Source: Pseudolabrys taiwanensis (GTDB lineage: Bacteria; Pseudomonadota; Alphaproteobacteria; Rhizobiales; Xanthobacteraceae). From it: DNA of 64,000 nt. Shown here in pieces: positions 1 to 64,000 of the stretch; the first letter of the stretch is position 1, and each line of letters starts with the position of its first letter. The translations under genes and the position numbers were made by a program. The DNA lies in contig NZ_CP031417.1 of the NCBI RefSeq assembly GCF_003367395.1, forward strand, positions 1,178,001 to 1,242,000, given 5' to 3'. A model generated the notes under the pieces. The model saw only the letters and a list, made by a program, of their open reading frames with translations, searched no databases and was not told the origin of the DNA.

Positions 1-845
1 AGTATCTCGGCGAGGAGTATTTCCGCGCGGGCGGCCTGCCGGCGGTGATGCACGAACTCCTCAAGGCCAAGCGTATCCATGGCGAGGCGCTGACCATCAA
101 CGGCAAAACGATGGCCGAGAACGTCAAACGGGCGACGTCGCAAGACGAGAAGGTGATCAAGCCGTACAAGGCACCGATGAAGCAGCAGGCCGGTTTCAAG
201 GTCCTGCACGGCAACCTGTTCGATTCCGCGATCATGAAGACGAGCGTGATCTCGGAAGACTTCCGCCACCGTTTCCTTGACGATCCGAAGGATCCGAATG
301 CGTTCGAAGGCCGGGCCGTCGTTTTCGACGGCCCGGAGGACTATCATCACCGCATCGACGACCCGGCCCTGAAGATCGACGAGCGTACCTTGCTCTTCAT
401 CCGCGGCGCCGGCGCCATCGGCTATCCCGGCTCGGCCGAAGTCGTGAACATGCAGCCGCCGGCGGCGCTGATCAAAAAAGGCATCACCTCCCTGCCCTGC
501 ATCGGCGACGGACGTCAGTCGGGCACGTCGGGTTCGCCGTCGATCCTCAACGCCTCGCCGGAAGCGGCCGCCAATGGCGGACTCGCTTTGCTGAAGACCG
601 GCGACCGCGTCCGCATCGACCTCAACAAAGGCACGGCCGACATCCTGATCTCAGCCGAAGAACTGGCGGAACGCCGCGCCGCTTTGCAGAAGCGCGGCGG
701 TTACAAATATCCGCCCAGCCAGACGCCGTGGCAGGAGATCCAGCGCGGCATGGTCGATCAACTCGCGGACGGCATGGTGCTCAAGCCGGCGGTCAAATAT
801 CAGCGCGTGGCGCAGACGAGCGGCATTCCGCGCGACAACCACTGA
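1..845 (+). CDS. IlvD/Edd family sugar-acid dehydratase, C-terminal part (partial)
   Basis: The reading frame is open from base 3 and runs to a TGA at 843-845, so the N-terminal half lies outside the window. The 281 visible codons carry hallmarks of the [Fe-S]-dependent IlvD/Edd family: [20 protein letters not shown], then the [20 protein letters not shown] block around the active site, then the [15 protein letters not shown] region. The [14 protein letters not shown] and [12 protein letters not shown] wording matches pentonate/sugar-acid dehydratases (L-arabinonate or D-xylonate type) better than the valine-pathway enzyme. These enzymes remove water from an aldonate to give a 2-keto-3-deoxy acid. 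An SDR dehydrogenase and a sugar ABC importer follow on the same strand, which supports a catabolic role. The exact substrate is unknown. Confidence 0.88.
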
Positions 846-1048
846 CGCGCACGACGACAATCGACGAGCCCGCGTGCTCGGAGCATGTCCGATTGTGCCC
901 TGATCCACGCCTGGGGTCGGGTCCATCGCCGTTCGTGGCGGGACAGGCCACACGATTGCCTTCAACCGCGTCTACGAGGCGCTTCGCGGTCCGTCCTCCG
1001 GGACGAAATCGCACGGTCGAAGCACAAGAAGCGGCTGCCGCTATCGTC

Positions 1049-1651
1049 ATGGATGACCGTCCCCCTCATTTATCGCGCCGGTCCACATTGGCTTCGCTTT
1101 TGGGCTCGGCGGTGCTGCCGTTCCTCTCCCGCCCCGGCCTCGCGCAAAGCGACGATCGGCCGCCGGTCTTTGAGACAGCACGGCATCAATTCATCATCGT
1201 CCGGCCGTCCAAGATCCTCCCGCCCGTCTCGCTGACCGATATCAACGGAAAGCCGGCGACGCTCGCGCCGACGCCGGGGAAGATACTTCTGGTCAACATC
1301 TGGGCGACCTGGTGCGAGGCCTGCCGTGTCGATCTGCCCTTGCTCGAACGGCTGCAAAACGTAGCCGGCGGCCGCGTCAATGTCGCGGCGGTCTCCATCG
1401 ACAAGACGGACCGGCAACAGGTGAAACGTTATCTGCAGAAGGCGGCGATCCGCGCGCTCCCTATCTATCTCGATCCGGAAGGACGGCTCGCCAACAAGTC
1501 GACCGATAACCCCGGGCGGCTTCCCATCTACGGCATGCCGCTCACGTATCTCGTCACGCCGTCGGGCAGGATTGCCGGCTACATGGCCGGCGTGGCCGAT
1601 TGGCTCGCCAAGGACGGCCAGGAGCTCCTTGCCTATTACGCCTCGGCCTGA
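1049..1651 (+). CDS. TlpA/thioredoxin-like disulfide protein with Tat-like signal
   Basis: A 200-residue protein. The N-terminus has a twin-arginine-like stretch (LSRRSTLASLLGS, residues 8-20), a hydrophobic segment and an A-Q-S type cleavage region near residue 33, so export to the periplasm is likely. The thioredoxin fold follows, with WATWCEAC at residues 85-92 giving a CxxC redox pair (Cys89, Cys92), and a cis-Pro loop around YGMPLTYL. This matches TlpA/ResA-type thiol:disulfide proteins. The frame is open further upstream, but the ATG at 1049 is the first start giving a sensible signal peptide; upstream codons look non-coding. Its place inside a sugar-catabolic gene set is unexplained. 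Confidence 0.82.
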   Translation: MDDRPPHLSRRSTLASLLGSAVLPFLSRPGLAQSDDRPPVFETARHQFIIVRPSKILPPVSLTDINGKPATLAPTPGKILLVNIWATWCEACRVDLPLLERLQNVAGGRVNVAAVSIDKTDRQQVKRYLQKAAIRALPIYLDPEGRLANKSTDNPGRLPIYGMPLTYLVTPSGRIAGYMAGVADWLAKDGQELLAYYASA

Positions 1652-1732
1652 ACGCGCCTTGTCGTGCAGCGTTCTTGTGCCGGCGGCGCGATGCATTAAA
1701 GTCGTACGAAAATATTGTCCGGGAGAGCGACC

Positions 1733-2491
1733 ATGGCGGGACGACTGCAGGGCAAGCTCGCGCTGGTGACCGCCGCCGGTCAGGGCATCGGCCGCGCCAT
1801 CGCGGAACGCTTCGCGGCCGAAGGCGCCCGCGTGATCGCGACCGATGCTGCCATCGACAAGCTTGCGGGTATGGACGCTGTGAAGACGGCGGCGCTTGAC
1901 GTGCGCTCGACGGACGCCGTCAATGCCTTCGCAAAAGCCGTCACCGACGAATTCGGCGCGCTCGACATTCTCGCCAATGTCGCCGGCTACGTGCACCAGG
2001 GCACAGTGCTGGAGTGCACGGAAAAAGACTGGGATTTTTCCTTCGACCTCAACGTCAAATCCATGCACCGCACCATCAAGGCCTTCCTGCCGGCGATGCT
2101 GGACAGCGGCCGTGGGTCGATCATCAACATGTCGTCGGGCGTGTCATCGATCAAAGGTCTGCCCAATCGCTACGTCTACGGCGCGACCAAGGCGGCCGTG
2201 ATCGGGCTGACCAAAGCCGTCGCGGCCGATTTCATCACCAAAGGCATTCGCTGCAATGCGATATGCCCGGGAACCATCGTATCTCCGTCTTTCGAAGACC
2301 GTGTCGTCGCCGTCGCTCAGCAGACCGGCAAGCCGCTCGCCGAAGTGCGGCAGAATTTCGTCGCGCGTCAGCCGATGGGCCGCCTCGGCACCGCGCAGGA
2401 AGTGGCCGCACTCGCGGTATTTCTGGCATCGGACGAAGCCAGCTACATCACCGGACAGCCGCATCTCGTTGACGGCGGCATGGCGATTTAG
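1733..2491 (+). CDS. SDR family NAD(P)-dependent dehydrogenase, possibly for a 2-keto-3-deoxy sugar acid
   Basis: A 252-residue classical short-chain dehydrogenase. It has the Rossmann glycine motif TAAGQGIG at residues 13-20, the NVAG motif near 82-85, catalytic Ser135 in INMSSG, and the YxxxK pair Tyr149/Lys153, followed by NAICPGTI. The ATG at 1733 has a GGGAGAG ribosome site about 9 bases upstream; a TTG at 1715 is less likely. The wording resembles the BDH2/DHRS6-like branch, which contains 2-keto-3-deoxy-L-fuconate dehydrogenases. Combined with the dehydratase before it and the sugar importer after it, oxidation of a 2-keto-3-deoxy acid is a reasonable inference. 3-hydroxybutyrate or another alcohol remains possible. 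Confidence 0.85.
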   Translation: MAGRLQGKLALVTAAGQGIGRAIAERFAAEGARVIATDAAIDKLAGMDAVKTAALDVRSTDAVNAFAKAVTDEFGALDILANVAGYVHQGTVLECTEKDWDFSFDLNVKSMHRTIKAFLPAMLDSGRGSIINMSSGVSSIKGLPNRYVYGATKAAVIGLTKAVAADFITKGIRCNAICPGTIVSPSFEDRVVAVAQQTGKPLAEVRQNFVARQPMGRLGTAQEVAALAVFLASDEASYITGQPHLVDGGMAI

Positions 2492-2633
2492 GCGCCGCGC
2501 GTGTTCGACTAATAACGGACTTGATTTTCGCGCCGTGGAAGGCGGATGATCCTCAACTGACGCGAGCAGCCCCGATGGGGCCAAGCACATTGGCGCAAAG
2601 CCAAGGCCTATGCTCGCCGACAGGGAGGAATGC

Positions 2634-3701
<1,068 letters not shown>

Positions 3702-3730
3702 AAAATGAACCGCAACCGGGAGAAACGACC

Positions 3731-5053
3731 ATGACGACATTCGATCGCCGTACGTTGCTCAAGGCGGGCACCGCTGCGGCGGCCACCGCGGCTTTGACCG
3801 GCCCGGCTCTGCTCGAATGGAGCAAAGCCTGGGCGCAAAGCGCGCCGTGGAAGCCCGAGAAGGATGCGCAGCTCTCGATCCTGCGCTGGAAGTATTTCGT
3901 GCAGGCGGAGGACGACAAGTTTGTCGCTCTCATGGATGCCTTCACCAAGGCGACCGGCGTCAAGATCACGATCAGCCGGGAGTCCTACGAGGACGTGCAG
4001 CCCAAGGCCTCTGTCGCCGCCAATACCGGCGCCGGGCCGGACCTCTTCTGGGGGCTCTATTCACTGCCGCACCTGTTCCCGACCAAGGTGCTCGACGTTA
4101 CCGACGTCGCCGACTATCTCGGCAAAAAGTACGGCGGCTGGGTCGACAGCGCCGTGAAGTACGGCAAGGAAGGCAACAAGTGGGTCGGTATTCCAATTTG
4201 CTACACCGGCAGCCTGATGAACTACCGCCTGGCCGCCTCGCAGAAGGCCGGCTTCTCCACATTCCCGACGACGACCGACGCGTTTCTCGAATACGTCAAG
4301 GCGATGAAGAAGAACAACACGCCGGGCGGTTTCGCGCTCGGCCATGCGCCGGGCGACGGCAACACCTGGGTCTATTGGTGCCTGTGGGCACATGGCGGCC
4401 AGCATGTCGACAAGGACGACAAGGTCACCATCAACTCGCCGGAGACCGAGAAAGCGCTCAATTACGCCAAGGCGCTATACGAGAACATGGTGCCAGGCGT
4501 CGCGTCATGGAACGACGCATTCAACAACAAGGCGTTCCTCGGGGAGGAGATCCATTGGACCAATAACGGCATCTCCATCTATGTCGCCGCCACCAAGGAC
4601 CCGTCGAAGAAGCACATCGCCGACGACATGAACCACGCCTACTTCCCCGTGGGGCCGGCCGGTAAGCCGACCGAACTGCACCTGATGTTCCCGATCCTGG
4701 CGATGGGCTACACCAAGTATCCGCAGGCGAGCAAAGCGCTGATTGCCTACATGCTGGAGGCGGATAACTTCAATCCGTGGATCGCCGCGGCGCAAGGCTA
4801 TCTGACGCATTGTCTCAACGCCTTCGATAGCAATCCGGTCTGGACCGAAGACCCGAAGCGCACGCCCTACCGCGACGTCGCCAAACGCTCGTTGACCGCC
4901 GGCGGCCTCGGCTCGAACGGCGAAAAGGCGGCCGCCGCGATCTCCGACTATGTCATCCTCGACATGTTCGCGGGCTTCTGCGCCGGCAAGGACGACGCCA
5001 AGACAGCGATGCGCAATGCCGAGCGGCAGTTGAAACGCATCTACCGCACCTGA
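3731..5053 (+). CDS. Extracellular solute-binding protein, family 1 (sugar ABC importer), Tat signal
   Basis: A 440-residue periplasmic binding protein. The N-terminus FDRRTLLKAG followed by an alanine-rich segment is a twin-arginine signal, with cleavage likely near AWAQS around residue 36. The body matches type-1 sugar-binding proteins: a long two-lobe architecture with TGVKITISRESYEDVQPK and TGAGPDLFWG, typical of UgpB/MalE-like receptors. It captures the substrate and delivers it to the two downstream permeases. The ribosome site GGGAGAAACGACC precedes the ATG. The ligand cannot be read from sequence; the operon suggests a sugar, a sugar acid or an oligosaccharide. Confidence 0.9.
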   Translation: MTTFDRRTLLKAGTAAAATAALTGPALLEWSKAWAQSAPWKPEKDAQLSILRWKYFVQAEDDKFVALMDAFTKATGVKITISRESYEDVQPKASVAANTGAGPDLFWGLYSLPHLFPTKVLDVTDVADYLGKKYGGWVDSAVKYGKEGNKWVGIPICYTGSLMNYRLAASQKAGFSTFPTTTDAFLEYVKAMKKNNTPGGFALGHAPGDGNTWVYWCLWAHGGQHVDKDDKVTINSPETEKALNYAKALYENMVPGVASWNDAFNNKAFLGEEIHWTNNGISIYVAATKDPSKKHIADDMNHAYFPVGPAGKPTELHLMFPILAMGYTKYPQASKALIAYMLEADNFNPWIAAAQGYLTHCLNAFDSNPVWTEDPKRTPYRDVAKRSLTAGGLGSNGEKAAAAISDYVILDMFAGFCAGKDDAKTAMRNAERQLKRIYRT

Positions 5054-5120
5054 AGTGACCCGTGGGTGGCGCCGCGTGCGCCACCCACATCGGCTCGCGC
5101 AAAGAGGGGAACAGCCGCGC

Positions 5121-6074
5121 GTGGCAAATATCGCCCTTTCGCAAGTTCAATCCACGGCCGCGCGGGCGTCGGCCTGGACGCGACTCAAAAGCAACCGCAA
5201 CTGGCTCGGCCTGTGGTTCATGCTGCCGGCGGCCGCCTTTCTCATCCTGTTCCTGGCCTATCCGCTCGGACTTGGCGTCTGGCTGTCGTTCACCGACGCC
5301 AAGATCGGCCGCAGCGGCATTTTCGTCGGCCTGGAGAACTACGAATGGCTCTGGGACGACAACGTCTTCTGGCTCTCGGTCTTCAACACGCTGCTCTACA
5401 CCGTCGTCGCCAGCGTGGTGAAGTTCGGCATCGGCCTCTATCTCGCGCTGCTGCTCAACGAGCGGATGCCGTTCAAGGCGATCATCCGCGCCGTCGTCCT
5501 TATTCCGTTCATCGTGCCGACCGTTCTGTCGGCGATCGCCTTCTGGTGGATCTACGACGCGCAGTTCTCGATCGTATCGTGGACCTTGCGCCACCTCGGC
5601 CTGATCGACGGCAACATCAACTTCCTCGGCGATACCTGGAACGCGCGCTGGTCGACGATCTTCGCCAACATCTGGCGCGGCATCCCCTTCGTCGCCATCA
5701 CGCTGCTGGCGGGTCTGCAGACCGTTTCGCCGTCGCTCTACGAAGCCGCCACGATCGACGGCGCGAACCGCTGGCAGATCTTCCGCCACGTCACCTTCCC
5801 GCTGCTGACGCCGATCATCGCCGTGGTGATGACCTTCTCGGTGCTGTTCACCTTCACCGATTTCCAGCTGATCTGGGTGCTGACGCGCGGCGGCCCGGTC
5901 AACGCCACGCATCTGATGGCGACCCTTTCCTATCAGCGCGCCATCATCGGCGGCCAGCTCGGTGAAGGCGCGGCGATTTCCACCGCGATGATCCCGTTTC
6001 TGCTCGCGGCCATCCTGTTGTCCTGGTTCGGCCTGCAACGGCGCAAGTGGCAACAGGGAGAGACGAATGATTGA
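5121..6074 (+). CDS. Carbohydrate ABC transporter permease (MalF/UgpA type)
   Basis: A 317-residue integral membrane protein with about six transmembrane helices; the first is LPAAAFLILFLAYPLGLGVW. The cytoplasmic EAA loop that docks on the ATPase is visible as YEAATIDGANRWQIFRHVTF. I place the start at the GTG at 5121, with AGAGGGGA at 5103-5110 upstream; an in-frame ATG-less extension back to 5055 has no ribosome site and poor coding character. It pairs with the following permease to form the channel. Confidence 0.88.
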   Translation: MANIALSQVQSTAARASAWTRLKSNRNWLGLWFMLPAAAFLILFLAYPLGLGVWLSFTDAKIGRSGIFVGLENYEWLWDDNVFWLSVFNTLLYTVVASVVKFGIGLYLALLLNERMPFKAIIRAVVLIPFIVPTVLSAIAFWWIYDAQFSIVSWTLRHLGLIDGNINFLGDTWNARWSTIFANIWRGIPFVAITLLAGLQTVSPSLYEAATIDGANRWQIFRHVTFPLLTPIIAVVMTFSVLFTFTDFQLIWVLTRGGPVNATHLMATLSYQRAIIGGQLGEGAAISTAMIPFLLAAILLSWFGLQRRKWQQGETND

Positions 6075-6120
6075 GAGGCACCAGGGCGTGAACGGCGCGC
6101 GGCGAAAAGAGGCGCAGTGA

Positions 6121-7047
6121 ATGACGGAAACCTTCGCCTCCAAACTCGTCCGGCCCGGCAGAGCGTTGAAGGCCGAGGCGCTCGCGGACCATTCCGAGGG
6201 CATGGCCTATCTGCAAACCCTGCCGCGCAGGCTGGTGACGCTCTATCTGCCGCTCGGCCTCATCCTTATCGTGCTGCTGTTTCCGTTCTATTGGATGGCG
6301 CTCACCGCGATCAAACCGGACGACCAGTTGCTCGACATGGACCGCGTCAGCCCGTTCTGGACCTGGACGCCGACCTTCAAACACATCTACAAACTGTTGT
6401 TCGAGACGCAGTATCCGCTGTGGCTGTGGAACACGATGTTCATCGCCGTGGCGGCGACGTTCCTCTCCATCGTCGCGAGCGTGCTCGCCGCCTATGCCAT
6501 CGTGCGCATCCGCTTCAAGGGCGCGCCTTACGCCGGCATCCTTATCTTCCTGGCTTATCTGGTGCCGCCCTCGATCCTGTTCATTCCCCTGTCGTCGGTG
6601 GTGTTCCAGTATGGCCTGTTCGACACGCCCTTTGCGCTCATTCTCACCTATCCGACCATCCTGATCCCGTTTTCGACTTGGCTCTTGATGGGCTATTTCA
6701 AGACCATCCCGTTCGAGCTCGAGGAGTGCGCGCTGATCGACGGCGCCTCGCGCTGGCAGATCCTGCTCAAGATCGTGCTGCCGCTCGCGGTGCCGGGCCT
6801 GATCTCGGCCTTCATCTTCTGCTTTACGCTGTGCTGGAACGAGTTCATCTACGCGCTGACCTTCCTGTCCTCGACGCCGAACAAGACGGTGCCCGTGGCC
6901 ATCGTCAACGAATTCGTCGACGGCGATATCTATCGCTGGGGCTCGTTGATGGCCGGCGCCTTGGTCGGCTCCCTGCCACTCGTGATCCTCTACGCCTTCT
7001 TCGTCGAGCACTACGTCGCGGCCATGACCGGCGCGGTCAAGGAATAG
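6121..7047 (+). CDS. Carbohydrate ABC transporter permease (MalG/UgpE type)
   Basis: A 308-residue permease, last gene of the importer. It has a first transmembrane helix around residues 40-60 (LYLPLGLILIVLLFPFYWMA), five more helices, and the EAA loop ECALIDGASRWQILLKIVLP. The C-terminus with HYVAAMTGAVKE is typical of the MalG/UgpE branch. The ATG at 6121 follows a GAGGCGCAGTGA stretch. No obvious terminator follows; the next 170 bases are AT-rich and probably hold the promoter of the H-NS-like gene. Confidence 0.9.
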   Translation: MTETFASKLVRPGRALKAEALADHSEGMAYLQTLPRRLVTLYLPLGLILIVLLFPFYWMALTAIKPDDQLLDMDRVSPFWTWTPTFKHIYKLLFETQYPLWLWNTMFIAVAATFLSIVASVLAAYAIVRIRFKGAPYAGILIFLAYLVPPSILFIPLSSVVFQYGLFDTPFALILTYPTILIPFSTWLLMGYFKTIPFELEECALIDGASRWQILLKIVLPLAVPGLISAFIFCFTLCWNEFIYALTFLSSTPNKTVPVAIVNEFVDGDIYRWGSLMAGALVGSLPLVILYAFFVEHYVAAMTGAVKE

Positions 7048-7217
7048 CGGCCTGCGCCGGCGTTTGGGCGAGGTTGGGCCTGTATACCGCCCGGCGCCGA
7101 CAAGTTCACGCCACATTTTACAAGAATTTTGTGACGCGTTGTTTGGATATATTTTACGACGGTAGCAATGCGCGGGGCATCACACCCGTTGGTCTATTGC
7201 CTTCGAGGCGAGAAGAA

Positions 7218-7655
7218 ATGACAAGCACTGACGTTCGGCAGAGATCATTCGGGCCCCCTATGCCTTCGATCAATTTAAAGACGCTTTCATTCGACGAGCT
7301 TTTAGAACTTCGCGATCAGGTCGACGCCGCGATTTCCAAACAGATAGAGAGCGAGCGGCGTGCGCTCGAGATGAAGCTCGAGCGGCTCAACCGCTTTTCT
7401 GATCGCCCTGCAAAGGCCGGCGATGCGGTGAGCCCGATGGCTCGGTCGCCGAAATTCGGTAAGGTCCCGCCGCAGTTCAGGAATCCCGACAATCCCGAGG
7501 AAACGTGGTCGGGGCGCGGCTTGCGGCCTCGCTGGATGGTCGCGGCGCTAGCTGCCGGCCGCACAATCGAAGACCTCATGATCCGCGAGGATGGTGCGGT
7601 CTCGGAGGTAAGGAAAGCGATAAGCCGGCGCGGCACCATGCGCCGTAAGAAGTAA
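7218..7655 (+). CDS. H-NS/HvrA-family nucleoid-associated protein
   Basis: 145 residues from the ATG at 7218, or 131 from an ATG at 7260. The N-terminal half is a helical oligomerisation region (SFDELLELRDQVDAAISKQI), and the C-terminus holds the DNA-binding core FRNPDNPEETWSGRGLRPRW, very close to the signature of alphaproteobacterial H-NS/HvrA/Bvh proteins. Such proteins bind AT-rich DNA and silence or modulate genes. The first ATG has GAGGCGAGAAG before it; family members usually begin at the MPSINLK position, so the later start is possible. The gene stands alone beside an AT-rich spacer, a likely target of this kind of protein. Confidence 0.85.
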   Translation: MTSTDVRQRSFGPPMPSINLKTLSFDELLELRDQVDAAISKQIESERRALEMKLERLNRFSDRPAKAGDAVSPMARSPKFGKVPPQFRNPDNPEETWSGRGLRPRWMVAALAAGRTIEDLMIREDGAVSEVRKAISRRGTMRRKK

Positions 7656-7669
7656 CCCACACGGCGCTG

Positions 7670-7831
7670 TTACGCTGACTTTGCATTGTCAGAGGGGATC
7701 GAACACCTCGCTTCCAATTCCGCAATTCGAAGAAGTTGCTCAAGGTCAGGTTGCCGGTTGCCAGACGCTAAGTGCGCCAACTGGTAAATCATATCGGCAA
7801 TATAAACTGCCGTTTCTTGGCTCGTAACCAT
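7670..7831 (-). CDS. Small conserved hypothetical protein, 53 residues
   Basis: A short acidic helical protein read leftwards from the ATG at 7829-7831, with AGGGGG about 7 bases ahead of it on the coding strand. The pattern YIADMIYQLAHLASG...DLEQLLRIAELEA resembles a family of roughly 50-70 residue proteins common in Bradyrhizobium relatives (YIADML.EL..LA...L..L...L.MA.LEA). No function is known. The frame is open far upstream, but that part is AT-rich and non-coding in character. It converges with the H-NS-like gene, only 14 bases away. Confidence 0.65.
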   Translation of the reverse strand: MVTSQETAVYIADMIYQLAHLASGNRQPDLEQLLRIAELEARCSIPSDNAKSA

Positions 7832-8227
7832 GTTGCCGCCCCCTAGCAGGCAGATTACTTCCATAAATATACAACCTATAGAATATATAAATATACTACG
7901 AATACCCTGCGCGCCCGAAAACAATCTAGCATAGTAAACTGTGCAAATCGGGAAAATGAGATAATACGACCATATCGTATTATCAAAGGGCTTTCGCATT
8001 ATCGATCGGTTATTGATTGTTTTACAGATGAACCGTGAAATAGCGCTCGGATGGCCTTCGTCGGGAGATCCCGGTTCCCTGCCCGGCGCACGGATAATAC
8101 GCATTAAACGTACCGCCTTCCGGGACATCGGCCATTTGCCGGCGCTGCCCGCTCGCCCCTTATGATAAGGGAACCCCACGGCTCATAATGGCGTCTAAGC
8201 CAGGCCAGGGAGAGGAGCACACGCTCG
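7832..8227. other. AT-rich gene-free spacer upstream of glcB
   Basis: About 400 bases without a credible gene, sharply lower in GC than the flanks, particularly 7850-8040. It holds the promoter region of the small leftward gene and of malate synthase, plus a perfect palindrome at 7960-7984. The composition suggests either a regulatory region bound by an H-NS-like protein or a remnant of acquired DNA. Confidence 0.6.
7960..7984. promoter_or_regulatory. Perfect 25-bp inverted repeat, possible operator
   Basis: GATAATACGA at 7960-7969 and TCGTATTATC at 7975-7984 are exact reverse complements separated by CCATA. No T-run follows on either side, so it is not a typical terminator. The arm length and spacing suit a dimeric regulator. 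It lies about 245 bases before glcB and about 130 bases before the small leftward gene. The binding protein is unknown. Confidence 0.5.
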
Positions 8228-10390
8228 ATGGACCGCGTTACCGTGGGCGGCTTGAAGCCCGCCCGGATTCTCGCCGATTTCGTCGCCGAGGCGCTTGCCG
8301 GCTCAGGCCAATCGCCACACGCCTTCTGGTCCGGCTTTGCCGCCATCCTCCGTGATCTCGGTCCGAAGAACCGGGCGCTGCTGGCCGAGCGCGACCGGCT
8401 GCAGGCGGCGATCGATGCCTGGCATCGCGAGCGGCGCGGCAAGCCCATCGATATGAACGCCTATCAGGCCTTCCTCACCGAGATCGGCTATCTCGCGCCG
8501 GACGGGGGCGCTGTGATTGCCGAGACGAAGAACGTCGACGACGAGATGGCGCATATCGCCGGGCCGCAGCTCGTCGTGCCGATGTCGAACGCGCGCTACG
8601 CGCTCAACGCCGCCAATGCGCGCTGGGGCAGTCTCTACGACGCGCTCTACGGCACCGACGCGATCCCGGACGACGATGGCCTCGCGCGCGGGCGTGCGTA
8701 CAATCCCAAGCGCGGCGCGGCGGTGATCGCGCGCGCCAAGCTGTTCCTCGATGAGGCCGCGCCACTGCGCGAGGGCTCGCACGCGGCGGCGACCGCCTAT
8801 CGCATTGAGAATGGCGCGCTCGTCGCCGAGCTTGAGGGCGGTGCGCTCACGGGCTTGCGCGATCCGAAGCAGGTTGCCGGCTATCGCGGCGATGCCGCCG
8901 CGCCGGACGCGGTGCTGCTCGCCCATCACGGCCTGCATTTCGAGATAGAGATCGACCGCGCGCACCAGATCGGCCGCGAGGACAAGGCCGGCGTCGCCGA
9001 TGTCATTCTCGAGGCGGCGGTCACGACCATCATGGACATGGAGGACTCGGTCGCCGCGGTCGATGCCGAGGACAAGGTCGAGATCTACCGCAACTGGCTG
9101 ATGCTGACCGACGGCACGCTCAAGGCGACGTTCGAGAAAGGCGGCCGTACGGTCGAGCGCAGCCTGTCGCAAGACCGCACCTATCGGGCGCCGCAAGGCG
9201 GCGAACGCACACTGCCCGGCCGCAGCCTGATGCTGATCCGCAATGTCGGCCATCACATGATGACCGATATCGTGCTCGACGAGGCTGGCGCGCAAATCCC
9301 GGAAACGTTTCTCGATGCCGCCGTCAGCGTGCTGATCGGCGCGCGCGACCTGAAACCCGGCGACCGGCCGTTCCGCAACAGCCGCACCGGCTCGATCTAT
9401 ATCGTCAAGCCGAAGATGCACGGCGCCGACGAGGTCGCGCTGGCGGACGAACTGTTTGCCCGGGTCGAGGAGCTGGTCGGGCTGCCGCGCCACACGGTGA
9501 AGATGGGCATCATGGACGAGGAACGGCGCACGACCCTCAACCTCAAGGCCTGTATCGGCGCCGCGCGCCATCGCATCGTCTTCATCAACACCGGCTTCCT
9601 CGACCGCACCGGCGACGAGATCCACACCTCGATCGAAGCGGGTCCGATGGTGCGCAAGAACGACATGAAGAACACCGCCTGGATCAAGGCCTACGAGGAC
9701 AACAACGTCGACGTGGGGCTCGCCTGCGGCCTGCCCGGCAAGGCGCAGATCGGCAAAGGCATGTGGGCGGCGCCGGACAAGATGGCCGACATGCTGGCGC
9801 AGAAAATCGGCCACCCGCGGGCCGGCGCCAACACCGCCTGGGTGCCCTCGCCGACCGCCGCCACGCTCCATGCCTTGCACTATCACGCCGTCGATGTCGC
9901 CGCTCGTCAGCGCGAGATCGCCGGGCGTGCGCCGGCCAAACTCGCCGACCTGCTGACCATTCCGGTCGCGGCCTCGAACTGGGCGCCGGACGAAGTGCAG
10001 CAGGAGCTCGACAACAACTGCCAGGGCATCCTCGGCTATGTCGTGCGCTGGATCGACCAGGGCGTCGGCTGCTCGAAGGTGCCGGACATCCACGACGTCG
10101 GCCTGATGGAAGACCGCGCCACCTTGCGCATCTCCAGCCAGCACATCGCCAACTGGCTGCTGCACGGCGTCACCAACGAGGCGCAGGTGATGGCGACGCT
10201 CAAGCGCATGGCCGCCGTCGTCGACCGGCAGAACGCCGGCGACGCGCATTACAAAGCGATGGCGCCAGGCTTCGACGGCCCGGCGTTCAAGGCCGCCTGT
10301 GATCTGATCTTCGAAGGGCGCACGCAGCCGAACGGCTATACCGAGTTCATCCTCACCCGGCGCCGCCAGGAGGCGAAGGCGCTGCGCTGA
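8228..10390 (+). CDS. glcB: Malate synthase G
   Basis: A 720-residue enzyme matching the monomeric G isoform (usually 720-730 residues). It condenses glyoxylate with acetyl-CoA to form malate in the glyoxylate bypass or glycolate use, in the cytoplasm. Diagnostic segments are [18 protein letters not shown] in the barrel, the signature [39 protein letters not shown], and [20 protein letters not shown], which carries the catalytic base Asp. The ATG at 8228 follows GGAGAGGAGC. It is a single gene: no isocitrate lyase or glc operon partner lies in this window. Confidence 0.97.
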
Positions 10391-10396
10391 CCGCGC

Positions 10397-10858
10397 TTAC
10401 ACCGCGATCAGGCCGCCTGCACCGTCGGGATCGCTGTTCAGGTCGATGCGATGACCGACGAACTGCTCGGCCGCGTCCAGCGAATCGTTGATGACGCGGA
10501 AATGCGTGACCTTGCCGTCGCGATAGCGCGCGAGATGCGAGACGCGATGATTGATGATGCGTCCGGTCGCCCGATGGATCGAGGAGACGCGCCCGAACAT
10601 CGCGCTCGTGCCGCCGTCGACCAACAGTGCCTCGATGTCGAGCTTCTTGAACTGGATGATCTTGGGCACCTGGTTCCTGAAGCGGTCGATCACCGCGGCC
10701 TTGCCGCGCCAGGCACCGCACACGGCCATGACGTCCACCGGGCCGCCCACATGCCACTCGACGTCGCCGTCCAGAAAAGTGCCGATCCGTTCGGGATCGC
10801 GCGACATATACGCTTCGTAAAACGCCTCAACCGTCGCGCGCGAAACTGCTTCCGTCAT
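10397..10858 (-). CDS. SnoaL-like/NTF2-fold protein
   Basis: A 153-residue protein of the NTF2-like superfamily: YEAYMSRDPERIGTFLDGDVEWHVGG at the N-terminus, then GAWRGKAAVIDRF, and late strands VSHLARYRDGKVTHFRVINDS. Such cone-shaped proteins may be isomerases, dehydratases or ligand binders; nothing here fixes the reaction. Two ATGs lie close together (10864 and 10858). GAGGA sits immediately before the first but six bases before the second, so I use the second. It converges with glcB, whose stop is seven bases away. Confidence 0.75.
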   Translation of the reverse strand: MTEAVSRATVEAFYEAYMSRDPERIGTFLDGDVEWHVGGPVDVMAVCGAWRGKAAVIDRFRNQVPKIIQFKKLDIEALLVDGGTSAMFGRVSSIHRATGRIINHRVSHLARYRDGKVTHFRVINDSLDAAEQFVGHRIDLNSDPDGAGGLIAV

Positions 10859-11062
10859 TCGCATTCCTCACGCGCAGATTGAGCGACGGCCGAATTAAAA
10901 TTATCTTACGCAGCGGGCCCAGACTTTCTCAGCAATCGACGAAAATCACACAAGCAGATTGATAAAGTGAATGATGTCCGCGCTGTTGGCGGGGCGCTAG
11001 GTCAAAACCTTTACACGACCTTAACCTCTTTGCTTGCATCTTCATGATCGTTGGAGAGTGCA

Positions 11063-11365
11063 ATGCAATTTCAGCGTCAAGAAGAACCCTGCCCCGTTCC
11101 CGAGAGCCTGCTGGGCGATCTTTACCGGACACATCCGCAAGGCCTGCGCGAGCTGGTGAAGACCATCCCGCCGTTCACGCGCGCATTGCTCGCGGTCTAC
11201 TGCCGCGGCCACGCGCATCTCCTGAGCCTGTCGCTGACGATCGCGTCAACCTGTGAGAAGGAAGACCTGATCAATGCCGGCGGCGATCAAGGCGCGGCTC
11301 TGTACGAACAGGCACGCCGTCCCCGCCGCGATCTTCTCAAGTTGGTTGAGCAGGATCTGATCTAG
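11063..11365 (+). CDS. Conserved hypothetical protein, 100 residues
   Basis: I do not recognise a function. The ATG at 11063 has GGAGAG at 11053-11058 as ribosome site. The protein is mostly helical, with ESLLGDLYRTHPQGLRELVK and a moderately hydrophobic centre (LLAVYCRGHAHLLSLSLTIA), and ends in a basic helix. It has the look of small proteins common in Hyphomicrobiales. It stands alone, with about 200 bases of spacer upstream. Confidence 0.6.
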   Translation: MQFQRQEEPCPVPESLLGDLYRTHPQGLRELVKTIPPFTRALLAVYCRGHAHLLSLSLTIASTCEKEDLINAGGDQGAALYEQARRPRRDLLKLVEQDLI

Positions 11366-11472
11366 CGCGCCTGGTCGCGCAAGGTAGAGCCGGCGCATCA
11401 AGCGGCGCCGGACCTGGAGCGTCGCGGCAGCATCGATCGCAGACCGATCGGCACACCGCACGCTCAGAAGGC

Positions 11473-11679
11473 TTAGATCGCCTTCTGCTTATGGCCGCAT
11501 TCCTTGCACTTGTATTCGACGCGGGTCTCGCCCGCTTCCGCCGTGACGCGATTGACGGCACCGCACTTGCCGCACTTGGTTTCGATCCGAGTCGCGCCGC
11601 GTGTCACCGACACGCTGTTCTTCGCCAGTGCCTCTTTGATCAGCCGCTCGGCTTCCGCCCGCATGGCCTCTTTCGACAT
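11473..11679 (-). CDS. Small zinc-ribbon protein
   Basis: 68 residues. A charged N-terminal helix (MSKEAMRAEAERLIKEALAK) is followed by two Cys-x2-Cys knuckles, CGKCG near residue 37 and CKECG near residue 60, spaced as in a zinc ribbon. The start at 11679 follows a GGCGGGAC stretch; a longer start at 11694 or 11724 is possible. Zinc ribbons of this size usually bind nucleic acid or protein, but the partner is unknown. Confidence 0.65.
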   Translation of the reverse strand: MSKEAMRAEAERLIKEALAKNSVSVTRGATRIETKCGKCGAVNRVTAEAGETRVEYKCKECGHKQKAI

Positions 11680-12000
11680 GTCCCGCCGCTCCATTTCAAA
11701 AGGTGTCGGGCCAGTGGCTAGCACTGCACGTCGCCATCCGACAACCGACCACGACCGCCGCGGCGTCGAAAATCACGACATTCTGGCGTCGCGGTCGAGG
11801 TTTGCGGGATGGGACCGCGCCCAGGCCGTCTCGGACGGCATTGGTAGACAAGTACCCGCCCCCAGGAACCGGCGGCAAGCGTCGGCCCCTGAGGGCGGGT
11901 GCCAGCGCCGGGCGGTGTGGCGGGGGAGGCAAGATCACCCGGGAGGCCGGCATTCCTGTCAGGCGTGGCGATGGCGCGCCACGCCCGATCGCTCAGCGAT

Positions 12001-12270
12001 TCACTCGGCCTGACCGTGCTGGGTCATGCAGTCGCGATAAACCGTCAACTGCTGCACGCCCCAGGTCGACTGGCTGCCCATCTTCTGCTCGACGCCCGTG
12101 CAATCCCGGATGGCTTGAGCGCGCTCTTGCGACATCCGTGCGTTGTCGATGCTCACGTCGTTGTAGCGCGCGGGCGCCTGCGCCCGTGCCTTGTAACCCT
12201 GCGCGGCAAACCCGAGTGTCGGCGTCGCCACCGCCATGGTCAGCGCCATGGCAACCATCAATTTGCTCAT
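12001..12270 (-). CDS. Small secreted protein with paired cysteines
   Basis: 89 residues from the ATG at 12268-12270, with GAGGACA just upstream. The N-terminus (MSKLMVAMALTMAVATPTLGFAAQ) is a signal peptide with likely cleavage after residues 22-23. The mature part has two cysteines (RDCTGVEQK and YRDCMTQHG), suggesting a disulfide in the periplasm. The RYNDVSIDNARMSQERAQAIRDC pattern resembles small exported proteins in Bradyrhizobium-like genomes of unknown role. Confidence 0.65.
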   Translation of the reverse strand: MSKLMVAMALTMAVATPTLGFAAQGYKARAQAPARYNDVSIDNARMSQERAQAIRDCTGVEQKMGSQSTWGVQQLTVYRDCMTQHGQAE

Positions 12271-12875
12271 TGTCCTCGTCCCTATCATCTGTGTCCCGGC
12301 GCCGGCCGTTGCAGCCGGCCGCTTGTTGACCGCCCCCCGGCCGCACACATGGTCCGACAACGCGCGAGCCGCACGTGCGTTCTTGCTGGTTGATGTTGGC
12401 TATTGCGCTGTTCCCGAGCAGGGCAGCATTGCGTCGCGCGATGGTGGCGCCTTTAACCGTCTCGACACCGCTCTGGAGCTATAAAGCTGCGTCCCAGCGA
12501 ATTGAGCGGCAGCGCCATGATGATCGACATGAAATGGATCAACCGCATCATGGCATTCCTTTGCGCGGCGAACTTCGTCGTGTCGTCCGCCCGCACCGTG
12601 ATGCTGTTCACGGTACAGTGATGAAGGCCGGCCGAACGGCCGCTGCGTTGATCCATTTTTTATGCGCCCGAGGCCGCGCGCTTACACTTTTGAAATGATT
12701 CGTTGAATGCGCGTGGCGCCGCAAACCGCGTGTCGCTGACGCGTATACATTCTGTCACGAAACCTTAGTCGACCGGCCACCACACTTTCACGCTTCCGTC
12801 TCTGCGACGCCACGATGCGCCTCTATTCCTCACTGTGAGCGGGGGTTCATAGCGACACCGCCAGGAGGCAGAGAC
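12271..12875. other. 600-base spacer, no confident gene
   Basis: No frame here has convincing coding character apart from a possible 34-codon frame at 12517-12621. A near-palindrome CGGCCG-AA-CGGCCG sits near 12634-12647, with a T-run near 12657, so weak termination is possible. The right end (12700-12870) probably carries the promoter of the zinc-ribbon gene at 12876, whose ribosome site is AGGAGG. Confidence 0.5.
12517..12621 (+). CDS. Possible 34-residue membrane peptide
   Basis: An ATG-started frame of 34 codons inside the spacer. It would encode a short peptide with one hydrophobic helix (INRIMAFLCAANFVVSS) and a basic start. The GAGCGGCAGCGCC upstream is only a weak ribosome site. It could equally be chance. 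Confidence 0.25.
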   Translation: MMIDMKWINRIMAFLCAANFVVSSARTVMLFTVQ

Positions 12876-13079
12876 ATGCAGCTTCAATACGAGTGCCACC
12901 TTTCGACTCTCTCCTCGATCCGCGCTTTCGCGAGCCCGGCCCGTTGTCCGCATTGCGGCGATTGGATGGTTGCGCCGGTTTCCTCCGAGTTCGTCGAAGG
13001 CGACGAGATTCGCCATCATTGGGAATGCGACGCCTGCGGCGAAGCGTCGTCCACGGTCATTAATTTGGAGCCGTTGTAA
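12876..13079 (+). CDS. Small zinc-ribbon protein, 67 residues
   Basis: The ATG at 12876 follows AGGAGG. Residues 24-27 (CPHC) and 51-54 (CDAC) form two Cys-x2-Cys knuckles about 23 residues apart, joined by WMVAPVSSEFVEGDEIRHHW, giving a compact zinc ribbon. Similar short proteins are common in Rhizobiales; their role is unknown. The sequence is unrelated to the other ribbon protein at 11473-11679 outside the knuckles. Confidence 0.72.
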   Translation: MQLQYECHLSTLSSIRAFASPARCPHCGDWMVAPVSSEFVEGDEIRHHWECDACGEASSTVINLEPL

Positions 13080-13153
13080 GCGAGGCGACGGAATAGAGTT
13101 TCGTGTACGGTGTTGTCCTGCGTGCAGTGCAAAATAAACTGGGGAGAACACCA

Positions 13154-13588
13154 ATGACCGTCTCGATTCGCCGCCCCCGCGTGGCCGCCCTCGCCTTTCT
13201 CGCCGTGCTGAGCGCCGCAGCCCCCGCTGCGGCGGAAACGATCAACCTCAAGGCCGATCTCAAAGCCGCCAATGAGGTGCCGCCGAACGACAGCCCGGCG
13301 ACGGGCTCTTTGACCGCCGCCTACGACACGGCGACCAAGAAACTCACCTGGAAAGGCAGCTATTCCAACCTGACCGGCCCTGCCGTCGCCGCCCATTTCC
13401 ACGCCGGCGAGCCCGGCAAGAACGGCGGCATCCAGGTTCCGATCACGGGCGCCGGTTCGAGCCCCTTCGAAGGCTCCGCGACGCTCACCGACGCGCAAGC
13501 CTCCGACCTCCTGGCGGGCCGGCTCTACGTGAACGTCCATACCGCAGCGCACACAGCCGGCGAGATTCGCGGCCAAGTGCAGAAATAG
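13154..13588 (+). CDS. CHRD-domain secreted protein
   Basis: 144 residues. A basic N-terminus and hydrophobic stretch ending AAPAAAE near residue 29 form a signal peptide. The mature region is a CHRD (chordin-like) domain: LKAANEVPPNDSPATGSL near the start, AAHFHAGEPGKNGGIQVPI in the middle and YVNVHTAAHTAGEIRGQV at the end, which are the family's invariant blocks. These beta-rich extracytoplasmic domains have unknown function in bacteria. The ATG at 13154 follows TGGGGAGAACACC. A strong terminator lies 36 bases after the stop. Confidence 0.88.
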   Translation: MTVSIRRPRVAALAFLAVLSAAAPAAAETINLKADLKAANEVPPNDSPATGSLTAAYDTATKKLTWKGSYSNLTGPAVAAHFHAGEPGKNGGIQVPITGAGSSPFEGSATLTDAQASDLLAGRLYVNVHTAAHTAGEIRGQVQK

Positions 13589-13623
13589 ATCGCCGTTCGA
13601 TTCGCGGATTCACGTCACCGCTT

Positions 13624-13650
13624 GCCCGCCGCCTGCCGGCGGGCTTTTTT
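13624..13650 (+). terminator. Rho-independent terminator after the CHRD gene
   Basis: An 8-bp perfect stem (GCCCGCCG at 13624-13631, CGGCGGGC at 13637-13644) with a five-base loop is followed directly by six Ts at 13645-13650. Confidence 0.85.
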
Positions 13651-13728
13651 ATGGGCCGGACGCCTTGCTTTGCCGGCGGAACGCATTATGGTCCGCCCCC
13701 ATAATTGACAGCATACTGAGGAACTCCC

Positions 13729-14913
13729 ATGGCGCGTGGTAACGGATCGGCCCCCTTCCTGATTTCCGGCGGCGGCATCGGCGGATTGATCGCCGCCTAT
13801 GCGCTCGCTCAGAAAGGCTTTCCGGTACGCCTGTTCGAGCAGGCCGATGAGTTCCGCGAGGTCGGCGCCGGCATTCAGCTCGGACCGAACATCTTCCGCA
13901 TGCTGGAGAAGATCGGCCTCAAGGACGCCGTGCTCGCCGACGCGCACGTGCCGCCCGCGCAGGAAATGCGCGACGCCCTCACCGGCAAGCTGATCACGGC
14001 GGTGCCGCTCAGCGAAGCCTTTCAAAAGCGCTTCGGCAACCAGCCCTACGCCGTCACGCATCGCGCCGACATCCACGGCACGTTCCTGAAGGCATGCCAG
14101 GACAACGACCTGATCACGCTCGAGACCAGCCGCCGCGTCGAGGATTACACCGATCACGGCGACCGCGTCACCGTCAGGCTCAATAACGGCGAGCAGGTCG
14201 AAGGCCGCGCGCTGATCGGCGCCGACGGCATGTGGTCGAACACGCGCGAGCGCATCGTCAACGACGGCAAGCCGCGCGTATCGGGCCACATCGCCTATCG
14301 CGCCGTGCTGCGCCGCGATCAGGTGCCGGACGATCTGTGGCGCCCGGAGGTGGTGCTGTGGGCCGGTCCCCGCACCCATTTCGTGCACTATCCCTTGCGC
14401 CGCGGCGAGCTGTTCAATCTCGTCGCCGTCTTCCACTCCGACCATTACGAGGAAGGCTGGGACGCCGAAGGCAGCAAGGATCTGCTGTGGCAGCACTTCA
14501 AGATGCAGGTGCCGGAAGTGCTGCGCCTGCTCGAGCGCATCGAGACCTGGCGCATGTGGGTTCTCTGCGACCGCGAGCCGGTGAAGAACTGGACTCAGGG
14601 CAACGTCACTTTGCTCGGCGATGCCGCGCATCCGATGCTGCAATATCTCGCGCAAGGCGCCTGCATGGCGACCGAGGACGCGGTGGTGCTCGCCGACAAG
14701 ATCGCGGCCAAGCCCAACGACGTGAAGGCCGCCTTCCTCGACTATCAGCAGGAGCGCTATCTGCGCACAGCGCGCGTGCAGATCATGGCGCGCGTCTATG
14801 GCGAGTTCTATCACGCCCGCGGCCCGGCCGCCGAGCTGCGCGACATGATGCTCGCCGGCCGCTCCGAAGAAGCGTCTTACGACGGCATCGCCTGGCTCTA
14901 CGGCGGTCCGTAA
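13729..14913 (+). CDS. FAD-dependent aromatic monooxygenase, 3-hydroxybenzoate 6-hydroxylase-like
   Basis: 394 residues, a class A flavoprotein hydroxylase. It shows the FAD GxGxxG motif (ISGGGIGGLIAAYAL, about residues 8-22), the DG motif (ALIGADGMWSNTRERI) and the GD motif (LLGDAAHPMLQYLAQGACM). The middle region (HIAYRAVLRRD, GPRTHFVHYPLRRGE, LFNLVAVFHSD) and the tail (DGIAWLYGG) match 3-hydroxybenzoate 6-hydroxylases, which make gentisate using NADH and O2. No gentisate dioxygenase gene is in the window, so the substrate is inferred. The GAGGA before the ATG supports the start. Confidence 0.85.
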   Translation: MARGNGSAPFLISGGGIGGLIAAYALAQKGFPVRLFEQADEFREVGAGIQLGPNIFRMLEKIGLKDAVLADAHVPPAQEMRDALTGKLITAVPLSEAFQKRFGNQPYAVTHRADIHGTFLKACQDNDLITLETSRRVEDYTDHGDRVTVRLNNGEQVEGRALIGADGMWSNTRERIVNDGKPRVSGHIAYRAVLRRDQVPDDLWRPEVVLWAGPRTHFVHYPLRRGELFNLVAVFHSDHYEEGWDAEGSKDLLWQHFKMQVPEVLRLLERIETWRMWVLCDREPVKNWTQGNVTLLGDAAHPMLQYLAQGACMATEDAVVLADKIAAKPNDVKAAFLDYQQERYLRTARVQIMARVYGEFYHARGPAAELRDMMLAGRSEEASYDGIAWLYGGP

Positions 14914-14925
14914 CGACCTTCGCGG

Positions 14926-15588
14926 CTAGCCCGCCTTCGTGACCGGCGCGGCCGCCTTGTCCAGCAGGGCGGCCCGCAGCAGCAGATAGAGGCCCAGCCC
15001 GTTCAGGCTGTGCCACAGGAAGTGCGTGCCGAGCGGGAAACTCTCGCACACCGCCATGTCGATGCTGCGGAACGTCAGCGAGAGCGCGATCGTCACGCCG
15101 GCGGCGATGATCAGCGGACCGGCGCGGCGCTGGAGCGTCAGAAATCCGATTACGAAAGTGGCGCCAAGCGCCGGCAGATAAGCGTGCGAGCCGTTGAGCG
15201 CGCCGCGCGGCACGATGGCGGCTTCCGCGTAGGTGGCCGCCAGAAACGCGATGAGCAGCGCCGCCGCCATCATCAGCGACAGCCCGAGATAACGCCGCAA
15301 AGCGAAGAACAGATAGCCGTAGATGAACACGGCGATCGGAATGGTGTCGAACAGCGCGGCGCCGCGTGTCGCCACCGTGTGGAAGATGAACGAGCCGACG
15401 CCGATCACGGCGGTGATGACGACGAGCAGCAGCACCGGCCAGTCGCGCTCGCCCTTGCGCTGCCACTGGATGAAGGCAATGGCCGCCGCAATCAGGAACG
15501 ACGCATTGGTGACGGCATTGACCGGCTCCGCCCAGAAGGACGGATCGGTCCGCTCGCAATAGAGATCGACCGGACGCGACCAGTCCAT
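14926..15588 (-). CDS. Ceramidase-fold membrane protein (CREST superfamily)
   Basis: 220 residues with about seven transmembrane helices. It carries family-defining polar motifs: YCERTDPSFWAEPVNAVTNA at the N-terminus, GSFIFHTVATRGAALFDTIPI with the first metal-ligand His and Asp, and HFLWHSLNGLGLY near the end with the other histidines. These match the alkaline ceramidase/CREST hydrolase family, which uses a zinc in the membrane. Bacterial members have no settled substrate. It converges with the monooxygenase upstream, the stops being 12 bases apart. Confidence 0.82.
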   Translation of the reverse strand: MDWSRPVDLYCERTDPSFWAEPVNAVTNASFLIAAAIAFIQWQRKGERDWPVLLLVVITAVIGVGSFIFHTVATRGAALFDTIPIAVFIYGYLFFALRRYLGLSLMMAAALLIAFLAATYAEAAIVPRGALNGSHAYLPALGATFVIGFLTLQRRAGPLIIAAGVTIALSLTFRSIDMAVCESFPLGTHFLWHSLNGLGLYLLLRAALLDKAAAPVTKAG

Positions 15589-15600
15589 GGGGGCTCGTGT

Positions 15601-15752
15601 CTCCCCTCCCCCCGCGAGCTCTTGCGAGCGGTGGGGAGGGGTCGGGGGTGGGGGGAAGAAAATCGCGCGCGAAACCTAATAAGCGCCCCACCCCGATTTG
15701 CAATCGCGGGCGAATGCAAATCGACCCTCCCCGCCGCTTCGCGGGGGGAGGT
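15601..15752. repeat. GC-rich palindromic repeat, family E
   Basis: A 150-base structure. CCTCCCCCCGCGAG...GTGGGGAGGGGTCGGGGGTGGGG on the left is mirrored by CCCCACCCCGA and GACCCTCCCCGCCGCTTCGC...GGGGGGAGG on the right. It fills the space between two leftward genes and resembles repeated intergenic palindromes of Bradyrhizobium-like genomes. I see only one copy here. Confidence 0.65.
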
Positions 15753-15756
15753 TAAC

Positions 15757-16923
15757 TCAAGCCGCCTTCGCCTGCGGATTGGAGGCCGGCCGGTCGAGAT
15801 CGGCGCCCCAGGCATCGTAGCCGTAGAGCCAGCTCGTGTCGGCGTCGCCGCCCTGCATCCAGCTATTGGCGCTGGAGATGGCTTGAATGACCGACGTGCG
15901 CGGCTTGCGATGCGCCTCGTAGCGCTTGAAGGCGCCCTCGATGTCGTCACCGTCGACGTCCTTGAGGCAGCGCGCCAGCACCGCCGCGTCCTCGATCGAG
16001 GTGGCAGCGCCCTGCGCCATATAAGGCGTCATCGGATGGGCGCTGTCCCCGAGCAGCACGACGCGGCCGTCGCTCCAATGCGGCAGCGGCTCGCGTTCGA
16101 GGATCGCCCATTTGTGGCAGTCGGGGCAGGCATTGAGCACGTTGCGCACATCCTGGTGGAACGTCTCGTAGGCGGCGCGCAGTTCCGTGACGTCCCCCTT
16201 CGCCGACCACGACTCCTTCGTCATCCACTCGGCCGATTCCGGCACGCTGGTGACGAAGTAAAGCTCGCTCTTCGCGCGCGTGATGTAATAGATGACGATG
16301 TGCCGGTCCTTGCCCCACCATTTGGTGCGCGAGGGGCCGATGTCGAAGCCGCCCATCAGGCTGGCGTCGAACACCGCACGATAGGCGATGCGGCCTTTGT
16401 GGATCGGCACATCGGGGCCGACGATGATGTCGCGCACCAGCGAGTGCACGCCATCGGCACCAATGACCGCGTCGGCGGTCGCCTTGCTGCCGTCCGCAAA
16501 CGACAAGGTCACCTGCCCGCTCTTCTGGTCGAGGCCCGCGAGCTTCTTGTTGAGATGGATAATGTCGTCCGGCAGCACCGAGGCCAGTGCTTCGTGCAGG
16601 TCGGCGCGATGCATGCACAGATAGGGCGCGCCATAGAGCGTGTCGGGCATCGGCAGCTCGCGCAGCACCTCCCCGCTATAGGCATCGCGGTTGAGATGCG
16701 AATACGGCGCGAAGGCGATTTTTCGCAGCCGCTCCTCGACGCCGATGCCGCGCAGCACTTTCATCGAGTTCGGCATCATCTGGATGCCGGCGCCGATGCG
16801 GCCGAAACGCGTGGCCTGCTCGTAGACCTGAACGTCGAACCCGACCTGCCGCAGCGTGGCGGCGACCGCGAGGCCGCCCATGCCGGCACCAACCACGGCG
16901 ATCGATCGTGTTTTTCTTGTCAT
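15757..16923 (-). CDS. FAD-dependent monooxygenase, 6-hydroxynicotinate 3-monooxygenase (NicC)-like
   Basis: 388 residues. It has the FAD motif VGAGMGGLAVAATLRQVGFD, DG motif VIGADGVHSLVRDII, and GD motif LLGDSAHPMTPYMAQGAATS. The stretch RTKWWGKDRHIVIYYITRAK followed by SELYFVTSVPE is strikingly like NicC of Pseudomonas putida, which hydroxylates and decarboxylates 6-hydroxynicotinate to 2,5-dihydroxypyridine. The tail TSWLYGYDAWGADLD also fits. AAGGAG lies two bases before a first ATG (16926) and five before the second (16923), so I use the second. No nicotinate dehydrogenase is present nearby, so the true substrate may differ. Confidence 0.82.
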   Translation of the reverse strand: MTRKTRSIAVVGAGMGGLAVAATLRQVGFDVQVYEQATRFGRIGAGIQMMPNSMKVLRGIGVEERLRKIAFAPYSHLNRDAYSGEVLRELPMPDTLYGAPYLCMHRADLHEALASVLPDDIIHLNKKLAGLDQKSGQVTLSFADGSKATADAVIGADGVHSLVRDIIVGPDVPIHKGRIAYRAVFDASLMGGFDIGPSRTKWWGKDRHIVIYYITRAKSELYFVTSVPESAEWMTKESWSAKGDVTELRAAYETFHQDVRNVLNACPDCHKWAILEREPLPHWSDGRVVLLGDSAHPMTPYMAQGAATSIEDAAVLARCLKDVDGDDIEGAFKRYEAHRKPRTSVIQAISSANSWMQGGDADTSWLYGYDAWGADLDRPASNPQAKAA

Positions 16924-17030
16924 CATCGCTCCTTTACGCGCCCCGCCCGAATATTCGTTTCTTTGATGGGGCGAGCATAGAGGCTCGCCGGTGTCCGTGC
17001 CACCCGGCTCTCGCTTCGCGGCGGCGGAAC

Positions 17031-17058
17031 AAAAAAAGGCCGGCGTCGCGCGCCGGCC
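17031..17058 (-). terminator. Terminator for the Bug-type binding-protein gene
   Basis: Read leftwards, GGCCGGCG and CGCCGGCC (17051-17058 and 17038-17045) form an 8-bp stem with a five-base loop, followed by seven Ts (As at 17031-17037 on the plus strand). It lies 30 bases after the binding-protein stop and separates that gene from the monooxygenase. Confidence 0.8.
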
Positions 17059-17087
17059 TTTTACTTTTCGTCAGCCGAAAACCGACC

Positions 17088-18089
17088 TTACTTCTTCGGA
17101 ATGCCCGCCTTGGCGATGACGGCGTCCCACTTCTTGATGTCGTCCGTCAGACGCTTCATCACTTCATCCGGCGTGCTGCCTTGCGCCGTCACGCCGAGCA
17201 TCGCGAACTTCTCCTTCACGTCCGGCATCGCCACGACCTCGTTGATCGCCTTGTTGAGCGTGTCGATGACTTCCTTCGGCGTGCCCTTGGGCGCGAAGAT
17301 GCCGTTCCACGAGGTCGCGTCGTAGCCGGGGAAACCCGACTCCGCCACGGTCGGAACGTCCGGCAGGAACGGCGAGCGCTTCAGCCCCGAGCTGGCCAGA
17401 ATGCGGATTTTCTTGTCGTTGACCTGGCCTTGGATCGACGGCGGGAAATCCACCATCAGCTGCACGTCATTGCGCAGCAGCGCGACGACGATGTCCGGCG
17501 AGTTCTTGTAAGGCACGATCTGGAAGTCGGCGTTTGCGGTCGACTTGAACAGTTCTCCGCCGAGGTTCTGCGTCGAGCCGACGGCGATGGTGCCGACATT
17601 GAGCTTGCCCGGCTCGGCCTTGGCGGCCTTCACGAAATCGCCCAGCGTCTTGTACGGGCCGTTGGCGTCGACGGCGAATACCAGATCGAAGGTGCCGACC
17701 AGCGACACCATGTCGAACTGCTTGACCGGATCGAAGGGCAGCTTGTTGAACAGACCGACCGAGATCGCGGTGCCGTTGCTCAGAAGCCCGAGCGTGTAGC
17801 CGTCCGGCTGCGCCGTCACAACGGTGCGCGCGGCGTTGATGCCGCCGGGGCCCGGCTGGTTCTCGATCACGACGCGCTCGCCGAGCTTGTCGGAAAGCTT
17901 TTCCGCGACGATGCGCGCGGTGACGTCGGCGACGCCGCCTGCGCCGAACGGCAGCACCAGGCGGATCGGCCGCTCCGGCCACTTGGCCTGCGCGCTCTGC
18001 AGCGGCGCGATCGCGAGTGCGGCGGCGATCGCCAAACTCGACACGACAAGCCGACGCGACAGCCGCGTCCCTTTGAAATAGTTCATCAT
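17088..18089 (-). CDS. Bug-family tripartite tricarboxylate transporter substrate-binding protein
   Basis: 333 residues. The signal peptide has LSRRLVVSSLAIAAALAIAP and an AQA-K cleavage near residue 35. The mature protein opens with WPERPIRLVLPFGAGGVADV, the defining block of Bug (TctC-like) receptors, and continues with ENQPGPGGINAARTV. These proteins bind small carboxylates in the periplasm. No TctA/TctB membrane genes are present, which is normal for the many orphan Bug proteins. Its position between a ring hydroxylase and a lactonase suggests an aromatic or dicarboxylic ligand. AGGAA lies eight bases ahead of the first ATG. Confidence 0.9.
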   Translation of the reverse strand: MMNYFKGTRLSRRLVVSSLAIAAALAIAPLQSAQAKWPERPIRLVLPFGAGGVADVTARIVAEKLSDKLGERVVIENQPGPGGINAARTVVTAQPDGYTLGLLSNGTAISVGLFNKLPFDPVKQFDMVSLVGTFDLVFAVDANGPYKTLGDFVKAAKAEPGKLNVGTIAVGSTQNLGGELFKSTANADFQIVPYKNSPDIVVALLRNDVQLMVDFPPSIQGQVNDKKIRILASSGLKRSPFLPDVPTVAESGFPGYDATSWNGIFAPKGTPKEVIDTLNKAINEVVAMPDVKEKFAMLGVTAQGSTPDEVMKRLTDDIKKWDAVIAKAGIPKK

Positions 18090-18122
18090 CCCGGGCTTTC
18101 CTTTACTGACTACGTTTGACGT

Positions 18123-18977
18123 TTAATCGAAATTGTAGAGCCGCGCCGGATTGTCGACCAGCACGCGCTGAAGTGCCGCAGCATCGGCGAATTTCGGCAG
18201 GAGATCGACGAGTTCGCCCTCGTCGGCTTCGTGCGACGCATTGGGATGCGGGAAATCGGTGCCCCACATCGTCCGCGTCGGCAGCGCCTCGATGATCGCG
18301 TGGGCGATCGGCACCGCCTTGTCGTAAGGCGGAAAATCGATGCGCTCGGCGCCGCAGACCTTGATCCAACAATTGTCGAGCTTGGCCAGCTCCATCAGCG
18401 CCTTGAACGGCGCCTGATCGAGCCCGTCCTTGGCCGGCACGCGGCCCATGTGGTCGATGACGAAGGTCAGCGGCAGCTTCTTGATCGTCTCCATGTTCGG
18501 GATGATGTCGGCGCCGCCGAGATGCAGCACGACATGCCAGCCCCGGCCCTTGATGCGATCGATCACCTTGTAGAACACGTCCATGTCCGGCGTGCCGCCG
18601 AGATGCTTGATGAAGTTGAAGCGCACGCCGCGCACGCCGCCTTCATGCAGCTTGTCGAAATCCTTGTCGGTGAAGGTGTCGTCGACGATGGCGACGCCGC
18701 GATAGCGTTTCGGGTCGGAAGCGAGGCAATCCATCATCGCGCTGTTGTCGATGCCGTGGCAGCTCGCCTGCACGATCACCGCGCGGGAAATGCCCAGATA
18801 GTCATGCAGCGCCCGCAGCATCTCCTTCGGCGCGTCTTCCGGCGTGTACCGACGGTTGGGCGCATAGGGGAATTTGTCCCCCGGCCCGAACACGTGGCAA
18901 TGCGCGTCGGTCGCCCCCGGCGGCAGCTTGAAGGCCGGCTTGCGGCGCTTCGCGAGAAAGCTCGGATCGACGGTCAT
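18123..18977 (-). CDS. Amidohydrolase of the 2-pyrone-4,6-dicarboxylate lactonase (LigI) family
   Basis: 284 residues. The TIM-barrel amidohydrolase begins GATDAHCHVFGPGDKFPYAP with the metal-site HxH at residues 26-28. It continues with VIVQASCHGIDN, GGVRGVRFNF, VIDHMGR and WGTDFPHPN, and closes with LVDNPARLYNFD. This order matches LigI, the metal-independent lactonase that opens 2-pyrone-4,6-dicarboxylate in lignin-derived aromatic catabolism. I start at 18977, where GAGGA sits 10 bases upstream; a longer start at 19016 adds a stretch with no family match. It is transcribed just ahead of the Bug protein, 33 bases apart. Confidence 0.83.
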   Translation of the reverse strand: MTVDPSFLAKRRKPAFKLPPGATDAHCHVFGPGDKFPYAPNRRYTPEDAPKEMLRALHDYLGISRAVIVQASCHGIDNSAMMDCLASDPKRYRGVAIVDDTFTDKDFDKLHEGGVRGVRFNFIKHLGGTPDMDVFYKVIDRIKGRGWHVVLHLGGADIIPNMETIKKLPLTFVIDHMGRVPAKDGLDQAPFKALMELAKLDNCWIKVCGAERIDFPPYDKAVPIAHAIIEALPTRTMWGTDFPHPNASHEADEGELVDLLPKFADAAALQRVLVDNPARLYNFD

Positions 18978-19192
18978 ACGGGCGGTTTCCTCAACTCGGG
19001 TGCGTTCGATTTGCACAGCGCCGTCGTGGAGATAAGCCGCGCCATTACTGGCAAAATACGACGGCGTGGGCGTGCAAGGCGTCCCTCAGAGCCGCAAAGG
19101 CAGGAGAAAACGCCCTCTTGGCCGGCGGCTGTTCCACCGTCCGCGCGGACAAATAGCGGATGCGGTGATGCCGGGACAATGCTAATTCCTGA

Positions 19193-19222
19193 TATAGTTA
19201 TACCAATGTTGCGATAGGGTAT
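19193..19222. promoter_or_regulatory. Candidate LysR operator region in divergent promoter
   Basis: The space between the lactonase gene and the lysR gene has TATAGTTATA at 19193-19202, and an inverted pair ATACC (19200-19204) / GGTAT (19218-19222) separated by 13 bases, ending six bases before the lysR ATG. LysR-type regulators commonly bind such interrupted dyads between divergent genes. This is inferred from position and symmetry only. Confidence 0.4.
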
Positions 19223-19227
19223 CGGCG

Positions 19228-20169
19228 ATGCAGTTGAGCGATCGGATCGGCCGCCGGATCAAGCTCCAGGACCTGCACATCCTGATGACGGTCGTGCAGG
19301 CCGGCAGCATGCGCAAAGCCGCCACGCTGCTCAACACCACGCAGCCCGCCGTCTCCCGGTCGATCGCCGACCTCGAAAGTGCCGTCGGCGTACGGCTGCT
19401 CGACCGCAATCCGCAAGGCATCGAGCTGACGCCGTATGGCCGCGCCCTGCTCGACGGCGGCGAAGCCGCGTTCGACGAGCTGTATCAGGCGGTCAAGAAC
19501 ATCGAGTTTCTCGCCGACCCGACGGCGGGCGAAGTGCGCATCGGCAGCATCACGCCGCTCGCCGCCGGTTTCATCGCAGCCATCATCGGCCGGCTGTCGC
19601 GGCATCATCCGCGCATGGTGTTCCATGTGGTGGCGACGCAGGTCGAAACCCTGCACCGCGAGCTGACCGAGCGAAATCTCGACCTTCTGATCGTGCCGCG
19701 CCTCGACCTGTTCAACGACGATCAATTCACGTTCGAAGCGCTCTACGAGACGTCCTATGTCGTCGCGGCGGGCGCCGACAATCCGCTGGTCAAACGGCGC
19801 CGGATCGAGCTTGCCGAATTGATGAACGAACAATGGGTGCTGCCGCCGCCCGAAAGCGCGCTGGGGCCGATCTATTCGGAAGCGTTTCGCAAGAGCGGGC
19901 TCGCTTATCCCCGGACGACCGTGGTGACCATGTCGCCCGAGGTGCGGATGAGCCTGCTGACCAGCGGGCGCTTCATCACCATCTTCCATGATGACGCCTT
20001 GAAAATCGCGCCGCAGCGCCCGGAGATCAAAGCGTTGCCGGTTCGATTGCCGATCGCGCCCGTGGCCAACGGCATCGTTACCCTCCGCACCCGCACGCTG
20101 AGCCCGGTGGCGCAGCTGTTCATCGACTGCGCGCGTGAGGTGGCCAAGCCGATGGCGAAGCGGAAGTAG
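19228..20169 (+). CDS. LysR-family transcriptional regulator
   Basis: 313 residues. The N-terminal winged helix-turn-helix includes VVQAGSMRKAATLLNTTQPA and VSRSIADLESAVGVRLLDRN (residues 26-65). The effector-binding domain follows from about residue 95 (GEVRIGSITPLAAGFIAAII). It is divergent from the lactonase/Bug/monooxygenase set, the classic arrangement for a LysR activator of a catabolic operon, so control of those genes by a pathway intermediate is a fair inference. The wording resembles the GbpR/PcaQ-like branch. Confidence 0.9.
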   Translation: MQLSDRIGRRIKLQDLHILMTVVQAGSMRKAATLLNTTQPAVSRSIADLESAVGVRLLDRNPQGIELTPYGRALLDGGEAAFDELYQAVKNIEFLADPTAGEVRIGSITPLAAGFIAAIIGRLSRHHPRMVFHVVATQVETLHRELTERNLDLLIVPRLDLFNDDQFTFEALYETSYVVAAGADNPLVKRRRIELAELMNEQWVLPPPESALGPIYSEAFRKSGLAYPRTTVVTMSPEVRMSLLTSGRFITIFHDDALKIAPQRPEIKALPVRLPIAPVANGIVTLRTRTLSPVAQLFIDCAREVAKPMAKRK

Positions 20170-20195
20170 CCGCTGGTTCGATACTTAACTCCGGC

Positions 20196-20296
20196 CCTCA
20201 TCCTGAGGAGCCCGAGCGAAGCGAGGGCGTCTCGAAGGATCGAGGGCGGCCCCATCCTTCGAGACGCGCTGCTGCGCAGCGCTCCTCAGGATGAGG
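20196..20296. repeat. Intergenic palindromic repeat, family A
   Basis: The ends CCTCATCCTGAGGAGC (20196-20211) and GCTCCTCAGGATGAGG (20281-20296) are perfect 16-base reverse complements. Inside, a second mirrored pair carries GTCTCGAAGGAT and ATCCTTCGAGAC. A close copy lies at 58960-59066 and a diverged one at 28022-28141. It sits between the convergent lysR and tgt genes. Confidence 0.85.
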
Positions 20297-20319
20297 CCGA
20301 GAAAGGTTTCGCGTGCGGC

Positions 20320-21459
20320 TCAGCTCAGCGGCGGAATGTCGCCGCCTTTCCAGCCCGCCATCGTGCCGGCGTAGAAGTCGGCGAAACGGCCCTCCTCGAT
20401 CGCCGCGCGCATGCCGGCCATCAGCGCCTGGTAGTAGGCGATGTTGATGGTCGAAAGCAGCACCTGGCCGAGGATCTCGTTGGCCTTGATGAGGTGATGC
20501 AGATAGGCGCGCGAGTATGTGCGCGCGGCCGGATGCGGGCTCGCCTCGTCGAGCGGACGCGGATCGTCGGCGTGGCGCGCGTTCGACAGGTTGATCGAGC
20601 CGAAGCGCGTGAAGGCCATGCCGTGGCGGCCGTTGCGCGTCGGCATCACGCAGTCGAACATATCGACGCCGCGCTTCACCGCTTCCAAAAGATCATGCGG
20701 CGTGCCGACGCCCATCAGATAGCGCGGCCGCTCGGCCGGCAGCACCGGCGTCGTCTCCTCGACCACCTTGAGCATCACCGCCTGCGGTTCGCCGACCGCG
20801 AGGCCGCCGATGGCATAGCCTTCGAAGCCGATGTCGATGAGCTCGCGCGCGCTCTCTTGCCGCAGCGGGATGTCGTCGCCGCCCTGCACGATGCCGAACA
20901 GCGCGTAGCCGGTCGCGTTGCGCGCCTCGAAGGCGCGCCGCGAGCGCTCGGCCCAGCGCAATGACAGCGCCATCGCGCGTTGGATTTCCTCTCGGGCGGC
21001 CGGCAGCTTCAGACACTCGTCGAGTTGCATCGAGATGTCGGCCCCGAGCAGCGCCTGGATCTCGATCGAGCGCTCCGGCGAGAGTTCGAACATCGTGCCG
21101 TCGATGTGCGAGCGGAAAGTGACCGCCTTCTCGGTCAGCTTGCGCAAGGTCGCGAGCGACATGACCTGGAAACCGCCCGAGTCCGTCAGGATCGGCTTTT
21201 GCCAGTTCATGAACTTATGCAGGCCGCCGAGCGCGGCGACGCGCTCCGGTCCCGGCCGCAGCATCAGGTGATAGGTGTTGCCGAGCACGATCTCGGCGCC
21301 GGTGTCGGCGACGTCCTCAGGATGCAACCCTTTCACCGTGCCGGCAGTGCCGACCGGCATGAAGGCCGGCGTCTGCACCACGCCATGCGGCGCGACGAAC
21401 TGCCCGCGCCGGGCCATGCCGTCGGTGGTCTTGAGGGTGAAGGTGAAGGGGTCGGTCAT
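20320..21459 (-). CDS. tgt: tRNA-guanine transglycosylase (queuine tRNA-ribosyltransferase)
   Basis: About 380 residues. It exchanges guanine 34 of tRNAs with GUN anticodons for the queuosine precursor preQ1. Recognisable blocks are [33 protein letters not shown] with the catalytic Asp, [41 protein letters not shown] and [15 protein letters not shown]. The zinc-binding CxCxxC of the Escherichia coli enzyme is not present: the equivalent stretch reads [21 protein letters not shown] start at the ATG at 21459, giving [14 protein letters not shown]; an earlier in-frame ATG at 21474 lies inside a repeat and has no ribosome site. Confidence 0.95.
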
Positions 21460-21469
21460 CATTTTCTCT

Positions 21470-21572
21470 GTCATTCCGGGGCGCGAGCGTCAGCGAGCGA
21501 ACCCGGAATCCAGAACCGCTGTACCGCGCCGCTGGATTCCGGGTCCAGCGCTACGCGCTGTCCCGGAATGAC
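21470..21572. repeat. Palindromic repeat, family B, between tgt and queA
   Basis: GTCATTCCGGG (21470-21480) mirrors CCCGGAATGAC (21562-21572), and an inner pair CCCGGAATCCAG / CTGGATTCCGGG mirrors again. A shorter relative is at 36384-36415. The element overlaps the last codons and the stop of queA (21551-21572). Confidence 0.85.
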
Positions 21573-22735
21573 GGTTGGGGGAACAACAAACAGGCGTCGC
21601 CGTAGGAGTAGAACCTGTAGCCGGTTTCGATCGCATGGCGGTAGGCCCGCTGCATGGTCTCGCGCCCCGAGAAGGCGGACACCAGCATGAACAGGGTCGA
21701 GCGCGGCAGGTGGAAGTTGGTCAGCATCAGGTCGACCGCCTTGAAGCGATAGCCCGGCGTGATGAAGATGTCGGTGTCGGCGGCGAACGGCCTGAGGCGC
21801 CCGTCGTCTCCGGCCGCGCTTTCCAATGTCCGCATGGCCGTCGAGCCGACCGCCACGATCCGCCCGCCTTTGGCCCGGGCGGCGTTGAGCGCGTCGGCGA
21901 CCTCGGCCGGCAGGATGGCGAACTCCGAATGCATCTTGTGCTCGGCCGTGTCGTCCGCCTTGACCGGCAGGAAGGTGCCCGCGCCGACGTGGAGGGTCAC
22001 CTTGTGGACCGCCACGCCGCGCGCCGTCAGCCGCGCCAGCAGGTCCTCGGTGAAGTGCAGCCCGGCGGTCGGGGCCGCCACGGAGCCTTCCTCGTGGGCG
22101 AAGACCGTCTGATAGTCGGCGCGGTCCTGATCGTCCGGCTTGCGCTTGGAGGCGATGTAAGGCGGCAGCGGCAGGTCGCCGCGCTCGGCAATGGCCTGGT
22201 CCAGGATCGGGCCATGGAAGGAAAATGAAATGGTTACCTCACCTCCTTCATCTTTATGTGAAACTTTAGCATCGAGCTGACCGAGGAAGCAGACCTTGCC
22301 CTCGTCGCCAAAGCGCAGCGTGTCCCCGACCTGGACCTTCTTGGCGCCGAGGATGAAGGCCTTCCAGGTCGAGCCGTCGAGCCGCTTGTGTAAGGTCGCC
22401 TCGATGCCGGGTTCCGTATCGCCCCGGCCGATCCGCCGCCCCTTGAGGCGCGCGGCGATGACCTTGCTGTCGTTGACCACCAGGCAGTCGCCGGGCGCGA
22501 GCAGGTCCGGCAGGTCGCGGATATGCCGGTCCTCGAGAACCTCTCCGTTCGTCCCCGCGAAAGCGGGGACCCAGGGGCCACCCGCGCCAACCTCGCTTCT
22601 CTGGGCCCCCGCTTGCTCGGGGGCGACCGGAGCATGAGGCCGCACCACCAGCAGCCGGGCGGCGTCGCGCGGGTGCACGGGCCGCAGGGCAATGCGGTCA
22701 GCCGGGAGGTCGAAATCGAACAGATCAGTACGCAT
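21551..22735 (-). CDS. queA: tRNA preQ1(34) S-adenosylmethionine ribosyltransferase-isomerase
   Basis: 394 residues from the ATG at 22733-22735. It moves the ribosyl part of S-adenosylmethionine onto preQ1 in tRNA to form epoxyqueuosine. Family blocks include [89 protein letters not shown] and [19 protein letters not shown]. About 30 extra residues (35-66) split the usual LLVVRP...[13 protein letters not shown] region; they are encoded by a palindromic repeat yet keep the frame. The last residues (SFRDSA) and the stop also come from a repeat. It is upstream of tgt in the same direction. Confidence 0.95.
22545..22632. repeat. Palindromic repeat inserted in frame within queA, family D
   Basis: GTCCCCGC-GAAA-GCGGGGAC (22551-22570) and GCCCCCG-CTTGCT-CGGGGGC (22605-22624) form two hairpins, framed by CCCAG/CTGGG pairing (22570-22574 with 22601-22605). 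A related element is at 29098-29195. Its translation ([11 protein letters not shown]) is the peptide typically read through such repeats. Confidence 0.8.
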
Positions 22736-22873
22736 GCCCTTCCATGCCGGTCGGGGCGCGCACATTCAAGGCCGGCGAACGCGACCGCCGACAGTGCAAA
22801 GTGTCAGACACAATTTAGGCGTTTATCAATGTCGCTGCTGTGAGTTCGGCCCGATTGGCCGCAGGAGACGACA

Positions 22874-24064
22874 TTGGACGAGCCCACAGCCAGAGTGACG
22901 ATGGCCCTGATCGGCCCGGGCATCCTGTGCGTGTTCGGGCTGTCTTTCCTGTGGGCCTGGGCCATCGAAAGAAAGCGCCATTATCTGCTCCTGCTCGCCG
23001 CCGCCCCTGCCTTGTTCGCGCTCGGCGTCATGGTGCAGGTCTTTTATTGGCCGCCGCGAACACAGCCGAACGCCCTGATGTCCGGGCTGTTCTACACCAC
23101 GGCCGTGCTGCTCGCGGCCGAGGGCATCCTGCGCCGTAGCGGTCGGCGCTTCGGGCTCGCGCTCGACCTGGTGTTCCTGGCCGCGATCATGGGCGGCCTG
23201 TGGTACTTCTCTCACATCGTGCCGAGCACGCTGGTGCGCGTGTACATCCAGAACTTCAGCTACGGCGCCATTCTGCTGACGGCCGTCTTCTACCTGACGC
23301 CGCTGATGAGAGCTCGTGCGATCGATCGCGTGCTGTTCTGGACGCTCTTCGTTTTCGCGCTGCACTTCTTCCCGCGCACGGCGCTAACCATCGGCACGCA
23401 GGCGCCCGCCACGGCGTTGGCCTTCGGGGCGTCACTGTTCTGGCACATGCTGCATCTTTCGCTGGCGGTGTTGGGCGCCGCTCTGGCGGCCGCCCTGCTC
23501 GCCGCTGCCTTGTCCGATGTCATTGACGACCTGCGGCGCGAGCGCGATGTCGACGGCCTGACCGGCGTTCTGAACCGCCGCGCCTTCGAGGCCCGCGCCG
23601 AAGCGATCATCGCGCAGGACTGGCGCAAGCCATGCTCGCTGGTCGCCTGCGATCTCGATGCCTTCAAGCAGATCAACGACCGTCACGGCCATGCGGCGGG
23701 CGACCACGTGTTGACCGCGTTCGGTGAGCTTCTGCGCCGTACCGCGCGTAGCGCCGACGTGGTGGGACGCATCGGCGGTGAGGAATTCGCGATCCTGTTG
23801 CCGGGATCGCCCAGCAGCGGCGCCTATCTGTTCGCCGAACGGCTGCGCCGGGGTCTCGCCGGCACGCATTTTCCGTTTCTGCCGTCGCCGGGGCAGATTA
23901 CGGCAAGCTTCGGCATCGCCGAGCACCAATCAGGCGAGCCGTTTCAGCCGTTTCTCGCCCGCGCCGACCGCCGGCTGTACCAGGCCAAAGCCGCGGGGCG
24001 GAACCGCACCATCGCCGCCGATACGGATATCGTCTCGCCGGTGCAGAAGCCCACGCCGGCGTGA
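22874..24064 (+). CDS. Membrane-bound diguanylate cyclase (GGDEF domain)
   Basis: 396 residues. The N-terminal half holds about six transmembrane helices (first GPGILCVFGLSFLWAWAIE). After the last helix, RDVDGLTGVLNRRAF opens the GGDEF domain. Substrate-site residues are in DLDAFKQINDRHGHAAGD, and the active loop is GGEEF. Five residues before it, RSAD forms an RxxD inhibitory site for cyclic-di-GMP. It should make cyclic-di-GMP at the inner membrane. The start is a TTG at 22874 with AGGAG at 22863-22867. It is divergent from queA. Confidence 0.92.
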   Translation: MDEPTARVTMALIGPGILCVFGLSFLWAWAIERKRHYLLLLAAAPALFALGVMVQVFYWPPRTQPNALMSGLFYTTAVLLAAEGILRRSGRRFGLALDLVFLAAIMGGLWYFSHIVPSTLVRVYIQNFSYGAILLTAVFYLTPLMRARAIDRVLFWTLFVFALHFFPRTALTIGTQAPATALAFGASLFWHMLHLSLAVLGAALAAALLAAALSDVIDDLRRERDVDGLTGVLNRRAFEARAEAIIAQDWRKPCSLVACDLDAFKQINDRHGHAAGDHVLTAFGELLRRTARSADVVGRIGGEEFAILLPGSPSSGAYLFAERLRRGLAGTHFPFLPSPGQITASFGIAEHQSGEPFQPFLARADRRLYQAKAAGRNRTIAADTDIVSPVQKPTPA

Positions 24065-24092
24065 GCCGCGATTGAAGCAGAAAACAAAACGA

Positions 24093-24118
24093 CGGACATC
24101 GGGTAATCCCGATGTCCG
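24093..24118 (-). terminator. Strong hairpin with T-rich tail, probable terminator
   Basis: CGGACATCGGG-TAAT-CCCGATGTCCG is an 11-bp perfect stem. Read leftwards it is followed by TCGTTTTGTTTT, an interrupted T-tract. It lies between the convergent diguanylate cyclase and ppiB genes, 126 bases past the ppiB stop. Confidence 0.6.
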
Positions 24119-24191
24119 TGCGCGGGGACGAGCGGGCGAATGCTGTGCCTTACACGCCAATCTCACCACGCATTGAGCAACCCAAAACGAA

Positions 24192-24217
24192 CATGGCCGG
24201 GACAAAGCCCGGCCATG
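24192..24217. repeat. Short palindromic repeat, family C
   Basis: CATGGCCGGG and CCCGGCCATG are perfect 10-base arms around ACAAAG. The same arms recur at 26373-26458, so this is a small mobile-type palindrome rather than a gene-specific site. Confidence 0.7.
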
Positions 24218-24243
24218 ACGTTGCTTTCGGCGGTGTGAAGGCC

Positions 24244-24699
24244 TTACGCCCCCATCGTCGCCTTGACGATCTTGTCGGGGTCCTGCACCGGCTCGCCGCG
24301 CTTGATCTTGTCGACGTTCTCCATGCCGGAGATCACCTTGCCCCAGACGGTGTACTGCTTGTCGAGAAAGCGGGCGTCGTCGAAGCAGATGAAGAACTGG
24401 CTGTCGCCCGAATCCGGGTTGGCCGCGCGCGCCATCGAGACGGTGCCGCGCACATGCGGCTCGGCATTGAACTCGGCCTTGAGCTTCTTGCCCGAGCCGC
24501 CGGTGCCGGTGCCCTGCGGGCAGCCGGTCTGCGCCATGAAGCCGTCGATCACGCGATGGAAGACGATGCCATCGTAGAAGCCGTCCTTCACCAGTTCCTT
24601 GATGCGCGCGACGTGACCGGGCGCGAGGTCGGGACGCATCTCGATCACCACAGGGCCCTGGGTGGTTTCGAGCGTCAGGGTATCTTCCGGCTTGGCCAT
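24244..24699 (-). CDS. ppiB: Cytoplasmic cyclophilin-type peptidyl-prolyl isomerase
   Basis: 151 residues with no signal peptide. It begins MAKPEDTLTLETTQGPVVIEM, then the catalytic FHRVIDGFMAQTG with the active Arg and Phe, GTGTGGSGKK, SMARAANPDSGDSQFFICF, and WGKVISGMENVDKI. It speeds cis-trans isomerisation at proline. The length is typical of bacterial PpiB. It follows a second, exported cyclophilin on the same strand. Confidence 0.93.
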   Translation of the reverse strand: MAKPEDTLTLETTQGPVVIEMRPDLAPGHVARIKELVKDGFYDGIVFHRVIDGFMAQTGCPQGTGTGGSGKKLKAEFNAEPHVRGTVSMARAANPDSGDSQFFICFDDARFLDKQYTVWGKVISGMENVDKIKRGEPVQDPDKIVKATMGA

Positions 24700-24825
24700 T
24701 TCAATTCTCCTTGGGTTTCAATTGTCATGGCCGACTCTATGCCGGCCATCCCGCGTATGAAGGCGCTGTGCCCGACGAAACGGGATCACCGGTCACGGCG
24801 CGTCGCGCCTGCCCGATGACGACAG

Positions 24826-25446
24826 CTACTGAACGATCGTCGCCTTCTTCACGTAGTCGAGGCGCGGGAAATCCTTGGCGAGATACGCATTGCCCTCGCG
24901 CTGCATGCGGCTCTGGTCGGGACCGCGGCCGCGCGGCGCGCCCTCGCCGTATTCGGCGTTGAGCTTGTCGACGACGTCCATGCCGGAGATCACGCGGCCG
25001 AACGGCGCAAAGCCCATCTGATCGAGATTGGTGTTGTCGACGAAGTTGACGAACACCTGGCTGGTGCGGGTGTTCGGTCCCGCCATCGCGAAGGTGATGT
25101 AGCCGCGCTTGTTGCTCTGCTTGACCGGATCGTCCTTGACCGGCTTGTCGCGCCACTGCGCCATCGTGTTCGGATTGCCGTTGATGCCGAACTGCACCAT
25201 GAAGCCGGAGATGACGCGGAAGAAGCGCACGTCGTCGTAGAAGCCGCTCTTGACCAGATTGTAGAAGCGGTCGGCGCCGAGCGGCGCCCAATCGCGGTTC
25301 ACCTGCACGACGAAGGAGCCCTTGGTGGTGTCGAACTTGACCTTGTAGGTCGCGGGCGCGGCGGCCTCTTGCGCGACGGCGGGCGCGGCGATCGCGCCGG
25401 CAAACAGCGACAAAGCGAGCGTCAGGATCAAGCGGCGGCTTTGCAT
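24826..25446 (-). CDS. Periplasmic cyclophilin-type peptidyl-prolyl isomerase
   Basis: 206 residues. The signal peptide is RRLILTLALSLFAGAIAAPA with cleavage near AVAQ-E, so it acts in the periplasm. The cyclophilin core shows DTTKGSFVVQVNRDWAPLGA, FFRVISGFMVQFG, GYITFAMAGPNTRTSQVFVN and FGRVISGMDVVDKL. A C-terminal tail of about 40 charged residues goes beyond the core. Two ATGs are possible (25452, 25446); GAGG touches the first and is six bases before the second, so I use 25446. It lies between coaD and ppiB in one leftward run. Confidence 0.92.
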   Translation of the reverse strand: MQSRRLILTLALSLFAGAIAAPAVAQEAAAPATYKVKFDTTKGSFVVQVNRDWAPLGADRFYNLVKSGFYDDVRFFRVISGFMVQFGINGNPNTMAQWRDKPVKDDPVKQSNKRGYITFAMAGPNTRTSQVFVNFVDNTNLDQMGFAPFGRVISGMDVVDKLNAEYGEGAPRGRGPDQSRMQREGNAYLAKDFPRLDYVKKATIVQ

Positions 25447-25469
25447 CGTCATCCTCGTGTCAGGGGAAA

Positions 25470-25979
25470 TCAGGCGCCGGCGCGGCCGGCGAATTTCTGC
25501 TTCAGGCGCGCAGCGACCGTCGCCGGAACGAAGGCGGAAACGTCACCGCCCATGCCCGCGATCTGACGTACCAATGTGGCGGTGATCGGGCGCACCAAGG
25601 GAGAGGCCGGCAGGAACACCGTCTGCACCGACGGCGCCATGGTCTCGTTCATTCCCGCCATCTGCATTTCGTAATTGAAGTCCGTACCGTCGCGCAGCCC
25701 GCGGACGAGGACCGTGGCCCCCTCCTTCACCGCGGTGTTCACGACCAGCCCGGTGAAGGTGATGCAGGTGAGCTCGCACTGGGCGGCCTTGGCGAGCGGC
25801 CCGCAGGTCTCCTCGAGCATCGCCAGGCGTTCCTCGGCGGTGAACAGCGGCACCTTGCCGGGGTGCACGCCGATGGCGAGCACCAGCCGGTCGGCGAGCC
25901 TGACGGCGTTACGGACCACATCGATGTGGCCGTTGGTCACCGGGTCGAAAGAGCCTGCGTAAAGGGCGGTTCTCGGCAT
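25470..25979 (-). CDS. coaD: Pantetheine-phosphate adenylyltransferase
   Basis: 169 residues. It transfers AMP to 4'-phosphopantetheine in coenzyme A synthesis. The nucleotidyltransferase motif is in [20 protein letters not shown] (residues 4-23, T/NGH). [36 protein letters not shown] and the [11 protein letters not shown] segment (in place of the usual ISSTLVRE) follow. The ATG at 25979 gives the normal length; the frame stays open 12 codons further. Confidence 0.95.
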
Positions 25980-26118
25980 GCGCGCCGGTCTAACCCGGCC
26001 CTTGTTCCCGGGCAAGGCACCCCGCCCCGCCCGGGCGAACTTTTAGCCCCGGACGCCGTTGAACCCGCAGGCCGGGTGTCACGACCAATGTTCGGGCAAT
26101 CGAACAAGGGGCGCTATC

Positions 26119-26349
26119 ATGCTGAAAACCGTTTCCGCCATCCTGACCGCCGCCGCCGTCGCGGCCATGGTCACCGTATTCTCGGCTCCGGCCAACGGTC
26201 CGGTCAGCGCCGGCCCGCTGCCGCAAAAGGAAGAAGCCGCGCTGAAGTCCTGCACGCAGGCGCCCTGGCCCTACAACACCTGCGCCGGCACAGCGGTCGG
26301 CAATGCCAAGGTCCGCCTGGTGACGACGGACAAACGTGGCAACGAGTAA
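26119..26349 (+). CDS. Small secreted protein, 76 residues
   Basis: The signal peptide is MLKTVSAILTAAAVAAMVTV with cleavage near residue 23. The short mature chain has two cysteines (LKSCTQAPWPYNTCAGTAVG) and ends VRLVTTDKRGNE. It resembles small exported proteins of Bradyrhizobium relatives with a CTQ.PWPY..C core. Function is unknown; a disulfide in the periplasm is likely. A palindromic repeat follows 23 bases after the stop. Confidence 0.68.
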   Translation: MLKTVSAILTAAAVAAMVTVFSAPANGPVSAGPLPQKEEAALKSCTQAPWPYNTCAGTAVGNAKVRLVTTDKRGNE

Positions 26350-26372
26350 ACGAAGCGGCACGGGCTCTCCGC

Positions 26373-26458
26373 GTCATGGCCGGGCTTGTCCCGGCCATCC
26401 ACGTCTTTAACACCTCGCATAAGGGCTCGTGGATGCCCGGCACAAGGCCGGGCATGAC
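26373..26458. repeat. Palindromic repeat, family C
   Basis: Two hairpins, CATGGCCGGG-CTTGT-CCCGGCCATC and GATGCCCGG-CACAAG-GCCGGGCATG, are separated by about 36 bases. The first arms match the short element at 24192-24217. Confidence 0.75.
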
Positions 26459-26689
26459 GGTCCTTGGACCGGAGGTGCTGATTTCCATCGGAAGCGCTTT
26501 GAGGCGGTCTCCGAACGTCAGCCTCCAAGAGGTGCCGGTCCAAGACTCCGCCGCGCGGACACGCAGATCAGCTCTGCAAGGCGGCCAAAACGCCCAGCGC
26601 TTGTTGCCCCTGTTGGACAGCCCGGCTATCTCCGCGCCTGAACGAGCGTAAGAGGCTCGCGCCACAACGAGCCCACGCCAGTCGATCGG

Positions 26690-27988
26690 ATGCCGCGCCG
26701 GCGGCACAGCGATCGCATCGTGCCGTCCGACCCAGGTGATCCCTTGAACTTCCAAAGTCCGAAGAGCCCCGCGGCCGCGTCCAGTTCGTTCGCGGCGATG
26801 AAGTCGCCCGCCTATCGGCTGCAATTCGCGTCGTTCGTGCTGGCGATGATGGCCGACAATATCGAGCACGTGATCAGCTACTGGGTCGTCTTCCAGAAAT
26901 TCCATTCGCCGGCGCTGGCCGGCTTTGCCGTGCTGTCGCACTGGCTGCCGTTCCTGCTGTTCTCGGTCGCGGTCGGCGCTTTGGCCGACCGCTTCGATCC
27001 GCGCCGCATCATCCAGTGCGGCATGCTGCTGTTCATCGTGGCCTCGACCGGCTGGGGGATCCTGTTCATCACCGACACGTTGACCATGTCGGCGGCCATG
27101 GTGCTGCTCGTCATCCACGGCTGCGCCGGCGTGTTGTGGCAGACGCCGAACCAGTTGCTGCTGTACGACATCGTCGGCCCCGCCGGCCTGCCGAGCGCGG
27201 TGCGCATGAACGCGATGGCGCGCTATCTCGGCGTGCTGGTCGGCCCGGCCGTCGGCGGCGCCATCATGCTCTCGCTCGGCCCCTCGCACGGCATCATCGT
27301 CAACACTCTGTTCTATTTCCCGATGCTGATCTGGCTGTTCTGGGCGCCGACCAGCGAGAAAGGCGCCGCGGCCAAACGCATGGCCGTGCGCGGCTTCGCC
27401 GACATCGTCGACACCATCCGCGCCATCGGCCCGTATCGCGTTCTGACCTCGATGACGCTGCTCGCCGGCATGACGTCGTTCCTCGTCGGCAATGCCTACA
27501 GCGCGCAGATGCCGGGCTTCGCCGAGGATCTCGGCCACGGCGATCCCGGCGTGTCCTACAGCATCCTGCTGGCGGCGGACGCCGCCGGCGCGCTGCTCGC
27601 GGGGCTTGCGCTCGAGGCCTGGGGACGTCTCAAGCCGACGGCACGCACGGCGATCCTGCTCGCCATTCTGTGGAGCCTGTCCCTGCTCGCCTTCGCGACG
27701 GTGTCGCATTACGCGGCGGCGATCGTGCTGTTGTTCTCGGCCGGCTTCTTCGAATTGTCGTTCAACACCATGGCGCAGGCCTTGGTGCAATTGAACGCGC
27801 CCGTCGACATGCGCGGCCACGTCGTCGGCCTGTACAACATGGCCGGTCTCGGCATGCGCGCCTTCAGCGGCATCACGGTCGGCGTCGCCGGATCGGCGAT
27901 CGGCATCCACTGGTCGCTCGGCCTCTCGGCCGGCGTGCTGCTGGTGGCGTTGCTGGTGTTGTATCGGCGGGCGACATCACCGGTTTAA
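26690..27988 (+). CDS. MFS transporter (EntS/MFS_3-like exporter)
   Basis: Up to 432 residues with about 12 transmembrane helices. After a soluble N-terminus, FASFVLAMMADNIEHVISYW begins helix 1. The loop 2-3 motif VGALADRFDPRRI is characteristic of the major facilitator superfamily. Other segments (ARYLGVLVGPAVGGAIM, AGALLAGLALEAWGRL) match the EntS-like branch that exports siderophores or drugs. The true start is uncertain: the ATG at 26690 has only a weak ribosome site, and GTG 26720 or ATG 26798 are alternatives. No siderophore genes are nearby. Confidence 0.82.
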   Translation: MPRRRHSDRIVPSDPGDPLNFQSPKSPAAASSSFAAMKSPAYRLQFASFVLAMMADNIEHVISYWVVFQKFHSPALAGFAVLSHWLPFLLFSVAVGALADRFDPRRIIQCGMLLFIVASTGWGILFITDTLTMSAAMVLLVIHGCAGVLWQTPNQLLLYDIVGPAGLPSAVRMNAMARYLGVLVGPAVGGAIMLSLGPSHGIIVNTLFYFPMLIWLFWAPTSEKGAAAKRMAVRGFADIVDTIRAIGPYRVLTSMTLLAGMTSFLVGNAYSAQMPGFAEDLGHGDPGVSYSILLAADAAGALLAGLALEAWGRLKPTARTAILLAILWSLSLLAFATVSHYAAAIVLLFSAGFFELSFNTMAQALVQLNAPVDMRGHVVGLYNMAGLGMRAFSGITVGVAGSAIGIHWSLGLSAGVLLVALLVLYRRATSPV

Positions 27989-28021
27989 CCCGGCCTTCTG
28001 GCCACGGCTAAAGCGCCAAAG

Positions 28022-28141
28022 CCGTCACCCTGAGGTGCGAGCCGCGCAGCGGCGAGCCTCGAAGGGCGACGGCCAAATCTTTTCAGGTCTTGGCCGTTCA
28101 TCCTTCGAGGGCGGCCTGCGGCCGCCGCCTCAGGATGACGG
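28022..28141. repeat. Palindromic repeat, family A-like
   Basis: CCGTCACCCTGAGG at the left mirrors CCTCAGGATGACGG at the right with mismatches. Inside, GCCTCGAAGGGCGACGGCC mirrors GGCCGTTCATCCTTCGAGG. It fills the space after the MFS gene and is a diverged relative of the copies at 20196 and 58960. Confidence 0.75.
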
Positions 28142-28186
28142 GTCAAACGCTGTGCCGCGTCTCACGCCGAGTTCGACTCGAACAAG

Positions 28187-28426
28187 TCACTCGTCCTCCA
28201 ACGCCCAACTCTGATTAAGATGCGCCACTTGGCTCAGGATTTCACTTTCGGCCATCGGCGGAAGACTCGGATGCATCGCTCGAATGCGCCAGTTTGGACC
28301 GGTGCCCTCGGGATAGAGGCGCTCGATCTCCACGCGCTGAACATCGTTAGAGGGCCAAGCCTTGGCGATTTTCTTCAGACATTCGCCCTCAATAAACGCC
28401 CGCGACTTTTTTGGCATCTCTTCCAT
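28187..28426 (-). CDS. Small hypothetical protein, 79 residues
   Basis: The ATG at 28424-28426 has GGAG six bases upstream. The protein is soluble and mixed (RVEIERLYPEGTGPNWRIRA, then SEILSQVAHLNQSWALEDE). Similar short proteins occur in Bradyrhizobium-like genomes, but I cannot assign a role. It lies 33 bases ahead of the stop of the LysE-type gene on the same strand. Confidence 0.6.
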   Translation of the reverse strand: MEEMPKKSRAFIEGECLKKIAKAWPSNDVQRVEIERLYPEGTGPNWRIRAMHPSLPPMAESEILSQVAHLNQSWALEDE

Positions 28427-28459
28427 AGATTGCTCCGCGCTTAAATCACCTCAAACACG

Positions 28460-29077
28460 CTATCCCGGCCGTCGTGCCAGCGACAGCCAGACGCCGCCGC
28501 CGATCAGCGCGAGGCCCGACAGACGGCCGAGCAGCTTGGCATTGGCCTTGCGCAGGAAGAAGTTGCGGCCCGCCGCCGCCATCAGCGCCCAGCCACTGTC
28601 GGTGACGCCGGCCATGAGCACCGACACCACGCACATCACCACGAGCTGATGCCCGGCCGGCAGGGTCGCATCGATGAACTGCGGCAGGAAGGCCGTGAAG
28701 AAGGCGATGGTCTTCGGATTGGAGATGGCGACGAAGAAACCGCGGCGGAAATAGACGCCGTGGCTCGGCGCCGTCGTGAGCGCGACGTCGCGCCCCGCAT
28801 GCCGCCACGCCTGGATGCCGAGATAGATGAGGTAAGCCGCGCCGGCCCAGCGCAGCACTTCGAAGATCGCCGCGGTGTATTCGATGACGATGTTGAGGCC
28901 GAAGGCGATCGCCGAAATCAGCACGGCATTGCCGACGGTCGAACCCGCGACCGTCATCAGCGCCGCCCGCGTGCCGCGCGTCGCCCCGGTCGAGATGACG
29001 AGCGTGACGATCGGCCCCGGCGTGAGCACCAGGATCAGGGTGATGAGCAGGAAGGCGGAGAAGAGTTGGGTGTTCAT
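28460..29077 (-). CDS. LysE/RhtB-family amino-acid exporter
   Basis: 205 residues with about six transmembrane helices. The N-terminal block LLITLILVLTPGPIVTLVIS contains the TPGP motif typical of LysE/RhtB proteins, followed by GTRAALMTVAGSTVGNAVLI and RWAGAAYLIYLGIQAWRH. FFVAISNPKTIAFFTAFLPQ is the second conserved block. These carriers export amino acids or homoserine lactones through the inner membrane; the substrate is not readable here. Confidence 0.88.
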   Translation of the reverse strand: MNTQLFSAFLLITLILVLTPGPIVTLVISTGATRGTRAALMTVAGSTVGNAVLISAIAFGLNIVIEYTAAIFEVLRWAGAAYLIYLGIQAWRHAGRDVALTTAPSHGVYFRRGFFVAISNPKTIAFFTAFLPQFIDATLPAGHQLVVMCVVSVLMAGVTDSGWALMAAAGRNFFLRKANAKLLGRLSGLALIGGGVWLSLARRPG

Positions 29078-29097
29078 CGTGGCCTCCAGTTTCTGCT

Positions 29098-29195
29098 GTC
29101 ATCGCCCGCGAAAGCGGGCGATCCAGCAATCACCGGCTCCCATGATCTTCATCAGCGCCGTGGCTACTGGATGCCCCGCTTTCGCGGGGCATGAC
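29098..29195. repeat. Palindromic repeat, family D, between gyrA and the LysE gene
   Basis: GTCATCGCCCGCGAAAGCGG..GATCCAG on the left mirrors CTGGATGCCCCGCTTTCGCG..CATGAC on the right. Its GCCCGC-GAAA-GCGGGC hairpin is the same design as the element inside queA. Confidence 0.78.
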
Positions 29196-29201
29196 AGTGC
29201 C

Positions 29202-31931
29202 CTACTCGCTCTCTTCCTCGCTCAAGCGCTCGACCGACACCACGCGTTCGTCCTCGGCGGTGTTGAGCACGATGACGCCTTGCGTCGAGCGTCCGGCGAT
29301 GCGGATGCCGGCGACCGTGGTGCGGATGAGCTTGCCCGCATCGGTGACCAGCATGACCTGATCGCTTTCCTCGACCGGGAACGAACCGACGATCTTGCCG
29401 GTCTTGGTCGTGAGCGACATGCCGACGATGCCTTTGCCGCCGCGGCCCGTGGTCCGATACTCGAACGAGGACGTGCGCTTGCCGAAGCCGCGCTCCGACA
29501 AAGTGAGCACGAACTGCTCGGCCGCCGAGAGCTCGACGTAACGCTGCTCGCCGAGCTCGATATTGCCGCTGTCGGCGATCTCCGGTGCCTCCTCGGCCTC
29601 GACCGGCGCCGCGCCCGCCTCGACTTCCGCGCCGGTGCCGCGCCGGATGGCGCTGGCGCGCTTGAGATAGGCCGCGCGCTCGTCGGCGGTGACCTCGAGA
29701 TGGCGCAGGATCGACAGCGAGATGACCCGGTTGTCGCCGTCGAGCGCGATGCCGCGCACGCCCATCGACGTGCGGCCGGTGAAGACGCGCACTTCCGGCA
29801 CCGGGAAGCGGATGCACTGGCCGCCCGCGGTGGTCAGCAGCACGTCGTCCTTCTCGGTGCAGATCTGCACGTCGACGATGCCCTCGCCCGGCGCAAGCTT
29901 CATCGCGATGATGCCGGAGCGGCGCACGTCGACGAAGTCCGACAGCTTGTTGCGGCGGACCGTGCCCTTGGTGGTGGCGAACATCACGTCGAGTTCGGCC
30001 CAGGTCTTTTCGTCCTCGGGCAGCGGCATGATGGTCGTGATGGTCTCGCCGGGATCGAGCGGCAGGATGTTGATCAGCGCCTTGCCGCGCGCCTGCGGCG
30101 CCGCCAGCGGCAGCCGCCAGACCTTTTCCTTGTAGACCTGGCCGGCGGACGAGAAGAACAGCACCGGCGTGTGCGTGTTGGCCACAAACAGCCGCGAGAC
30201 GAAATCCTCCTCGCGCGTCTGCATGCCGGAGCGGCCCTTGCCGCCGCGCTTCTGCGAACGATAGGTCGAGAGCGGCACGCGCTTGATGTAGCCGAGGTGG
30301 GACACGGTGATGACCATGTCCTCGCGCTGGATCAGGTCCTCGTCCTCGACCTCGGATTCCTGCTCGGCGATCACGGTGCGGCGGGGCGTGGCGAACTCCG
30401 CCTTCACCTTCGCCATCTCGTCCTTGATGATGCCCTGGATGCGCGCGCGCGAGCGCAGGATGTCGAGATAGTCGGCGATCTCGGCGGCGAGCTTGTCCAG
30501 TTCTTCCCTGATCTCGTCGCGGCCGAGAGCCGTGAGGCGCTGCAGGCGCAGATCGAGGATCGCCTGCGCCTGCTCAGCCGACAGGCGCGTCGTGCCCTCG
30601 TCCGACACGCGGTGACGCGGGTCGTCGATGAGCAGCACCATGTTGATCATGTCCTTGGCCGGCCAGTCGCGCGCCATCAAGGCTTCGCGCGCCTCCTTGG
30701 CGTCGCGCGAGGCGCGGATCAGCCGGATCACCTCGTCGATATTGGCGACGGCGATGGCGAGGCCGACCAAGATGTGCGCCCGGTCGCGCGCTTTGTTGAG
30801 CAGGAACTTGGTGCGCCGCGACACCACCTCTTCGCGGAACGCGATGAAGGCGCTGAGCATGTCCTTCAGGTTCATCGTCAGCGGCCGGCCGCCGTCGAGC
30901 GCCACCATGTTGCAACCGAACGACGATTGCAGCGGCGTGAAGCGATAGAGCTGGTTCAGCACCACCTCGCGCTCGGCATCGCGCTTGAGCTCGATGACGA
31001 CGCGGTAGCCGTCGCGGTCCGACTCGTCGCGCAGATCCGAGATGCCCTCGATCTTCTTCTCGCGCACCAGTTCGGCAATGCGCTCGACCATCGAGGCCTT
31101 GTTCACCTGATACGGAATCTCGGAGATGATGATCGCTTCGCGTTCCTTGCGAACGGTTTCGAAGCCGACCTTGCCGCGCATGATGATCGAGCCGCGGCCG
31201 GTGTGATAGGCGCTGCGGATGCCGGCTTTGCCGAGAATGATGCCGCCGGTCGGGAAGTCCGGGCCCGGCACGATGTTGTTGAGATCGTCGATCGACAAAG
31301 CCGGATCGTCGATCAGCGCCGAGCAGGCGTCGATCACCTCGCCGAGATTGTGCGGCGGAATGTTGGTCGCCATGCCGACGGCGATGCCGCCCGCGCCGTT
31401 GACCAGGAGATTGGGGAAACGCGCCGGCAGGACGACGGGCTCCTGCTCGTGGCCGTCGTAGTTGTCCTGGAAGTTGACGGTGTCCTTGTCGATGTCGTCG
31501 AGCAGCGACATCGCCGAACGCTCGAGCTTACATTCGGTGTATCGCATGGCCGCCGGCGGATCGCCGTCGACAGAGCCGAAATTGCCCTGCCCGTCGATCA
31601 GCTCGAGGCGCATCGAGAAGTCCTGCGCCATGCGCACCAGGGCGTCGTAGATCGCCTGGTCGCCGTGCGGGTGATATTTACCCATCACGTCGCCGACGAC
31701 GCGCGAGGACTTCACATACTTCTTGTCCGGCGTATGGCCTTGCTCGTGCATCGAATAGAGGATGCGCCGGTGCACCGGCTTCAAGCCGTCGCGCACGTCG
31801 GGCAGCGCTCGCGACACGATCACGCTCATGGCGTAATCGAGGTACGAACGCTTCATCTCTTCGGTGATGGAGACGGGGCGGACATCGGAGGGCTGATCAC
31901 CCCCCGATTTGGGAGTTTCGTTATCGGACAA
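29202..31931 (-). CDS. gyrA: DNA gyrase subunit A
   Basis: 909 residues. It cuts and rejoins DNA in the gyrase A2B2 complex to add negative supercoils. The quinolone-determining stretch [20 protein letters not shown] lies at residues 86-105, with Gln92 at the position of E. coli Ser83 and Asp96 at that of Asp87. The catalytic Tyr131 is in [10 protein letters not shown]. The C-terminal pinwheel holds the gyrase box QKRGGKGR. An alanine/glutamate-rich insert sits near residues 760-785. The gene stands alone, with no gyrB in view. Confidence 0.97.
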
Positions 31932-32149
31932 GATGGCTTCCTGAAAGGTGCCTTAAGCGACCCGGTTTTGTAGCTGATTCACGGCGGCAAGGCCACCTCA
32001 AAACACCTCCCGAATGTGGTTATTCCTGGCGATTTTTCAATAGCTTACGCTAGGTTTTTAAGCGCGGCCGAAGGCCCCGCCGAAAGCGCGTGCCTGCGGC
32101 CATTTTTGCCGCCCGCGACGGCCGCAAAACCGCTAGGTTCGGCATCGCC

Positions 32150-32776
32150 ATGCCGTTCGATTTCCTCGTTCCCGCGCTCGTCACCCTGGCGGTGGTCGTC
32201 GACCCCATCGGGCTGGTGCCGGCCTTCATCGGCATCACCGAGGGCTTGCCCCAGCCCGCCCGCCGCGCGGTGGCGCTGCGTGCCTGCGTCATCGCCGCGG
32301 CGATCCTCGCCGGCAGCGCGCTCGTCGGCGATTGGCTGCTGCGCTCGCTGTCGATCGGCCTGCCCGCGTTCCGCATCGCCGGCGGCCTGCTGCTGTTCTA
32401 CATCGCCGCCGAAATGGTGTTCGGCGTGCGCACGGTGCGGCAGACGCAGCAGGCCGAGGAAGCGATCGAAGAGCATGTGCGCAACATCGCCGCCTTCCCG
32501 CTCGCCATTCCGCTGATGGCCGGCCCCGGCGCCATCACCGCGACAGTGCTGCTCGCCGGCCGCGCCAGCGGCGATCCGGTGCGGCTCACATTGCTGCTTC
32601 TCGTCATCGCGGTCGTGGTCGCGCTGTGCTTCCTCGCCTTCTTCGCCGCAAGCCGTATCGGCCGCTGGCTCGGCGTCACCGGCAACATCGTGCTGTCGCG
32701 CCTGCTCGGCGTCATCCTCGCCGCGCTGGCGGTGCAATACGTCATCGACGGCGCGCGGCTCGCAATCGCCGCCTGA
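32150..32776 (+). CDS. MarC-family integral membrane protein
   Basis: 208 residues with about six hydrophobic helices. FLVPALVTLAVVVDPIGLVP (residues 4-23) and FRIAGGLLLFYIAAEMVFG are MarC (UPF0056) family blocks, and AFPLAIPLMAGPGAITATVL is the most conserved one. The molecular role of MarC proteins is unresolved; early links to antibiotic resistance were not upheld. It is followed 18 bases later by the CNNM/CorC gene, so the two are probably co-transcribed. It is divergent from gyrA. Confidence 0.9.
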   Translation: MPFDFLVPALVTLAVVVDPIGLVPAFIGITEGLPQPARRAVALRACVIAAAILAGSALVGDWLLRSLSIGLPAFRIAGGLLLFYIAAEMVFGVRTVRQTQQAEEAIEEHVRNIAAFPLAIPLMAGPGAITATVLLAGRASGDPVRLTLLLLVIAVVVALCFLAFFAASRIGRWLGVTGNIVLSRLLGVILAALAVQYVIDGARLAIAA

Positions 32777-32794
32777 CCCCACTGGAATAGAGAC

Positions 32795-34099
32795 ATGGTC
32801 TATATCGAGATCGTCATCGTCCTGGCGCTGACCGTCATCAACGGCCTGCTGGCGATGTCGGAACTGGCGATCGTCTCGTCGCGTCAGGCGCGGCTGCGGG
32901 CGCTGGCCGACCGCGAGGTTGCCGGCGCGCGCCAGGCCGTTGCGTTGGCGGCCGACCCCGGCCGCTTCCTATCGACCGTGCAGATCGGCATTACCTTGGT
33001 CGGCGTCGTCTCGGGCGCCTTTTCCGGCGCCACCCTTGGCCTGCGGCTCAGCGAGATGCTCACCGCCGCCGGCCTGCCCCGCTTCATCGCCGACCCGGCC
33101 GGCGTCGGCATCGTCGTCGCGTTGATCACCTATCTGTCGCTGATCGTCGGCGAATTGGTGCCGAAGCAGGTCGCGCTGCGCAATCCGGAACGCGTCGCGG
33201 TCCGCGTCGCGCCGGCCATGACGGTCCTGGCCCGCTTTGCCAAACCGCTGGTGTGGCTGCTCAACACGTCGGGCCGCCTGCTGCTGCGCGTGCTCGGCGA
33301 GGACGCGCCGAAAGAAGACGGCGTCTCCGACGAGGAGATCAAGACCGTCATCGCCGAAGCCGAAAGCGCCGGCGTCATCGCCGCCGACGAGCGCAAGATG
33401 ATTGCCGGCGTGATGCGGCTCGGCGACCGCTCGGTTGCCGGCGTGCTGACGCCGCGCACCGACGTCGAGTGGATCGATCTCAACGCCGATTGGGACACGA
33501 TCCGCCGCACCCTTATCGACAGCAAGCATTCGCGGCTGCCGGCGGGCGAAGACGTCGACACCATGGTCGGCGTCGTGCAGACGCGCGATCTGCTCGCCGC
33601 CATCCTCAACGACGAGAACCTCATCAAGAGCGTGAGCGCGCGCGACTTCGTGTGCCCCGCGCCGATCGTGCACGACACCGCCGATGCGCTCGACGTCCTC
33701 GCGATACTGCGCGAGGCGCCGGTGCCGGTCGCGCTGGTGCACGACGAATACGGCCACTTCGAAGGCATCATCACGCCGGCCGACCTCATGGAAGTGATCG
33801 TCGGCGCCTTCAAGGCCGACACCGAGGCGCCGGAAGCCTTCCGCCGCGGCGACGGCTCGTGGCTGCTGTCGGGCTCGCTGCCCGCCGACGAGATGGCCGA
33901 TCTCTTGGGCCTCACACTGCCGCAGCACCGCGACTACGAGACCGTGGCCGGTTTCGTCCTGGCCGAGCTCGGCCGCATTCCGACGACCGGCGAAAGCGTC
34001 ACCGCGCATGGCTGGACCTTCGAGGTCGTCGATCTCGACGGCCGCCGCATCGACAAGGTGTTGGCGAGCCGCCTCAATACCCGCCGCCGCGCGCACTGA
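32795..34099 (+). CDS. CNNM/CorC-TlyC-family transporter protein (DUF21 and CBS domains)
   Basis: 434 residues. A DUF21 membrane domain occupies about residues 1-190 (VIVLALTVINGLLAMSELAI, TVQIGITLVGVVSGAFSGAT, LIVGELVPKQVALRNPERVA). A pair of CBS domains lies near 205-330 (VLTPRTDVEWIDL, VGVVQTRDLLAAI, HDEYGHFEGIITPADLMEVI). A CorC_HlyC domain ends the protein (DYETVAGFVLAELGRIPTTG). Family members extrude magnesium or help cobalt/magnesium homeostasis; the hemolysin label is historical. It follows marC closely. Confidence 0.92.
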   Translation: MVYIEIVIVLALTVINGLLAMSELAIVSSRQARLRALADREVAGARQAVALAADPGRFLSTVQIGITLVGVVSGAFSGATLGLRLSEMLTAAGLPRFIADPAGVGIVVALITYLSLIVGELVPKQVALRNPERVAVRVAPAMTVLARFAKPLVWLLNTSGRLLLRVLGEDAPKEDGVSDEEIKTVIAEAESAGVIAADERKMIAGVMRLGDRSVAGVLTPRTDVEWIDLNADWDTIRRTLIDSKHSRLPAGEDVDTMVGVVQTRDLLAAILNDENLIKSVSARDFVCPAPIVHDTADALDVLAILREAPVPVALVHDEYGHFEGIITPADLMEVIVGAFKADTEAPEAFRRGDGSWLLSGSLPADEMADLLGLTLPQHRDYETVAGFVLAELGRIPTTGESVTAHGWTFEVVDLDGRRIDKVLASRLNTRRRAH

Positions 34100-34172
34100 G
34101 GCGCAACGGCCGACAGGAACCCGACCGGCCGACGCCTGTTGATCTCGCTAGTTGCCGCCGCGAGAACCTCAG

Positions 34173-34616
34173 ATGAAATATATTCAGTTCCTGGCCCTGG
34201 TCTTGACCACGCTGGCGTTGGTGCCAGCCGGTGCGCATCTGTTGGAACTGGCCAACAAGATGGAACTGGCGGAGACGGATTACTTCATCGTGCAGACCAT
34301 CTATCGCGGCTGGGCGTTGCTCGGCACCGTGACGATCGCTGCACTCCTCGCCAACCTTACGCTGGCCATCGCGACGCGCGGCCAAGGTCCTGCTTTCGCG
34401 TTCGCGGTGCTGGCGTTCGTGTGCATGGCGGCGAGTCTCGCCGTCTTCTTCGCTTTCACCTATCCGGCCAATGTGGCAACCGAGAATTGGACCGCCATTC
34501 CCGCCGGCTGGGAGGCGCTGCGGTGGAAGTGGGAGATGTCGCACGCCGCCGGCGCGCTCATCACCTTTGTTGCGTTCTGCGCGACGGCTTTGTCGGTGCT
34601 TTCGGCGCGGCGCTAG
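34173..34616 (+). CDS. Four-helix membrane protein, hypothetical (DUF1772-like)
   Basis: 147 residues with four predicted transmembrane helices and a conserved-looking polar loop (ANVATENWTAIPAGWEALRW, then KWEMSHAAGALITFVA). The topology and the NWT...W..LR.KWE pattern resemble DUF1772 (anthrone-oxygenase-like) proteins, but the match is weak. The ATG at 34173 lacks a strong ribosome site (GAGAACCTCAG). It converges with the ipdC-like gene. Confidence 0.6.
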   Translation: MKYIQFLALVLTTLALVPAGAHLLELANKMELAETDYFIVQTIYRGWALLGTVTIAALLANLTLAIATRGQGPAFAFAVLAFVCMAASLAVFFAFTYPANVATENWTAIPAGWEALRWKWEMSHAAGALITFVAFCATALSVLSARR

Positions 34617-34654
34617 GCCGCGCAATTGCGTCCACATGCGAAGCCCCCGATCGC

Positions 34655-36289
34655 CTACGCTTTCTTCTCGCGCGCGGCTTTGAAGCCGGAGACGAAGCGC
34701 GCCAGCGTGTCGGAGGTGACGCCGCGCGGCAGCATTACCTCGACCAGCGAGAACTTGCCGCGCCGCTTGACCGCCGCATCGAGCGCCTCGACCAGTTGCC
34801 GCCGCGTCGCGACGCGCTCGCCATGTCCGCCGATCGACTTGGCGATGTCGGCGAAGTGCCAGTCGCTGAGATTGTTGAAAGCCGACTCCGGCTGGAACGC
34901 GCGCAACATTTCCCAGCTGCAGTTGTTGAACAGCACCACGATCGGATCGAGCCCGTAGCGCTGGCAGTTGCCGAGCTCCCAGCCCGTCATCTGGAAGGCG
35001 CCGTCACCGACCAGGATCAAGGGCCGCCGGCCTGTCGCGGCGGCGACGCCAATGCCGGCCGGCACGCCAAAGCCCATGCCGGCGTAATAGCCCGGCGCGG
35101 CGAGCGCCGTGTTCTCGATCTCCATCGCCGTGAACAGGCAATCGCCGATATCGGCGGTCATCGGCATCGGCCCATGCTTGTCGAACAGGTCGTTGATCGC
35201 GGCGGCGATATCGGACGGCATGATCGCCGTGTCGTCGGCCTTGAGATCGCGCGGATAGCGCATCGCGCCGCGCGCGAGCGCCTTGCGCGTCCGGCCCGTC
35301 CCCGCCCGCGCGATCAAAGCGCCGATCAACGCCTCGAGCGGCATCTCATGATAGACATGATGGCCGATGCGTACCTCGCGGTCGATCGCCAGCATGGTGT
35401 GGCGCGGATCGAGCACCCGCTGCGACAGCGCGAAGTTGGTGTCGGAGAGAATGACGCCGAGCAGCAGCAAGGCGTCCGCATCCTCGACCAGGCGGTTGAT
35501 GCTCTCGTCGCCGGCCGCGCTCAAATACGTGCCGGCGACCACATCCGGCGCATTCTCCATGAGGCCCCGGCCCATGAAGGTCGTCACCACCGGCAGCCCG
35601 AGCTTGCGCGCGAGCTGCGCCACCTGCTCCTCGACGCCGTAACGCCTGATCTCGATATCGACGATGATGGCCGCCGACTTCGCCGTCTTCAGCCGCGCCA
35701 CGATCTCGTCGGCGCATTCGGCCAATGCATCCGGATCGGCCTCCGTGCGCGGCAAAACGGGCACTTCCTCGCAAGGCGCCGCCACCATGTCGCGCGGGAA
35801 TTCGATATAGACCGGCAGCGAGCGCTCGCGCGCGCTGCGCAGCACGCGCGCGATCTCGGCCGGCGCGGTCGCGGCATCGTTCAACACGGCCTGGTCGCAG
35901 GTGACTTCCTTGAGCACGGCGAACTGCGTGTCGACCGTGCGCGCCTGATGATGCAGCATGAAGCCGCTGCTGCGCTCGCGCGCGCCCGGCGCGCCCGCGA
36001 TCAGCACCACGGGCGAACGCTCGGCATACGCGCCGGCGATCGCATTGACCGTGTTGAAGGCGCCGGCGCCATAGGTGACGACGGCAACGCCGAGACCGGC
36101 GTGGTAGCGCGCGGCCGCATCGGCGGCGAAGCCGACGCCGGGCTCGTGGCTCAGTTCGTAGTGCGGCAGGATGTTGCTCTCTTCGATCACCTTGTAGAGC
36201 GGCAACACGAAGTCGCCCGGGATGCCGAAGATTTCCCGGGCGCCATGATCTTTGAGCCCCTGCAACAGGGCGCTGGCCAATGTGGGCAT
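34655..36289 (-). CDS. ipdC: Thiamine-diphosphate decarboxylase, indolepyruvate/phenylpyruvate type
   Basis: 544 residues. The three-domain ThDP fold shows IFGIPGDFVLPLYKVIEES, ELSHEPGVGFAADAAARYHA with the cofactor-activating Glu, VTYGAGAFNTVNAIAGAYAE, RRYGVEEQVAQLARKLGLPV, and the ThDP motif VGDGAFQMTGWELGNCQRYG ending in NN. The text follows Azospirillum phenylpyruvate/indolepyruvate decarboxylase almost block for block, including SWEMLRAFQPESAFN near the end. It would decarboxylate indole-3-pyruvate or phenylpyruvate, the key step of one auxin (IAA) route. The start at 36289 follows AGGACTTCGTC. A palindromic repeat lies about 95 bases upstream. Confidence 0.85.
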   Translation of the reverse strand: MPTLASALLQGLKDHGAREIFGIPGDFVLPLYKVIEESNILPHYELSHEPGVGFAADAAARYHAGLGVAVVTYGAGAFNTVNAIAGAYAERSPVVLIAGAPGARERSSGFMLHHQARTVDTQFAVLKEVTCDQAVLNDAATAPAEIARVLRSARERSLPVYIEFPRDMVAAPCEEVPVLPRTEADPDALAECADEIVARLKTAKSAAIIVDIEIRRYGVEEQVAQLARKLGLPVVTTFMGRGLMENAPDVVAGTYLSAAGDESINRLVEDADALLLLGVILSDTNFALSQRVLDPRHTMLAIDREVRIGHHVYHEMPLEALIGALIARAGTGRTRKALARGAMRYPRDLKADDTAIMPSDIAAAINDLFDKHGPMPMTADIGDCLFTAMEIENTALAAPGYYAGMGFGVPAGIGVAAATGRRPLILVGDGAFQMTGWELGNCQRYGLDPIVVLFNNCSWEMLRAFQPESAFNNLSDWHFADIAKSIGGHGERVATRRQLVEALDAAVKRRGKFSLVEVMLPRGVTSDTLARFVSGFKAAREKKA

Positions 36290-36383
36290 GACGAAGTCCT
36301 GAATGGATCGTGGATGGCCGCCGTCGAGCGGTCGCTGTTGACGGCCGTTGTTGGCAACCACTGTGCCAGATCAAAAGGACTCC

Positions 36384-36415
36384 GTCATTCCGGCACGTCG
36401 GAGCCCCGGAATGAC
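36384..36415. repeat. Short palindromic repeat, family B
   Basis: GTCATTCCGG (36384-36393) mirrors CCGGAATGAC (36406-36415), the same ends as the element at 21470-21572, here with only 12 bases between. It lies in the upstream region of the decarboxylase gene. Confidence 0.72.
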
Positions 36416-36560
36416 GCCATCACAGCGTATTCCGCATGTCTTCCGCTTCTTGCCCACTGAAACCGACGAGGACATTCGGTTGCCGCCGGCGCAACGCAAA
36501 GCCCCGCGCTGCGCGGCAGCGCGGCCATCGCTTCGCAAAGTTCGGGGGAGCGCCCCGCCC

Positions 36561-36881
36561 CTACATCGCCGGACAACGCATCTTGTTGGGCCGCCAGCGC
36601 ACGACGCGGACCGGTGTGCCGAAGCACAACGAAACATCGCCGCTCTTAACGCCGACGACCGTCACGCCGGTATTCACCGGTACGGCCGGCACGGCGCCGA
36701 TCAATGAATAGCTTTGCGCACCTGTGCTGAGCACCGTGCAGAACGGCGGCCAAAACCGCGCGCAGCCCGACAACGTAATCGTACCGTCGTCGGCGCGTTT
36801 CTTCTTGGCCGCATCGGCATGACCGACCATGCCGACCAGCAGGCCCGCGCCGAGCGCGATAGCCAGACCTTGACGTAACAT
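36561..36881 (-). CDS. Small secreted protein with cysteines, 106 residues
   Basis: The ATG at 36879-36881 follows GGGAGGGCAATC. Residues 1-25 form a signal peptide (LAIALGAGLLVGMVGHADAA). The mature region has four cysteines (SGCARFWPPFCTVL, SLCFGTP, MRCPAM), probably two disulfides, in a beta-rich chain. I do not recognise the family; similar small exported proteins occur in Hyphomicrobiales. It is downstream of ssb on the same strand with about 185 bases between. Confidence 0.65.
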   Translation of the reverse strand: MLRQGLAIALGAGLLVGMVGHADAAKKKRADDGTITLSGCARFWPPFCTVLSTGAQSYSLIGAVPAVPVNTGVTVVGVKSGDVSLCFGTPVRVVRWRPNKMRCPAM

Positions 36882-37065
36882 GATTGCCCTCCCGGATCGG
36901 CGCGCGCAAAACCGCGCGAGCCCGCCCCATCTAAGCACGCAACCACGCGTTGCTTCAATCGAGCGCCGCAGCACAGCCCAATGCATCAGGCCCGCCCCTG
37001 TGCGGGACGGGCCTGAGCTCTTTGCGATTTTATGCGTGTTGTCGGCGCCCGCTTTACGCCGCGGC

Positions 37066-37575
37066 TCAGAACGGAATCTCGTCGTCCATGTCGTCGCGGC
37101 GGCCACCACCGCCGCCGCCGGCCATCGCCGGCTGCCGGCGCTGGCCACCGCCGCCGCTCGGTCCGCTCGAGCCGAAATCGTCGCTGCCGCCGAAGTCGCC
37201 GCCGCCGCTGCTGCCGCCACCCGAACGGCCGTCGAGCATGGTGAGGTTGGAATTGAAGCCCTGCAGCACGACCTCGGTCGAGTAGCGGTCCTGCCCGTCC
37301 TTATCCTGCCACTTGCGCGTCTGCAGTGCGCCCTCGAGATAAACCTTCGAGCCCTTCTTCAGATATTGCTCGGCCACCTTGGCGAGCCCTTCGCTGAAGA
37401 TGACGACACGATGCCACTCGGTCTTTTCCTTGCGCTCGCCGGTCGCCTTGTCCCGCCACGTCTCGGACGTCGCGATGCGCAGGTTGACGATGGGCCGGCC
37501 GTCCTGGGTCCGGCGGACCTCAGGGTCGGCGCCCAGATTGCCGACCAGAATGACCTTGTTGACGCTACCAGCCAT
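37066..37575 (-). CDS. ssb: Single-stranded DNA-binding protein
   Basis: 169 residues. The OB fold opens [20 protein letters not shown] and continues with [20 protein letters not shown] and [21 protein letters not shown] glycine-rich linker (about residues 113-158) leads to the acidic tip DDMDDEIPF that recruits partner proteins. It protects single strands in replication, repair and recombination. The ATG at 37575 follows GGAGAGCATC. An SOS-type box lies about 210 bases upstream. Confidence 0.97.
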
Positions 37576-37786
37576 GATGCTCTCCGAGGGGCGGCCGCGG
37601 CTTCCGTCTCCCGTTGGACGAGATCGGCAGCGGCCGCCGGTTATGGCCTCTCCCGCCGTGGACGAGGCCCAAAATTAACTTTTCACCCTAGACCCCGCCG
37701 TCCGGGCGGCAAGCCGGATTGCGCCTAATCCACAGCAGCTTCCGGGGTGGCGACGCGGTTGTACCGTGCCTTTAAAGCCAAGTCAT

Positions 37787-37801
37787 GTTCTTTTTTTGTT
37801 C
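37787..37801. promoter_or_regulatory. Alphaproteobacterial LexA (SOS) box, GTTC-N7-GTTC
   Basis: GTTC at 37787-37790, seven Ts, GTTC at 37798-37801: an exact match to the alphaproteobacterial LexA direct-repeat site. It sits in the divergent space between ssb (leftward) and the outer-membrane protein gene (rightward). ssb is the likelier target because single-strand-binding protein genes belong to SOS regulons in this class. The all-T spacer is unusual. Confidence 0.55.
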
Positions 37802-37911
37802 GCGGTTGCGTTAACTATTTATGCAATTGATTCGATTGAGAAAATACAATTCGCTGTTGCGCAATAGCCACAGCGCGAATCATCCACAACATATAAGTTC
37901 CCGCTACCAGT

Positions 37912-37942
37912 ATGAGTTGTCCTTTTCGATCGAAGAACTCAT
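37912..37942 (+). promoter_or_regulatory. 5' leader hairpin next to a strong ribosome site
   Basis: ATGAGTT (37912-37918) pairs with AACTCAT (37936-37942), directly before AGGAGG (37943-37948) of the porin-like gene. Hairpins at this position often stabilise outer-membrane-protein mRNAs or tune ribosome access. Confidence 0.4.
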
Positions 37943-37954
37943 AGGAGGTCAAAT

Positions 37955-38650
37955 ATGAAACGTGGAATTCTCTCGGCGTGCGCGGCGGCGGTGCTGGCGG
38001 CGGCGGCGGCGGTACCATCGTTCGCGGCCGACATCCCCCGCCCGGTCTACAAGGCGCCGGTCTATGTTGCCCCGGTCTTCACCTGGACCGGCTTCTATCT
38101 CGGTATCAACGGCGGCTACGCCTGGGGGCACAGCGACTGGAACAACACCCCCATGGGCAACGTCAGCCTGAATGCAAAAGGCGCCATGGTCGGCGGCACG
38201 CTGGGCTACAACATCCAGACTGGCAACTTCGTCTTCGGTCTCGAAGGCGATATCGACGCCACCTGGATCAGCGGCTCGAGCCAAGCCGGTGCCAACGGCA
38301 CCGTATGCACCGGTCCGAACAACTGCGAAAGCAAGAACACTTGGTTCGGCACCGCGCGCGGCCGCATCGGCTTCGCCATCGATCGCTTCCTGCCCTACAT
38401 CACCGGCGGCGGCGCCTTCGGCAACATCAAGGCGACGCCGAACTTCGGCGGCTCGGTCAACAAGACGCAGTTCGGCTGGACGGCCGGCGCCGGCGTCGAA
38501 TGGGCCTTCAGCGGTCCCTGGTCGGCGAAGCTCGAATATCTCTATGCCGATCTCGGCAAGATCACCTGCGGCGCCGACGTCTGCGGCGTCGACACCAACG
38601 TATCCTACAAGACGAACCTCGTCCGCGCCGGCGTGAACTACCGCTTCTGA
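37955..38650 (+). CDS. Omp31/Omp25-like outer-membrane beta-barrel protein
   Basis: 231 residues. The signal peptide ends near SFAA-D (residue 25), followed by the proline-rich linker IPRPVYKAPVYVAPVFTWTG typical of the Rhizobiales Omp31 family. It then alternates barrel strands (FYLGINGGYAWG, MVGGTLGYNIQ, FVFGLEGDIDATW, GRIGFAIDRFLPYITGGGAF, AGAGVEWAFSGPWSAKLEYL). The chain ends in VRAGVNYRF with the terminal Phe needed for BAM assembly. AGGAGG precedes the ATG and a terminator follows. A paralogue is at 49668-50333. Confidence 0.93.
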   Translation: MKRGILSACAAAVLAAAAAVPSFAADIPRPVYKAPVYVAPVFTWTGFYLGINGGYAWGHSDWNNTPMGNVSLNAKGAMVGGTLGYNIQTGNFVFGLEGDIDATWISGSSQAGANGTVCTGPNNCESKNTWFGTARGRIGFAIDRFLPYITGGGAFGNIKATPNFGGSVNKTQFGWTAGAGVEWAFSGPWSAKLEYLYADLGKITCGADVCGVDTNVSYKTNLVRAGVNYRF

Positions 38651-38708
38651 ACAACCGTCGTGCCCCGCGGGAGATGCGGCCCGCGTGGTGCGCAAAGATG
38701 CAGCAAGA

Positions 38709-38732
38709 GGCCGGCGTGAATGCCGGCCTTTT
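38709..38732 (+). terminator. Terminator after the Omp31-like gene
   Basis: GGCCGGC-GTGAAT-GCCGGCC forms a 7-bp GC stem followed by four Ts (38729-38732), 59 bases past the stop. Confidence 0.75.
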
Positions 38733-38946
38733 CGCTTTGATGATCGCCAACGCGGTCCCCCGCGACAACACCCTCTCCTGCCGACGAGCGCCGCGATCCA
38801 CTCACTGAGGCCGCGCCACGAAACCGTGCACAGTGCCCGACAGCACGGTCGATCTTTGAGCACGCCAGCCGCCGGGTTCCGGCGCACCATCCTCGCCAGA
38901 GAATGAAAAGCGTTTCAGCCGGGGTGGTTAGCGCATCCATTGCGTC

Positions 38947-38962
38947 TGGCACGATGCATGCT
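38947..38962 (+). promoter_or_regulatory. Candidate sigma-54 promoter for the NitT/TauT-type ABC operon
   Basis: TGGCACG (38947-38953), four bases, then ATGCT (38958-38962). The consensus is TGGCACG-N4-TTGCW, so there is one mismatch, and the GG and GC dinucleotides keep the required 10-base spacing. It lies 80 bases before the GTG of the first operon gene. RpoN control would fit a nitrogen-scavenging role. Confidence 0.45.
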
Positions 38963-39041
38963 TGCTCTACCGGACCGCGGACCCCTGACACAGACTGCGC
39001 GTGAAAGGCGCCCCCGGCTTTTGGAATGACGGAGGGCTATT

Positions 39042-39842
39042 GTGGACAAGCAACCTCGCCTTCTCCTCGACAATGTCTCGATGGTGTTCGAGCGTGCCGG
39101 CCAATCCTTCACCGCACTCGCACCGGTTGACATCAAAGTTCCCGCCGGCCGTTTCGTCTCAGTGATCGGTCCCTCCGGCTGCGGCAAGAGCACCATTTTC
39201 AACATCGTCGCCGGCCTGCAATTGCCGACCACGGGCAACGTGCTGATCGATGGCGACAACGCCACCGGCACGATCGGCCGCGTCGCTTATATGCTGCAGA
39301 AAGATCTGCTGCTGCCGTGGCGCACGGTTGTCGACAATGTCGCCCTCGGCATGGAGATCCGCGGCGTGCCGATGAAAGAAGCGCGCGAGCGCGCGCTGCC
39401 GCTGCTGCAGCGCTACGGCCTCGGCGGCTTCGAACACAGCCATCCGTCAGCGCTGTCCGGCGGCATGCGCCAGCGCGCGGCCCTTCTGCGCACCCTGCTG
39501 ATCGATACCGACGTCGTGCTGCTCGACGAGCCGTTCGGCGCGCTCGATGCGCAGACCAAGGCGCAGATGCAGGAATGGCTGCTGCAACTGTTCGAGGACT
39601 TCGGCCGCACCGTCATCTTCGTCACGCATGACGTCGAGGAAGCCGTGTTCCTGTCCGACGACATCTACGTCATGGCCAGCCGGCCCGGCCGTGTCGTCGA
39701 CATCATGCCGGTCGACCTACCGCGGCCGCGCGACCGTTCGGTCGTCAGCACGCCGCGCTTCGTGGCCATGAAGAAGTATTGCCTCGACCTACTGCATGGC
39801 GAAGCGGATGCGCCGCTCGATCCCGAACCGGTCGCGGCCTGA
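39042..39842 (+). CDS. ABC transporter ATP-binding protein (NitT/TauT/SsuB type)
   Basis: 266 residues. Walker A GPSGCGKST lies near residues 43-51, the Q-loop in YMLQKDLLLPWRTVVDNVAL (the LLPW wording is typical of the nitrate/taurine/sulfonate branch), the signature LSGGMRQRAALLRTLL, and Walker B VVLLDEPFGALDAQTK. It energises import with the following permease and binding protein. The start is a GTG at 39042 with GGAGGG five bases upstream. Confidence 0.93.
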   Translation: MDKQPRLLLDNVSMVFERAGQSFTALAPVDIKVPAGRFVSVIGPSGCGKSTIFNIVAGLQLPTTGNVLIDGDNATGTIGRVAYMLQKDLLLPWRTVVDNVALGMEIRGVPMKEARERALPLLQRYGLGGFEHSHPSALSGGMRQRAALLRTLLIDTDVVLLDEPFGALDAQTKAQMQEWLLQLFEDFGRTVIFVTHDVEEAVFLSDDIYVMASRPGRVVDIMPVDLPRPRDRSVVSTPRFVAMKKYCLDLLHGEADAPLDPEPVAA

Positions 39843-39878
39843 CGATGCACCGGCCAACACGCGGAGTATAGCGGGACG

Positions 39879-40748
39879 ATGAACACCAAGGCCCTCACCG
39901 ACACCGTCATGAATGCCACGCGCGACCGCGCGATGCCCGCAACGCCGACACGCCAGCGCCGGGTCGTGCGCAGATTGCCGGTGCAAAAGAATTGGCCGCC
40001 GGCGGTGATCGCGGCAGCGCAGTTCGGCATTTTCGTCGCGCTGCTCGCCCTGTGGGAAGTTGCCGCCGACCTCAAAGTGATCGATCCGTTCTTCTGGTCG
40101 CAGCCAAGCACCATCTGGTCGACGCTGGTCGTCTTCTTCACCGAAGGCAACGCGTTCACCGATATCGTTTACACCTTCGAGTCGACGCTGATCGGCTTCG
40201 TATTGGGCACGGTCGCGGGCGCCCTGCTCGGCATGTCGTTCTGGTGGTCGCCGAACTACGCGCGCGTCATGCAGCCTTACGTGGTCTGCCTCGAATCCAT
40301 CCCGAAGCTGGCGCTGGCGCCGCTGATCGTCCTGGTCTTCGGCATGGGGATCGGCTCAAAGGTGGCGATCGCCATCGCGCTGACGATCGTGGTGTCGACG
40401 CTGACGGCCTATGCCGGCGTGCGCGCGGTCGACAAGGATCAGGAGCGCCTGTTCTACTCGATCGGCGCCAGCCGCTGGCAGGTCTTCAGCAAGCTTGTCG
40501 TTCCCTCGTGCGTGCCTTGGATCATTTCGATCCTGCGCGTCAACATCGGGCTCGCTTTGACCGGCTCGATCGTCGGCGAGTTCGTCGCTTCCGAGCACGG
40601 CCTCGGCCGCACCATTCTCTACGCAGGCTCGACCTACGAGATTTCGCTCGTCTGGGTCGCCGTGCTCGTGCTCGCGACGCTGTCGATGGTCATGTACGTC
40701 ATCGTCGGCTGGATCGAGAAAGTGCTTCGCAAGGGTGTCGACCGCTGA
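39879..40748 (+). CDS. ABC transporter permease (NitT/TauT/SsuC type)
   Basis: 289 residues with about six transmembrane helices, starting at AQFGIFVALLALWEVAADLK. The C-terminal half has the dimer/coupling region PKLALAPLIVLVFGMGIGSK and the EAA loop YSIGASRWQVFSKLVVPSCV. It forms the channel of the importer with genes on both sides. Confidence 0.92.
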   Translation: MNTKALTDTVMNATRDRAMPATPTRQRRVVRRLPVQKNWPPAVIAAAQFGIFVALLALWEVAADLKVIDPFFWSQPSTIWSTLVVFFTEGNAFTDIVYTFESTLIGFVLGTVAGALLGMSFWWSPNYARVMQPYVVCLESIPKLALAPLIVLVFGMGIGSKVAIAIALTIVVSTLTAYAGVRAVDKDQERLFYSIGASRWQVFSKLVVPSCVPWIISILRVNIGLALTGSIVGEFVASEHGLGRTILYAGSTYEISLVWVAVLVLATLSMVMYVIVGWIEKVLRKGVDR

Positions 40749-40799
40749 GGTCTCCGGTTCTTGCGTATCGTTCGTGACGACAACAGGAGAAACCCTCAG

Positions 40800-41810
40800 A
40801 TGCAGATCACACTCCGCCAGCGTCTTCTCGGTCTCGTGGCCGGCGCCGCCTCCGCCATCGCGACCGTCGCCGCGCCGGCTCACGCCCAGACGAGTCTGCT
40901 CGTCGCGGAGCCGGTACACAGCACCGGCTATCTGCCGCTTTACGTCGCCATCCGCAAAGGCTTCTTCAAGGAAGACGGCCTCGACGTGAAAGTCGCAACC
41001 CTGCAAGGCGGAGCCGCGCACACCAACGCCGTGCTCAGCAAGCAGGCTTTCGCCTTCATCGGCGGCCCCGAGCATGATGCCTTCGCCAAGCTCAAGGGCG
41101 CCGAGCTGCGCGCCGTGGTCAATGTCGTCGATCGCGGCAATGTCTATCTCGTCGCCAAGAAGGGCTTGCAGCCGGCGAGCGGCCAGTCGCTCGCCGATTT
41201 CATCAAGGGCAAGACGATCGCCGTCAGCTTCTTTGGCGGTACGCCGAATTCGATCACCCGCTTTCTGCTGGCGAAATGGAACCTCACGCCGGGCAAGGAC
41301 GTGACCTTGAAGGAAATGGCCAATGGCGCGGAAGTCGCCGCGGTGAAAGCCGGCGCCGGCGAGATCGGCGTCACCACCGAGCCGATGCTGACGCGCGGCG
41401 TGGTCGAGGGCATCTGGGAAGAGCCGATCTACAACGTCCCGAAGGAACTCGGGCCCTACGCATATTCGACGTTGAACGTGCGGCTGGATTCGATTCAGAA
41501 TGAGCCGAAGGTCGTCGCGGCCTTCGTCAAGAATGTGATCAAGGGGCTCGCGTTCACCTACGCGCACCACGACGAAGCGGTGGCGATCGCCAAGCAGGAG
41601 TTCCCGACGATGGCGGCCGAGGATCTCAGGGCGACGCTCAACCGGTCCTTCGCCGACAGCATCTGGAGCAAGGACGGCATGGTCGAGCCCGAAGCCTGGA
41701 CGACCGCGCAGAGTGTCGTGCGCAACGCCGGCCTGCTCAAGCAGGATGTCGCCTTCGACGACATCATCGATATGCAGTTCGTCAAGGCGATGAAGCAGGC
41801 GAACAAGTAA
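40800..41810 (+). CDS. ABC transporter substrate-binding protein (NMT1/THI5-like, SsuA/TauA fold)
   Basis: 336 residues. The signal peptide (LRQRLLGLVAGAASAIATVA) is cleaved near AHAQ. The mature chain starts TSLLVAEPVHSTGYLPLYVA and has IRKGFFKEDGLDVKVATLQG, the defining opening of NMT1/SsuA-type receptors. It should bind a small organic solute in the periplasm. The next two genes encode isochorismatase-fold hydrolases, so a carbamoyl- or amide-bearing nitrogen compound is a possible ligand. CAGGAGAAACCCTCAG precedes the ATG. Confidence 0.9.
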   Translation: MQITLRQRLLGLVAGAASAIATVAAPAHAQTSLLVAEPVHSTGYLPLYVAIRKGFFKEDGLDVKVATLQGGAAHTNAVLSKQAFAFIGGPEHDAFAKLKGAELRAVVNVVDRGNVYLVAKKGLQPASGQSLADFIKGKTIAVSFFGGTPNSITRFLLAKWNLTPGKDVTLKEMANGAEVAAVKAGAGEIGVTTEPMLTRGVVEGIWEEPIYNVPKELGPYAYSTLNVRLDSIQNEPKVVAAFVKNVIKGLAFTYAHHDEAVAIAKQEFPTMAAEDLRATLNRSFADSIWSKDGMVEPEAWTTAQSVVRNAGLLKQDVAFDDIIDMQFVKAMKQANK

Positions 41811-41850
41811 TGCGGAAATTGGAAGTCAACGTTGGAAGGGAGATGCCGTG

Positions 41851-42615
41851 ATGTCGGAGCCGATCTGGAACCAGTTTCTCACCGAACGCGACAAGGCCGT
41901 CTTCGAGGCGTCCGGTTACGGCACGCGGGGCGGCTTCGGCAAACGTCCGGCGCTGCTCGTGATCGACGTGAACTACGCCTTTTGCGGCGACAAACCCGAG
42001 CCGATCCTGGAATCGATCAAGCGCTGGCGCAATTCCTGCGGCGAGGAAAGCTGGCCGGCGGTGGCATCGATCAAGTCGCTCATCGACAAGGCGCACGGCA
42101 AAGGCATTCCGGTCATCTACACGACCGGCGTGCGCCGCGAGGACAACTGGGACTCCGGCTCGTGGAGCTGGAAGAACAAGCGCTCGAGCGAGCGGCCGCA
42201 GGTGCCGATGAGCAATCTCGACGGCAACCAGATCGTCGACGAGATCGCGCCGGCGCCGCAGGACATCGTCATCTACAAGCAGAAGCCGTCCGGCTTCTTC
42301 GGCACCAACATGGCGAGCTACCTGACGCTGCTCGGCTGCGACAGCGTCATCGTCACCGGCACGACGACGTCGGGCTGCGTGCGCGCCACGGTGCTCGACG
42401 CCTTCAGCCTGAACTACCGCATCGCGGTGGCCGAGGAAGGCTGCTTCGACCGCTCGCAGGCCAGCCACGCGATCAATCTCTGCGACATGAACGCCAAATA
42501 CGCCGATGTCGTGAAGACGGCCGAGGTGCTATCGTTCTTCGAGATCTTGCCGTCGGACATGTACGACCTGCCCAAGGGCACGGCGCCGCGGCTCGCGACC
42601 GCCGCCAACGGTTAA
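41851..42615 (+). CDS. Isochorismatase-fold cysteine hydrolase, N-carbamoylsarcosine amidase-like (copy 1)
   Basis: 254 residues. The Asp-Lys-Cys triad of the family is readable: Asp in RPALLVIDVNYAFCG, Lys in VIYKQKPSGFFGTN, and Cys in TGTTTSGCVRATVLDAFSLN. The last block and VAEEGCFDRSQASHAINLCD match N-carbamoylsarcosine/ureido-type amidohydrolases, which release CO2 and ammonia. A GTG at 41848 directly precedes the ATG at 41851; GAAGGGAG upstream serves either. It is followed 19 bases later by a paralogue, and belongs to the ABC operon. Confidence 0.85.
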   Translation: MSEPIWNQFLTERDKAVFEASGYGTRGGFGKRPALLVIDVNYAFCGDKPEPILESIKRWRNSCGEESWPAVASIKSLIDKAHGKGIPVIYTTGVRREDNWDSGSWSWKNKRSSERPQVPMSNLDGNQIVDEIAPAPQDIVIYKQKPSGFFGTNMASYLTLLGCDSVIVTGTTTSGCVRATVLDAFSLNYRIAVAEEGCFDRSQASHAINLCDMNAKYADVVKTAEVLSFFEILPSDMYDLPKGTAPRLATAANG

Positions 42616-42634
42616 ACGACTTAAGGAAATCGCC

Positions 42635-43426
42635 ATGACGGACACTTCAAAGCCCCGCATCTGGGACGCCTTCCTCACCGAGCGCGACAAGAAGGTCTTC
42701 GCCGCCTCGGGCTACGGCACGCACGCCGGCTACGGCAAGCGTCCGGCGCTTCTCGTGATCGACGTCAGCTATGGCTTCGCCGGCGACAGACCGGAGCCGA
42801 TCCTGGAGTCGATCAAGCGCTGGGCCAATTCCTGCGGTGAAGAAAGCTGGGACGCGATCGCCAAGATCCGGGACCTGATCGACGTCTTCCACGACCGCAA
42901 GATGCCGGTGATCTTCACGACCGGCGTCGTGCGCGCCGACAACTGGGATGCCGGCAGTTGGTCGTGGAAGAACAACCGGACCGCCGAATCCGCGCCGCGC
43001 CCGCAGCAGAACCTCGATGCCAACGCGATCGTCTCCGCCATCGCGCCGGCGCAGCAGGATCTCGTGGTGCTCAAGCAGAAGCCGTCGGGCTTCTTCGGCA
43101 GCAACCTCGCGAGCTACCTGACCCTGCTCGGCTGCGACAGCGTCATCGTCACCGGCACGACGACGTCGGGCTGCGTGCGCGCCACGGTGCTCGACGCCTT
43201 CAGCCTGAACTACCGCGTCGCCGTGGCCGAGGACGGCTGCTTCGATCGTTCGCAGGCGAGCCACGCCATCAACTTGTGCGACATGCACGCCAAGTACGCC
43301 GACGTGGTGCCGGCAGCGGATATCGTCGCGCACATCAAGGCGCAGCCGGACGACCTGTTCCCCAACCTGCCGGCCGCCGGCAAGCAGTCGGACGGTCCGA
43401 ACCTGCGTCTGGTCTCCGGCGCGTAA
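42635..43426 (+). CDS. Isochorismatase-fold cysteine hydrolase, N-carbamoylsarcosine amidase-like (copy 2)
   Basis: 263 residues, a paralogue of the preceding gene over nearly its whole length, with the same triad: Asp in RPALLVIDVSYGFAGD, Lys in VVLKQKPSGFFGSN, Cys in TGTTTSGCVRATVLDAFSLN. It has an extra C-terminal tail of about 15 residues. A 93-base segment covering the catalytic Cys (43124-43216) is identical at DNA level to copy 1 (42328-42420), while the rest has diverged. Two related subunits may form a hetero-oligomer or act on two substrates in series. Confidence 0.85.
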   Translation: MTDTSKPRIWDAFLTERDKKVFAASGYGTHAGYGKRPALLVIDVSYGFAGDRPEPILESIKRWANSCGEESWDAIAKIRDLIDVFHDRKMPVIFTTGVVRADNWDAGSWSWKNNRTAESAPRPQQNLDANAIVSAIAPAQQDLVVLKQKPSGFFGSNLASYLTLLGCDSVIVTGTTTSGCVRATVLDAFSLNYRVAVAEDGCFDRSQASHAINLCDMHAKYADVVPAADIVAHIKAQPDDLFPNLPAAGKQSDGPNLRLVSGA

Positions 43427-43468
43427 GGATCGGCGGCAAACATCGGGGCGGCGCGGATGCGCGCCGCC

Positions 43469-45358
43469 TCAGCCCGCTCCGAACGCGACCGCCACGTGAT
43501 AGGTGGCGAAGGCCGCGAGATAGGCGAGCGCGAGCATGTAGAAGAAGGTGACCCACATCCACTTCCAGCTCGCGGTCTCGCGCTTGATCACCGCCAGGGT
43601 CGAGGCGCATTGCGGCGCGAACACGTACCAGGCGAGCATCGCCAGCGCCGTCGCCAACGTCCACTTGTTCGCCAGCGCCTGCCCGATCTGCTCGGCGGCT
43701 TCCTTGCCGCCTTCGATCGAATAGACGGTGCCGAGCGCGGCGACCGCGACTTCACGCGCCGCCATGCCGGGGATCAGCGCCACGGCAATCTGCCAGTTGA
43801 AGCCGATCGGCGCGAGCAGCGGCTCGATCGCATGGCCAATGATGGACGCCAGACTGTAGTCGATGGCCGGATCGGTCGCGCCGGCCGGCGGCCGCGGGAA
43901 CGAGGCCAGGAACCAGATCAGCACCATCATCGAGAAGATCGTGGTGCCGGCGCGCGTCAGGAACATCTTGGCGCGCATATACAGGCCCATCACCACGCTG
44001 CGCGGCCGCGGCAGCTTGTAGTCGGGCAGCTCGAGCATGAAGGGCGGCGTCGGATCGTCGCGCCAGAACACGAACTTGGCGATCGCCGACACGGCGAGCG
44101 CGCTGACGATGCCCGCCGCGTAAAGCCCGAACATGACGAGGCCCTGCAGGCCGAAGAAGCCGAGCACCGGCTTGTTCGGAATGAAGGCAGCGATGATCAG
44201 CGTGTAGACCGGAATGCGCGCCGAACAGGTCATCAGCGGCGCCACCAGGATGGTGGTCAGCCGGTCGCGCGGATTGTCGATGACGCGCGTCGCCATGATG
44301 CCCGGAATGGCGCAGGCAAAGCTCGACAGCAGCGGGATGAAAGCGCGGCCGTGCAGGCCGGCGCCGCCCATGATGCGGTCCATGAGGAACGCGGCCCGCG
44401 CCATGTAGCCGAGATCTTCCAAGAGCAGGATGAACAGGAACAGGATCAGGATCTGCGGCAGAAAGACGAGAACGCTGCCGACGCCCGATATGACGCCGTC
44501 CTTGAGGAAGCTCTGCAGCAGGCCGTCGGGCACGTAAGCCTGCACCAAGCCGCCCAATCCATCGAAGCCGGCTTCGATCAGATCCATCAGCGGCTGGGCC
44601 CAGGTGAACACCGCCTGGAACATCACGAACAGCAGCACCAGCAGGAAGATCAGCCCGAACACCGGATGCAGCAGCACGGCATCGAGCCGCGTCGTCAGCG
44701 TGTCCGGCTTGGCCGGATGCTTCACCGCGAGCTTGATGATGCGGTCGGCCTCGCGCTGGCCGGCCCGCAGGTCGCCGGTGGTCGGCGCATGCCAGTTCGG
44801 GTCGGACGACGGCTGCAGGCCTTCGAGCGAGGCGATAGCATCGAGCCGCGACAACAGATCCTCGGTGCCGCCGCGCCGCACCGCGGCCGCGGTGACCACC
44901 GGCACGCCGAGCTCGCGCGACAACAGGTCGGTGTCGATCTCGACGCCGCGCCGTTTGGCGATGTCGATCATGTTGAGCACGAGCAGCAGCGGCCGCCCCA
45001 CCCGCTTGAGCTCGAGGATCAGGCGCAGCGACAGGCGCAGATTGGTGGCGTCGGCGACGCAGAGCAGCAGGTCGGGCGCCTCTTCCGCCTTGAAGCGGCC
45101 GAGCACGACGTCGCGCGTCACTTCTTCGTCGGGCGAGCGGGCGCGCAACGAATAGGTGCCGGGCAGATCGACGATGTTGACGCTGCGGCCCGACGGCGTC
45201 GTCAGCGCGCCGGTCTTACGCTCGACCGTGACGCCGGGATAATTGGCAACCTTCTGCCGGCTGCCCGTCAGTGCGTTGAAGAGAGCGGTCTTCCCGCTGT
45301 TCGGCGTTCCGATGAGGGCGAAACGTCGAATGCCCGTACCGGCAACGACAGCAGTCAT
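43469..45358 (-). CDS. feoB: Ferrous iron transporter FeoB
   Basis: 629 residues. The N-terminal G domain shows G1 GTPNSGKTALFNALTG (residues 17-32), G2 in NYPGVTVERKTG, G3 DLPGTYSL and G4 NMID. The membrane domain contains the Gate segments (VFLPQILILFLFILLLEDLG, ARAAFLMDRIMGGAGLHGRA, LLSSFACAIPGIMATRVID) expected of the iron pathway. The length is at the short end for FeoB. It imports Fe2+ across the inner membrane. FeoA is encoded 11 bases upstream in the same direction. Confidence 0.96.
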   Translation of the reverse strand: MTAVVAGTGIRRFALIGTPNSGKTALFNALTGSRQKVANYPGVTVERKTGALTTPSGRSVNIVDLPGTYSLRARSPDEEVTRDVVLGRFKAEEAPDLLLCVADATNLRLSLRLILELKRVGRPLLLVLNMIDIAKRRGVEIDTDLLSRELGVPVVTAAAVRRGGTEDLLSRLDAIASLEGLQPSSDPNWHAPTTGDLRAGQREADRIIKLAVKHPAKPDTLTTRLDAVLLHPVFGLIFLLVLLFVMFQAVFTWAQPLMDLIEAGFDGLGGLVQAYVPDGLLQSFLKDGVISGVGSVLVFLPQILILFLFILLLEDLGYMARAAFLMDRIMGGAGLHGRAFIPLLSSFACAIPGIMATRVIDNPRDRLTTILVAPLMTCSARIPVYTLIIAAFIPNKPVLGFFGLQGLVMFGLYAAGIVSALAVSAIAKFVFWRDDPTPPFMLELPDYKLPRPRSVVMGLYMRAKMFLTRAGTTIFSMMVLIWFLASFPRPPAGATDPAIDYSLASIIGHAIEPLLAPIGFNWQIAVALIPGMAAREVAVAALGTVYSIEGGKEAAEQIGQALANKWTLATALAMLAWYVFAPQCASTLAVIKRETASWKWMWVTFFYMLALAYLAAFATYHVAVAFGAG

Positions 45359-45369
45359 GTTTTATCCGA

Positions 45370-45654
45370 TCACACTACCCGGATCGCCATCGCTTCACGG
45401 CGGCGCAGCGCCACGGTGGCGTTGTTGACGCGCACGGCAATGGGGTCGCGTCCGATGGCGCCCTCATGCAGGATTTCGATATGCGCGCCTTCGGTGAAGC
45501 CAAGCTCGATCAGACGGCGCTCGAGTTCGTCCACCGCCAGGCCCGACGCATTGTCGGTCACCACGATCGCTTCGATATGGCCGCGAAACCCGCGTGGCGC
45601 CTGGCCCAGCAGAAAGATTTCGGACGGCGTGGCGTGGTCACCGTTGCAGGACAT
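45370..45654 (-). CDS. feoA: Ferrous iron transport protein FeoA
   Basis: 94 residues. The SH3-like FeoA domain shows IFLLGQAPRGFRGHIEAIVV, RRLIELGFTEGAHIEILHEG and DPIAVRVNNATVALRRREA. It interacts with FeoB to support iron uptake. The first 11 residues (MSCNGDHATPS) precede the domain; the ribosome site is weak (AAAGATCAGACCG). A candidate Irr box lies 82-96 bases upstream of the start. Confidence 0.93.
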   Translation of the reverse strand: MSCNGDHATPSEIFLLGQAPRGFRGHIEAIVVTDNASGLAVDELERRLIELGFTEGAHIEILHEGAIGRDPIAVRVNNATVALRRREAMAIRVV

Positions 45655-45735
45655 CGGTCTGATCTTTCGCGAAACGATGTCTTTATTTGCGTCTGCGCCC
45701 CCGCGCCGTCAAGTAAATACAAATAAATCAATAAC

Positions 45736-45750
45736 TTAGAATGATTATAA
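45736..45750 (-). promoter_or_regulatory. Candidate Irr (iron control element) box before feoAB
   Basis: The coding strand reads TTATAATCATTCTAA, an imperfect 15-base palindrome (TTAGAAT on the other strand against ATTATAA). It resembles the Irr-binding iron control element of Rhizobiales, with a TTTAGAA/TTCTAAA-type core. It contains a TATAAT that could be the -10 box, so a bound regulator would block or modulate feoAB. Confidence 0.45.
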
Positions 45751-45811
45751 AGAGACCAGCGGCGAGCGAGTAGGCTGGCCGCCGGTCCAAATGGTGAGCG
45801 TCGCGCGGGCC

Positions 45812-46681
45812 TTAGGCCGAGGCGGCGACCTCGGCCGCGAAGTTGCGATAGGAATGCAGCGGCCGGCCCAGCATCTTCGTCAGACGCTCAACGTCGCCCG
45901 GCTCCGGGATCATGCCGTCACTCACATACCGCTCGGCCATCAGGCGCATCTCATAGGCCATCCACTTTGGCATGAAGGTCGCCAGATTCTGCTCGAACGC
46001 GCCGGGATCGTCACCGCCATAGACGACCGCACGGCCCAGGACAGCGGTCCAAACGGCGGCCACCGCCGGACCCGTCAGAGTGTCCGGCCCGACCAGATTG
46101 ATCGTCTCGAGCGGCAGCTTGGCCGGCGCCTGGTCGCGGCGGATCAGTTCGAGCGCGGCGACCTCGGCGATGTCACGGGCATCGACCATGGCCACGCCTT
46201 TGCTGCCGATCGGCATCGGATAGACGCCGTGATTGACGATGACGTCTTTGATCATGAGTTCGTTGTCGATGAAGTAGGTCGGACGCAGGATCGTGGCGCT
46301 GAAGCCCATCTGCTCGATCATCCGCTCGGCGCCCGACTTCACCGCGAAATGCGGCACATTCACGAAGCGATCGGCGTGGATCACGGAGAGATAGACGACG
46401 CGCTCGATGCCCGCCTCGCGAGCGACGTTCAGGGCGACGAGGGCCTGGGTGAATTCATCGCCCGCCACCGCATTGAGCAAAAACAGCGTCTTCACGCCGG
46501 CGAAGGCGGCCCGCAGCGCGTCGATGTCGAGCAGCTCGCCTGTCGCGATTTCAACGCCGGCCGGAAAGTCGGCCTTCGCCGGATCGCGGACGAGGACGCG
46601 TACGGCGGCGCCGCGCGTGACGAGTTGCTGGACGACTTTGCGGCCGACACGGCCGGTGGCGCCGGTAACGAGGATGGTCAT
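45812..46681 (-). CDS. NmrA-like NAD(P)-binding protein
   Basis: 289 residues. The atypical short-chain dehydrogenase fold has the dinucleotide motif VTGATGRVGRKVVQQLVTRG (residues 5-24) and then DIDALRAAFAGVKTLFLLN, typical of NmrA/QOR2-like proteins. There is no convincing YxxxK pair, so it may sense redox cofactor or reduce a quinone with a different geometry. It is divergent from a LysR gene, probably its regulator. Confidence 0.82.
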   Translation of the reverse strand: MTILVTGATGRVGRKVVQQLVTRGAAVRVLVRDPAKADFPAGVEIATGELLDIDALRAAFAGVKTLFLLNAVAGDEFTQALVALNVAREAGIERVVYLSVIHADRFVNVPHFAVKSGAERMIEQMGFSATILRPTYFIDNELMIKDVIVNHGVYPMPIGSKGVAMVDARDIAEVAALELIRRDQAPAKLPLETINLVGPDTLTGPAVAAVWTAVLGRAVVYGGDDPGAFEQNLATFMPKWMAYEMRLMAERYVSDGMIPEPGDVERLTKMLGRPLHSYRNFAAEVAASA

Positions 46682-46729
46682 GGGATCACTCCGGGGTTGG
46701 GGTCAAAAGACATCCCGTAAATTGCCGAT

Positions 46730-46771
46730 CCAAATTCGGTCCGATAGACGGTATATTTGGACAGACCGTCT
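46730..46771. promoter_or_regulatory. Paired inverted repeats in the NmrA/LysR divergent promoter
   Basis: AGACGGT (46746-46752) pairs with ACCGTCT (46765-46771), and CCAAAT (46730-46735) pairs with ATTTGG (46755-46760). The two dyads interlock just upstream of the lysR ATG, as expected of recognition and activation sites for a LysR-type regulator. Inferred from symmetry and position. Confidence 0.5.
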
Positions 46772-46786
46772 CACTAGTGGAACACT

Positions 46787-47680
46787 ATGGATCTCCTGGC
46801 TCTCGCCGATTTCAATCTCGTCGCGCGGCACGGCGGGTTCGGAAGCGCGGCCCGCGCCGCCGGCCGCCCCAAAGCGACCCTGTCCCGACGGGTGGCGGAG
46901 CTGGAGGCCGCACTCGACCTGCGGCTGTTCGAGCGCGGCGCCCGCGCGCTGAAGCTTACCGAGGAAGGCCGCGCCCTATTTGCGCGGACGGCGGCACTGC
47001 TGACCGAGCTCGACGAGACGGCCGCCGCGATCGCCTCCGGCGGCGACAAACCCCGCGGCACCTTGCGCATCAGCGCGCCTCTGCTGTTCTCGCAGACAGC
47101 GATGGGCAAACTCGCTGCCGCCTTCGCGCTGAAATATCCCGAGGTGCGGCTCGAGATCACGACCGAGGACCGGGCGGTCGACCTGATCGAAGAAGGCTAC
47201 GATCTGGCCATTCGCGTTAATCCGGCGCCCGACCAAAGCCTGGTCGGCCGCATCTTCCTGCGCGATCGGCTCGTCGTCGTCGCGAGCCCCGCCCTGACGC
47301 GGCCAACGGACAATCAAACTGTTCCGGCTGTCGTGCGCGGAACCGGCGATCGCAGTGCAAGCTGGGATATCGTGTCGCCGGCGGGACGACTGCGTATCGC
47401 CGTCGATCCCGTCCTTCGCCTGTCATCGCTGGTCATGGTCCGCGATGCCGCGCGCGCGGGCGTCGGCGCCGCGCGACTTCCGATCTCGTTGGTCGGTCGC
47501 GATCTTGCCGCGGGCACGCTGGTGCATTGGGGCGATGTCGAAGGACCGGAGATCGCGCTGTGGACGCTCTATCCGTCGCGGCGGCTGCTGAACGCGCGCG
47601 TCTCAGCCTTCCTGGACCATTTGAAGGCGGCCTTTCCCAAAGGCCATCCGGACGAACTCGCGGCCTATATCGACGCGTAA
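46787..47680 (+). CDS. LysR-family transcriptional regulator
   Basis: 297 residues. The winged helix is in LADFNLVARHGGFGSAARAA followed by KATLSRRVAELEAALDLRLF (residues 5-50). The effector domain begins near 90 (RGTLRISAPLLFSQTAMGKL). This branch (AaeR/DsdC-like, with ERGARALKLTEEGRALF) often controls the divergently transcribed neighbour, here the NmrA-like gene. Confidence 0.9.
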   Translation: MDLLALADFNLVARHGGFGSAARAAGRPKATLSRRVAELEAALDLRLFERGARALKLTEEGRALFARTAALLTELDETAAAIASGGDKPRGTLRISAPLLFSQTAMGKLAAAFALKYPEVRLEITTEDRAVDLIEEGYDLAIRVNPAPDQSLVGRIFLRDRLVVVASPALTRPTDNQTVPAVVRGTGDRSASWDIVSPAGRLRIAVDPVLRLSSLVMVRDAARAGVGAARLPISLVGRDLAAGTLVHWGDVEGPEIALWTLYPSRRLLNARVSAFLDHLKAAFPKGHPDELAAYIDA

Positions 47681-47721
47681 GGTATCTCGCAGGCCATGCG
47701 AGCGGCGTGGCGCGCGACGCC

Positions 47722-48183
47722 TTACGACGCCTTCGCCAGCAGCCGGTCGCGAATGACCGACAATTCCTTCTGCAGCCGGCCGAGCTGCTCCGGCGAGGCG
47801 CCCAGCGCATCGAGCACGCATTCGGGGATTGCGGCCGCCTTGGCACGCAGCGCCCGCCCCTCCTTGGTCAGGCAGATGCGCACCTGCCGTTCGTCCTCGG
47901 TGTCGCGCGCCCGCTTGACGTAGCCGAGCGCCTCGAGCCGCTTCAGCATCGGCGTCAGCGTGTTCGACTCGAGAAACAGCGACTGCCCGATCTCCTTGAC
48001 CGTCTGTTCGTCCTTCGACCACAGCGCAACCATCGTCAGATATTGCGGATAGGTCAGGCCGAGTTTGTCGAGCACCGGCCGGTAGAACTGATTGAAGGCG
48101 TGACCGACCGAATAGATCGAAAAGCATAGGAATTCATCGAGATCGAGATGATCCTGCGGCTTCGCTTTAGACCGAACCGCCAT
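47722..48183 (-). CDS. ohrR: OhrR-like MarR-family organic-peroxide sensor
   Basis: 153 residues. [20 protein letters not shown] places a conserved reactive Cys20, as in OhrR, and a second cysteine lies in [12 protein letters not shown], so this is probably the two-cysteine type. The winged helix is [20 protein letters not shown] then [20 protein letters not shown] and the wing [13 protein letters not shown]. Peroxides oxidise Cys20 and release DNA. GGAGG lies before the ATG at 48183. The usual target ohr (OsmC-like) is absent; an exported alpha/beta hydrolase is divergent instead. Confidence 0.85.
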
Positions 48184-48285
48184 ACCTATCCTCCACACCT
48201 TCGCGTTTCCCGTTTTATGACGAAAATATAAATCGCGCACGCTTAAATCGCAAGCGCTTGACTCGGCCGGGGCATCGCCTTTTAT

Positions 48286-48320
48286 ATCGTGCACGATTAG
48301 ATCGCCTGCGATCTAATCGT
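48286..48320. promoter_or_regulatory. Operator cluster between ohrR and the alpha/beta hydrolase gene
   Basis: ATCGTGCACGAT (48286-48297) is a perfect 12-base palindrome. Overlapping it, ACGATTAGATCGC (48293-48305) and GCGATCTAATCGT (48308-48320) are perfect 13-base arms around CT. Two further half-like copies (AAATCGCGCACGC and AAATCGCAAGCGC) lie at about 48230-48257. The repeated ATCGyGCrCGAT theme suits a dimeric MarR/OhrR protein and could control both genes. Confidence 0.6.
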
Positions 48321-48349
48321 CGGGCACTTCCGCCCTGAAGGAGCGCCGT

Positions 48350-49318
48350 ATGGCCCAGGACCCGCAAGCTCGCACCTCCCTGACCCGCCGCGACGCCCTC
48401 GTTGCCGGCAGCGCACTCGCTGCCTCGCTCGCCCTACCGGCAACGGTCGACGCCGCACCGACCTCCCACCCGCAGACCAACCATGGAGCACCTCTGATGA
48501 CTTCGATCACCACCAAGGACGGAACCAAGATCGCTTACAAAGACTGGGGCAAAGGCCAGCCGATCCTGTTCTCGCACGGTTGGCCTTTGGCCGGCGACGC
48601 GTGGGACGCGCAGATGCTGTTCTTCGGTCAGAACGGCTATCGCGTCATCGCTCACGACCGCCGCGGTCACGGCGCGTCGGATCAGCCGTGGAACGGCAAC
48701 AACATGGATCAGTACGCGGACGATCTCGCCGAACTGATCGAGAAGCTCGAGCTGAAAAATGTCGTGCTGATCGGCCATTCGACCGGTGGTGGTGAAGTCG
48801 TCCACTACATCGGCCGCCACGGCACCAGCCGCGTTGCCAAGGTCGTGCTCGTCGGCGCTGTCCCGCCGCTGATGCTCAAGACCGCGAACAACCCCGAAGG
48901 CACGCCGCTCGAGGTCTTCGACTCGATCCGCAAGGGCACGGCGACCAACCGCTCGCAGTTCTTCAAAGACCTGACGATGCCCTTCTACGGCTTCAACCGT
49001 CCGGGCGCGAAGATCAGCGAAGGTCTGCGTGAGAGCTTCTGGCTGATGGGCATGGCCGGCAGCATCAAGGGCGAATACGACTGCGTCCACGAGTTCTCGG
49101 AAGTCGACTACACCGAGGACCTCAAGAAGATCGACAAGCCGACGCTCGTCATCCACGGCAGCGACGACCAGATCGTGCCGATCGCGGCGTCAGCCGAGAA
49201 GAGCGCGAAGATCGTCAAGGGCGCGGAGCTGAAGATCTACGAGGGCGCGCCGCACGGCCTCGCCCAGGTCGACCCCGACAAGTTCAACGCCGACGTCCTC
49301 AAGTTCATCAAGGCTTGA
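48350..49318 (+). CDS. Tat-exported alpha/beta hydrolase, non-heme chloroperoxidase/arylesterase type
   Basis: 322 residues. The N-terminus [20 protein letters not shown] (residues 11-30) is a twin-arginine signal. The hydrolase starts near residue 50 ([20 protein letters not shown]), with oxyanion region [19 protein letters not shown], nucleophile GHSTGGGE, acid GSDDQIVP and His in GAPHGL. These match cofactor-free perhydrolases and esterases. AAGGAGCGCCGT precedes ATG 48350. An internal ATG at 48497 has GGAG eight bases before it and would give the standard 273-residue cytoplasmic form. It is divergent from an OhrR-like gene. Confidence 0.9.
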
Positions 49319-49327
49319 TCGAAGCCG

Positions 49328-49360
49328 ACGCGGAGGCGTTGCAAGCGCCTCCGCGTTTCT
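49328..49360 (+). terminator. Terminator after the alpha/beta hydrolase gene
   Basis: ACGCGGAGGCG (49328-49338) and CGCCTCCGCGT (49346-49356) form an 11-bp stem with a seven-base loop, followed by TTCT. It begins 10 bases past the stop. Confidence 0.75.
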
Positions 49361-49667
49361 ATCGATGCGTCCGACGGCGATAACGGCTCAAACACGATTT
49401 CGTGTTCGCTCGCAGAATCGCACGGCCACTCGCAATGAAAACAGTTGTGGATGTCTAAAGAAATTTTTGGCGGAACTCACAAATGACAAGTTCCAAAGTT
49501 CCATCGCGCGCCCGCTGTAAAGGACTCATTAAGTAACTCAAATCCAAATCAATTCGGATGACGTGAGTGACCGAAAAGCTACAGCATTTTGTCGGGACTT
49601 GCGTATTAGTGTGGCACCGCGACGGTTCGAGACGAACCGTCCTTGTCTGAACTTCCGGAGAATTTCC
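49361..49667 (+). promoter_or_regulatory. Promoter and leader region of the second porin gene
   Basis: About 300 bases without a gene and with lower GC. Near its end, GACGGTTCG (49621-49629) and CGAACCGTC (49633-49641) form a perfect 9-bp hairpin with a three-base loop, 26 bases before the ATG. This leader arrangement mirrors the other barrel gene (37912-37942). I could not fix the -35/-10 boxes. Confidence 0.5.
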
Positions 49668-50333
49668 ATGCGTTCTTTCACTGCACTTGGCGCCGCTGTC
49701 GCCGTGCTGGGCTTCGCCACCGCCGCTTCCGCGGCCGACCTCCCGCGTCGTGAGGCGATGCCTGCCAAGGCTCCGATGTATGCGCCGCTCTACAACTGGA
49801 CCGGCCTCTATGTCGGCGTGAACCTCGGCGGCGGCTGGTCCGATGCCAACTCGAACTTCGGCAAGGCCAGCGGCGTCGTCGGCGGCGGCCAGATCGGTTA
49901 CAACTGGCAGGCTGCTGGCAGCCCGTTCGTGCTCGGCCTCGAAGCCGATATCCAGGGCACCTCGATCAAGAACAGCGCCGACCTCGGCGGCGGCATCACC
50001 GGCGACGCGAAGGTTCCGGCCTTCGGCACCGTGCGCGCCCGCCTCGGCTACGCCTGGGATCGCTTCATGGTGTACGGCACCGGCGGTTTCGCTTACAGCG
50101 ACACCAAGGTTTCGCTCACCGGCCCGGGCGGCTCGATCTCGTCCGATAAGTGGGGTTCGGGTTGGACCGTCGGCGGCGGCGTGGAATGGGCCTTCGCGGG
50201 TCCGTGGAGCGTCAAGGCCGAGTACCTGTACGTCAACGCCAAGAGCGTCGACCTCAACTTCGGTGGCGTCAACGTCTCGACCGGCGACTATCACTACAAC
50301 GTCGCCCGCCTCGGCCTGAACTATCGCTTCTAA
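49668..50333 (+). CDS. Omp31/Omp25-like outer-membrane beta-barrel protein
   Basis: 221 residues. The signal peptide MRSFTALGAAVAVLGFATAA is cleaved before ADLPRRE. The linker KAPMYAPLYNWTGLYVGVNL is followed by strands such as SGVVGGGQIGYNWQ, FVLGLEADIQGTSI, RARLGYAWDRFMVYGTGGFA and GGGVEWAFAGPWSVKAEYLY, ending ARLGLNYRF. It belongs to the same family as 37955-38650 but has clearly diverged. GGAG lies in CCGGAGAATTTCC before the ATG, and a strong terminator follows. Confidence 0.93.
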   Translation: MRSFTALGAAVAVLGFATAASAADLPRREAMPAKAPMYAPLYNWTGLYVGVNLGGGWSDANSNFGKASGVVGGGQIGYNWQAAGSPFVLGLEADIQGTSIKNSADLGGGITGDAKVPAFGTVRARLGYAWDRFMVYGTGGFAYSDTKVSLTGPGGSISSDKWGSGWTVGGGVEWAFAGPWSVKAEYLYVNAKSVDLNFGGVNVSTGDYHYNVARLGLNYRF

Positions 50334-50361
50334 GCCGAAGCCACTTTCGTAATGTGGGAAA

Positions 50362-50390
50362 GGCCGGCCTCGCGCCGGCCTTTTTCTTTT
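50362..50390 (+). terminator. Terminator after the second porin gene
   Basis: GGCCGGC (50362-50368) and GCCGGCC (50374-50380) form a 7-bp stem with loop CTCGC, followed by TTTTTCTTTT. Confidence 0.85.
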
Positions 50391-50433
50391 GCGGTTCCGT
50401 TGTTCGTTTGCGGTTCCGTTGGCGGCGCGCCGC

Positions 50434-53070
50434 TCACCACTTGGCGCGGAAGCCGACCGTGCCCTTGTACGCGTAGTTGTCGCCCGCATTGGCGAGGCTG
50501 GTGTTGAACGACACTTCGCCATAGACGGCGTACTTGTCGCCCGCCCAGCGATAATTGCCACCGACGCCGACACCGCCCCACAAGCGATCCGTGGCGCTGG
50601 CGAACTTCGTGCCCGCGACATCCACGACCGCGCCGTTCAGGAACTCATAATAGAGATTGGCGATGCCGTAGATGTCCGAGCGCGTCGTTCGGCCGTCGCC
50701 GCCCTGCCCGACGCGTTGATGATCGAGCGACAGACCGGCGCGCCCCAACAAGCTCCTGGCACGGTCATTCGACACATGCGCGCCGAATCGATCGTTGAAG
50801 CCGTCGAAGTTGACCGACGAATAGGTCAGTTGCGCCTGCGGCGTCAGCGAGAAGGCGCCGCCGATCGGCACGCGCCGGCCACCTTCGGCGCCGACCGCGT
50901 AGCCGTAGCCCCACTTGTTGCCCGCCACGGTGCCGGCGAGATCGGATGACAGATCGGACTTGTACCAGGTCACCTGCGACTGACCGTCGACATAGAAGCC
51001 GTTGTCGCCGAACCAGGTCAGCGAGCCGCCGATGCCGGCGCCTTCGACGTTGATCTTGCCGTTGCCGTAGAACGACTTGATGTCGGACGTCAGCGTCGTG
51101 TAGTGCGCCGAGATGCCGAAGATCAGTTGGCCGAAGCGGTTGGCAAAGGCGAGGCCGTCGAAACCGCTTTGCAGCTTCATCTGATCTGCGGTGTAGCTCG
51201 AGCCCGTCGTGTTCGACGGCGTCATCTTGGTGTGCTGGCCTTCGACACGCGCCCACACCGGCGATGGCGCCTGGACGCGCGTCGGCGCGGCAACATCGCC
51301 CGCACCGCTGTAGCGGTCGCCGATGCGCTGGCGAAAGGTCGACAGGCCGTTCATGCCGAGCAGGATCTGGCCGTAGGATTCATAGAGCGGCACGCCAGGC
51401 TGATAGAGCGGACCGGCCGGCGCAGCGGCTGGCGGATTGACCAGGCTCGAGCGCAGATACCAATCGCCATCGGCCGGCGTCGAGACGCCGTTCTTCTGCA
51501 GCGTATAAGCATAGGCGCCACCGACCACGGCCTGCTGGCCTTGGATCACGTAGTCACCCTGAAGCGCAAAGGTGCCGTTCGAGGCGCCGCCGACATCGAC
51601 GATCTTGATGCCTTCGGTGGTCTGCGCACCCGTGCCGCCTACGTTCGTCACACGTACAAACGTGCTGCCCGCCGTGTTGCCGGTGACGACCAGCTTGTCG
51701 GTCGGCGACGCATCGCCGCCAAGGACCGACTCGATCTGCAGCGTGCCGCCATTGCCGGTGTAGTTGCCGGCGATGGTCAGCGTGCCGATCGAGTTGCCCG
51801 GCGCGATGACGCCGGCATTGGTCGTATCGCCGACCGTGCCGATGCCTTGCAGCCGGCCGCCGGACAGCACGCTCATCGGGCCGCCGAGAATGCCGTTGAT
51901 CGCCAGCGTGCCGCCCTGAACGAGCGTCGATCCGCCAAACGCCGAATTATCACCGCTCAGGATCTCCTTGCCGCCGGCGATCGTCAGCACGCCGGTGCCG
52001 TTGAATGTGCCGGCGAACGTATCGTTGGCGTTGGTGATCGTCAGATTCTTGGCGCCCATGGTGACGACGCCGCTGCCGCTCAGGCTCTGAATGTCGGTGC
52101 CGGCTGCCGTCAGCGGTGAAATATCGAAAGTGCCGTTGGCGGTCACGCCGCTCGAGGCCGCGATCGAGCTGTTGGCGCGCAGCGCCAGCGTGCCCTGATC
52201 GATCACAGTCCGGCCCGTATAGGAGTTGCTTGTCGTCAGGTTGAGGATGCCGGTCCCTGTCTTGGTCAATGCGCCGACGCCGCTGAGTTCGCGCAAGGCG
52301 GACACCGTGAAGCCGACGCTGTCGAGCGTCAGCCCGCCCGCCGCGATGTTGAGCGTGCCGGGGCCGGTGCCGATCCACACGCCGCTGCTACGTGTCGCGC
52401 GGTAGGTGGCGTTGTCGAAGTTGACTTGGGAGCCCGCGCCCACGCTCAGGCTCTGCGATGCGATCGTGGCATTGCTGACGTTGAGCGTGCCGACGCCGCC
52501 GGTGTTGCCGAGCGACATGCCGCCGCTGGCGGTGACGGTAGCGCCGTCCTCGACGTTCAGGATTCCCCGTCCGGTGCCGCCGATGCTGAGCGCGAGGCCG
52601 GTGGCCGTCCATTGCGATCCGGCGCCGGTCACCGTCACCGTGCCGGTGCCGCCGCCGCCACCGATGCGGAAGCTTCCAAGGCTCGTAAGCGTGCTGCCGT
52701 TCTGAATGGTGAGACTGCCGGCCGATGTCTCGCCGACGTATAGATTGCCGGTCGAACCGCTTGCGGCGCCGCCGATGCCGAGCACTGCCGGATTGACCGA
52801 GTCGACGGTCACCGCGGTCGGGCTGGTCGGCACCGTGCCGCCTGACCAGTTGGCGCCGTTGGTCCAGTCGCTGCTGGTATTGCCGTTCCACGCTTGCGCC
52901 GACGCCGACCCGGCGGAGAGCGCCGTGAGCACCGCGATCGAAGCGCTCGTTAGAAGGCGTTGGCGGTCGACGATGATTGGCGCAGGGGGAGATCGTCGTG
53001 TGCGGACTTTCGATTGTTGAGGGATGTCGACGGTGCTTGCGGCAGGCGACCCGGCTTCCGGCATTCCCAT
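50434..53070 (-). CDS. Autotransporter with passenger repeats and outer-membrane barrel
   Basis: 878 residues. A long N-terminus precedes a signal segment (LLTSASIAVLTALSAGSASA). The passenger, to about residue 570, is a parallel beta-helix built of glycine/threonine/asparagine-rich repeats: WNGNTSSDWTNGANWSGG, LYVGETSAGSLTIQNGSTLT, repeated ILNVEDGATVTASGG-like units, and KTGTGILNLTTSNSYTGRTV, an autotransporter-associated PATR-type repeat. The last 270 residues form the autotransporter barrel (WARVEGQH, YTADQMKLQSGFDGLAFANR) and end in GFRAKW with a terminal aromatic. It is likely a surface adhesin or an enzyme scaffold. No protease motif is visible. It converges with the porin. Confidence 0.9.
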   Translation of the reverse strand: MGMPEAGSPAASTVDIPQQSKVRTRRSPPAPIIVDRQRLLTSASIAVLTALSAGSASAQAWNGNTSSDWTNGANWSGGTVPTSPTAVTVDSVNPAVLGIGGAASGSTGNLYVGETSAGSLTIQNGSTLTSLGSFRIGGGGGTGTVTVTGAGSQWTATGLALSIGGTGRGILNVEDGATVTASGGMSLGNTGGVGTLNVSNATIASQSLSVGAGSQVNFDNATYRATRSSGVWIGTGPGTLNIAAGGLTLDSVGFTVSALRELSGVGALTKTGTGILNLTTSNSYTGRTVIDQGTLALRANSSIAASSGVTANGTFDISPLTAAGTDIQSLSGSGVVTMGAKNLTITNANDTFAGTFNGTGVLTIAGGKEILSGDNSAFGGSTLVQGGTLAINGILGGPMSVLSGGRLQGIGTVGDTTNAGVIAPGNSIGTLTIAGNYTGNGGTLQIESVLGGDASPTDKLVVTGNTAGSTFVRVTNVGGTGAQTTEGIKIVDVGGASNGTFALQGDYVIQGQQAVVGGAYAYTLQKNGVSTPADGDWYLRSSLVNPPAAAPAGPLYQPGVPLYESYGQILLGMNGLSTFRQRIGDRYSGAGDVAAPTRVQAPSPVWARVEGQHTKMTPSNTTGSSYTADQMKLQSGFDGLAFANRFGQLIFGISAHYTTLTSDIKSFYGNGKINVEGAGIGGSLTWFGDNGFYVDGQSQVTWYKSDLSSDLAGTVAGNKWGYGYAVGAEGGRRVPIGGAFSLTPQAQLTYSSVNFDGFNDRFGAHVSNDRARSLLGRAGLSLDHQRVGQGGDGRTTRSDIYGIANLYYEFLNGAVVDVAGTKFASATDRLWGGVGVGGNYRWAGDKYAVYGEVSFNTSLANAGDNYAYKGTVGFRAKW

Positions 53071-53271
53071 TCCAATCTATTCCCAACGACTGCACCAACA
53101 GCCTATCGATCCTGGTGCACTAACACCTTACGGGATTACCGCGAATTTTCACTATTTCCGTGCGTGGAACTCACCGGTTCCGTCGCTGCCGGCGGCACGG
53201 TGTTGCGGCGCGATTCCCCACTTGTCCCCAGCACCGAAATAGCGCGCATGGCGGGCTGGCGAAGCGTCACG

Positions 53272-53286
53272 GTTCTTCCTATGTTC
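53272..53286 (+). promoter_or_regulatory. LexA (SOS) box before uvrA
   Basis: GTTC (53272-53275), TTCCTAT, GTTC (53283-53286): an exact GTTC-N7-GTTC site, about 95 bases before the uvrA ATG. uvrA is a core SOS gene in Alphaproteobacteria. The rest of the 310-base space 53071-53380 shows nothing else I can identify. Confidence 0.8.
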
Positions 53287-53380
53287 CGCTCTCAGACTGA
53301 TCGCCTTTGCCGCGCCGGCCATTGCCGGGCGGCGGCCTTTTGCTCCGCCGGCTCAACCCCTTACAGCGACTGACGTCTTC

Positions 53381-56338
<2,958 letters not shown>

Positions 56339-56382
56339 TGTCGTATAATTTCTGCAACCACGACTCCTAATGTGAGGTCGCC

Positions 56383-56649
56383 ATGAACTTCTTACATTAT
56401 GACTTGAATTTGGGATCGGGCGAAGTTGTTGAAGTTACATTGGACAAGCAAGCGAATGTCCTTCTCTTGGATGACACCAATTTCTCGAATTACAAACGCG
56501 GGCTTCGCCATAGTTATTTCGGTGGATTAGCAAAGCGATCACCAGTGCGGCTTGCGCCGCCACGGCCTGGCCATTGGCATCTCGTTATAGATTTAGGAGG
56601 CTACGCAGGCTCAGTAAGTGCCTCAGTTCAGACGCACCGAGCCGCTTAA
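56383..56649 (+). CDS. DUF1883 domain protein
   Basis: 88 residues. MNFLHYDLNLGSGEVVEVTL, then DKQANVLLLDDTNFSNYKRG, HSYFGGLAKRSPVRLAPP and GHWHLVIDLGGYAGSV match the DUF1883 domain, a small beta-sandwich. In other bacteria DUF1883 is found alone or fused to TIR domains; its role is not established. Base composition is visibly lower in GC than uvrA. Its TAA overlaps the ATG of the next gene (TAATG), implying translational coupling. Confidence 0.85.
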   Translation: MNFLHYDLNLGSGEVVEVTLDKQANVLLLDDTNFSNYKRGLRHSYFGGLAKRSPVRLAPPRPGHWHLVIDLGGYAGSVSASVQTHRAA

Positions 56650-57023
56650 TGGCAAGTCAAGATCAATCTGGTTTTTTGCCCGCTGTGCGACGAGGCCGGA
56701 TTGAGCGTTTAGATATCTATGAAATATCCGAAACCGAGCTACAAATATTGGAACGGGGTTCGCCAGAATCGCTCTTTCTAAACTTTGCAATTTTTCTGCT
56801 TTCAATCGCAATAAGTTTCCTAGTCACGCTCCTAACAACCGAAATTCAATCTTCGAGAACATTTATTGTTTTTGTCGTCGTAGCAGTTTTAGGTTTTATT
56901 ATTGGTCTCGTCCTTTTGGCCCTTTGGGCTTGGCATCGACATTCGACCGCGCTCATATTCGAACAAATTCGAAGACGAATGCCGCCGGAAGGCGTTCCAA
57001 CAGTTGAGATCGACGGGCGCTAA
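56649..57023 (+). CDS. Two-helix membrane protein coupled to the DUF1883 gene
   Basis: 124 residues. A soluble N-terminus (GFLPAVRRGRIERLDIYEIS, then ETELQILERGSPESLFLNFA) leads into two transmembrane helices (FLLSIAISFLVTLLTTEI and FIVFVVVAVLGFIIGLVLLA), and a basic C-terminus ends MPPEGVPTVEIDGR. The start codon overlaps the stop of the DUF1883 gene. I know of no function. Both genes being low-GC and coupled suggests they arrived and work together. Confidence 0.75.
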   Translation: MASQDQSGFLPAVRRGRIERLDIYEISETELQILERGSPESLFLNFAIFLLSIAISFLVTLLTTEIQSSRTFIVFVVVAVLGFIIGLVLLALWAWHRHSTALIFEQIRRRMPPEGVPTVEIDGR

Positions 57024-57088
57024 AGCGGGTTAGTGAGTTTGCCTTCTGTCGCTCGTCTTGAATTCGGTGGGTCTCTCCTTTGACAGCA

Positions 57089-57652
57089 TTATCGACTTCG
57101 AAATAACCGCTTCATGGACTTGCTGAGACCTGCACCGAGAGCATCAGCTATTGCGGCGGCGGAGCCCACAACAATAACACCGCCGGGCACCGTAACGAAT
57201 AGAAGAACGGAATGCTCTGGCGCGACACTCCAGCCCATGTACGTGCCGATCCAGACTGGGAGGTTAGTGGAATTGAGCAGTCCCTTAAGGGTAAGGTGGA
57301 TAGGTGGCGAGCGCTCGATAACGATAGGCTGCGCAAGAAGGTAATCGACGATCTCAGAATTTTTGAGCGAACGCTCAGGTCGGGAAAATTCGAACTCTTC
57401 TGCGTCCATTAAAAAAAGATCCAGGCAGTCCCGAAAAAAATCTTCTGTAAGCGGCTGCTCGCCGCGCGACCCTGGTAGATGCCGGAAGATTTTTAGATTG
57501 TTGATTTCTCCAAGCGTTGTCGTGTCGCCGCCAAACCATGCCACTCCGATTCCTGGCTCAGGCTCTTCTCCTCGACCGCGCGGGCGGTGGAATGATCGCT
57601 CTCCCTTTACTTCAGAAGTGTCGAAATACATCCATGTCGTTACAACCCGCAT
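57089..57652 (-). CDS. Orphan hypothetical protein with C-terminal hydrophobic segment
   Basis: 187 residues from the ATG at 57650-57652, which has GGGGG about 10 bases upstream; a start at 57682 lacks any ribosome site. Visible parts: MRVVTTWMYFDTSEVKGERS at the N-terminus, an acidic centre (DCLDLFLMDAEEFEFS), and a C-terminal hydrophobic stretch (VLLFVTVPGGVIVVGSAAAI) followed by a basic tail, suggesting membrane anchoring. No family is recognised. It points towards the DUF1883 pair and shares their low GC. Confidence 0.55.
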   Translation of the reverse strand: MRVVTTWMYFDTSEVKGERSFHRPRGRGEEPEPGIGVAWFGGDTTTLGEINNLKIFRHLPGSRGEQPLTEDFFRDCLDLFLMDAEEFEFSRPERSLKNSEIVDYLLAQPIVIERSPPIHLTLKGLLNSTNLPVWIGTYMGWSVAPEHSVLLFVTVPGGVIVVGSAAAIADALGAGLSKSMKRLFRSR

Positions 57653-58111
57653 TTGACATGCCCCCAGCTTCTGAAATGCCATTAATTCGTATATTGGATG
57701 GCAAGCCTTTATTACGCGTCCTGCTAACCCGCTCTAATGTCCATAAATGCAGGAGCCCGGCATGGTGACCGGGCTCCGTGGATAATAACCGTCTGATGGG
57801 CGTCCGACCATTATCCTGGCCTCAGGCCATCTAAGTATCCCTTTAGCGGGATGAGCTTCTTTGAGTCCCACGTTTTGAGAGTGCTCCTACCTACCCATCT
57901 AGGTTTTCGTCCCGGGAGCCGTGGTTATCCTTCACTCATGAAGGTTTTCGGGCGCACCCAAAAGCTTGGTCAAGGCAGACCTCCTCAAGGTTGCCAGAGA
58001 ATCTTACACAACTTTTCTTTACCCGACGACATCAAACGAAGTGAGGCGGCAGGTTGCCCACAAGCCCATAGGGCAAATTGGAGGCTTGGCTGGCCCCATC
58101 GGCTTTTCCAC
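57653..58111. other. Hairpin-rich gene-free spacer
   Basis: About 460 bases of lower GC with no credible gene. It contains GGAGCCCGG/CCGGGCTCC (57752-57777, 9-bp stem), GGATAAT/ATTATCC (57780-57816), TGGCC-TCA-GGCCA, ATCCC-TTTAGC-GGGAT, CCTTC-ACTCAT-GAAGG, GGTC-AAGGCA-GACC, and TTGCCC/GGGCAA near 58055. The first could terminate transcription, but the number and order of hairpins suggest a folded RNA. The strand is unknown. Confidence 0.4.
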
Positions 58112-58879
58112 TTACTCCCCCAAAACCTCCTCCACAAACCCATCCGGATCGCGCCAGAACTCCCGCAGCGTCCGGAAATGCTCCGTGTCCCGCACGCGGA
58201 CCGGCGCGAGGCCGGCGGGCGTCAATTCCAAAAGCCGCGCCTTCGGATAAGCCATCAGCAGCGGCGCATGCGTCGCCATGATCACCTGGCAGATGCCCGA
58301 GCGCTCCATCGCGCGCAGCAGCTTCAAGAACTCGATCTGCCGTGACGGCGACAACGCCGATTCCGGCTCGTCGAAGATGAAGATGCCCTGGCGTTGGCAG
58401 CGCTCCTGAAAGAAGCGCAGGAAGCCTTCGCCGTGCGAGTGCGACAGGAAGTCGGGAGGCGGGCCGCTCAACGGCTCGCGCGCCGCTTCGTCGAGATAGC
58501 GCGCCACGGTGAAGAAGCTCTCGGCGCGGAAGAACCAGCCATTGGTGATCTTCGGCAGCCAGCTTGCGCGCAGCGCCTTCGACAACGCGCCGCCCATCTT
58601 CTCCAGCGCCTGCGAATGGTCGATCGGCCGATAGCCCTTGCCGCCGCCCGCCTCATCGTATCCGGCGAGCGCGGCAATGCCTTCGAGCAGCGTCGATTTG
58701 CCGGTGCCGTTCTCGCCGACGATGATGGTGATGGCATGATCGAAATCGAGCTCGAAGCCGTCGCGCAGGAACGGCAGGCAGAACGGATAGGCCTCCTTCT
58801 CGCTCACCCGCTCGGGTTCGAGCCAGACGCGCTTGAGATACGGCGCCGGCAGTTTGACGGTGCGAGCCTTCCACGCCAC
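58112..58879 (-). CDS. AAA family ATPase (ABC/SMC-type, AAA_15/21-like)
   Basis: 255 residues. Walker A is VGENGTGKSTLLEGIAALAG (residues 53-72), a signature-like FLSHSHGEGFLRFF follows, then Walker B GIFIFDEPESALSPSRQIEF and the switch histidine in IMATHAPLLM. The N-terminus YLKRVWLEPERVSEKEAYPF is typical of stand-alone ATPases annotated as AAA or predicted ABC ATPases. Relatives act in phage defence (OLD/Septu/retron-like) or unknown roles, but no partner nuclease is beside it. GC is high, unlike the islet next to it. Confidence 0.85.
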   Translation of the reverse strand: MAWKARTVKLPAPYLKRVWLEPERVSEKEAYPFCLPFLRDGFELDFDHAITIIVGENGTGKSTLLEGIAALAGYDEAGGGKGYRPIDHSQALEKMGGALSKALRASWLPKITNGWFFRAESFFTVARYLDEAAREPLSGPPPDFLSHSHGEGFLRFFQERCQRQGIFIFDEPESALSPSRQIEFLKLLRAMERSGICQVIMATHAPLLMAYPKARLLELTPAGLAPVRVRDTEHFRTLREFWRDPDGFVEEVLGE

Positions 58880-58959
58880 GACGATGTCCTTTGCGAGTCA
58901 ACAGCGCGATTGTAGCCCGGATGGAGCGCAGCGAAATCGGGGTCGGTATGAACTCAGCC

Positions 58960-59066
58960 CCTCATGCTGAGGAGCGCTGCGAAGCAGCGCGTCTCGATGC
59001 ATGAGGCCGCCCATCCTTCGAGACGCCCGCCCTCGCTGACGCTTCGGCGGGCTCCTCAGGATGAGG
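58960..59066. repeat. Intergenic palindromic repeat, family A
   Basis: CCTCATGCTGAGGAGC (58960-58975) mirrors GCTCCTCAGGATGAGG (59051-59066) with one mismatch. The inner arms GTCTCGATGCATGAGG and CATCCTTCGAGACGC match the copy at 20196-20296. Confidence 0.85.
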
Positions 59067-59219
59067 CGGAGCGAACTCGCGCTGCGTGGCTGGCCCGCGC
59101 AGCTCGCACATGCGCGCCCCCGCGCACACTTTCCCGCAAATTCCCCCGCGCTTTCAGCCGCTTGATCTTCCGAAAAATTATTTATCCCCATCTTCCTAGC
59201 TTAACTTAAAATCCTCTCC

Positions 59220-59640
59220 GCTCGGTCCCATGAGGGACGCGAACCGGTTGCGCCGGCTCGTGGGGTCCGGGCCGGCGCCCGCGGGCGTGGCCTCGCTAGC
59301 CACGCGCTCGGGCGGCGTCGGGCAAGCGCAAACAAGTTTACGCAGTTTGCGCAAACGCAAACTGCTTTGCCGGGGGCACTAAGACCCCCTGCCGGGAGCC
59401 GGCTGACACCGAGTGCCTCGGGACTTTGCGAGGCCTCCGTTGAAAGCGCGGCCCGACGCCGACAAGTCGCCGGACGGCGCGCCGAAAGGCGCCGCGCGGT
59501 CGACGGCTTGCTTGCGCGGACTGCGCAAGCTTGTCCGCGATGACCGCGCGCCGAACGACTACGTCGCGCCCTCTCGGCGCGCCGTCCCCCTCGCGTTTTC
59601 GCGGGGGTCTACTCCCCTCGCCGCCTGTTTCGGCGAGGGC
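59220..59640. other. Very GC-rich, hairpin-dense gene-free element; candidate structured RNA
   Basis: At least eight consecutive perfect or near-perfect hairpins: CCCATGAG/CTCGTGGG (one G-U pair), GCGTGGC/GCCACGC (59285-59305), GCAGTTTGCG/CGCAAACTGC (59342-59365), GGGGG/CCCCC (59373-59390), CCGAG/CTCGG (59409-59421), GCGCC-GAAA-GGCGC, CGCGGAC/GTCCGCG (59515-59539), and CCCTCGCCG/CGGCGAGGG (59615-59639). An AT-rich stretch (59175-59215) that could be a promoter precedes it, and a gene starts at 59697. Frames crossing it are low-complexity. It could be a long leader, a noncoding RNA or a repeated element. Confidence 0.5.
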
Positions 59641-59696
59641 CACCGCAGCAAAGCTCGGGCGCGAACGCGCCGCGAGAACGATGGAGCACGCCCGCC

Positions 59697-60209
59697 ATGA
59701 CCACCACGACGAAACCGGCCGCCATGGCCAATGCCAAAACCAACGCCGCGCTCGATGAACTCTACGACGGGCTCGTGCGCGTCACCCGCACAGCCATCGA
59801 CCAGCTCGAGCGCAAGCTCAATGCGCCGCCGCCGCCGGTGACGGTGCCCTTCTCGGACGATCCTGACGTGTGCGCCGCGCGGCGCTGGCTGTCCGATCAC
59901 TATGCGCTGTGGCTGTTCTGCGACAACGCCGCGTGCCTGCGCGCGTGTCGCTGCCGCGGCCGCCATGTCGCCTGCTATCGCTTCACCATGGACCGCGTGC
60001 CGGACGACGCGATCGCCGGCATGCGCCTCTGTCTCGATGCGCACGTCGCTGGCGAGGATCCGCTCAAGCTGCGCGGCGAACAGCGCCGCGCCATCGATGC
60101 GCTGATCGCCTGGCGTCGGCGCTTCGGCCTGACGCCCTTGCCGTGGTCGGTCGCGCCAGCGAAGCCGCGTCCGCACCAGGCGCGCGCGGCGCATGGCACG
60201 GACTCGTAA
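59697..60209 (+). CDS. Hypothetical protein with cysteine cluster, 170 residues
   Basis: After a flexible alanine/lysine/threonine-rich start comes a helix (ALDELYDGLVRVTRTAIDQL), then a cysteine-rich segment (DNAACLRACRCRGRHVACYR, about residues 81-100) that could bind metal, and a helical end (KLRGEQRRAIDALIAWRRRF). I do not recognise the family. GGAG lies 10 bases before the ATG. It follows the hairpin-dense element, which may act as its leader. Confidence 0.6.
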   Translation: MTTTTKPAAMANAKTNAALDELYDGLVRVTRTAIDQLERKLNAPPPPVTVPFSDDPDVCAARRWLSDHYALWLFCDNAACLRACRCRGRHVACYRFTMDRVPDDAIAGMRLCLDAHVAGEDPLKLRGEQRRAIDALIAWRRRFGLTPLPWSVAPAKPRPHQARAAHGTDS

Positions 60210-60231
60210 GCGCCCGCCGTGGCGCCGCGCG

Positions 60232-60717
60232 TCAGCGCAGCGCCACCTCGGCCACCTTGTCCTTGACGTCTTCCTTCGGGTCGGCGCCGAACAACATCTT
60301 GATGCCGGCCACCAGGCTCGAGGCGTCCACCCAGATCTCGGCGCGCTCGGCGTCGAGCCGCAGCAGCGCCAGCTTGGGGTCGTCCTTGCCGCCCTCGAAC
60401 CACGCGGCGACATAGCGGTTCCACAGCCTGTCGATGGTGGCGCGATCGGTGTCGACGCGCAGCGTGCCATGCACGGTGGCGAAGATGTCGTGGCCCTTGG
60501 AGGCAAAGGTCGCGATGGCGCGGTTGCCGCGCGCGAGGTTCTGCACCAGCGCATTGTCCTTGGTGGTGAAGAACCAGATCGGACTGCGCTCGCCGTCGAG
60601 CTGCGCCGTCATCGGCCGGGCGTGGCCGTCCTCGACGCCGTCGAGGCCGATCATCATCGTCATGTCGGATTTCAACGCGCTCCAGAAGCGCGCCTGGATT
60701 TCTGCTTGGGTCGGCAT
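60232..60717 (-). CDS. Pyridoxamine 5'-phosphate oxidase-like general stress protein
   Basis: 161 residues. The split-barrel flavin-binding fold shows KSDMTMMIGLDGVEDGHARP, MTAQLDGERSPIWFFTTKDN, AIATFASKGHDIFATVHGTL, and WFEGGKDDPKLALLRLDAER. These match the PPOX/general stress protein 26 group, which binds FMN or heme and is induced by stress; the reaction is not known. The start at 60717 has AGAGACA before it. It converges with the preceding hypothetical gene. Confidence 0.85.
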   Translation of the reverse strand: MPTQAEIQARFWSALKSDMTMMIGLDGVEDGHARPMTAQLDGERSPIWFFTTKDNALVQNLARGNRAIATFASKGHDIFATVHGTLRVDTDRATIDRLWNRYVAAWFEGGKDDPKLALLRLDAERAEIWVDASSLVAGIKMLFGADPKEDVKDKVAEVALR

Positions 60718-61026
60718 TGTCTCTGTGTCTCCCGTGGTTCGCAGGGCCAACGGCGATGGCGCGCCCCGCGTTCCACGCGCCGGCCGCGCCGTGCGGGCCG
60801 CTGTGCCGCACCGCCCCTACCCCGCCGCGTCGGCCGTTTGCTGCACGCTCACCGCACAAACGGTTGCGGTCGCAACGACTGTGCATCGCAGCAACTTTTC
60901 GGCGGTATCGGCGGCGCAATTTGGTTGCGTTTGGGAACTTGTTTCGCTCATCATTCGCAACACCGTGTCGAACGAGACAAGAGCGGGACCCTGCCCGCCT
61001 CGAGGGGAAGAAACGGAAGGCTGCCG
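60718..61026. other. Spacer between divergent genes
   Basis: About 310 bases with no credible gene and no clear repeat. It should hold the promoters of the PPOX-like gene (leftward) and the small membrane gene (rightward). GGAAGG ahead of 61027 is the ribosome site of the latter. Confidence 0.5.
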
Positions 61027-61299
61027 ATGCAGAGCGGAATCGGAATTCGTGCCCAGGTCGCGATGCTGTTCTTCACGACGCTCAACGTCGCGGTGTTCAC
61101 CGTCGTCGTCTATGTCGTGATGTTGTCGCCGACGCTCAACGTCCACGCCGGCTATTGGATGCTGTTCAGCATGATCGGCAGCGCGCTCATCACCGCGCCG
61201 TTGTGCTGGCTGGTCGCGCCGCGCGTCAGCGGCAAGCTGCGCAAGCGCCTTGTCGCCGAGCGCTCGCCGCTGTCGGACGCGCCGTCGCGCCCGGTCTGA
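61027..61299 (+). CDS. Small two-helix membrane protein, 90 residues
   Basis: The ATG at 61027 follows GGAAGG by six bases. Two hydrophobic helices (AQVAMLFFTTLNVAVFTVVV and YWMLFSMIGSALITAPLCWL) are followed by a basic C-terminal tail (KLRKRLVAERSPLSDAP). No family is recognised with confidence. Confidence 0.6.
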   Translation: MQSGIGIRAQVAMLFFTTLNVAVFTVVVYVVMLSPTLNVHAGYWMLFSMIGSALITAPLCWLVAPRVSGKLRKRLVAERSPLSDAPSRPV

Positions 61300-61391
61300 G
61301 GCTGCCGCCACTGCCGCCGAGCCCATGAACCGCTGCCGCCCTCGCCACGACAAAGGGGACGAAGCGTGCTCATATCGGCCGCGGGGGCCTC

Positions 61392-62129
61392 ATGTCCGAC
61401 GAAATCGATCCGCTGCGCGACGCCATCGTCGCGGCCATCGCCTGTGTCGTCATCGTCGCCGCGGCGATCGCCTTTGCCGGCCGCGCCCGCGCCGACATGG
61501 GCCCGTGTCGGCCCGACGCGTTCGAGGGCCTGACCTGTGGCGCGGGCCCGGGCGCCGCGCGCATCATCGCCGATACGCTCTCGCCGACGCGTGAGCGCGG
61601 CTTTGCCTGGCGCACCCCCCGCGCCGCCCCGCGCGACGAGCCGGAAGACGAGACGCTCGAATTGCTGCTGGTGCGGCTCAAGGACGGCGCGGTGCTCGCC
61701 AAGAGCACGACCGGCTATTGGAACAACGGCGACAGCCACGCCAACCGCCGCAGCGAGGATGTGAGCTGGTCGCCGGACGGCACCCTCGCCGTGCGCGCGA
61801 TGCAGCTGCGTTTCAACACCGGCGCCTTCGAGCTTTATGCGCTCCGCGCCGCCAGCCCGGCCGTCATCGATTTGCTGAAGATCGTCGAGCCGGCGGTGCG
61901 CGCGAAGCTGAAGCTGCCCAAAGCCTTGTCCGAGAACTGGGTGTTCTCCGTCTTCGGTCGCGACAACCTCACCATCGGCAACGACGGCGTCATCCGTTTT
62001 CGCGTCACCATGTGGGTGCCGAAAGAGGGACCGGAAAAGCCGTTCGACATCGTGCTGCGCCTGAGCGAGAACAACAAACAGCTTGCCGTGCGCGTGACGT
62101 CGATCACCGAAGGGTCAGACCCGGAATGA
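61392..62129 (+). CDS. Hypothetical membrane-anchored or secreted protein, 245 residues
   Basis: The N-terminus carries one hydrophobic helix (DAIVAAIACVVIVAAAIAFA, residues 10-29) that may be a signal anchor. The rest is soluble and beta-rich (ETLELLLVRLKDGAVLAKST, then NRRSEDVSWSPDGTLAVRAM). The WSPDG phrase recalls beta-propeller strands, but only one repeat is seen. It overlaps the next gene by the ATGA junction, so the two are translationally coupled. Confidence 0.6.
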   Translation: MSDEIDPLRDAIVAAIACVVIVAAAIAFAGRARADMGPCRPDAFEGLTCGAGPGAARIIADTLSPTRERGFAWRTPRAAPRDEPEDETLELLLVRLKDGAVLAKSTTGYWNNGDSHANRRSEDVSWSPDGTLAVRAMQLRFNTGAFELYALRAASPAVIDLLKIVEPAVRAKLKLPKALSENWVFSVFGRDNLTIGNDGVIRFRVTMWVPKEGPEKPFDIVLRLSENNKQLAVRVTSITEGSDPE

Positions 62130-62674
62130 AGCCGCTCGCTTTTGTTTTTGTCATCGCCGCAGCATCCAGCGCGGCATCCAGCGCGGCTTGGGCGCAGGAG
62201 CCGCCGAAGGCCGAGGATCGCGCTGCGATCGAGACCTGCCTCAAGCGCGAAGCCGACCGGCCGGAACGCTGCATCGGCATCGTCTATCAGCCGTGCACCG
62301 ATGCGCCGGCCGAGCCGAACGATGCCTTCCCCCCGGGCTCGACGCCGGGCCAGGAACGATGCGCCGCACGCGAACGGGCGGTGTGGCAGGCCATGATCGA
62401 CGCGAGCCTGAAAGCGCTGCGCGAAGGGCCCGCAGGCCAGTCGCCGGTGCAGCCTTATAACCGGCCGCCGCAGACCCGCCTCACCCACCCCGTCTCGGGC
62501 GCGACGCTGATCGACGATATGGAAACGGCGTGGGAAACCTGGCGCGCCAAAGCCTGCGATATCGAAGGCCTGCGCTACGAAGGCGGCACGGTGGCGCGCA
62601 CGATCTACGCGACCTGCAGCAACCGCGAAACCGCGCGTCACGCGTTGTGGCTCAAGGCGGTCGAAAACGATTGA
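62126..62674 (+). CDS. Secreted LprI/DUF1311-like protein
   Basis: 182 residues. The signal peptide MKPLAFVFVIAAASSAASSA is cleaved near AWAQ-E. The mature protein has paired cysteines (AIETCLKREADRPERCIGIV, YQPCTDAP, then WRAKACDIEGLRYEGGTVAR and TIYATCSNRETARHALWLK), like the DUF1311/LprI lysozyme-inhibitor group (AxxxC...G.........C....T..R...L). The ATG overlaps the stop of the preceding gene. It probably works in the periplasm. Confidence 0.7.
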   Translation: MKPLAFVFVIAAASSAASSAAWAQEPPKAEDRAAIETCLKREADRPERCIGIVYQPCTDAPAEPNDAFPPGSTPGQERCAARERAVWQAMIDASLKALREGPAGQSPVQPYNRPPQTRLTHPVSGATLIDDMETAWETWRAKACDIEGLRYEGGTVARTIYATCSNRETARHALWLKAVEND

Positions 62675-62683
62675 TCGCCGCGC

Positions 62684-62926
62684 CTATTCGCCTTCCTGCT
62701 CGAAACGCTCCGCCAGCGCGTCGAGATCGCGGAACGCGCGCTGCGCCGTCTTCTCGTTCTCGACATGCGCGCGCTTGGCGCCGTTGATGGTGAGATCGCC
62801 CTCGCCCCACGGCGCCGTGTCGATCTCTAGTTTGTTCTTGCCGTCGGTGGCGGTGAAACGCTGCACCGTCGCGCCCTTGCCGGTCGGCAGGCTGGTGTCG
62901 GGCGTCCAATCAAGCTTCTTCGTCAT
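62684..62926 (-). CDS. Hypothetical protein, 80 residues
   Basis: A small soluble protein: beta-strands at the N-terminus (KGATVQRFTATDGKNKLEID) and a C-terminal charged helix (KTAQRAFRDLDALAERFEQE). The family is unknown. It converges with the LprI-like gene (nine bases between stops) and is divergent from the alcohol dehydrogenase. Confidence 0.55.
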   Translation of the reverse strand: MTKKLDWTPDTSLPTGKGATVQRFTATDGKNKLEIDTAPWGEGDLTINGAKRAHVENEKTAQRAFRDLDALAERFEQEGE

Positions 62927-63050
62927 CGTCCGAGTTCCTTCGCGTCGCGCTATGCTTCTGGCATGGCGCGCGAACGCGACGATTGATCCAGCGCAAGGTG
63001 GGCGGCCCGGTATCGTGATGTGACACGCGGGCAATCCACGGGAGCAGCGC

Positions 63051-64000
63051 ATGGCCAACATGATGAAAGCCGCCGTCGTCCGGAGCTTCGGCAAGCCTCT
63101 CACCATCGAAGAAGTCAAAGTTCCCGAACCGGGCCTCGGTGAAGTGCTCGTGAAAGTGCGCGCCAGCGGCGTCTGCCACACCGATCTGCACGCGGCGAAC
63201 GGCGACTGGCCGGTGAAACCCAATCCGCCCTTCATTCCGGGACACGAAGCCATCGGCACCGTCGCCAAGGTCGGCAAAGGCGTGCTCGGCCTCAAGGAAG
63301 GCGATATCGTCGGCGTGCCCTGGCTGCACGATGCCTGCGGCTGCTGCGAATACTGCACGAGCGGCTGGGAGACCGTGTGCGAGAGCCAGCACAACACCGG
63401 CTACAGCGTCGACGGCGGCTATGCCGATTACGTGCTGGCAGCCGCGGCCTATGTCGGCCGCATCCCGAAGGGCGCCGATCTCATCGCCATGGCGCCAATC
63501 CTGTGCGCCGGCGTCACCACTTATAAGGGTCTCAAGGAGACCGAGGCCAAGCCCGGCGAATGGGTCGCCATCTCCGGCATCGGCGGTCTCGGCCATGTCG
63601 CCGTGCAATATGCGAAGGCCATGGGCCTGCATGTCGCCGCCATCGATGTCGCCGACGACAAGCTCGCTTTGGCCCGCAAGCTTGGGGCCGACGTCACCGC
63701 CAACGCCAAGACCGAGGACGCGGTCGCCAAAGTGATCAGGGAAACCGGCGGCGGCGCGCACGGCGTCCTGGTCACGGCCGTGTCGAACGCCGCTTTCGGT
63801 CAGGCCATCGCGATGACCCGCCGCCGCGGCACTGTCGGCCTTGTCGGCTTGCCGCCAGGCGATTTCCCGACGCCGATCTTCGATGTCGTGCTCAAGCGCA
63901 TCACCGTGCGCGGCTCGATCGTCGGCACGCGCAAGGACCTCGTCGAGGCGCTCGCCTTCGCCGCCGAAGGCAAGGTGAAAACGACGGTGACCACGCGCAA
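63051..64000 (+). CDS. Zinc-dependent alcohol dehydrogenase, AdhP-like (partial at the right edge)
   Basis: The frame runs from ATG 63051 (GGAG seven bases upstream) to the window end without a stop, giving 316 residues of about 340. The catalytic zinc ligands are visible: Cys in [18 protein letters not shown] in [12 protein letters not shown], and the later Cys in [14 protein letters not shown]. The structural zinc cluster is [15 protein letters not shown]. The Rossmann motif is [20 protein letters not shown]. This is the propanol-preferring (AdhP/AdhA) class, converting primary alcohols and aldehydes with NAD. Confidence 0.93.

Follow-up and report, generated by a model that had tools for sequence, protein, structure and literature searches.

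The queA gene of Pseudolabrys taiwanensis carries, in frame within its coding sequence, a head-to-head dimer of a REP whose encoded peptide evolves nearly freely among related species while its two hairpins are conserved. The account we consider probable is that a MITE-like REP dimer entered a turn of QueA, in frame, in an ancestral member of the genus, was tolerated there, and has had its hairpins kept up at the nucleic-acid level. On this account, a dimer of about 90–105 bp would have inserted in the turn between two N-terminal strands of QueA and would form a loop that is exposed and disordered, as structure prediction suggests, and that does not disturb catalysis. It would persist because the site tolerates extra residues rather than through any usefulness of the peptide, and would disappear when deleted in frame or when the queA allele is exchanged; its hairpins would be kept either by selection on DNA or RNA structure or by template-switch or gene-conversion correction. 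In-frame palindromic repeats are already known, from the Rickettsia palindromic elements (RPEs) and from other intragenic REPs, and the queA case joins them; its unusual parts are the conservation of hairpins within a coding region and the occurrence of a tRNA arm in the same loop.

The window, that is, the whole 64,000-nt stretch of P. taiwanensis DNA that was analysed, contains the features collected in Table 1. The 90-bp dimer in queA combines two GC-rich hairpins with a spacer and with paired flanks (CTCCG...CGGAG), and the queA strand from 22639 to 22534 reads as a stop-free frame of 35 residues, element borders included. A preliminary description of this DNA had attributed about 30 extra QueA residues to two GC-rich hairpins, and we confirm the sequence, the frame and the coordinates, with the correction that the bounds then given, 22545–22632, become slightly wider (22543–22632) when the paired flanks are counted. 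That the frame is kept and the rest of the enzyme looks intact, as was also proposed, is borne out as well: the product matches PF02547 (E = 1.6e-118), with the QueA model aligned through its last position, its predicted fold matches QueA, and dN/dS of the core is about 0.08–0.18 over 12 pairs. In five carrier pairs the core dN is 0.039–0.116 against a dS of 0.41–0.72, a low ratio that indicates an enzyme under purifying selection. The next gene downstream on the same strand, tgt, acts in the same queuosine pathway.

Table 1. Features in and around queA, with the comparison dimer near gyrA (positions in the window)
Feature	Position	Strand	Details
queA, S-adenosylmethionine:tRNA ribosyltransferase-isomerase	21551..22735	-	394 aa including the insert; start MRTDLF
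REP head-to-head dimer, in frame in queA	22543..22632	-	encodes approximately residues 35-66 of QueA
Hairpin 1 in queA sense	22605..22624	-	8-bp stem with one mismatch, 4-nt loop; encodes APEQAGAQ
Tails and spacer between hairpins	22571..22604	-	spacer homologous to queA-insert spacers of other species
Hairpin 2 in queA sense	22551..22570	-	perfect 8-bp stem, 4-nt loop; encodes VPAFAGT plus borders
Palindromic repeat unrelated to the REP dimer	21470..21572	.	at the 3' end of queA
tgt, queuine tRNA-ribosyltransferase	20320..21474	-	PF01702, E = 1.6e-151
Intergenic dimer, CTGTCAT-tagged subfamily	29096..29197	.	just after gyrA; hairpin core 13 nt past the gyrA stop

The repeat family is that of a REP in the usual sense, a short palindrome in many copies that is mainly intergenic: its hairpin core, CCCGCGAAAGCGGG, occurs 330 times with at most one mismatch in the 5.59-Mb genome, against 16 times for a reversed control pattern. 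At least two subfamilies are present among 179 sampled hairpins. The commonest flank, CCG[C/T/G]TC (105 of 179), includes the queA copy, whose own flanks read CCGTTC and CCGGTC; TGTC/CGTC-type tags mark 54 (43 + 11), and the remaining types 20, with a CCA tail in 152 of the 179. The dimer after gyrA, which had been offered as a comparison copy at 29098–29195, is indeed a related repeat, but it belongs with the TGTC/CGTC-tagged hairpins rather than with the queA subfamily, and spans the slightly longer interval of Table 1. Head-to-head dimers predominate (139 oriented readings from the same sample, most dimers being counted twice, once per strand, with up to four mismatches allowed in the partner). 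These traits recall the CGTC REPs, which according to the main text of Di Nocera et al. 2013 (PMC3733652) are mainly alphaproteobacterial, form mostly head-to-head dimers and have no dedicated transposase. Like them, the queA element has an 8-bp stem and a 4-nt loop (8–9 bp and 4–5 nt in CGTC REPs), a CCA tail and a head-to-head arrangement; unlike them, as there described, its subfamily is flanked by CCG[C/T/G]TC rather than by CGTC, TGTC or CCTC. Judged by its sequence, the queA copy is CGTC-like and not a strict member of the CGTC REPs.

A Y1 transposase (RAYT, PF01797) was found in none of the five carriers, four of whose assemblies are in many contigs, and the one match among eight genomes searched lay in a non-carrier; a RAYT as the mover was set aside for this reason. 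As to target-site duplications, the longest flanking direct repeat averaged 3.1 nt for 32 dimers of the P. taiwanensis genome, compared with 2.5 nt in mismatched pairs, with one 9-nt case, and GGGCCAGTTCC and GGGCCAACCCC stand around the queA insert of L004. Within 21000–30000 of the window, Rfam returned nothing that reached a gathering score, its three weak matches all lying outside queA.

The queA element stands apart in its own genome. We examined 108 elements, about half of the genome's hairpins, in stretches around the 96 exact and four one-mismatch matches listed, for a frame that stays open through the element and is coding to either side of it, by means of a codon-usage model that had been trained on frames of this genome. 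Some frame was open across 45 of the 108, and the sole tagged element clearly coding on both sides was the one in queA, with scores of 0.29 and 0.40. The next tagged element, L057, scored 0.11, within the wrong frames' 95th percentile of 0.119, and was rejected; L033 and L035 (0.33 and 0.14) were rejected as untagged two-mismatch chance matches inside genes. The check for the hairpin inside other genes that came with the preliminary description thus yields no other clear in-frame tagged element among those 108, and since the stretches covered 155 of the 330 hairpins with at most one mismatch, further in-frame cases may exist.

Among relatives, the insert is the exception. Of 36 same-genus genomes (G000–G035), 34 have a readable queA; G007 has only a piece of QueA, and G012, rated 90% complete, gave no QueA match and only short REP-like matches, which may reflect missing sequence or a true loss. 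Five of the 34 carry the REP insert (G000, G010, G011, G016 and G028), a tRNA-Val gene fragment takes that position in one (G032), and the other 28 have neither, their loop being short; G001, G005, G006, G015 and G020, for instance, are without the insert. The nearest named QueA loci are labelled Pseudolabrys, and in 80 named loci we found the insert in L061 and L062, a shortened form in L069, the tRNA fragment in L064 and L077, and none of these in 75; the two sets overlap, L062 corresponding to G010, L077 to G032, and several others likewise. At the protein level, 204 close QueA clusters, made up of the 120 best of 7977 in one ranking and 84 more among the 120 best of 7982 in a second, divide into 79 with a long loop, 10 with a partial or scar form, five with the tRNA fragment and 110 with none, the classes being assigned by length first and long meaning 26 or more residues. 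The first ranking favours carriers because the query itself carries the insert, and the 84 added clusters include no full insert. Shortened forms were seen in P0021, P0027, P0106 and L069, with apparent single fused hairpins in P0021, P0106 and L069, and P0059 apparently reads the repeat in other frames before returning to that of queA. In five other carriers (L002–L005 and L061) the extra residues are likewise encoded by the repeat at the DNA level, while metagenome carriers were assessed from protein only. The preliminary description had proposed an alignment of QueA from close relatives and reckoned with the case that repeat-free relatives show the same residues; the alignment finds them without those residues. 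The question of whether intragenic palindromes are neutral or functional is an old one, and a single housekeeping gene, queA, offers for it a natural series that is well sampled: complete and shortened inserts, what seems to be a compensated frameshift, sites without any insert and a tRNA fragment, over dozens of relatives.

This scattered distribution could stem from a single early insertion or from several. A QueA tree built without the loop (154 rows, with identical cores merged, the unparsed loops of P0049, P0058, P0116 and L098 left out, and two tRNA-fragment rows not scored as a state) requires at least 35 switches between presence and absence, so that one ancestral gain requires many losses. 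Carriers are scattered on a gyrA tree of 30 genomes as well, G000, G016 and G011 each being paired with an insert-free genome, and G010 and G028 falling in an unresolved group with insert-free genomes. The distribution would follow directly if the turn were a landing hotspot in which each carrying lineage received its own REP dimer and absence were mostly ancestral, a reading that we regard as possible but doubtful. Several further observations suit it. Non-carrier loops often resemble outgroup loops (PGGAPEL, PGQTPEW), hairpin subtypes differ between the close cores of P0020 and P0041 (core distance 0.042), and the L005 spacer has no similarity to those of L001–L004 (23–69% of shuffles reach it), that of L061 being marginal (1.1–3.3% of shuffles). 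A REP hairpin also sits 13–14 nt past the gyrA stop in three of 30 genomes that are not sisters (L150 in G000, L154 in G023 and L165 in G028), which indicates that REPs repeatedly occupy equivalent places. Carriers rank high in REP number (one-sided Mann–Whitney p 0.003, 5 vs 28, relatedness not corrected), a difference that fits shared descent or repeated insertion alike.

What speaks against recurrent insertion is the spacer, which is homologous in four species of different clades, whereas the spacers of other dimers in carrier genomes are mostly unrelated. For the pairs L001/L003, L002/L003, L002/L004 and L003/L004, not one of 2000 shuffles attained the observed similarity, nor did more than 1.3% of 860 spacer pairs drawn from other dimers; for L001/L002 the corresponding figures are 0.15% and 4.3%, and for L001/L004, where homology is weak, 5.3% of shuffles reach it. 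The L001–L004 spacers align in one orientation, and their similarity across inserts declines as the cores diverge (Mantel r -0.16, 0 of 2000 permutations), nearing background past about 13% core difference. With the L003 insert as query, the best match is queA in G000 and G028 and lies elsewhere in G011 and G016; this search reports the queA insert of G011 as oppositely oriented; the spacer alignment prefers one shared orientation for it. From these sequence comparisons we conclude that at least G000, G011, G010 and G028 (L001–L004) go back to one insertion, whether inherited or passed on by queA exchange, with many losses, the homologous spacers pointing to an old insertion that these four species have in common and that was lost or never gained by others. 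In L005, L061 and some database types the insert may have been gained separately. The loop had been called new as well as tolerated: tolerated it appears to be, but a spacer homologous in four species means that it is not new in this strain.

The two layers of the insert, peptide and hairpin, behave differently. Its dN/dS is about 0.31 for L003/L004, 0.64 for L001/L003, 0.82 for L002/L003, 0.89 for L001/L061 and 1.08 for L001/L002, figures which indicate that the encoded peptide evolves nearly freely. Over 15 pairs of six species the hairpin arms diverge by 5–23% and the spacers by 23–58%; in L003/L004 arm divergence is 5% and spacer divergence 31%, the latter on a par with that at synonymous core sites. 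Five base pairs have changed on both sides, which 0 of 500 shuffles reach, although the shuffles ignore relatedness; further pair types are no more numerous than by shuffling (430 of 500 reach the count). The residues encoded at both ends of the first stem covary as pairing predicts (I/I 17, T/V 15, A/A 14, V/T 3), as counted in 64 distinct inserts that fit the residue pattern, with 8 of 77 full inserts not fitting. Conserved arms could result from selection on structure, from correction of one arm by the other, or from a mix of subtypes inserted at different times. The contrast between a free peptide and a conserved hairpin makes a nucleic-acid explanation directly testable.

The strongest form of such an explanation is that the hairpins have been domesticated, selection keeping their base pairs because they slow translation, protect the message or control queA–tgt expression. 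Besides the conserved arms, the compensating changes and the covarying residues, it can call on the RNA of the segment, which folds at -62.4 kcal/mol with a z-score of -2.85 against shuffles. That lowest-energy fold is, however, one long stem rather than two hairpins, as is the consensus fold of six sequences; where the folds differ, the local hairpins are better kept (pair 16–35 in 6/6, long-range pair 16–95 in 4/6). Moreover, most same-genus queA genes lack the insert, shortened forms exist, and intergenic REPs are palindromic for reasons of their own. We hold domestication to be unlikely, and prefer a tolerated ancestral dimer whose hairpins would be kept up by structure selection or correction.

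The same turn has also received other sequences. In L064 (G060; L064:708-1817), 39 of 40 bases, spanning the D arm through the variable loop, are identical to the tRNA-Val(CAC) gene of that genome itself, and in L006 (G032; cf. L077) 32 of 34 bases match the tRNA-Val(CAC) gene, in frame at the QueA turn; the matches score 37 and 28, the best of 1000 shuffles reaching 11–12. The peptide of the tRNA fragment occurs in five protein clusters, P0121 and P0122 being the two genomes confirmed in DNA, and P0123, P0125 and P0134 having the same peptide at the protein level. In another family, L271 (G058:C1337:140900-142500) has four tandem PHAKSG-like units in this turn. Together with the tRNA-Val fragment, these units favour a permissive turn over a REP-specific target, and point to the N-terminal turn of QueA as a generally permissive site. 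A bolder reading, which we think improbable, would have the turn capture and keep hairpin nucleic acid as such, both REP dimers and the tRNA-Val(CAC) anticodon arm, with the REP hairpins maintained by structure selection or correction as the peptide drifts, and with the structured element acting in the queA–tgt message or in the chromosome. A comparable case is recB of Xanthomonas campestris and X. oryzae, in which, by the main text of PMC3733652, different REPs lie at about the same site; going by that description, it resembles queA in having different REPs in a similar place of one gene in related species, and differs in that the queA turn also holds a tRNA fragment.

Tolerance of the dimer, as proposed here, would be consistent with the predicted structure. 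AlphaFold2, run with 93 aligned QueAs, gave a mediocre model (mean pLDDT 67.8, pTM 0.70) in which the insert is all coil between strands 27–31 and 68–71, with 19 of residues 34–66 at a pLDDT under 50; other stretches of low confidence are 145–151, 173–196 and 211–222. The top four Foldseek matches are solved QueA structures (including 1yy3, 1wdi and 1vky), superposing loosely (rmsd 8.5–10.7), and the sequence match to 1yy3 is interrupted at the insert, between 1yy3 residues 39 and 43. The coil in the model and the gap in the 1yy3 match make it likely that the insert lies on the QueA surface; of the exposed loop proposed beforehand, the coil between two strands is thus recovered in the model, its exposure being a prediction. 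For annotation, the case is a warning that REP-encoded peptides (e.g. PAQAGxQ...WVPAxAGT) can be genuine parts of a protein.

Two further explanations were rejected. An assembly or annotation error or a dead gene, for which nothing speaks beyond the oddity itself, is very improbable and was ruled out, since the same kind of in-frame insert is found in other species' genomes and in many database proteins, core dN/dS is low, and the Pfam QueA model is aligned through its last position. An ordinary variable protein loop that resembles the repeat by accident is hardly credible: the loop does range in length between about 1 and 10 residues where there is no insert, but the DNA here matches the genomic REP, including both paired flanks.

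The preliminary description had drawn a parallel, in a different bacterial order, to the palindromic elements inside Rickettsia genes, and the parallel is closer than it stated, although it is no first. The main text of PMC3733652 assigns the Rickettsia conorii palindromes RPE-4 and RPE-6 to the CGTC REPs and describes intragenic CGTC REPs, many encoding 20–30 residues, as well as intragenic REPs outside Rickettsiales; it does not mention queA. The Rickettsia palindromic elements (Ogata, Claverie and colleagues) were found in 19 reading frames in one report, as given in the accessible text of PMC2229807, which also describes a Rickettsia gmk with an in-frame palindromic insert whose guanylate kinase is active with altered affinity. 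Like these elements, the queA insert is palindromic and in frame in a conserved protein gene whose core is under purifying selection; unlike Rickettsia, where many genes are reported to have elements, here one of 108 tested elements is of this kind, the comparison being drawn at the level of description. The enterobacterial RU/ERIC repeats, too, are small and mobile and have open frames that are fused to genes; they are set apart, by their description in the accessible text of Delihas 2007 (PMC2759123), by larger units (103–168 bp) and other host bacteria. In the open-access literature we found no paper combining Pseudolabrys, palindromic and repeat and, by title, nothing on palindromic or intragenic repeats in queA and nothing relevant on tRNA fragments inside genes; the word 'intragenic' is absent from the accessible text of a 2025 REP survey (PMC12306157).

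The window holds further repeats besides the REPs. The palindromic repeat at the 3' end of queA (GTCATTCCGG...CCGGAATGAC) provides the last codons of the gene, PSFRDSA, and its stop codon. Another palindromic repeat pair, of unrelated sequence (GTCATGGCCGGGCTTGTCCCGGCCATCCACG ... CGTGGATGCCCGGCACAAGGCCGGGCATGAC), occupies 26373–26459, and tandem duplicated stretches, 77–88% identical and 796 nt apart, lie at 41863–43309. Finally, copies of a 53-nt repeat stand in inverted orientation at 20244–20296 and 58960–59012, where they are 91% complementary.
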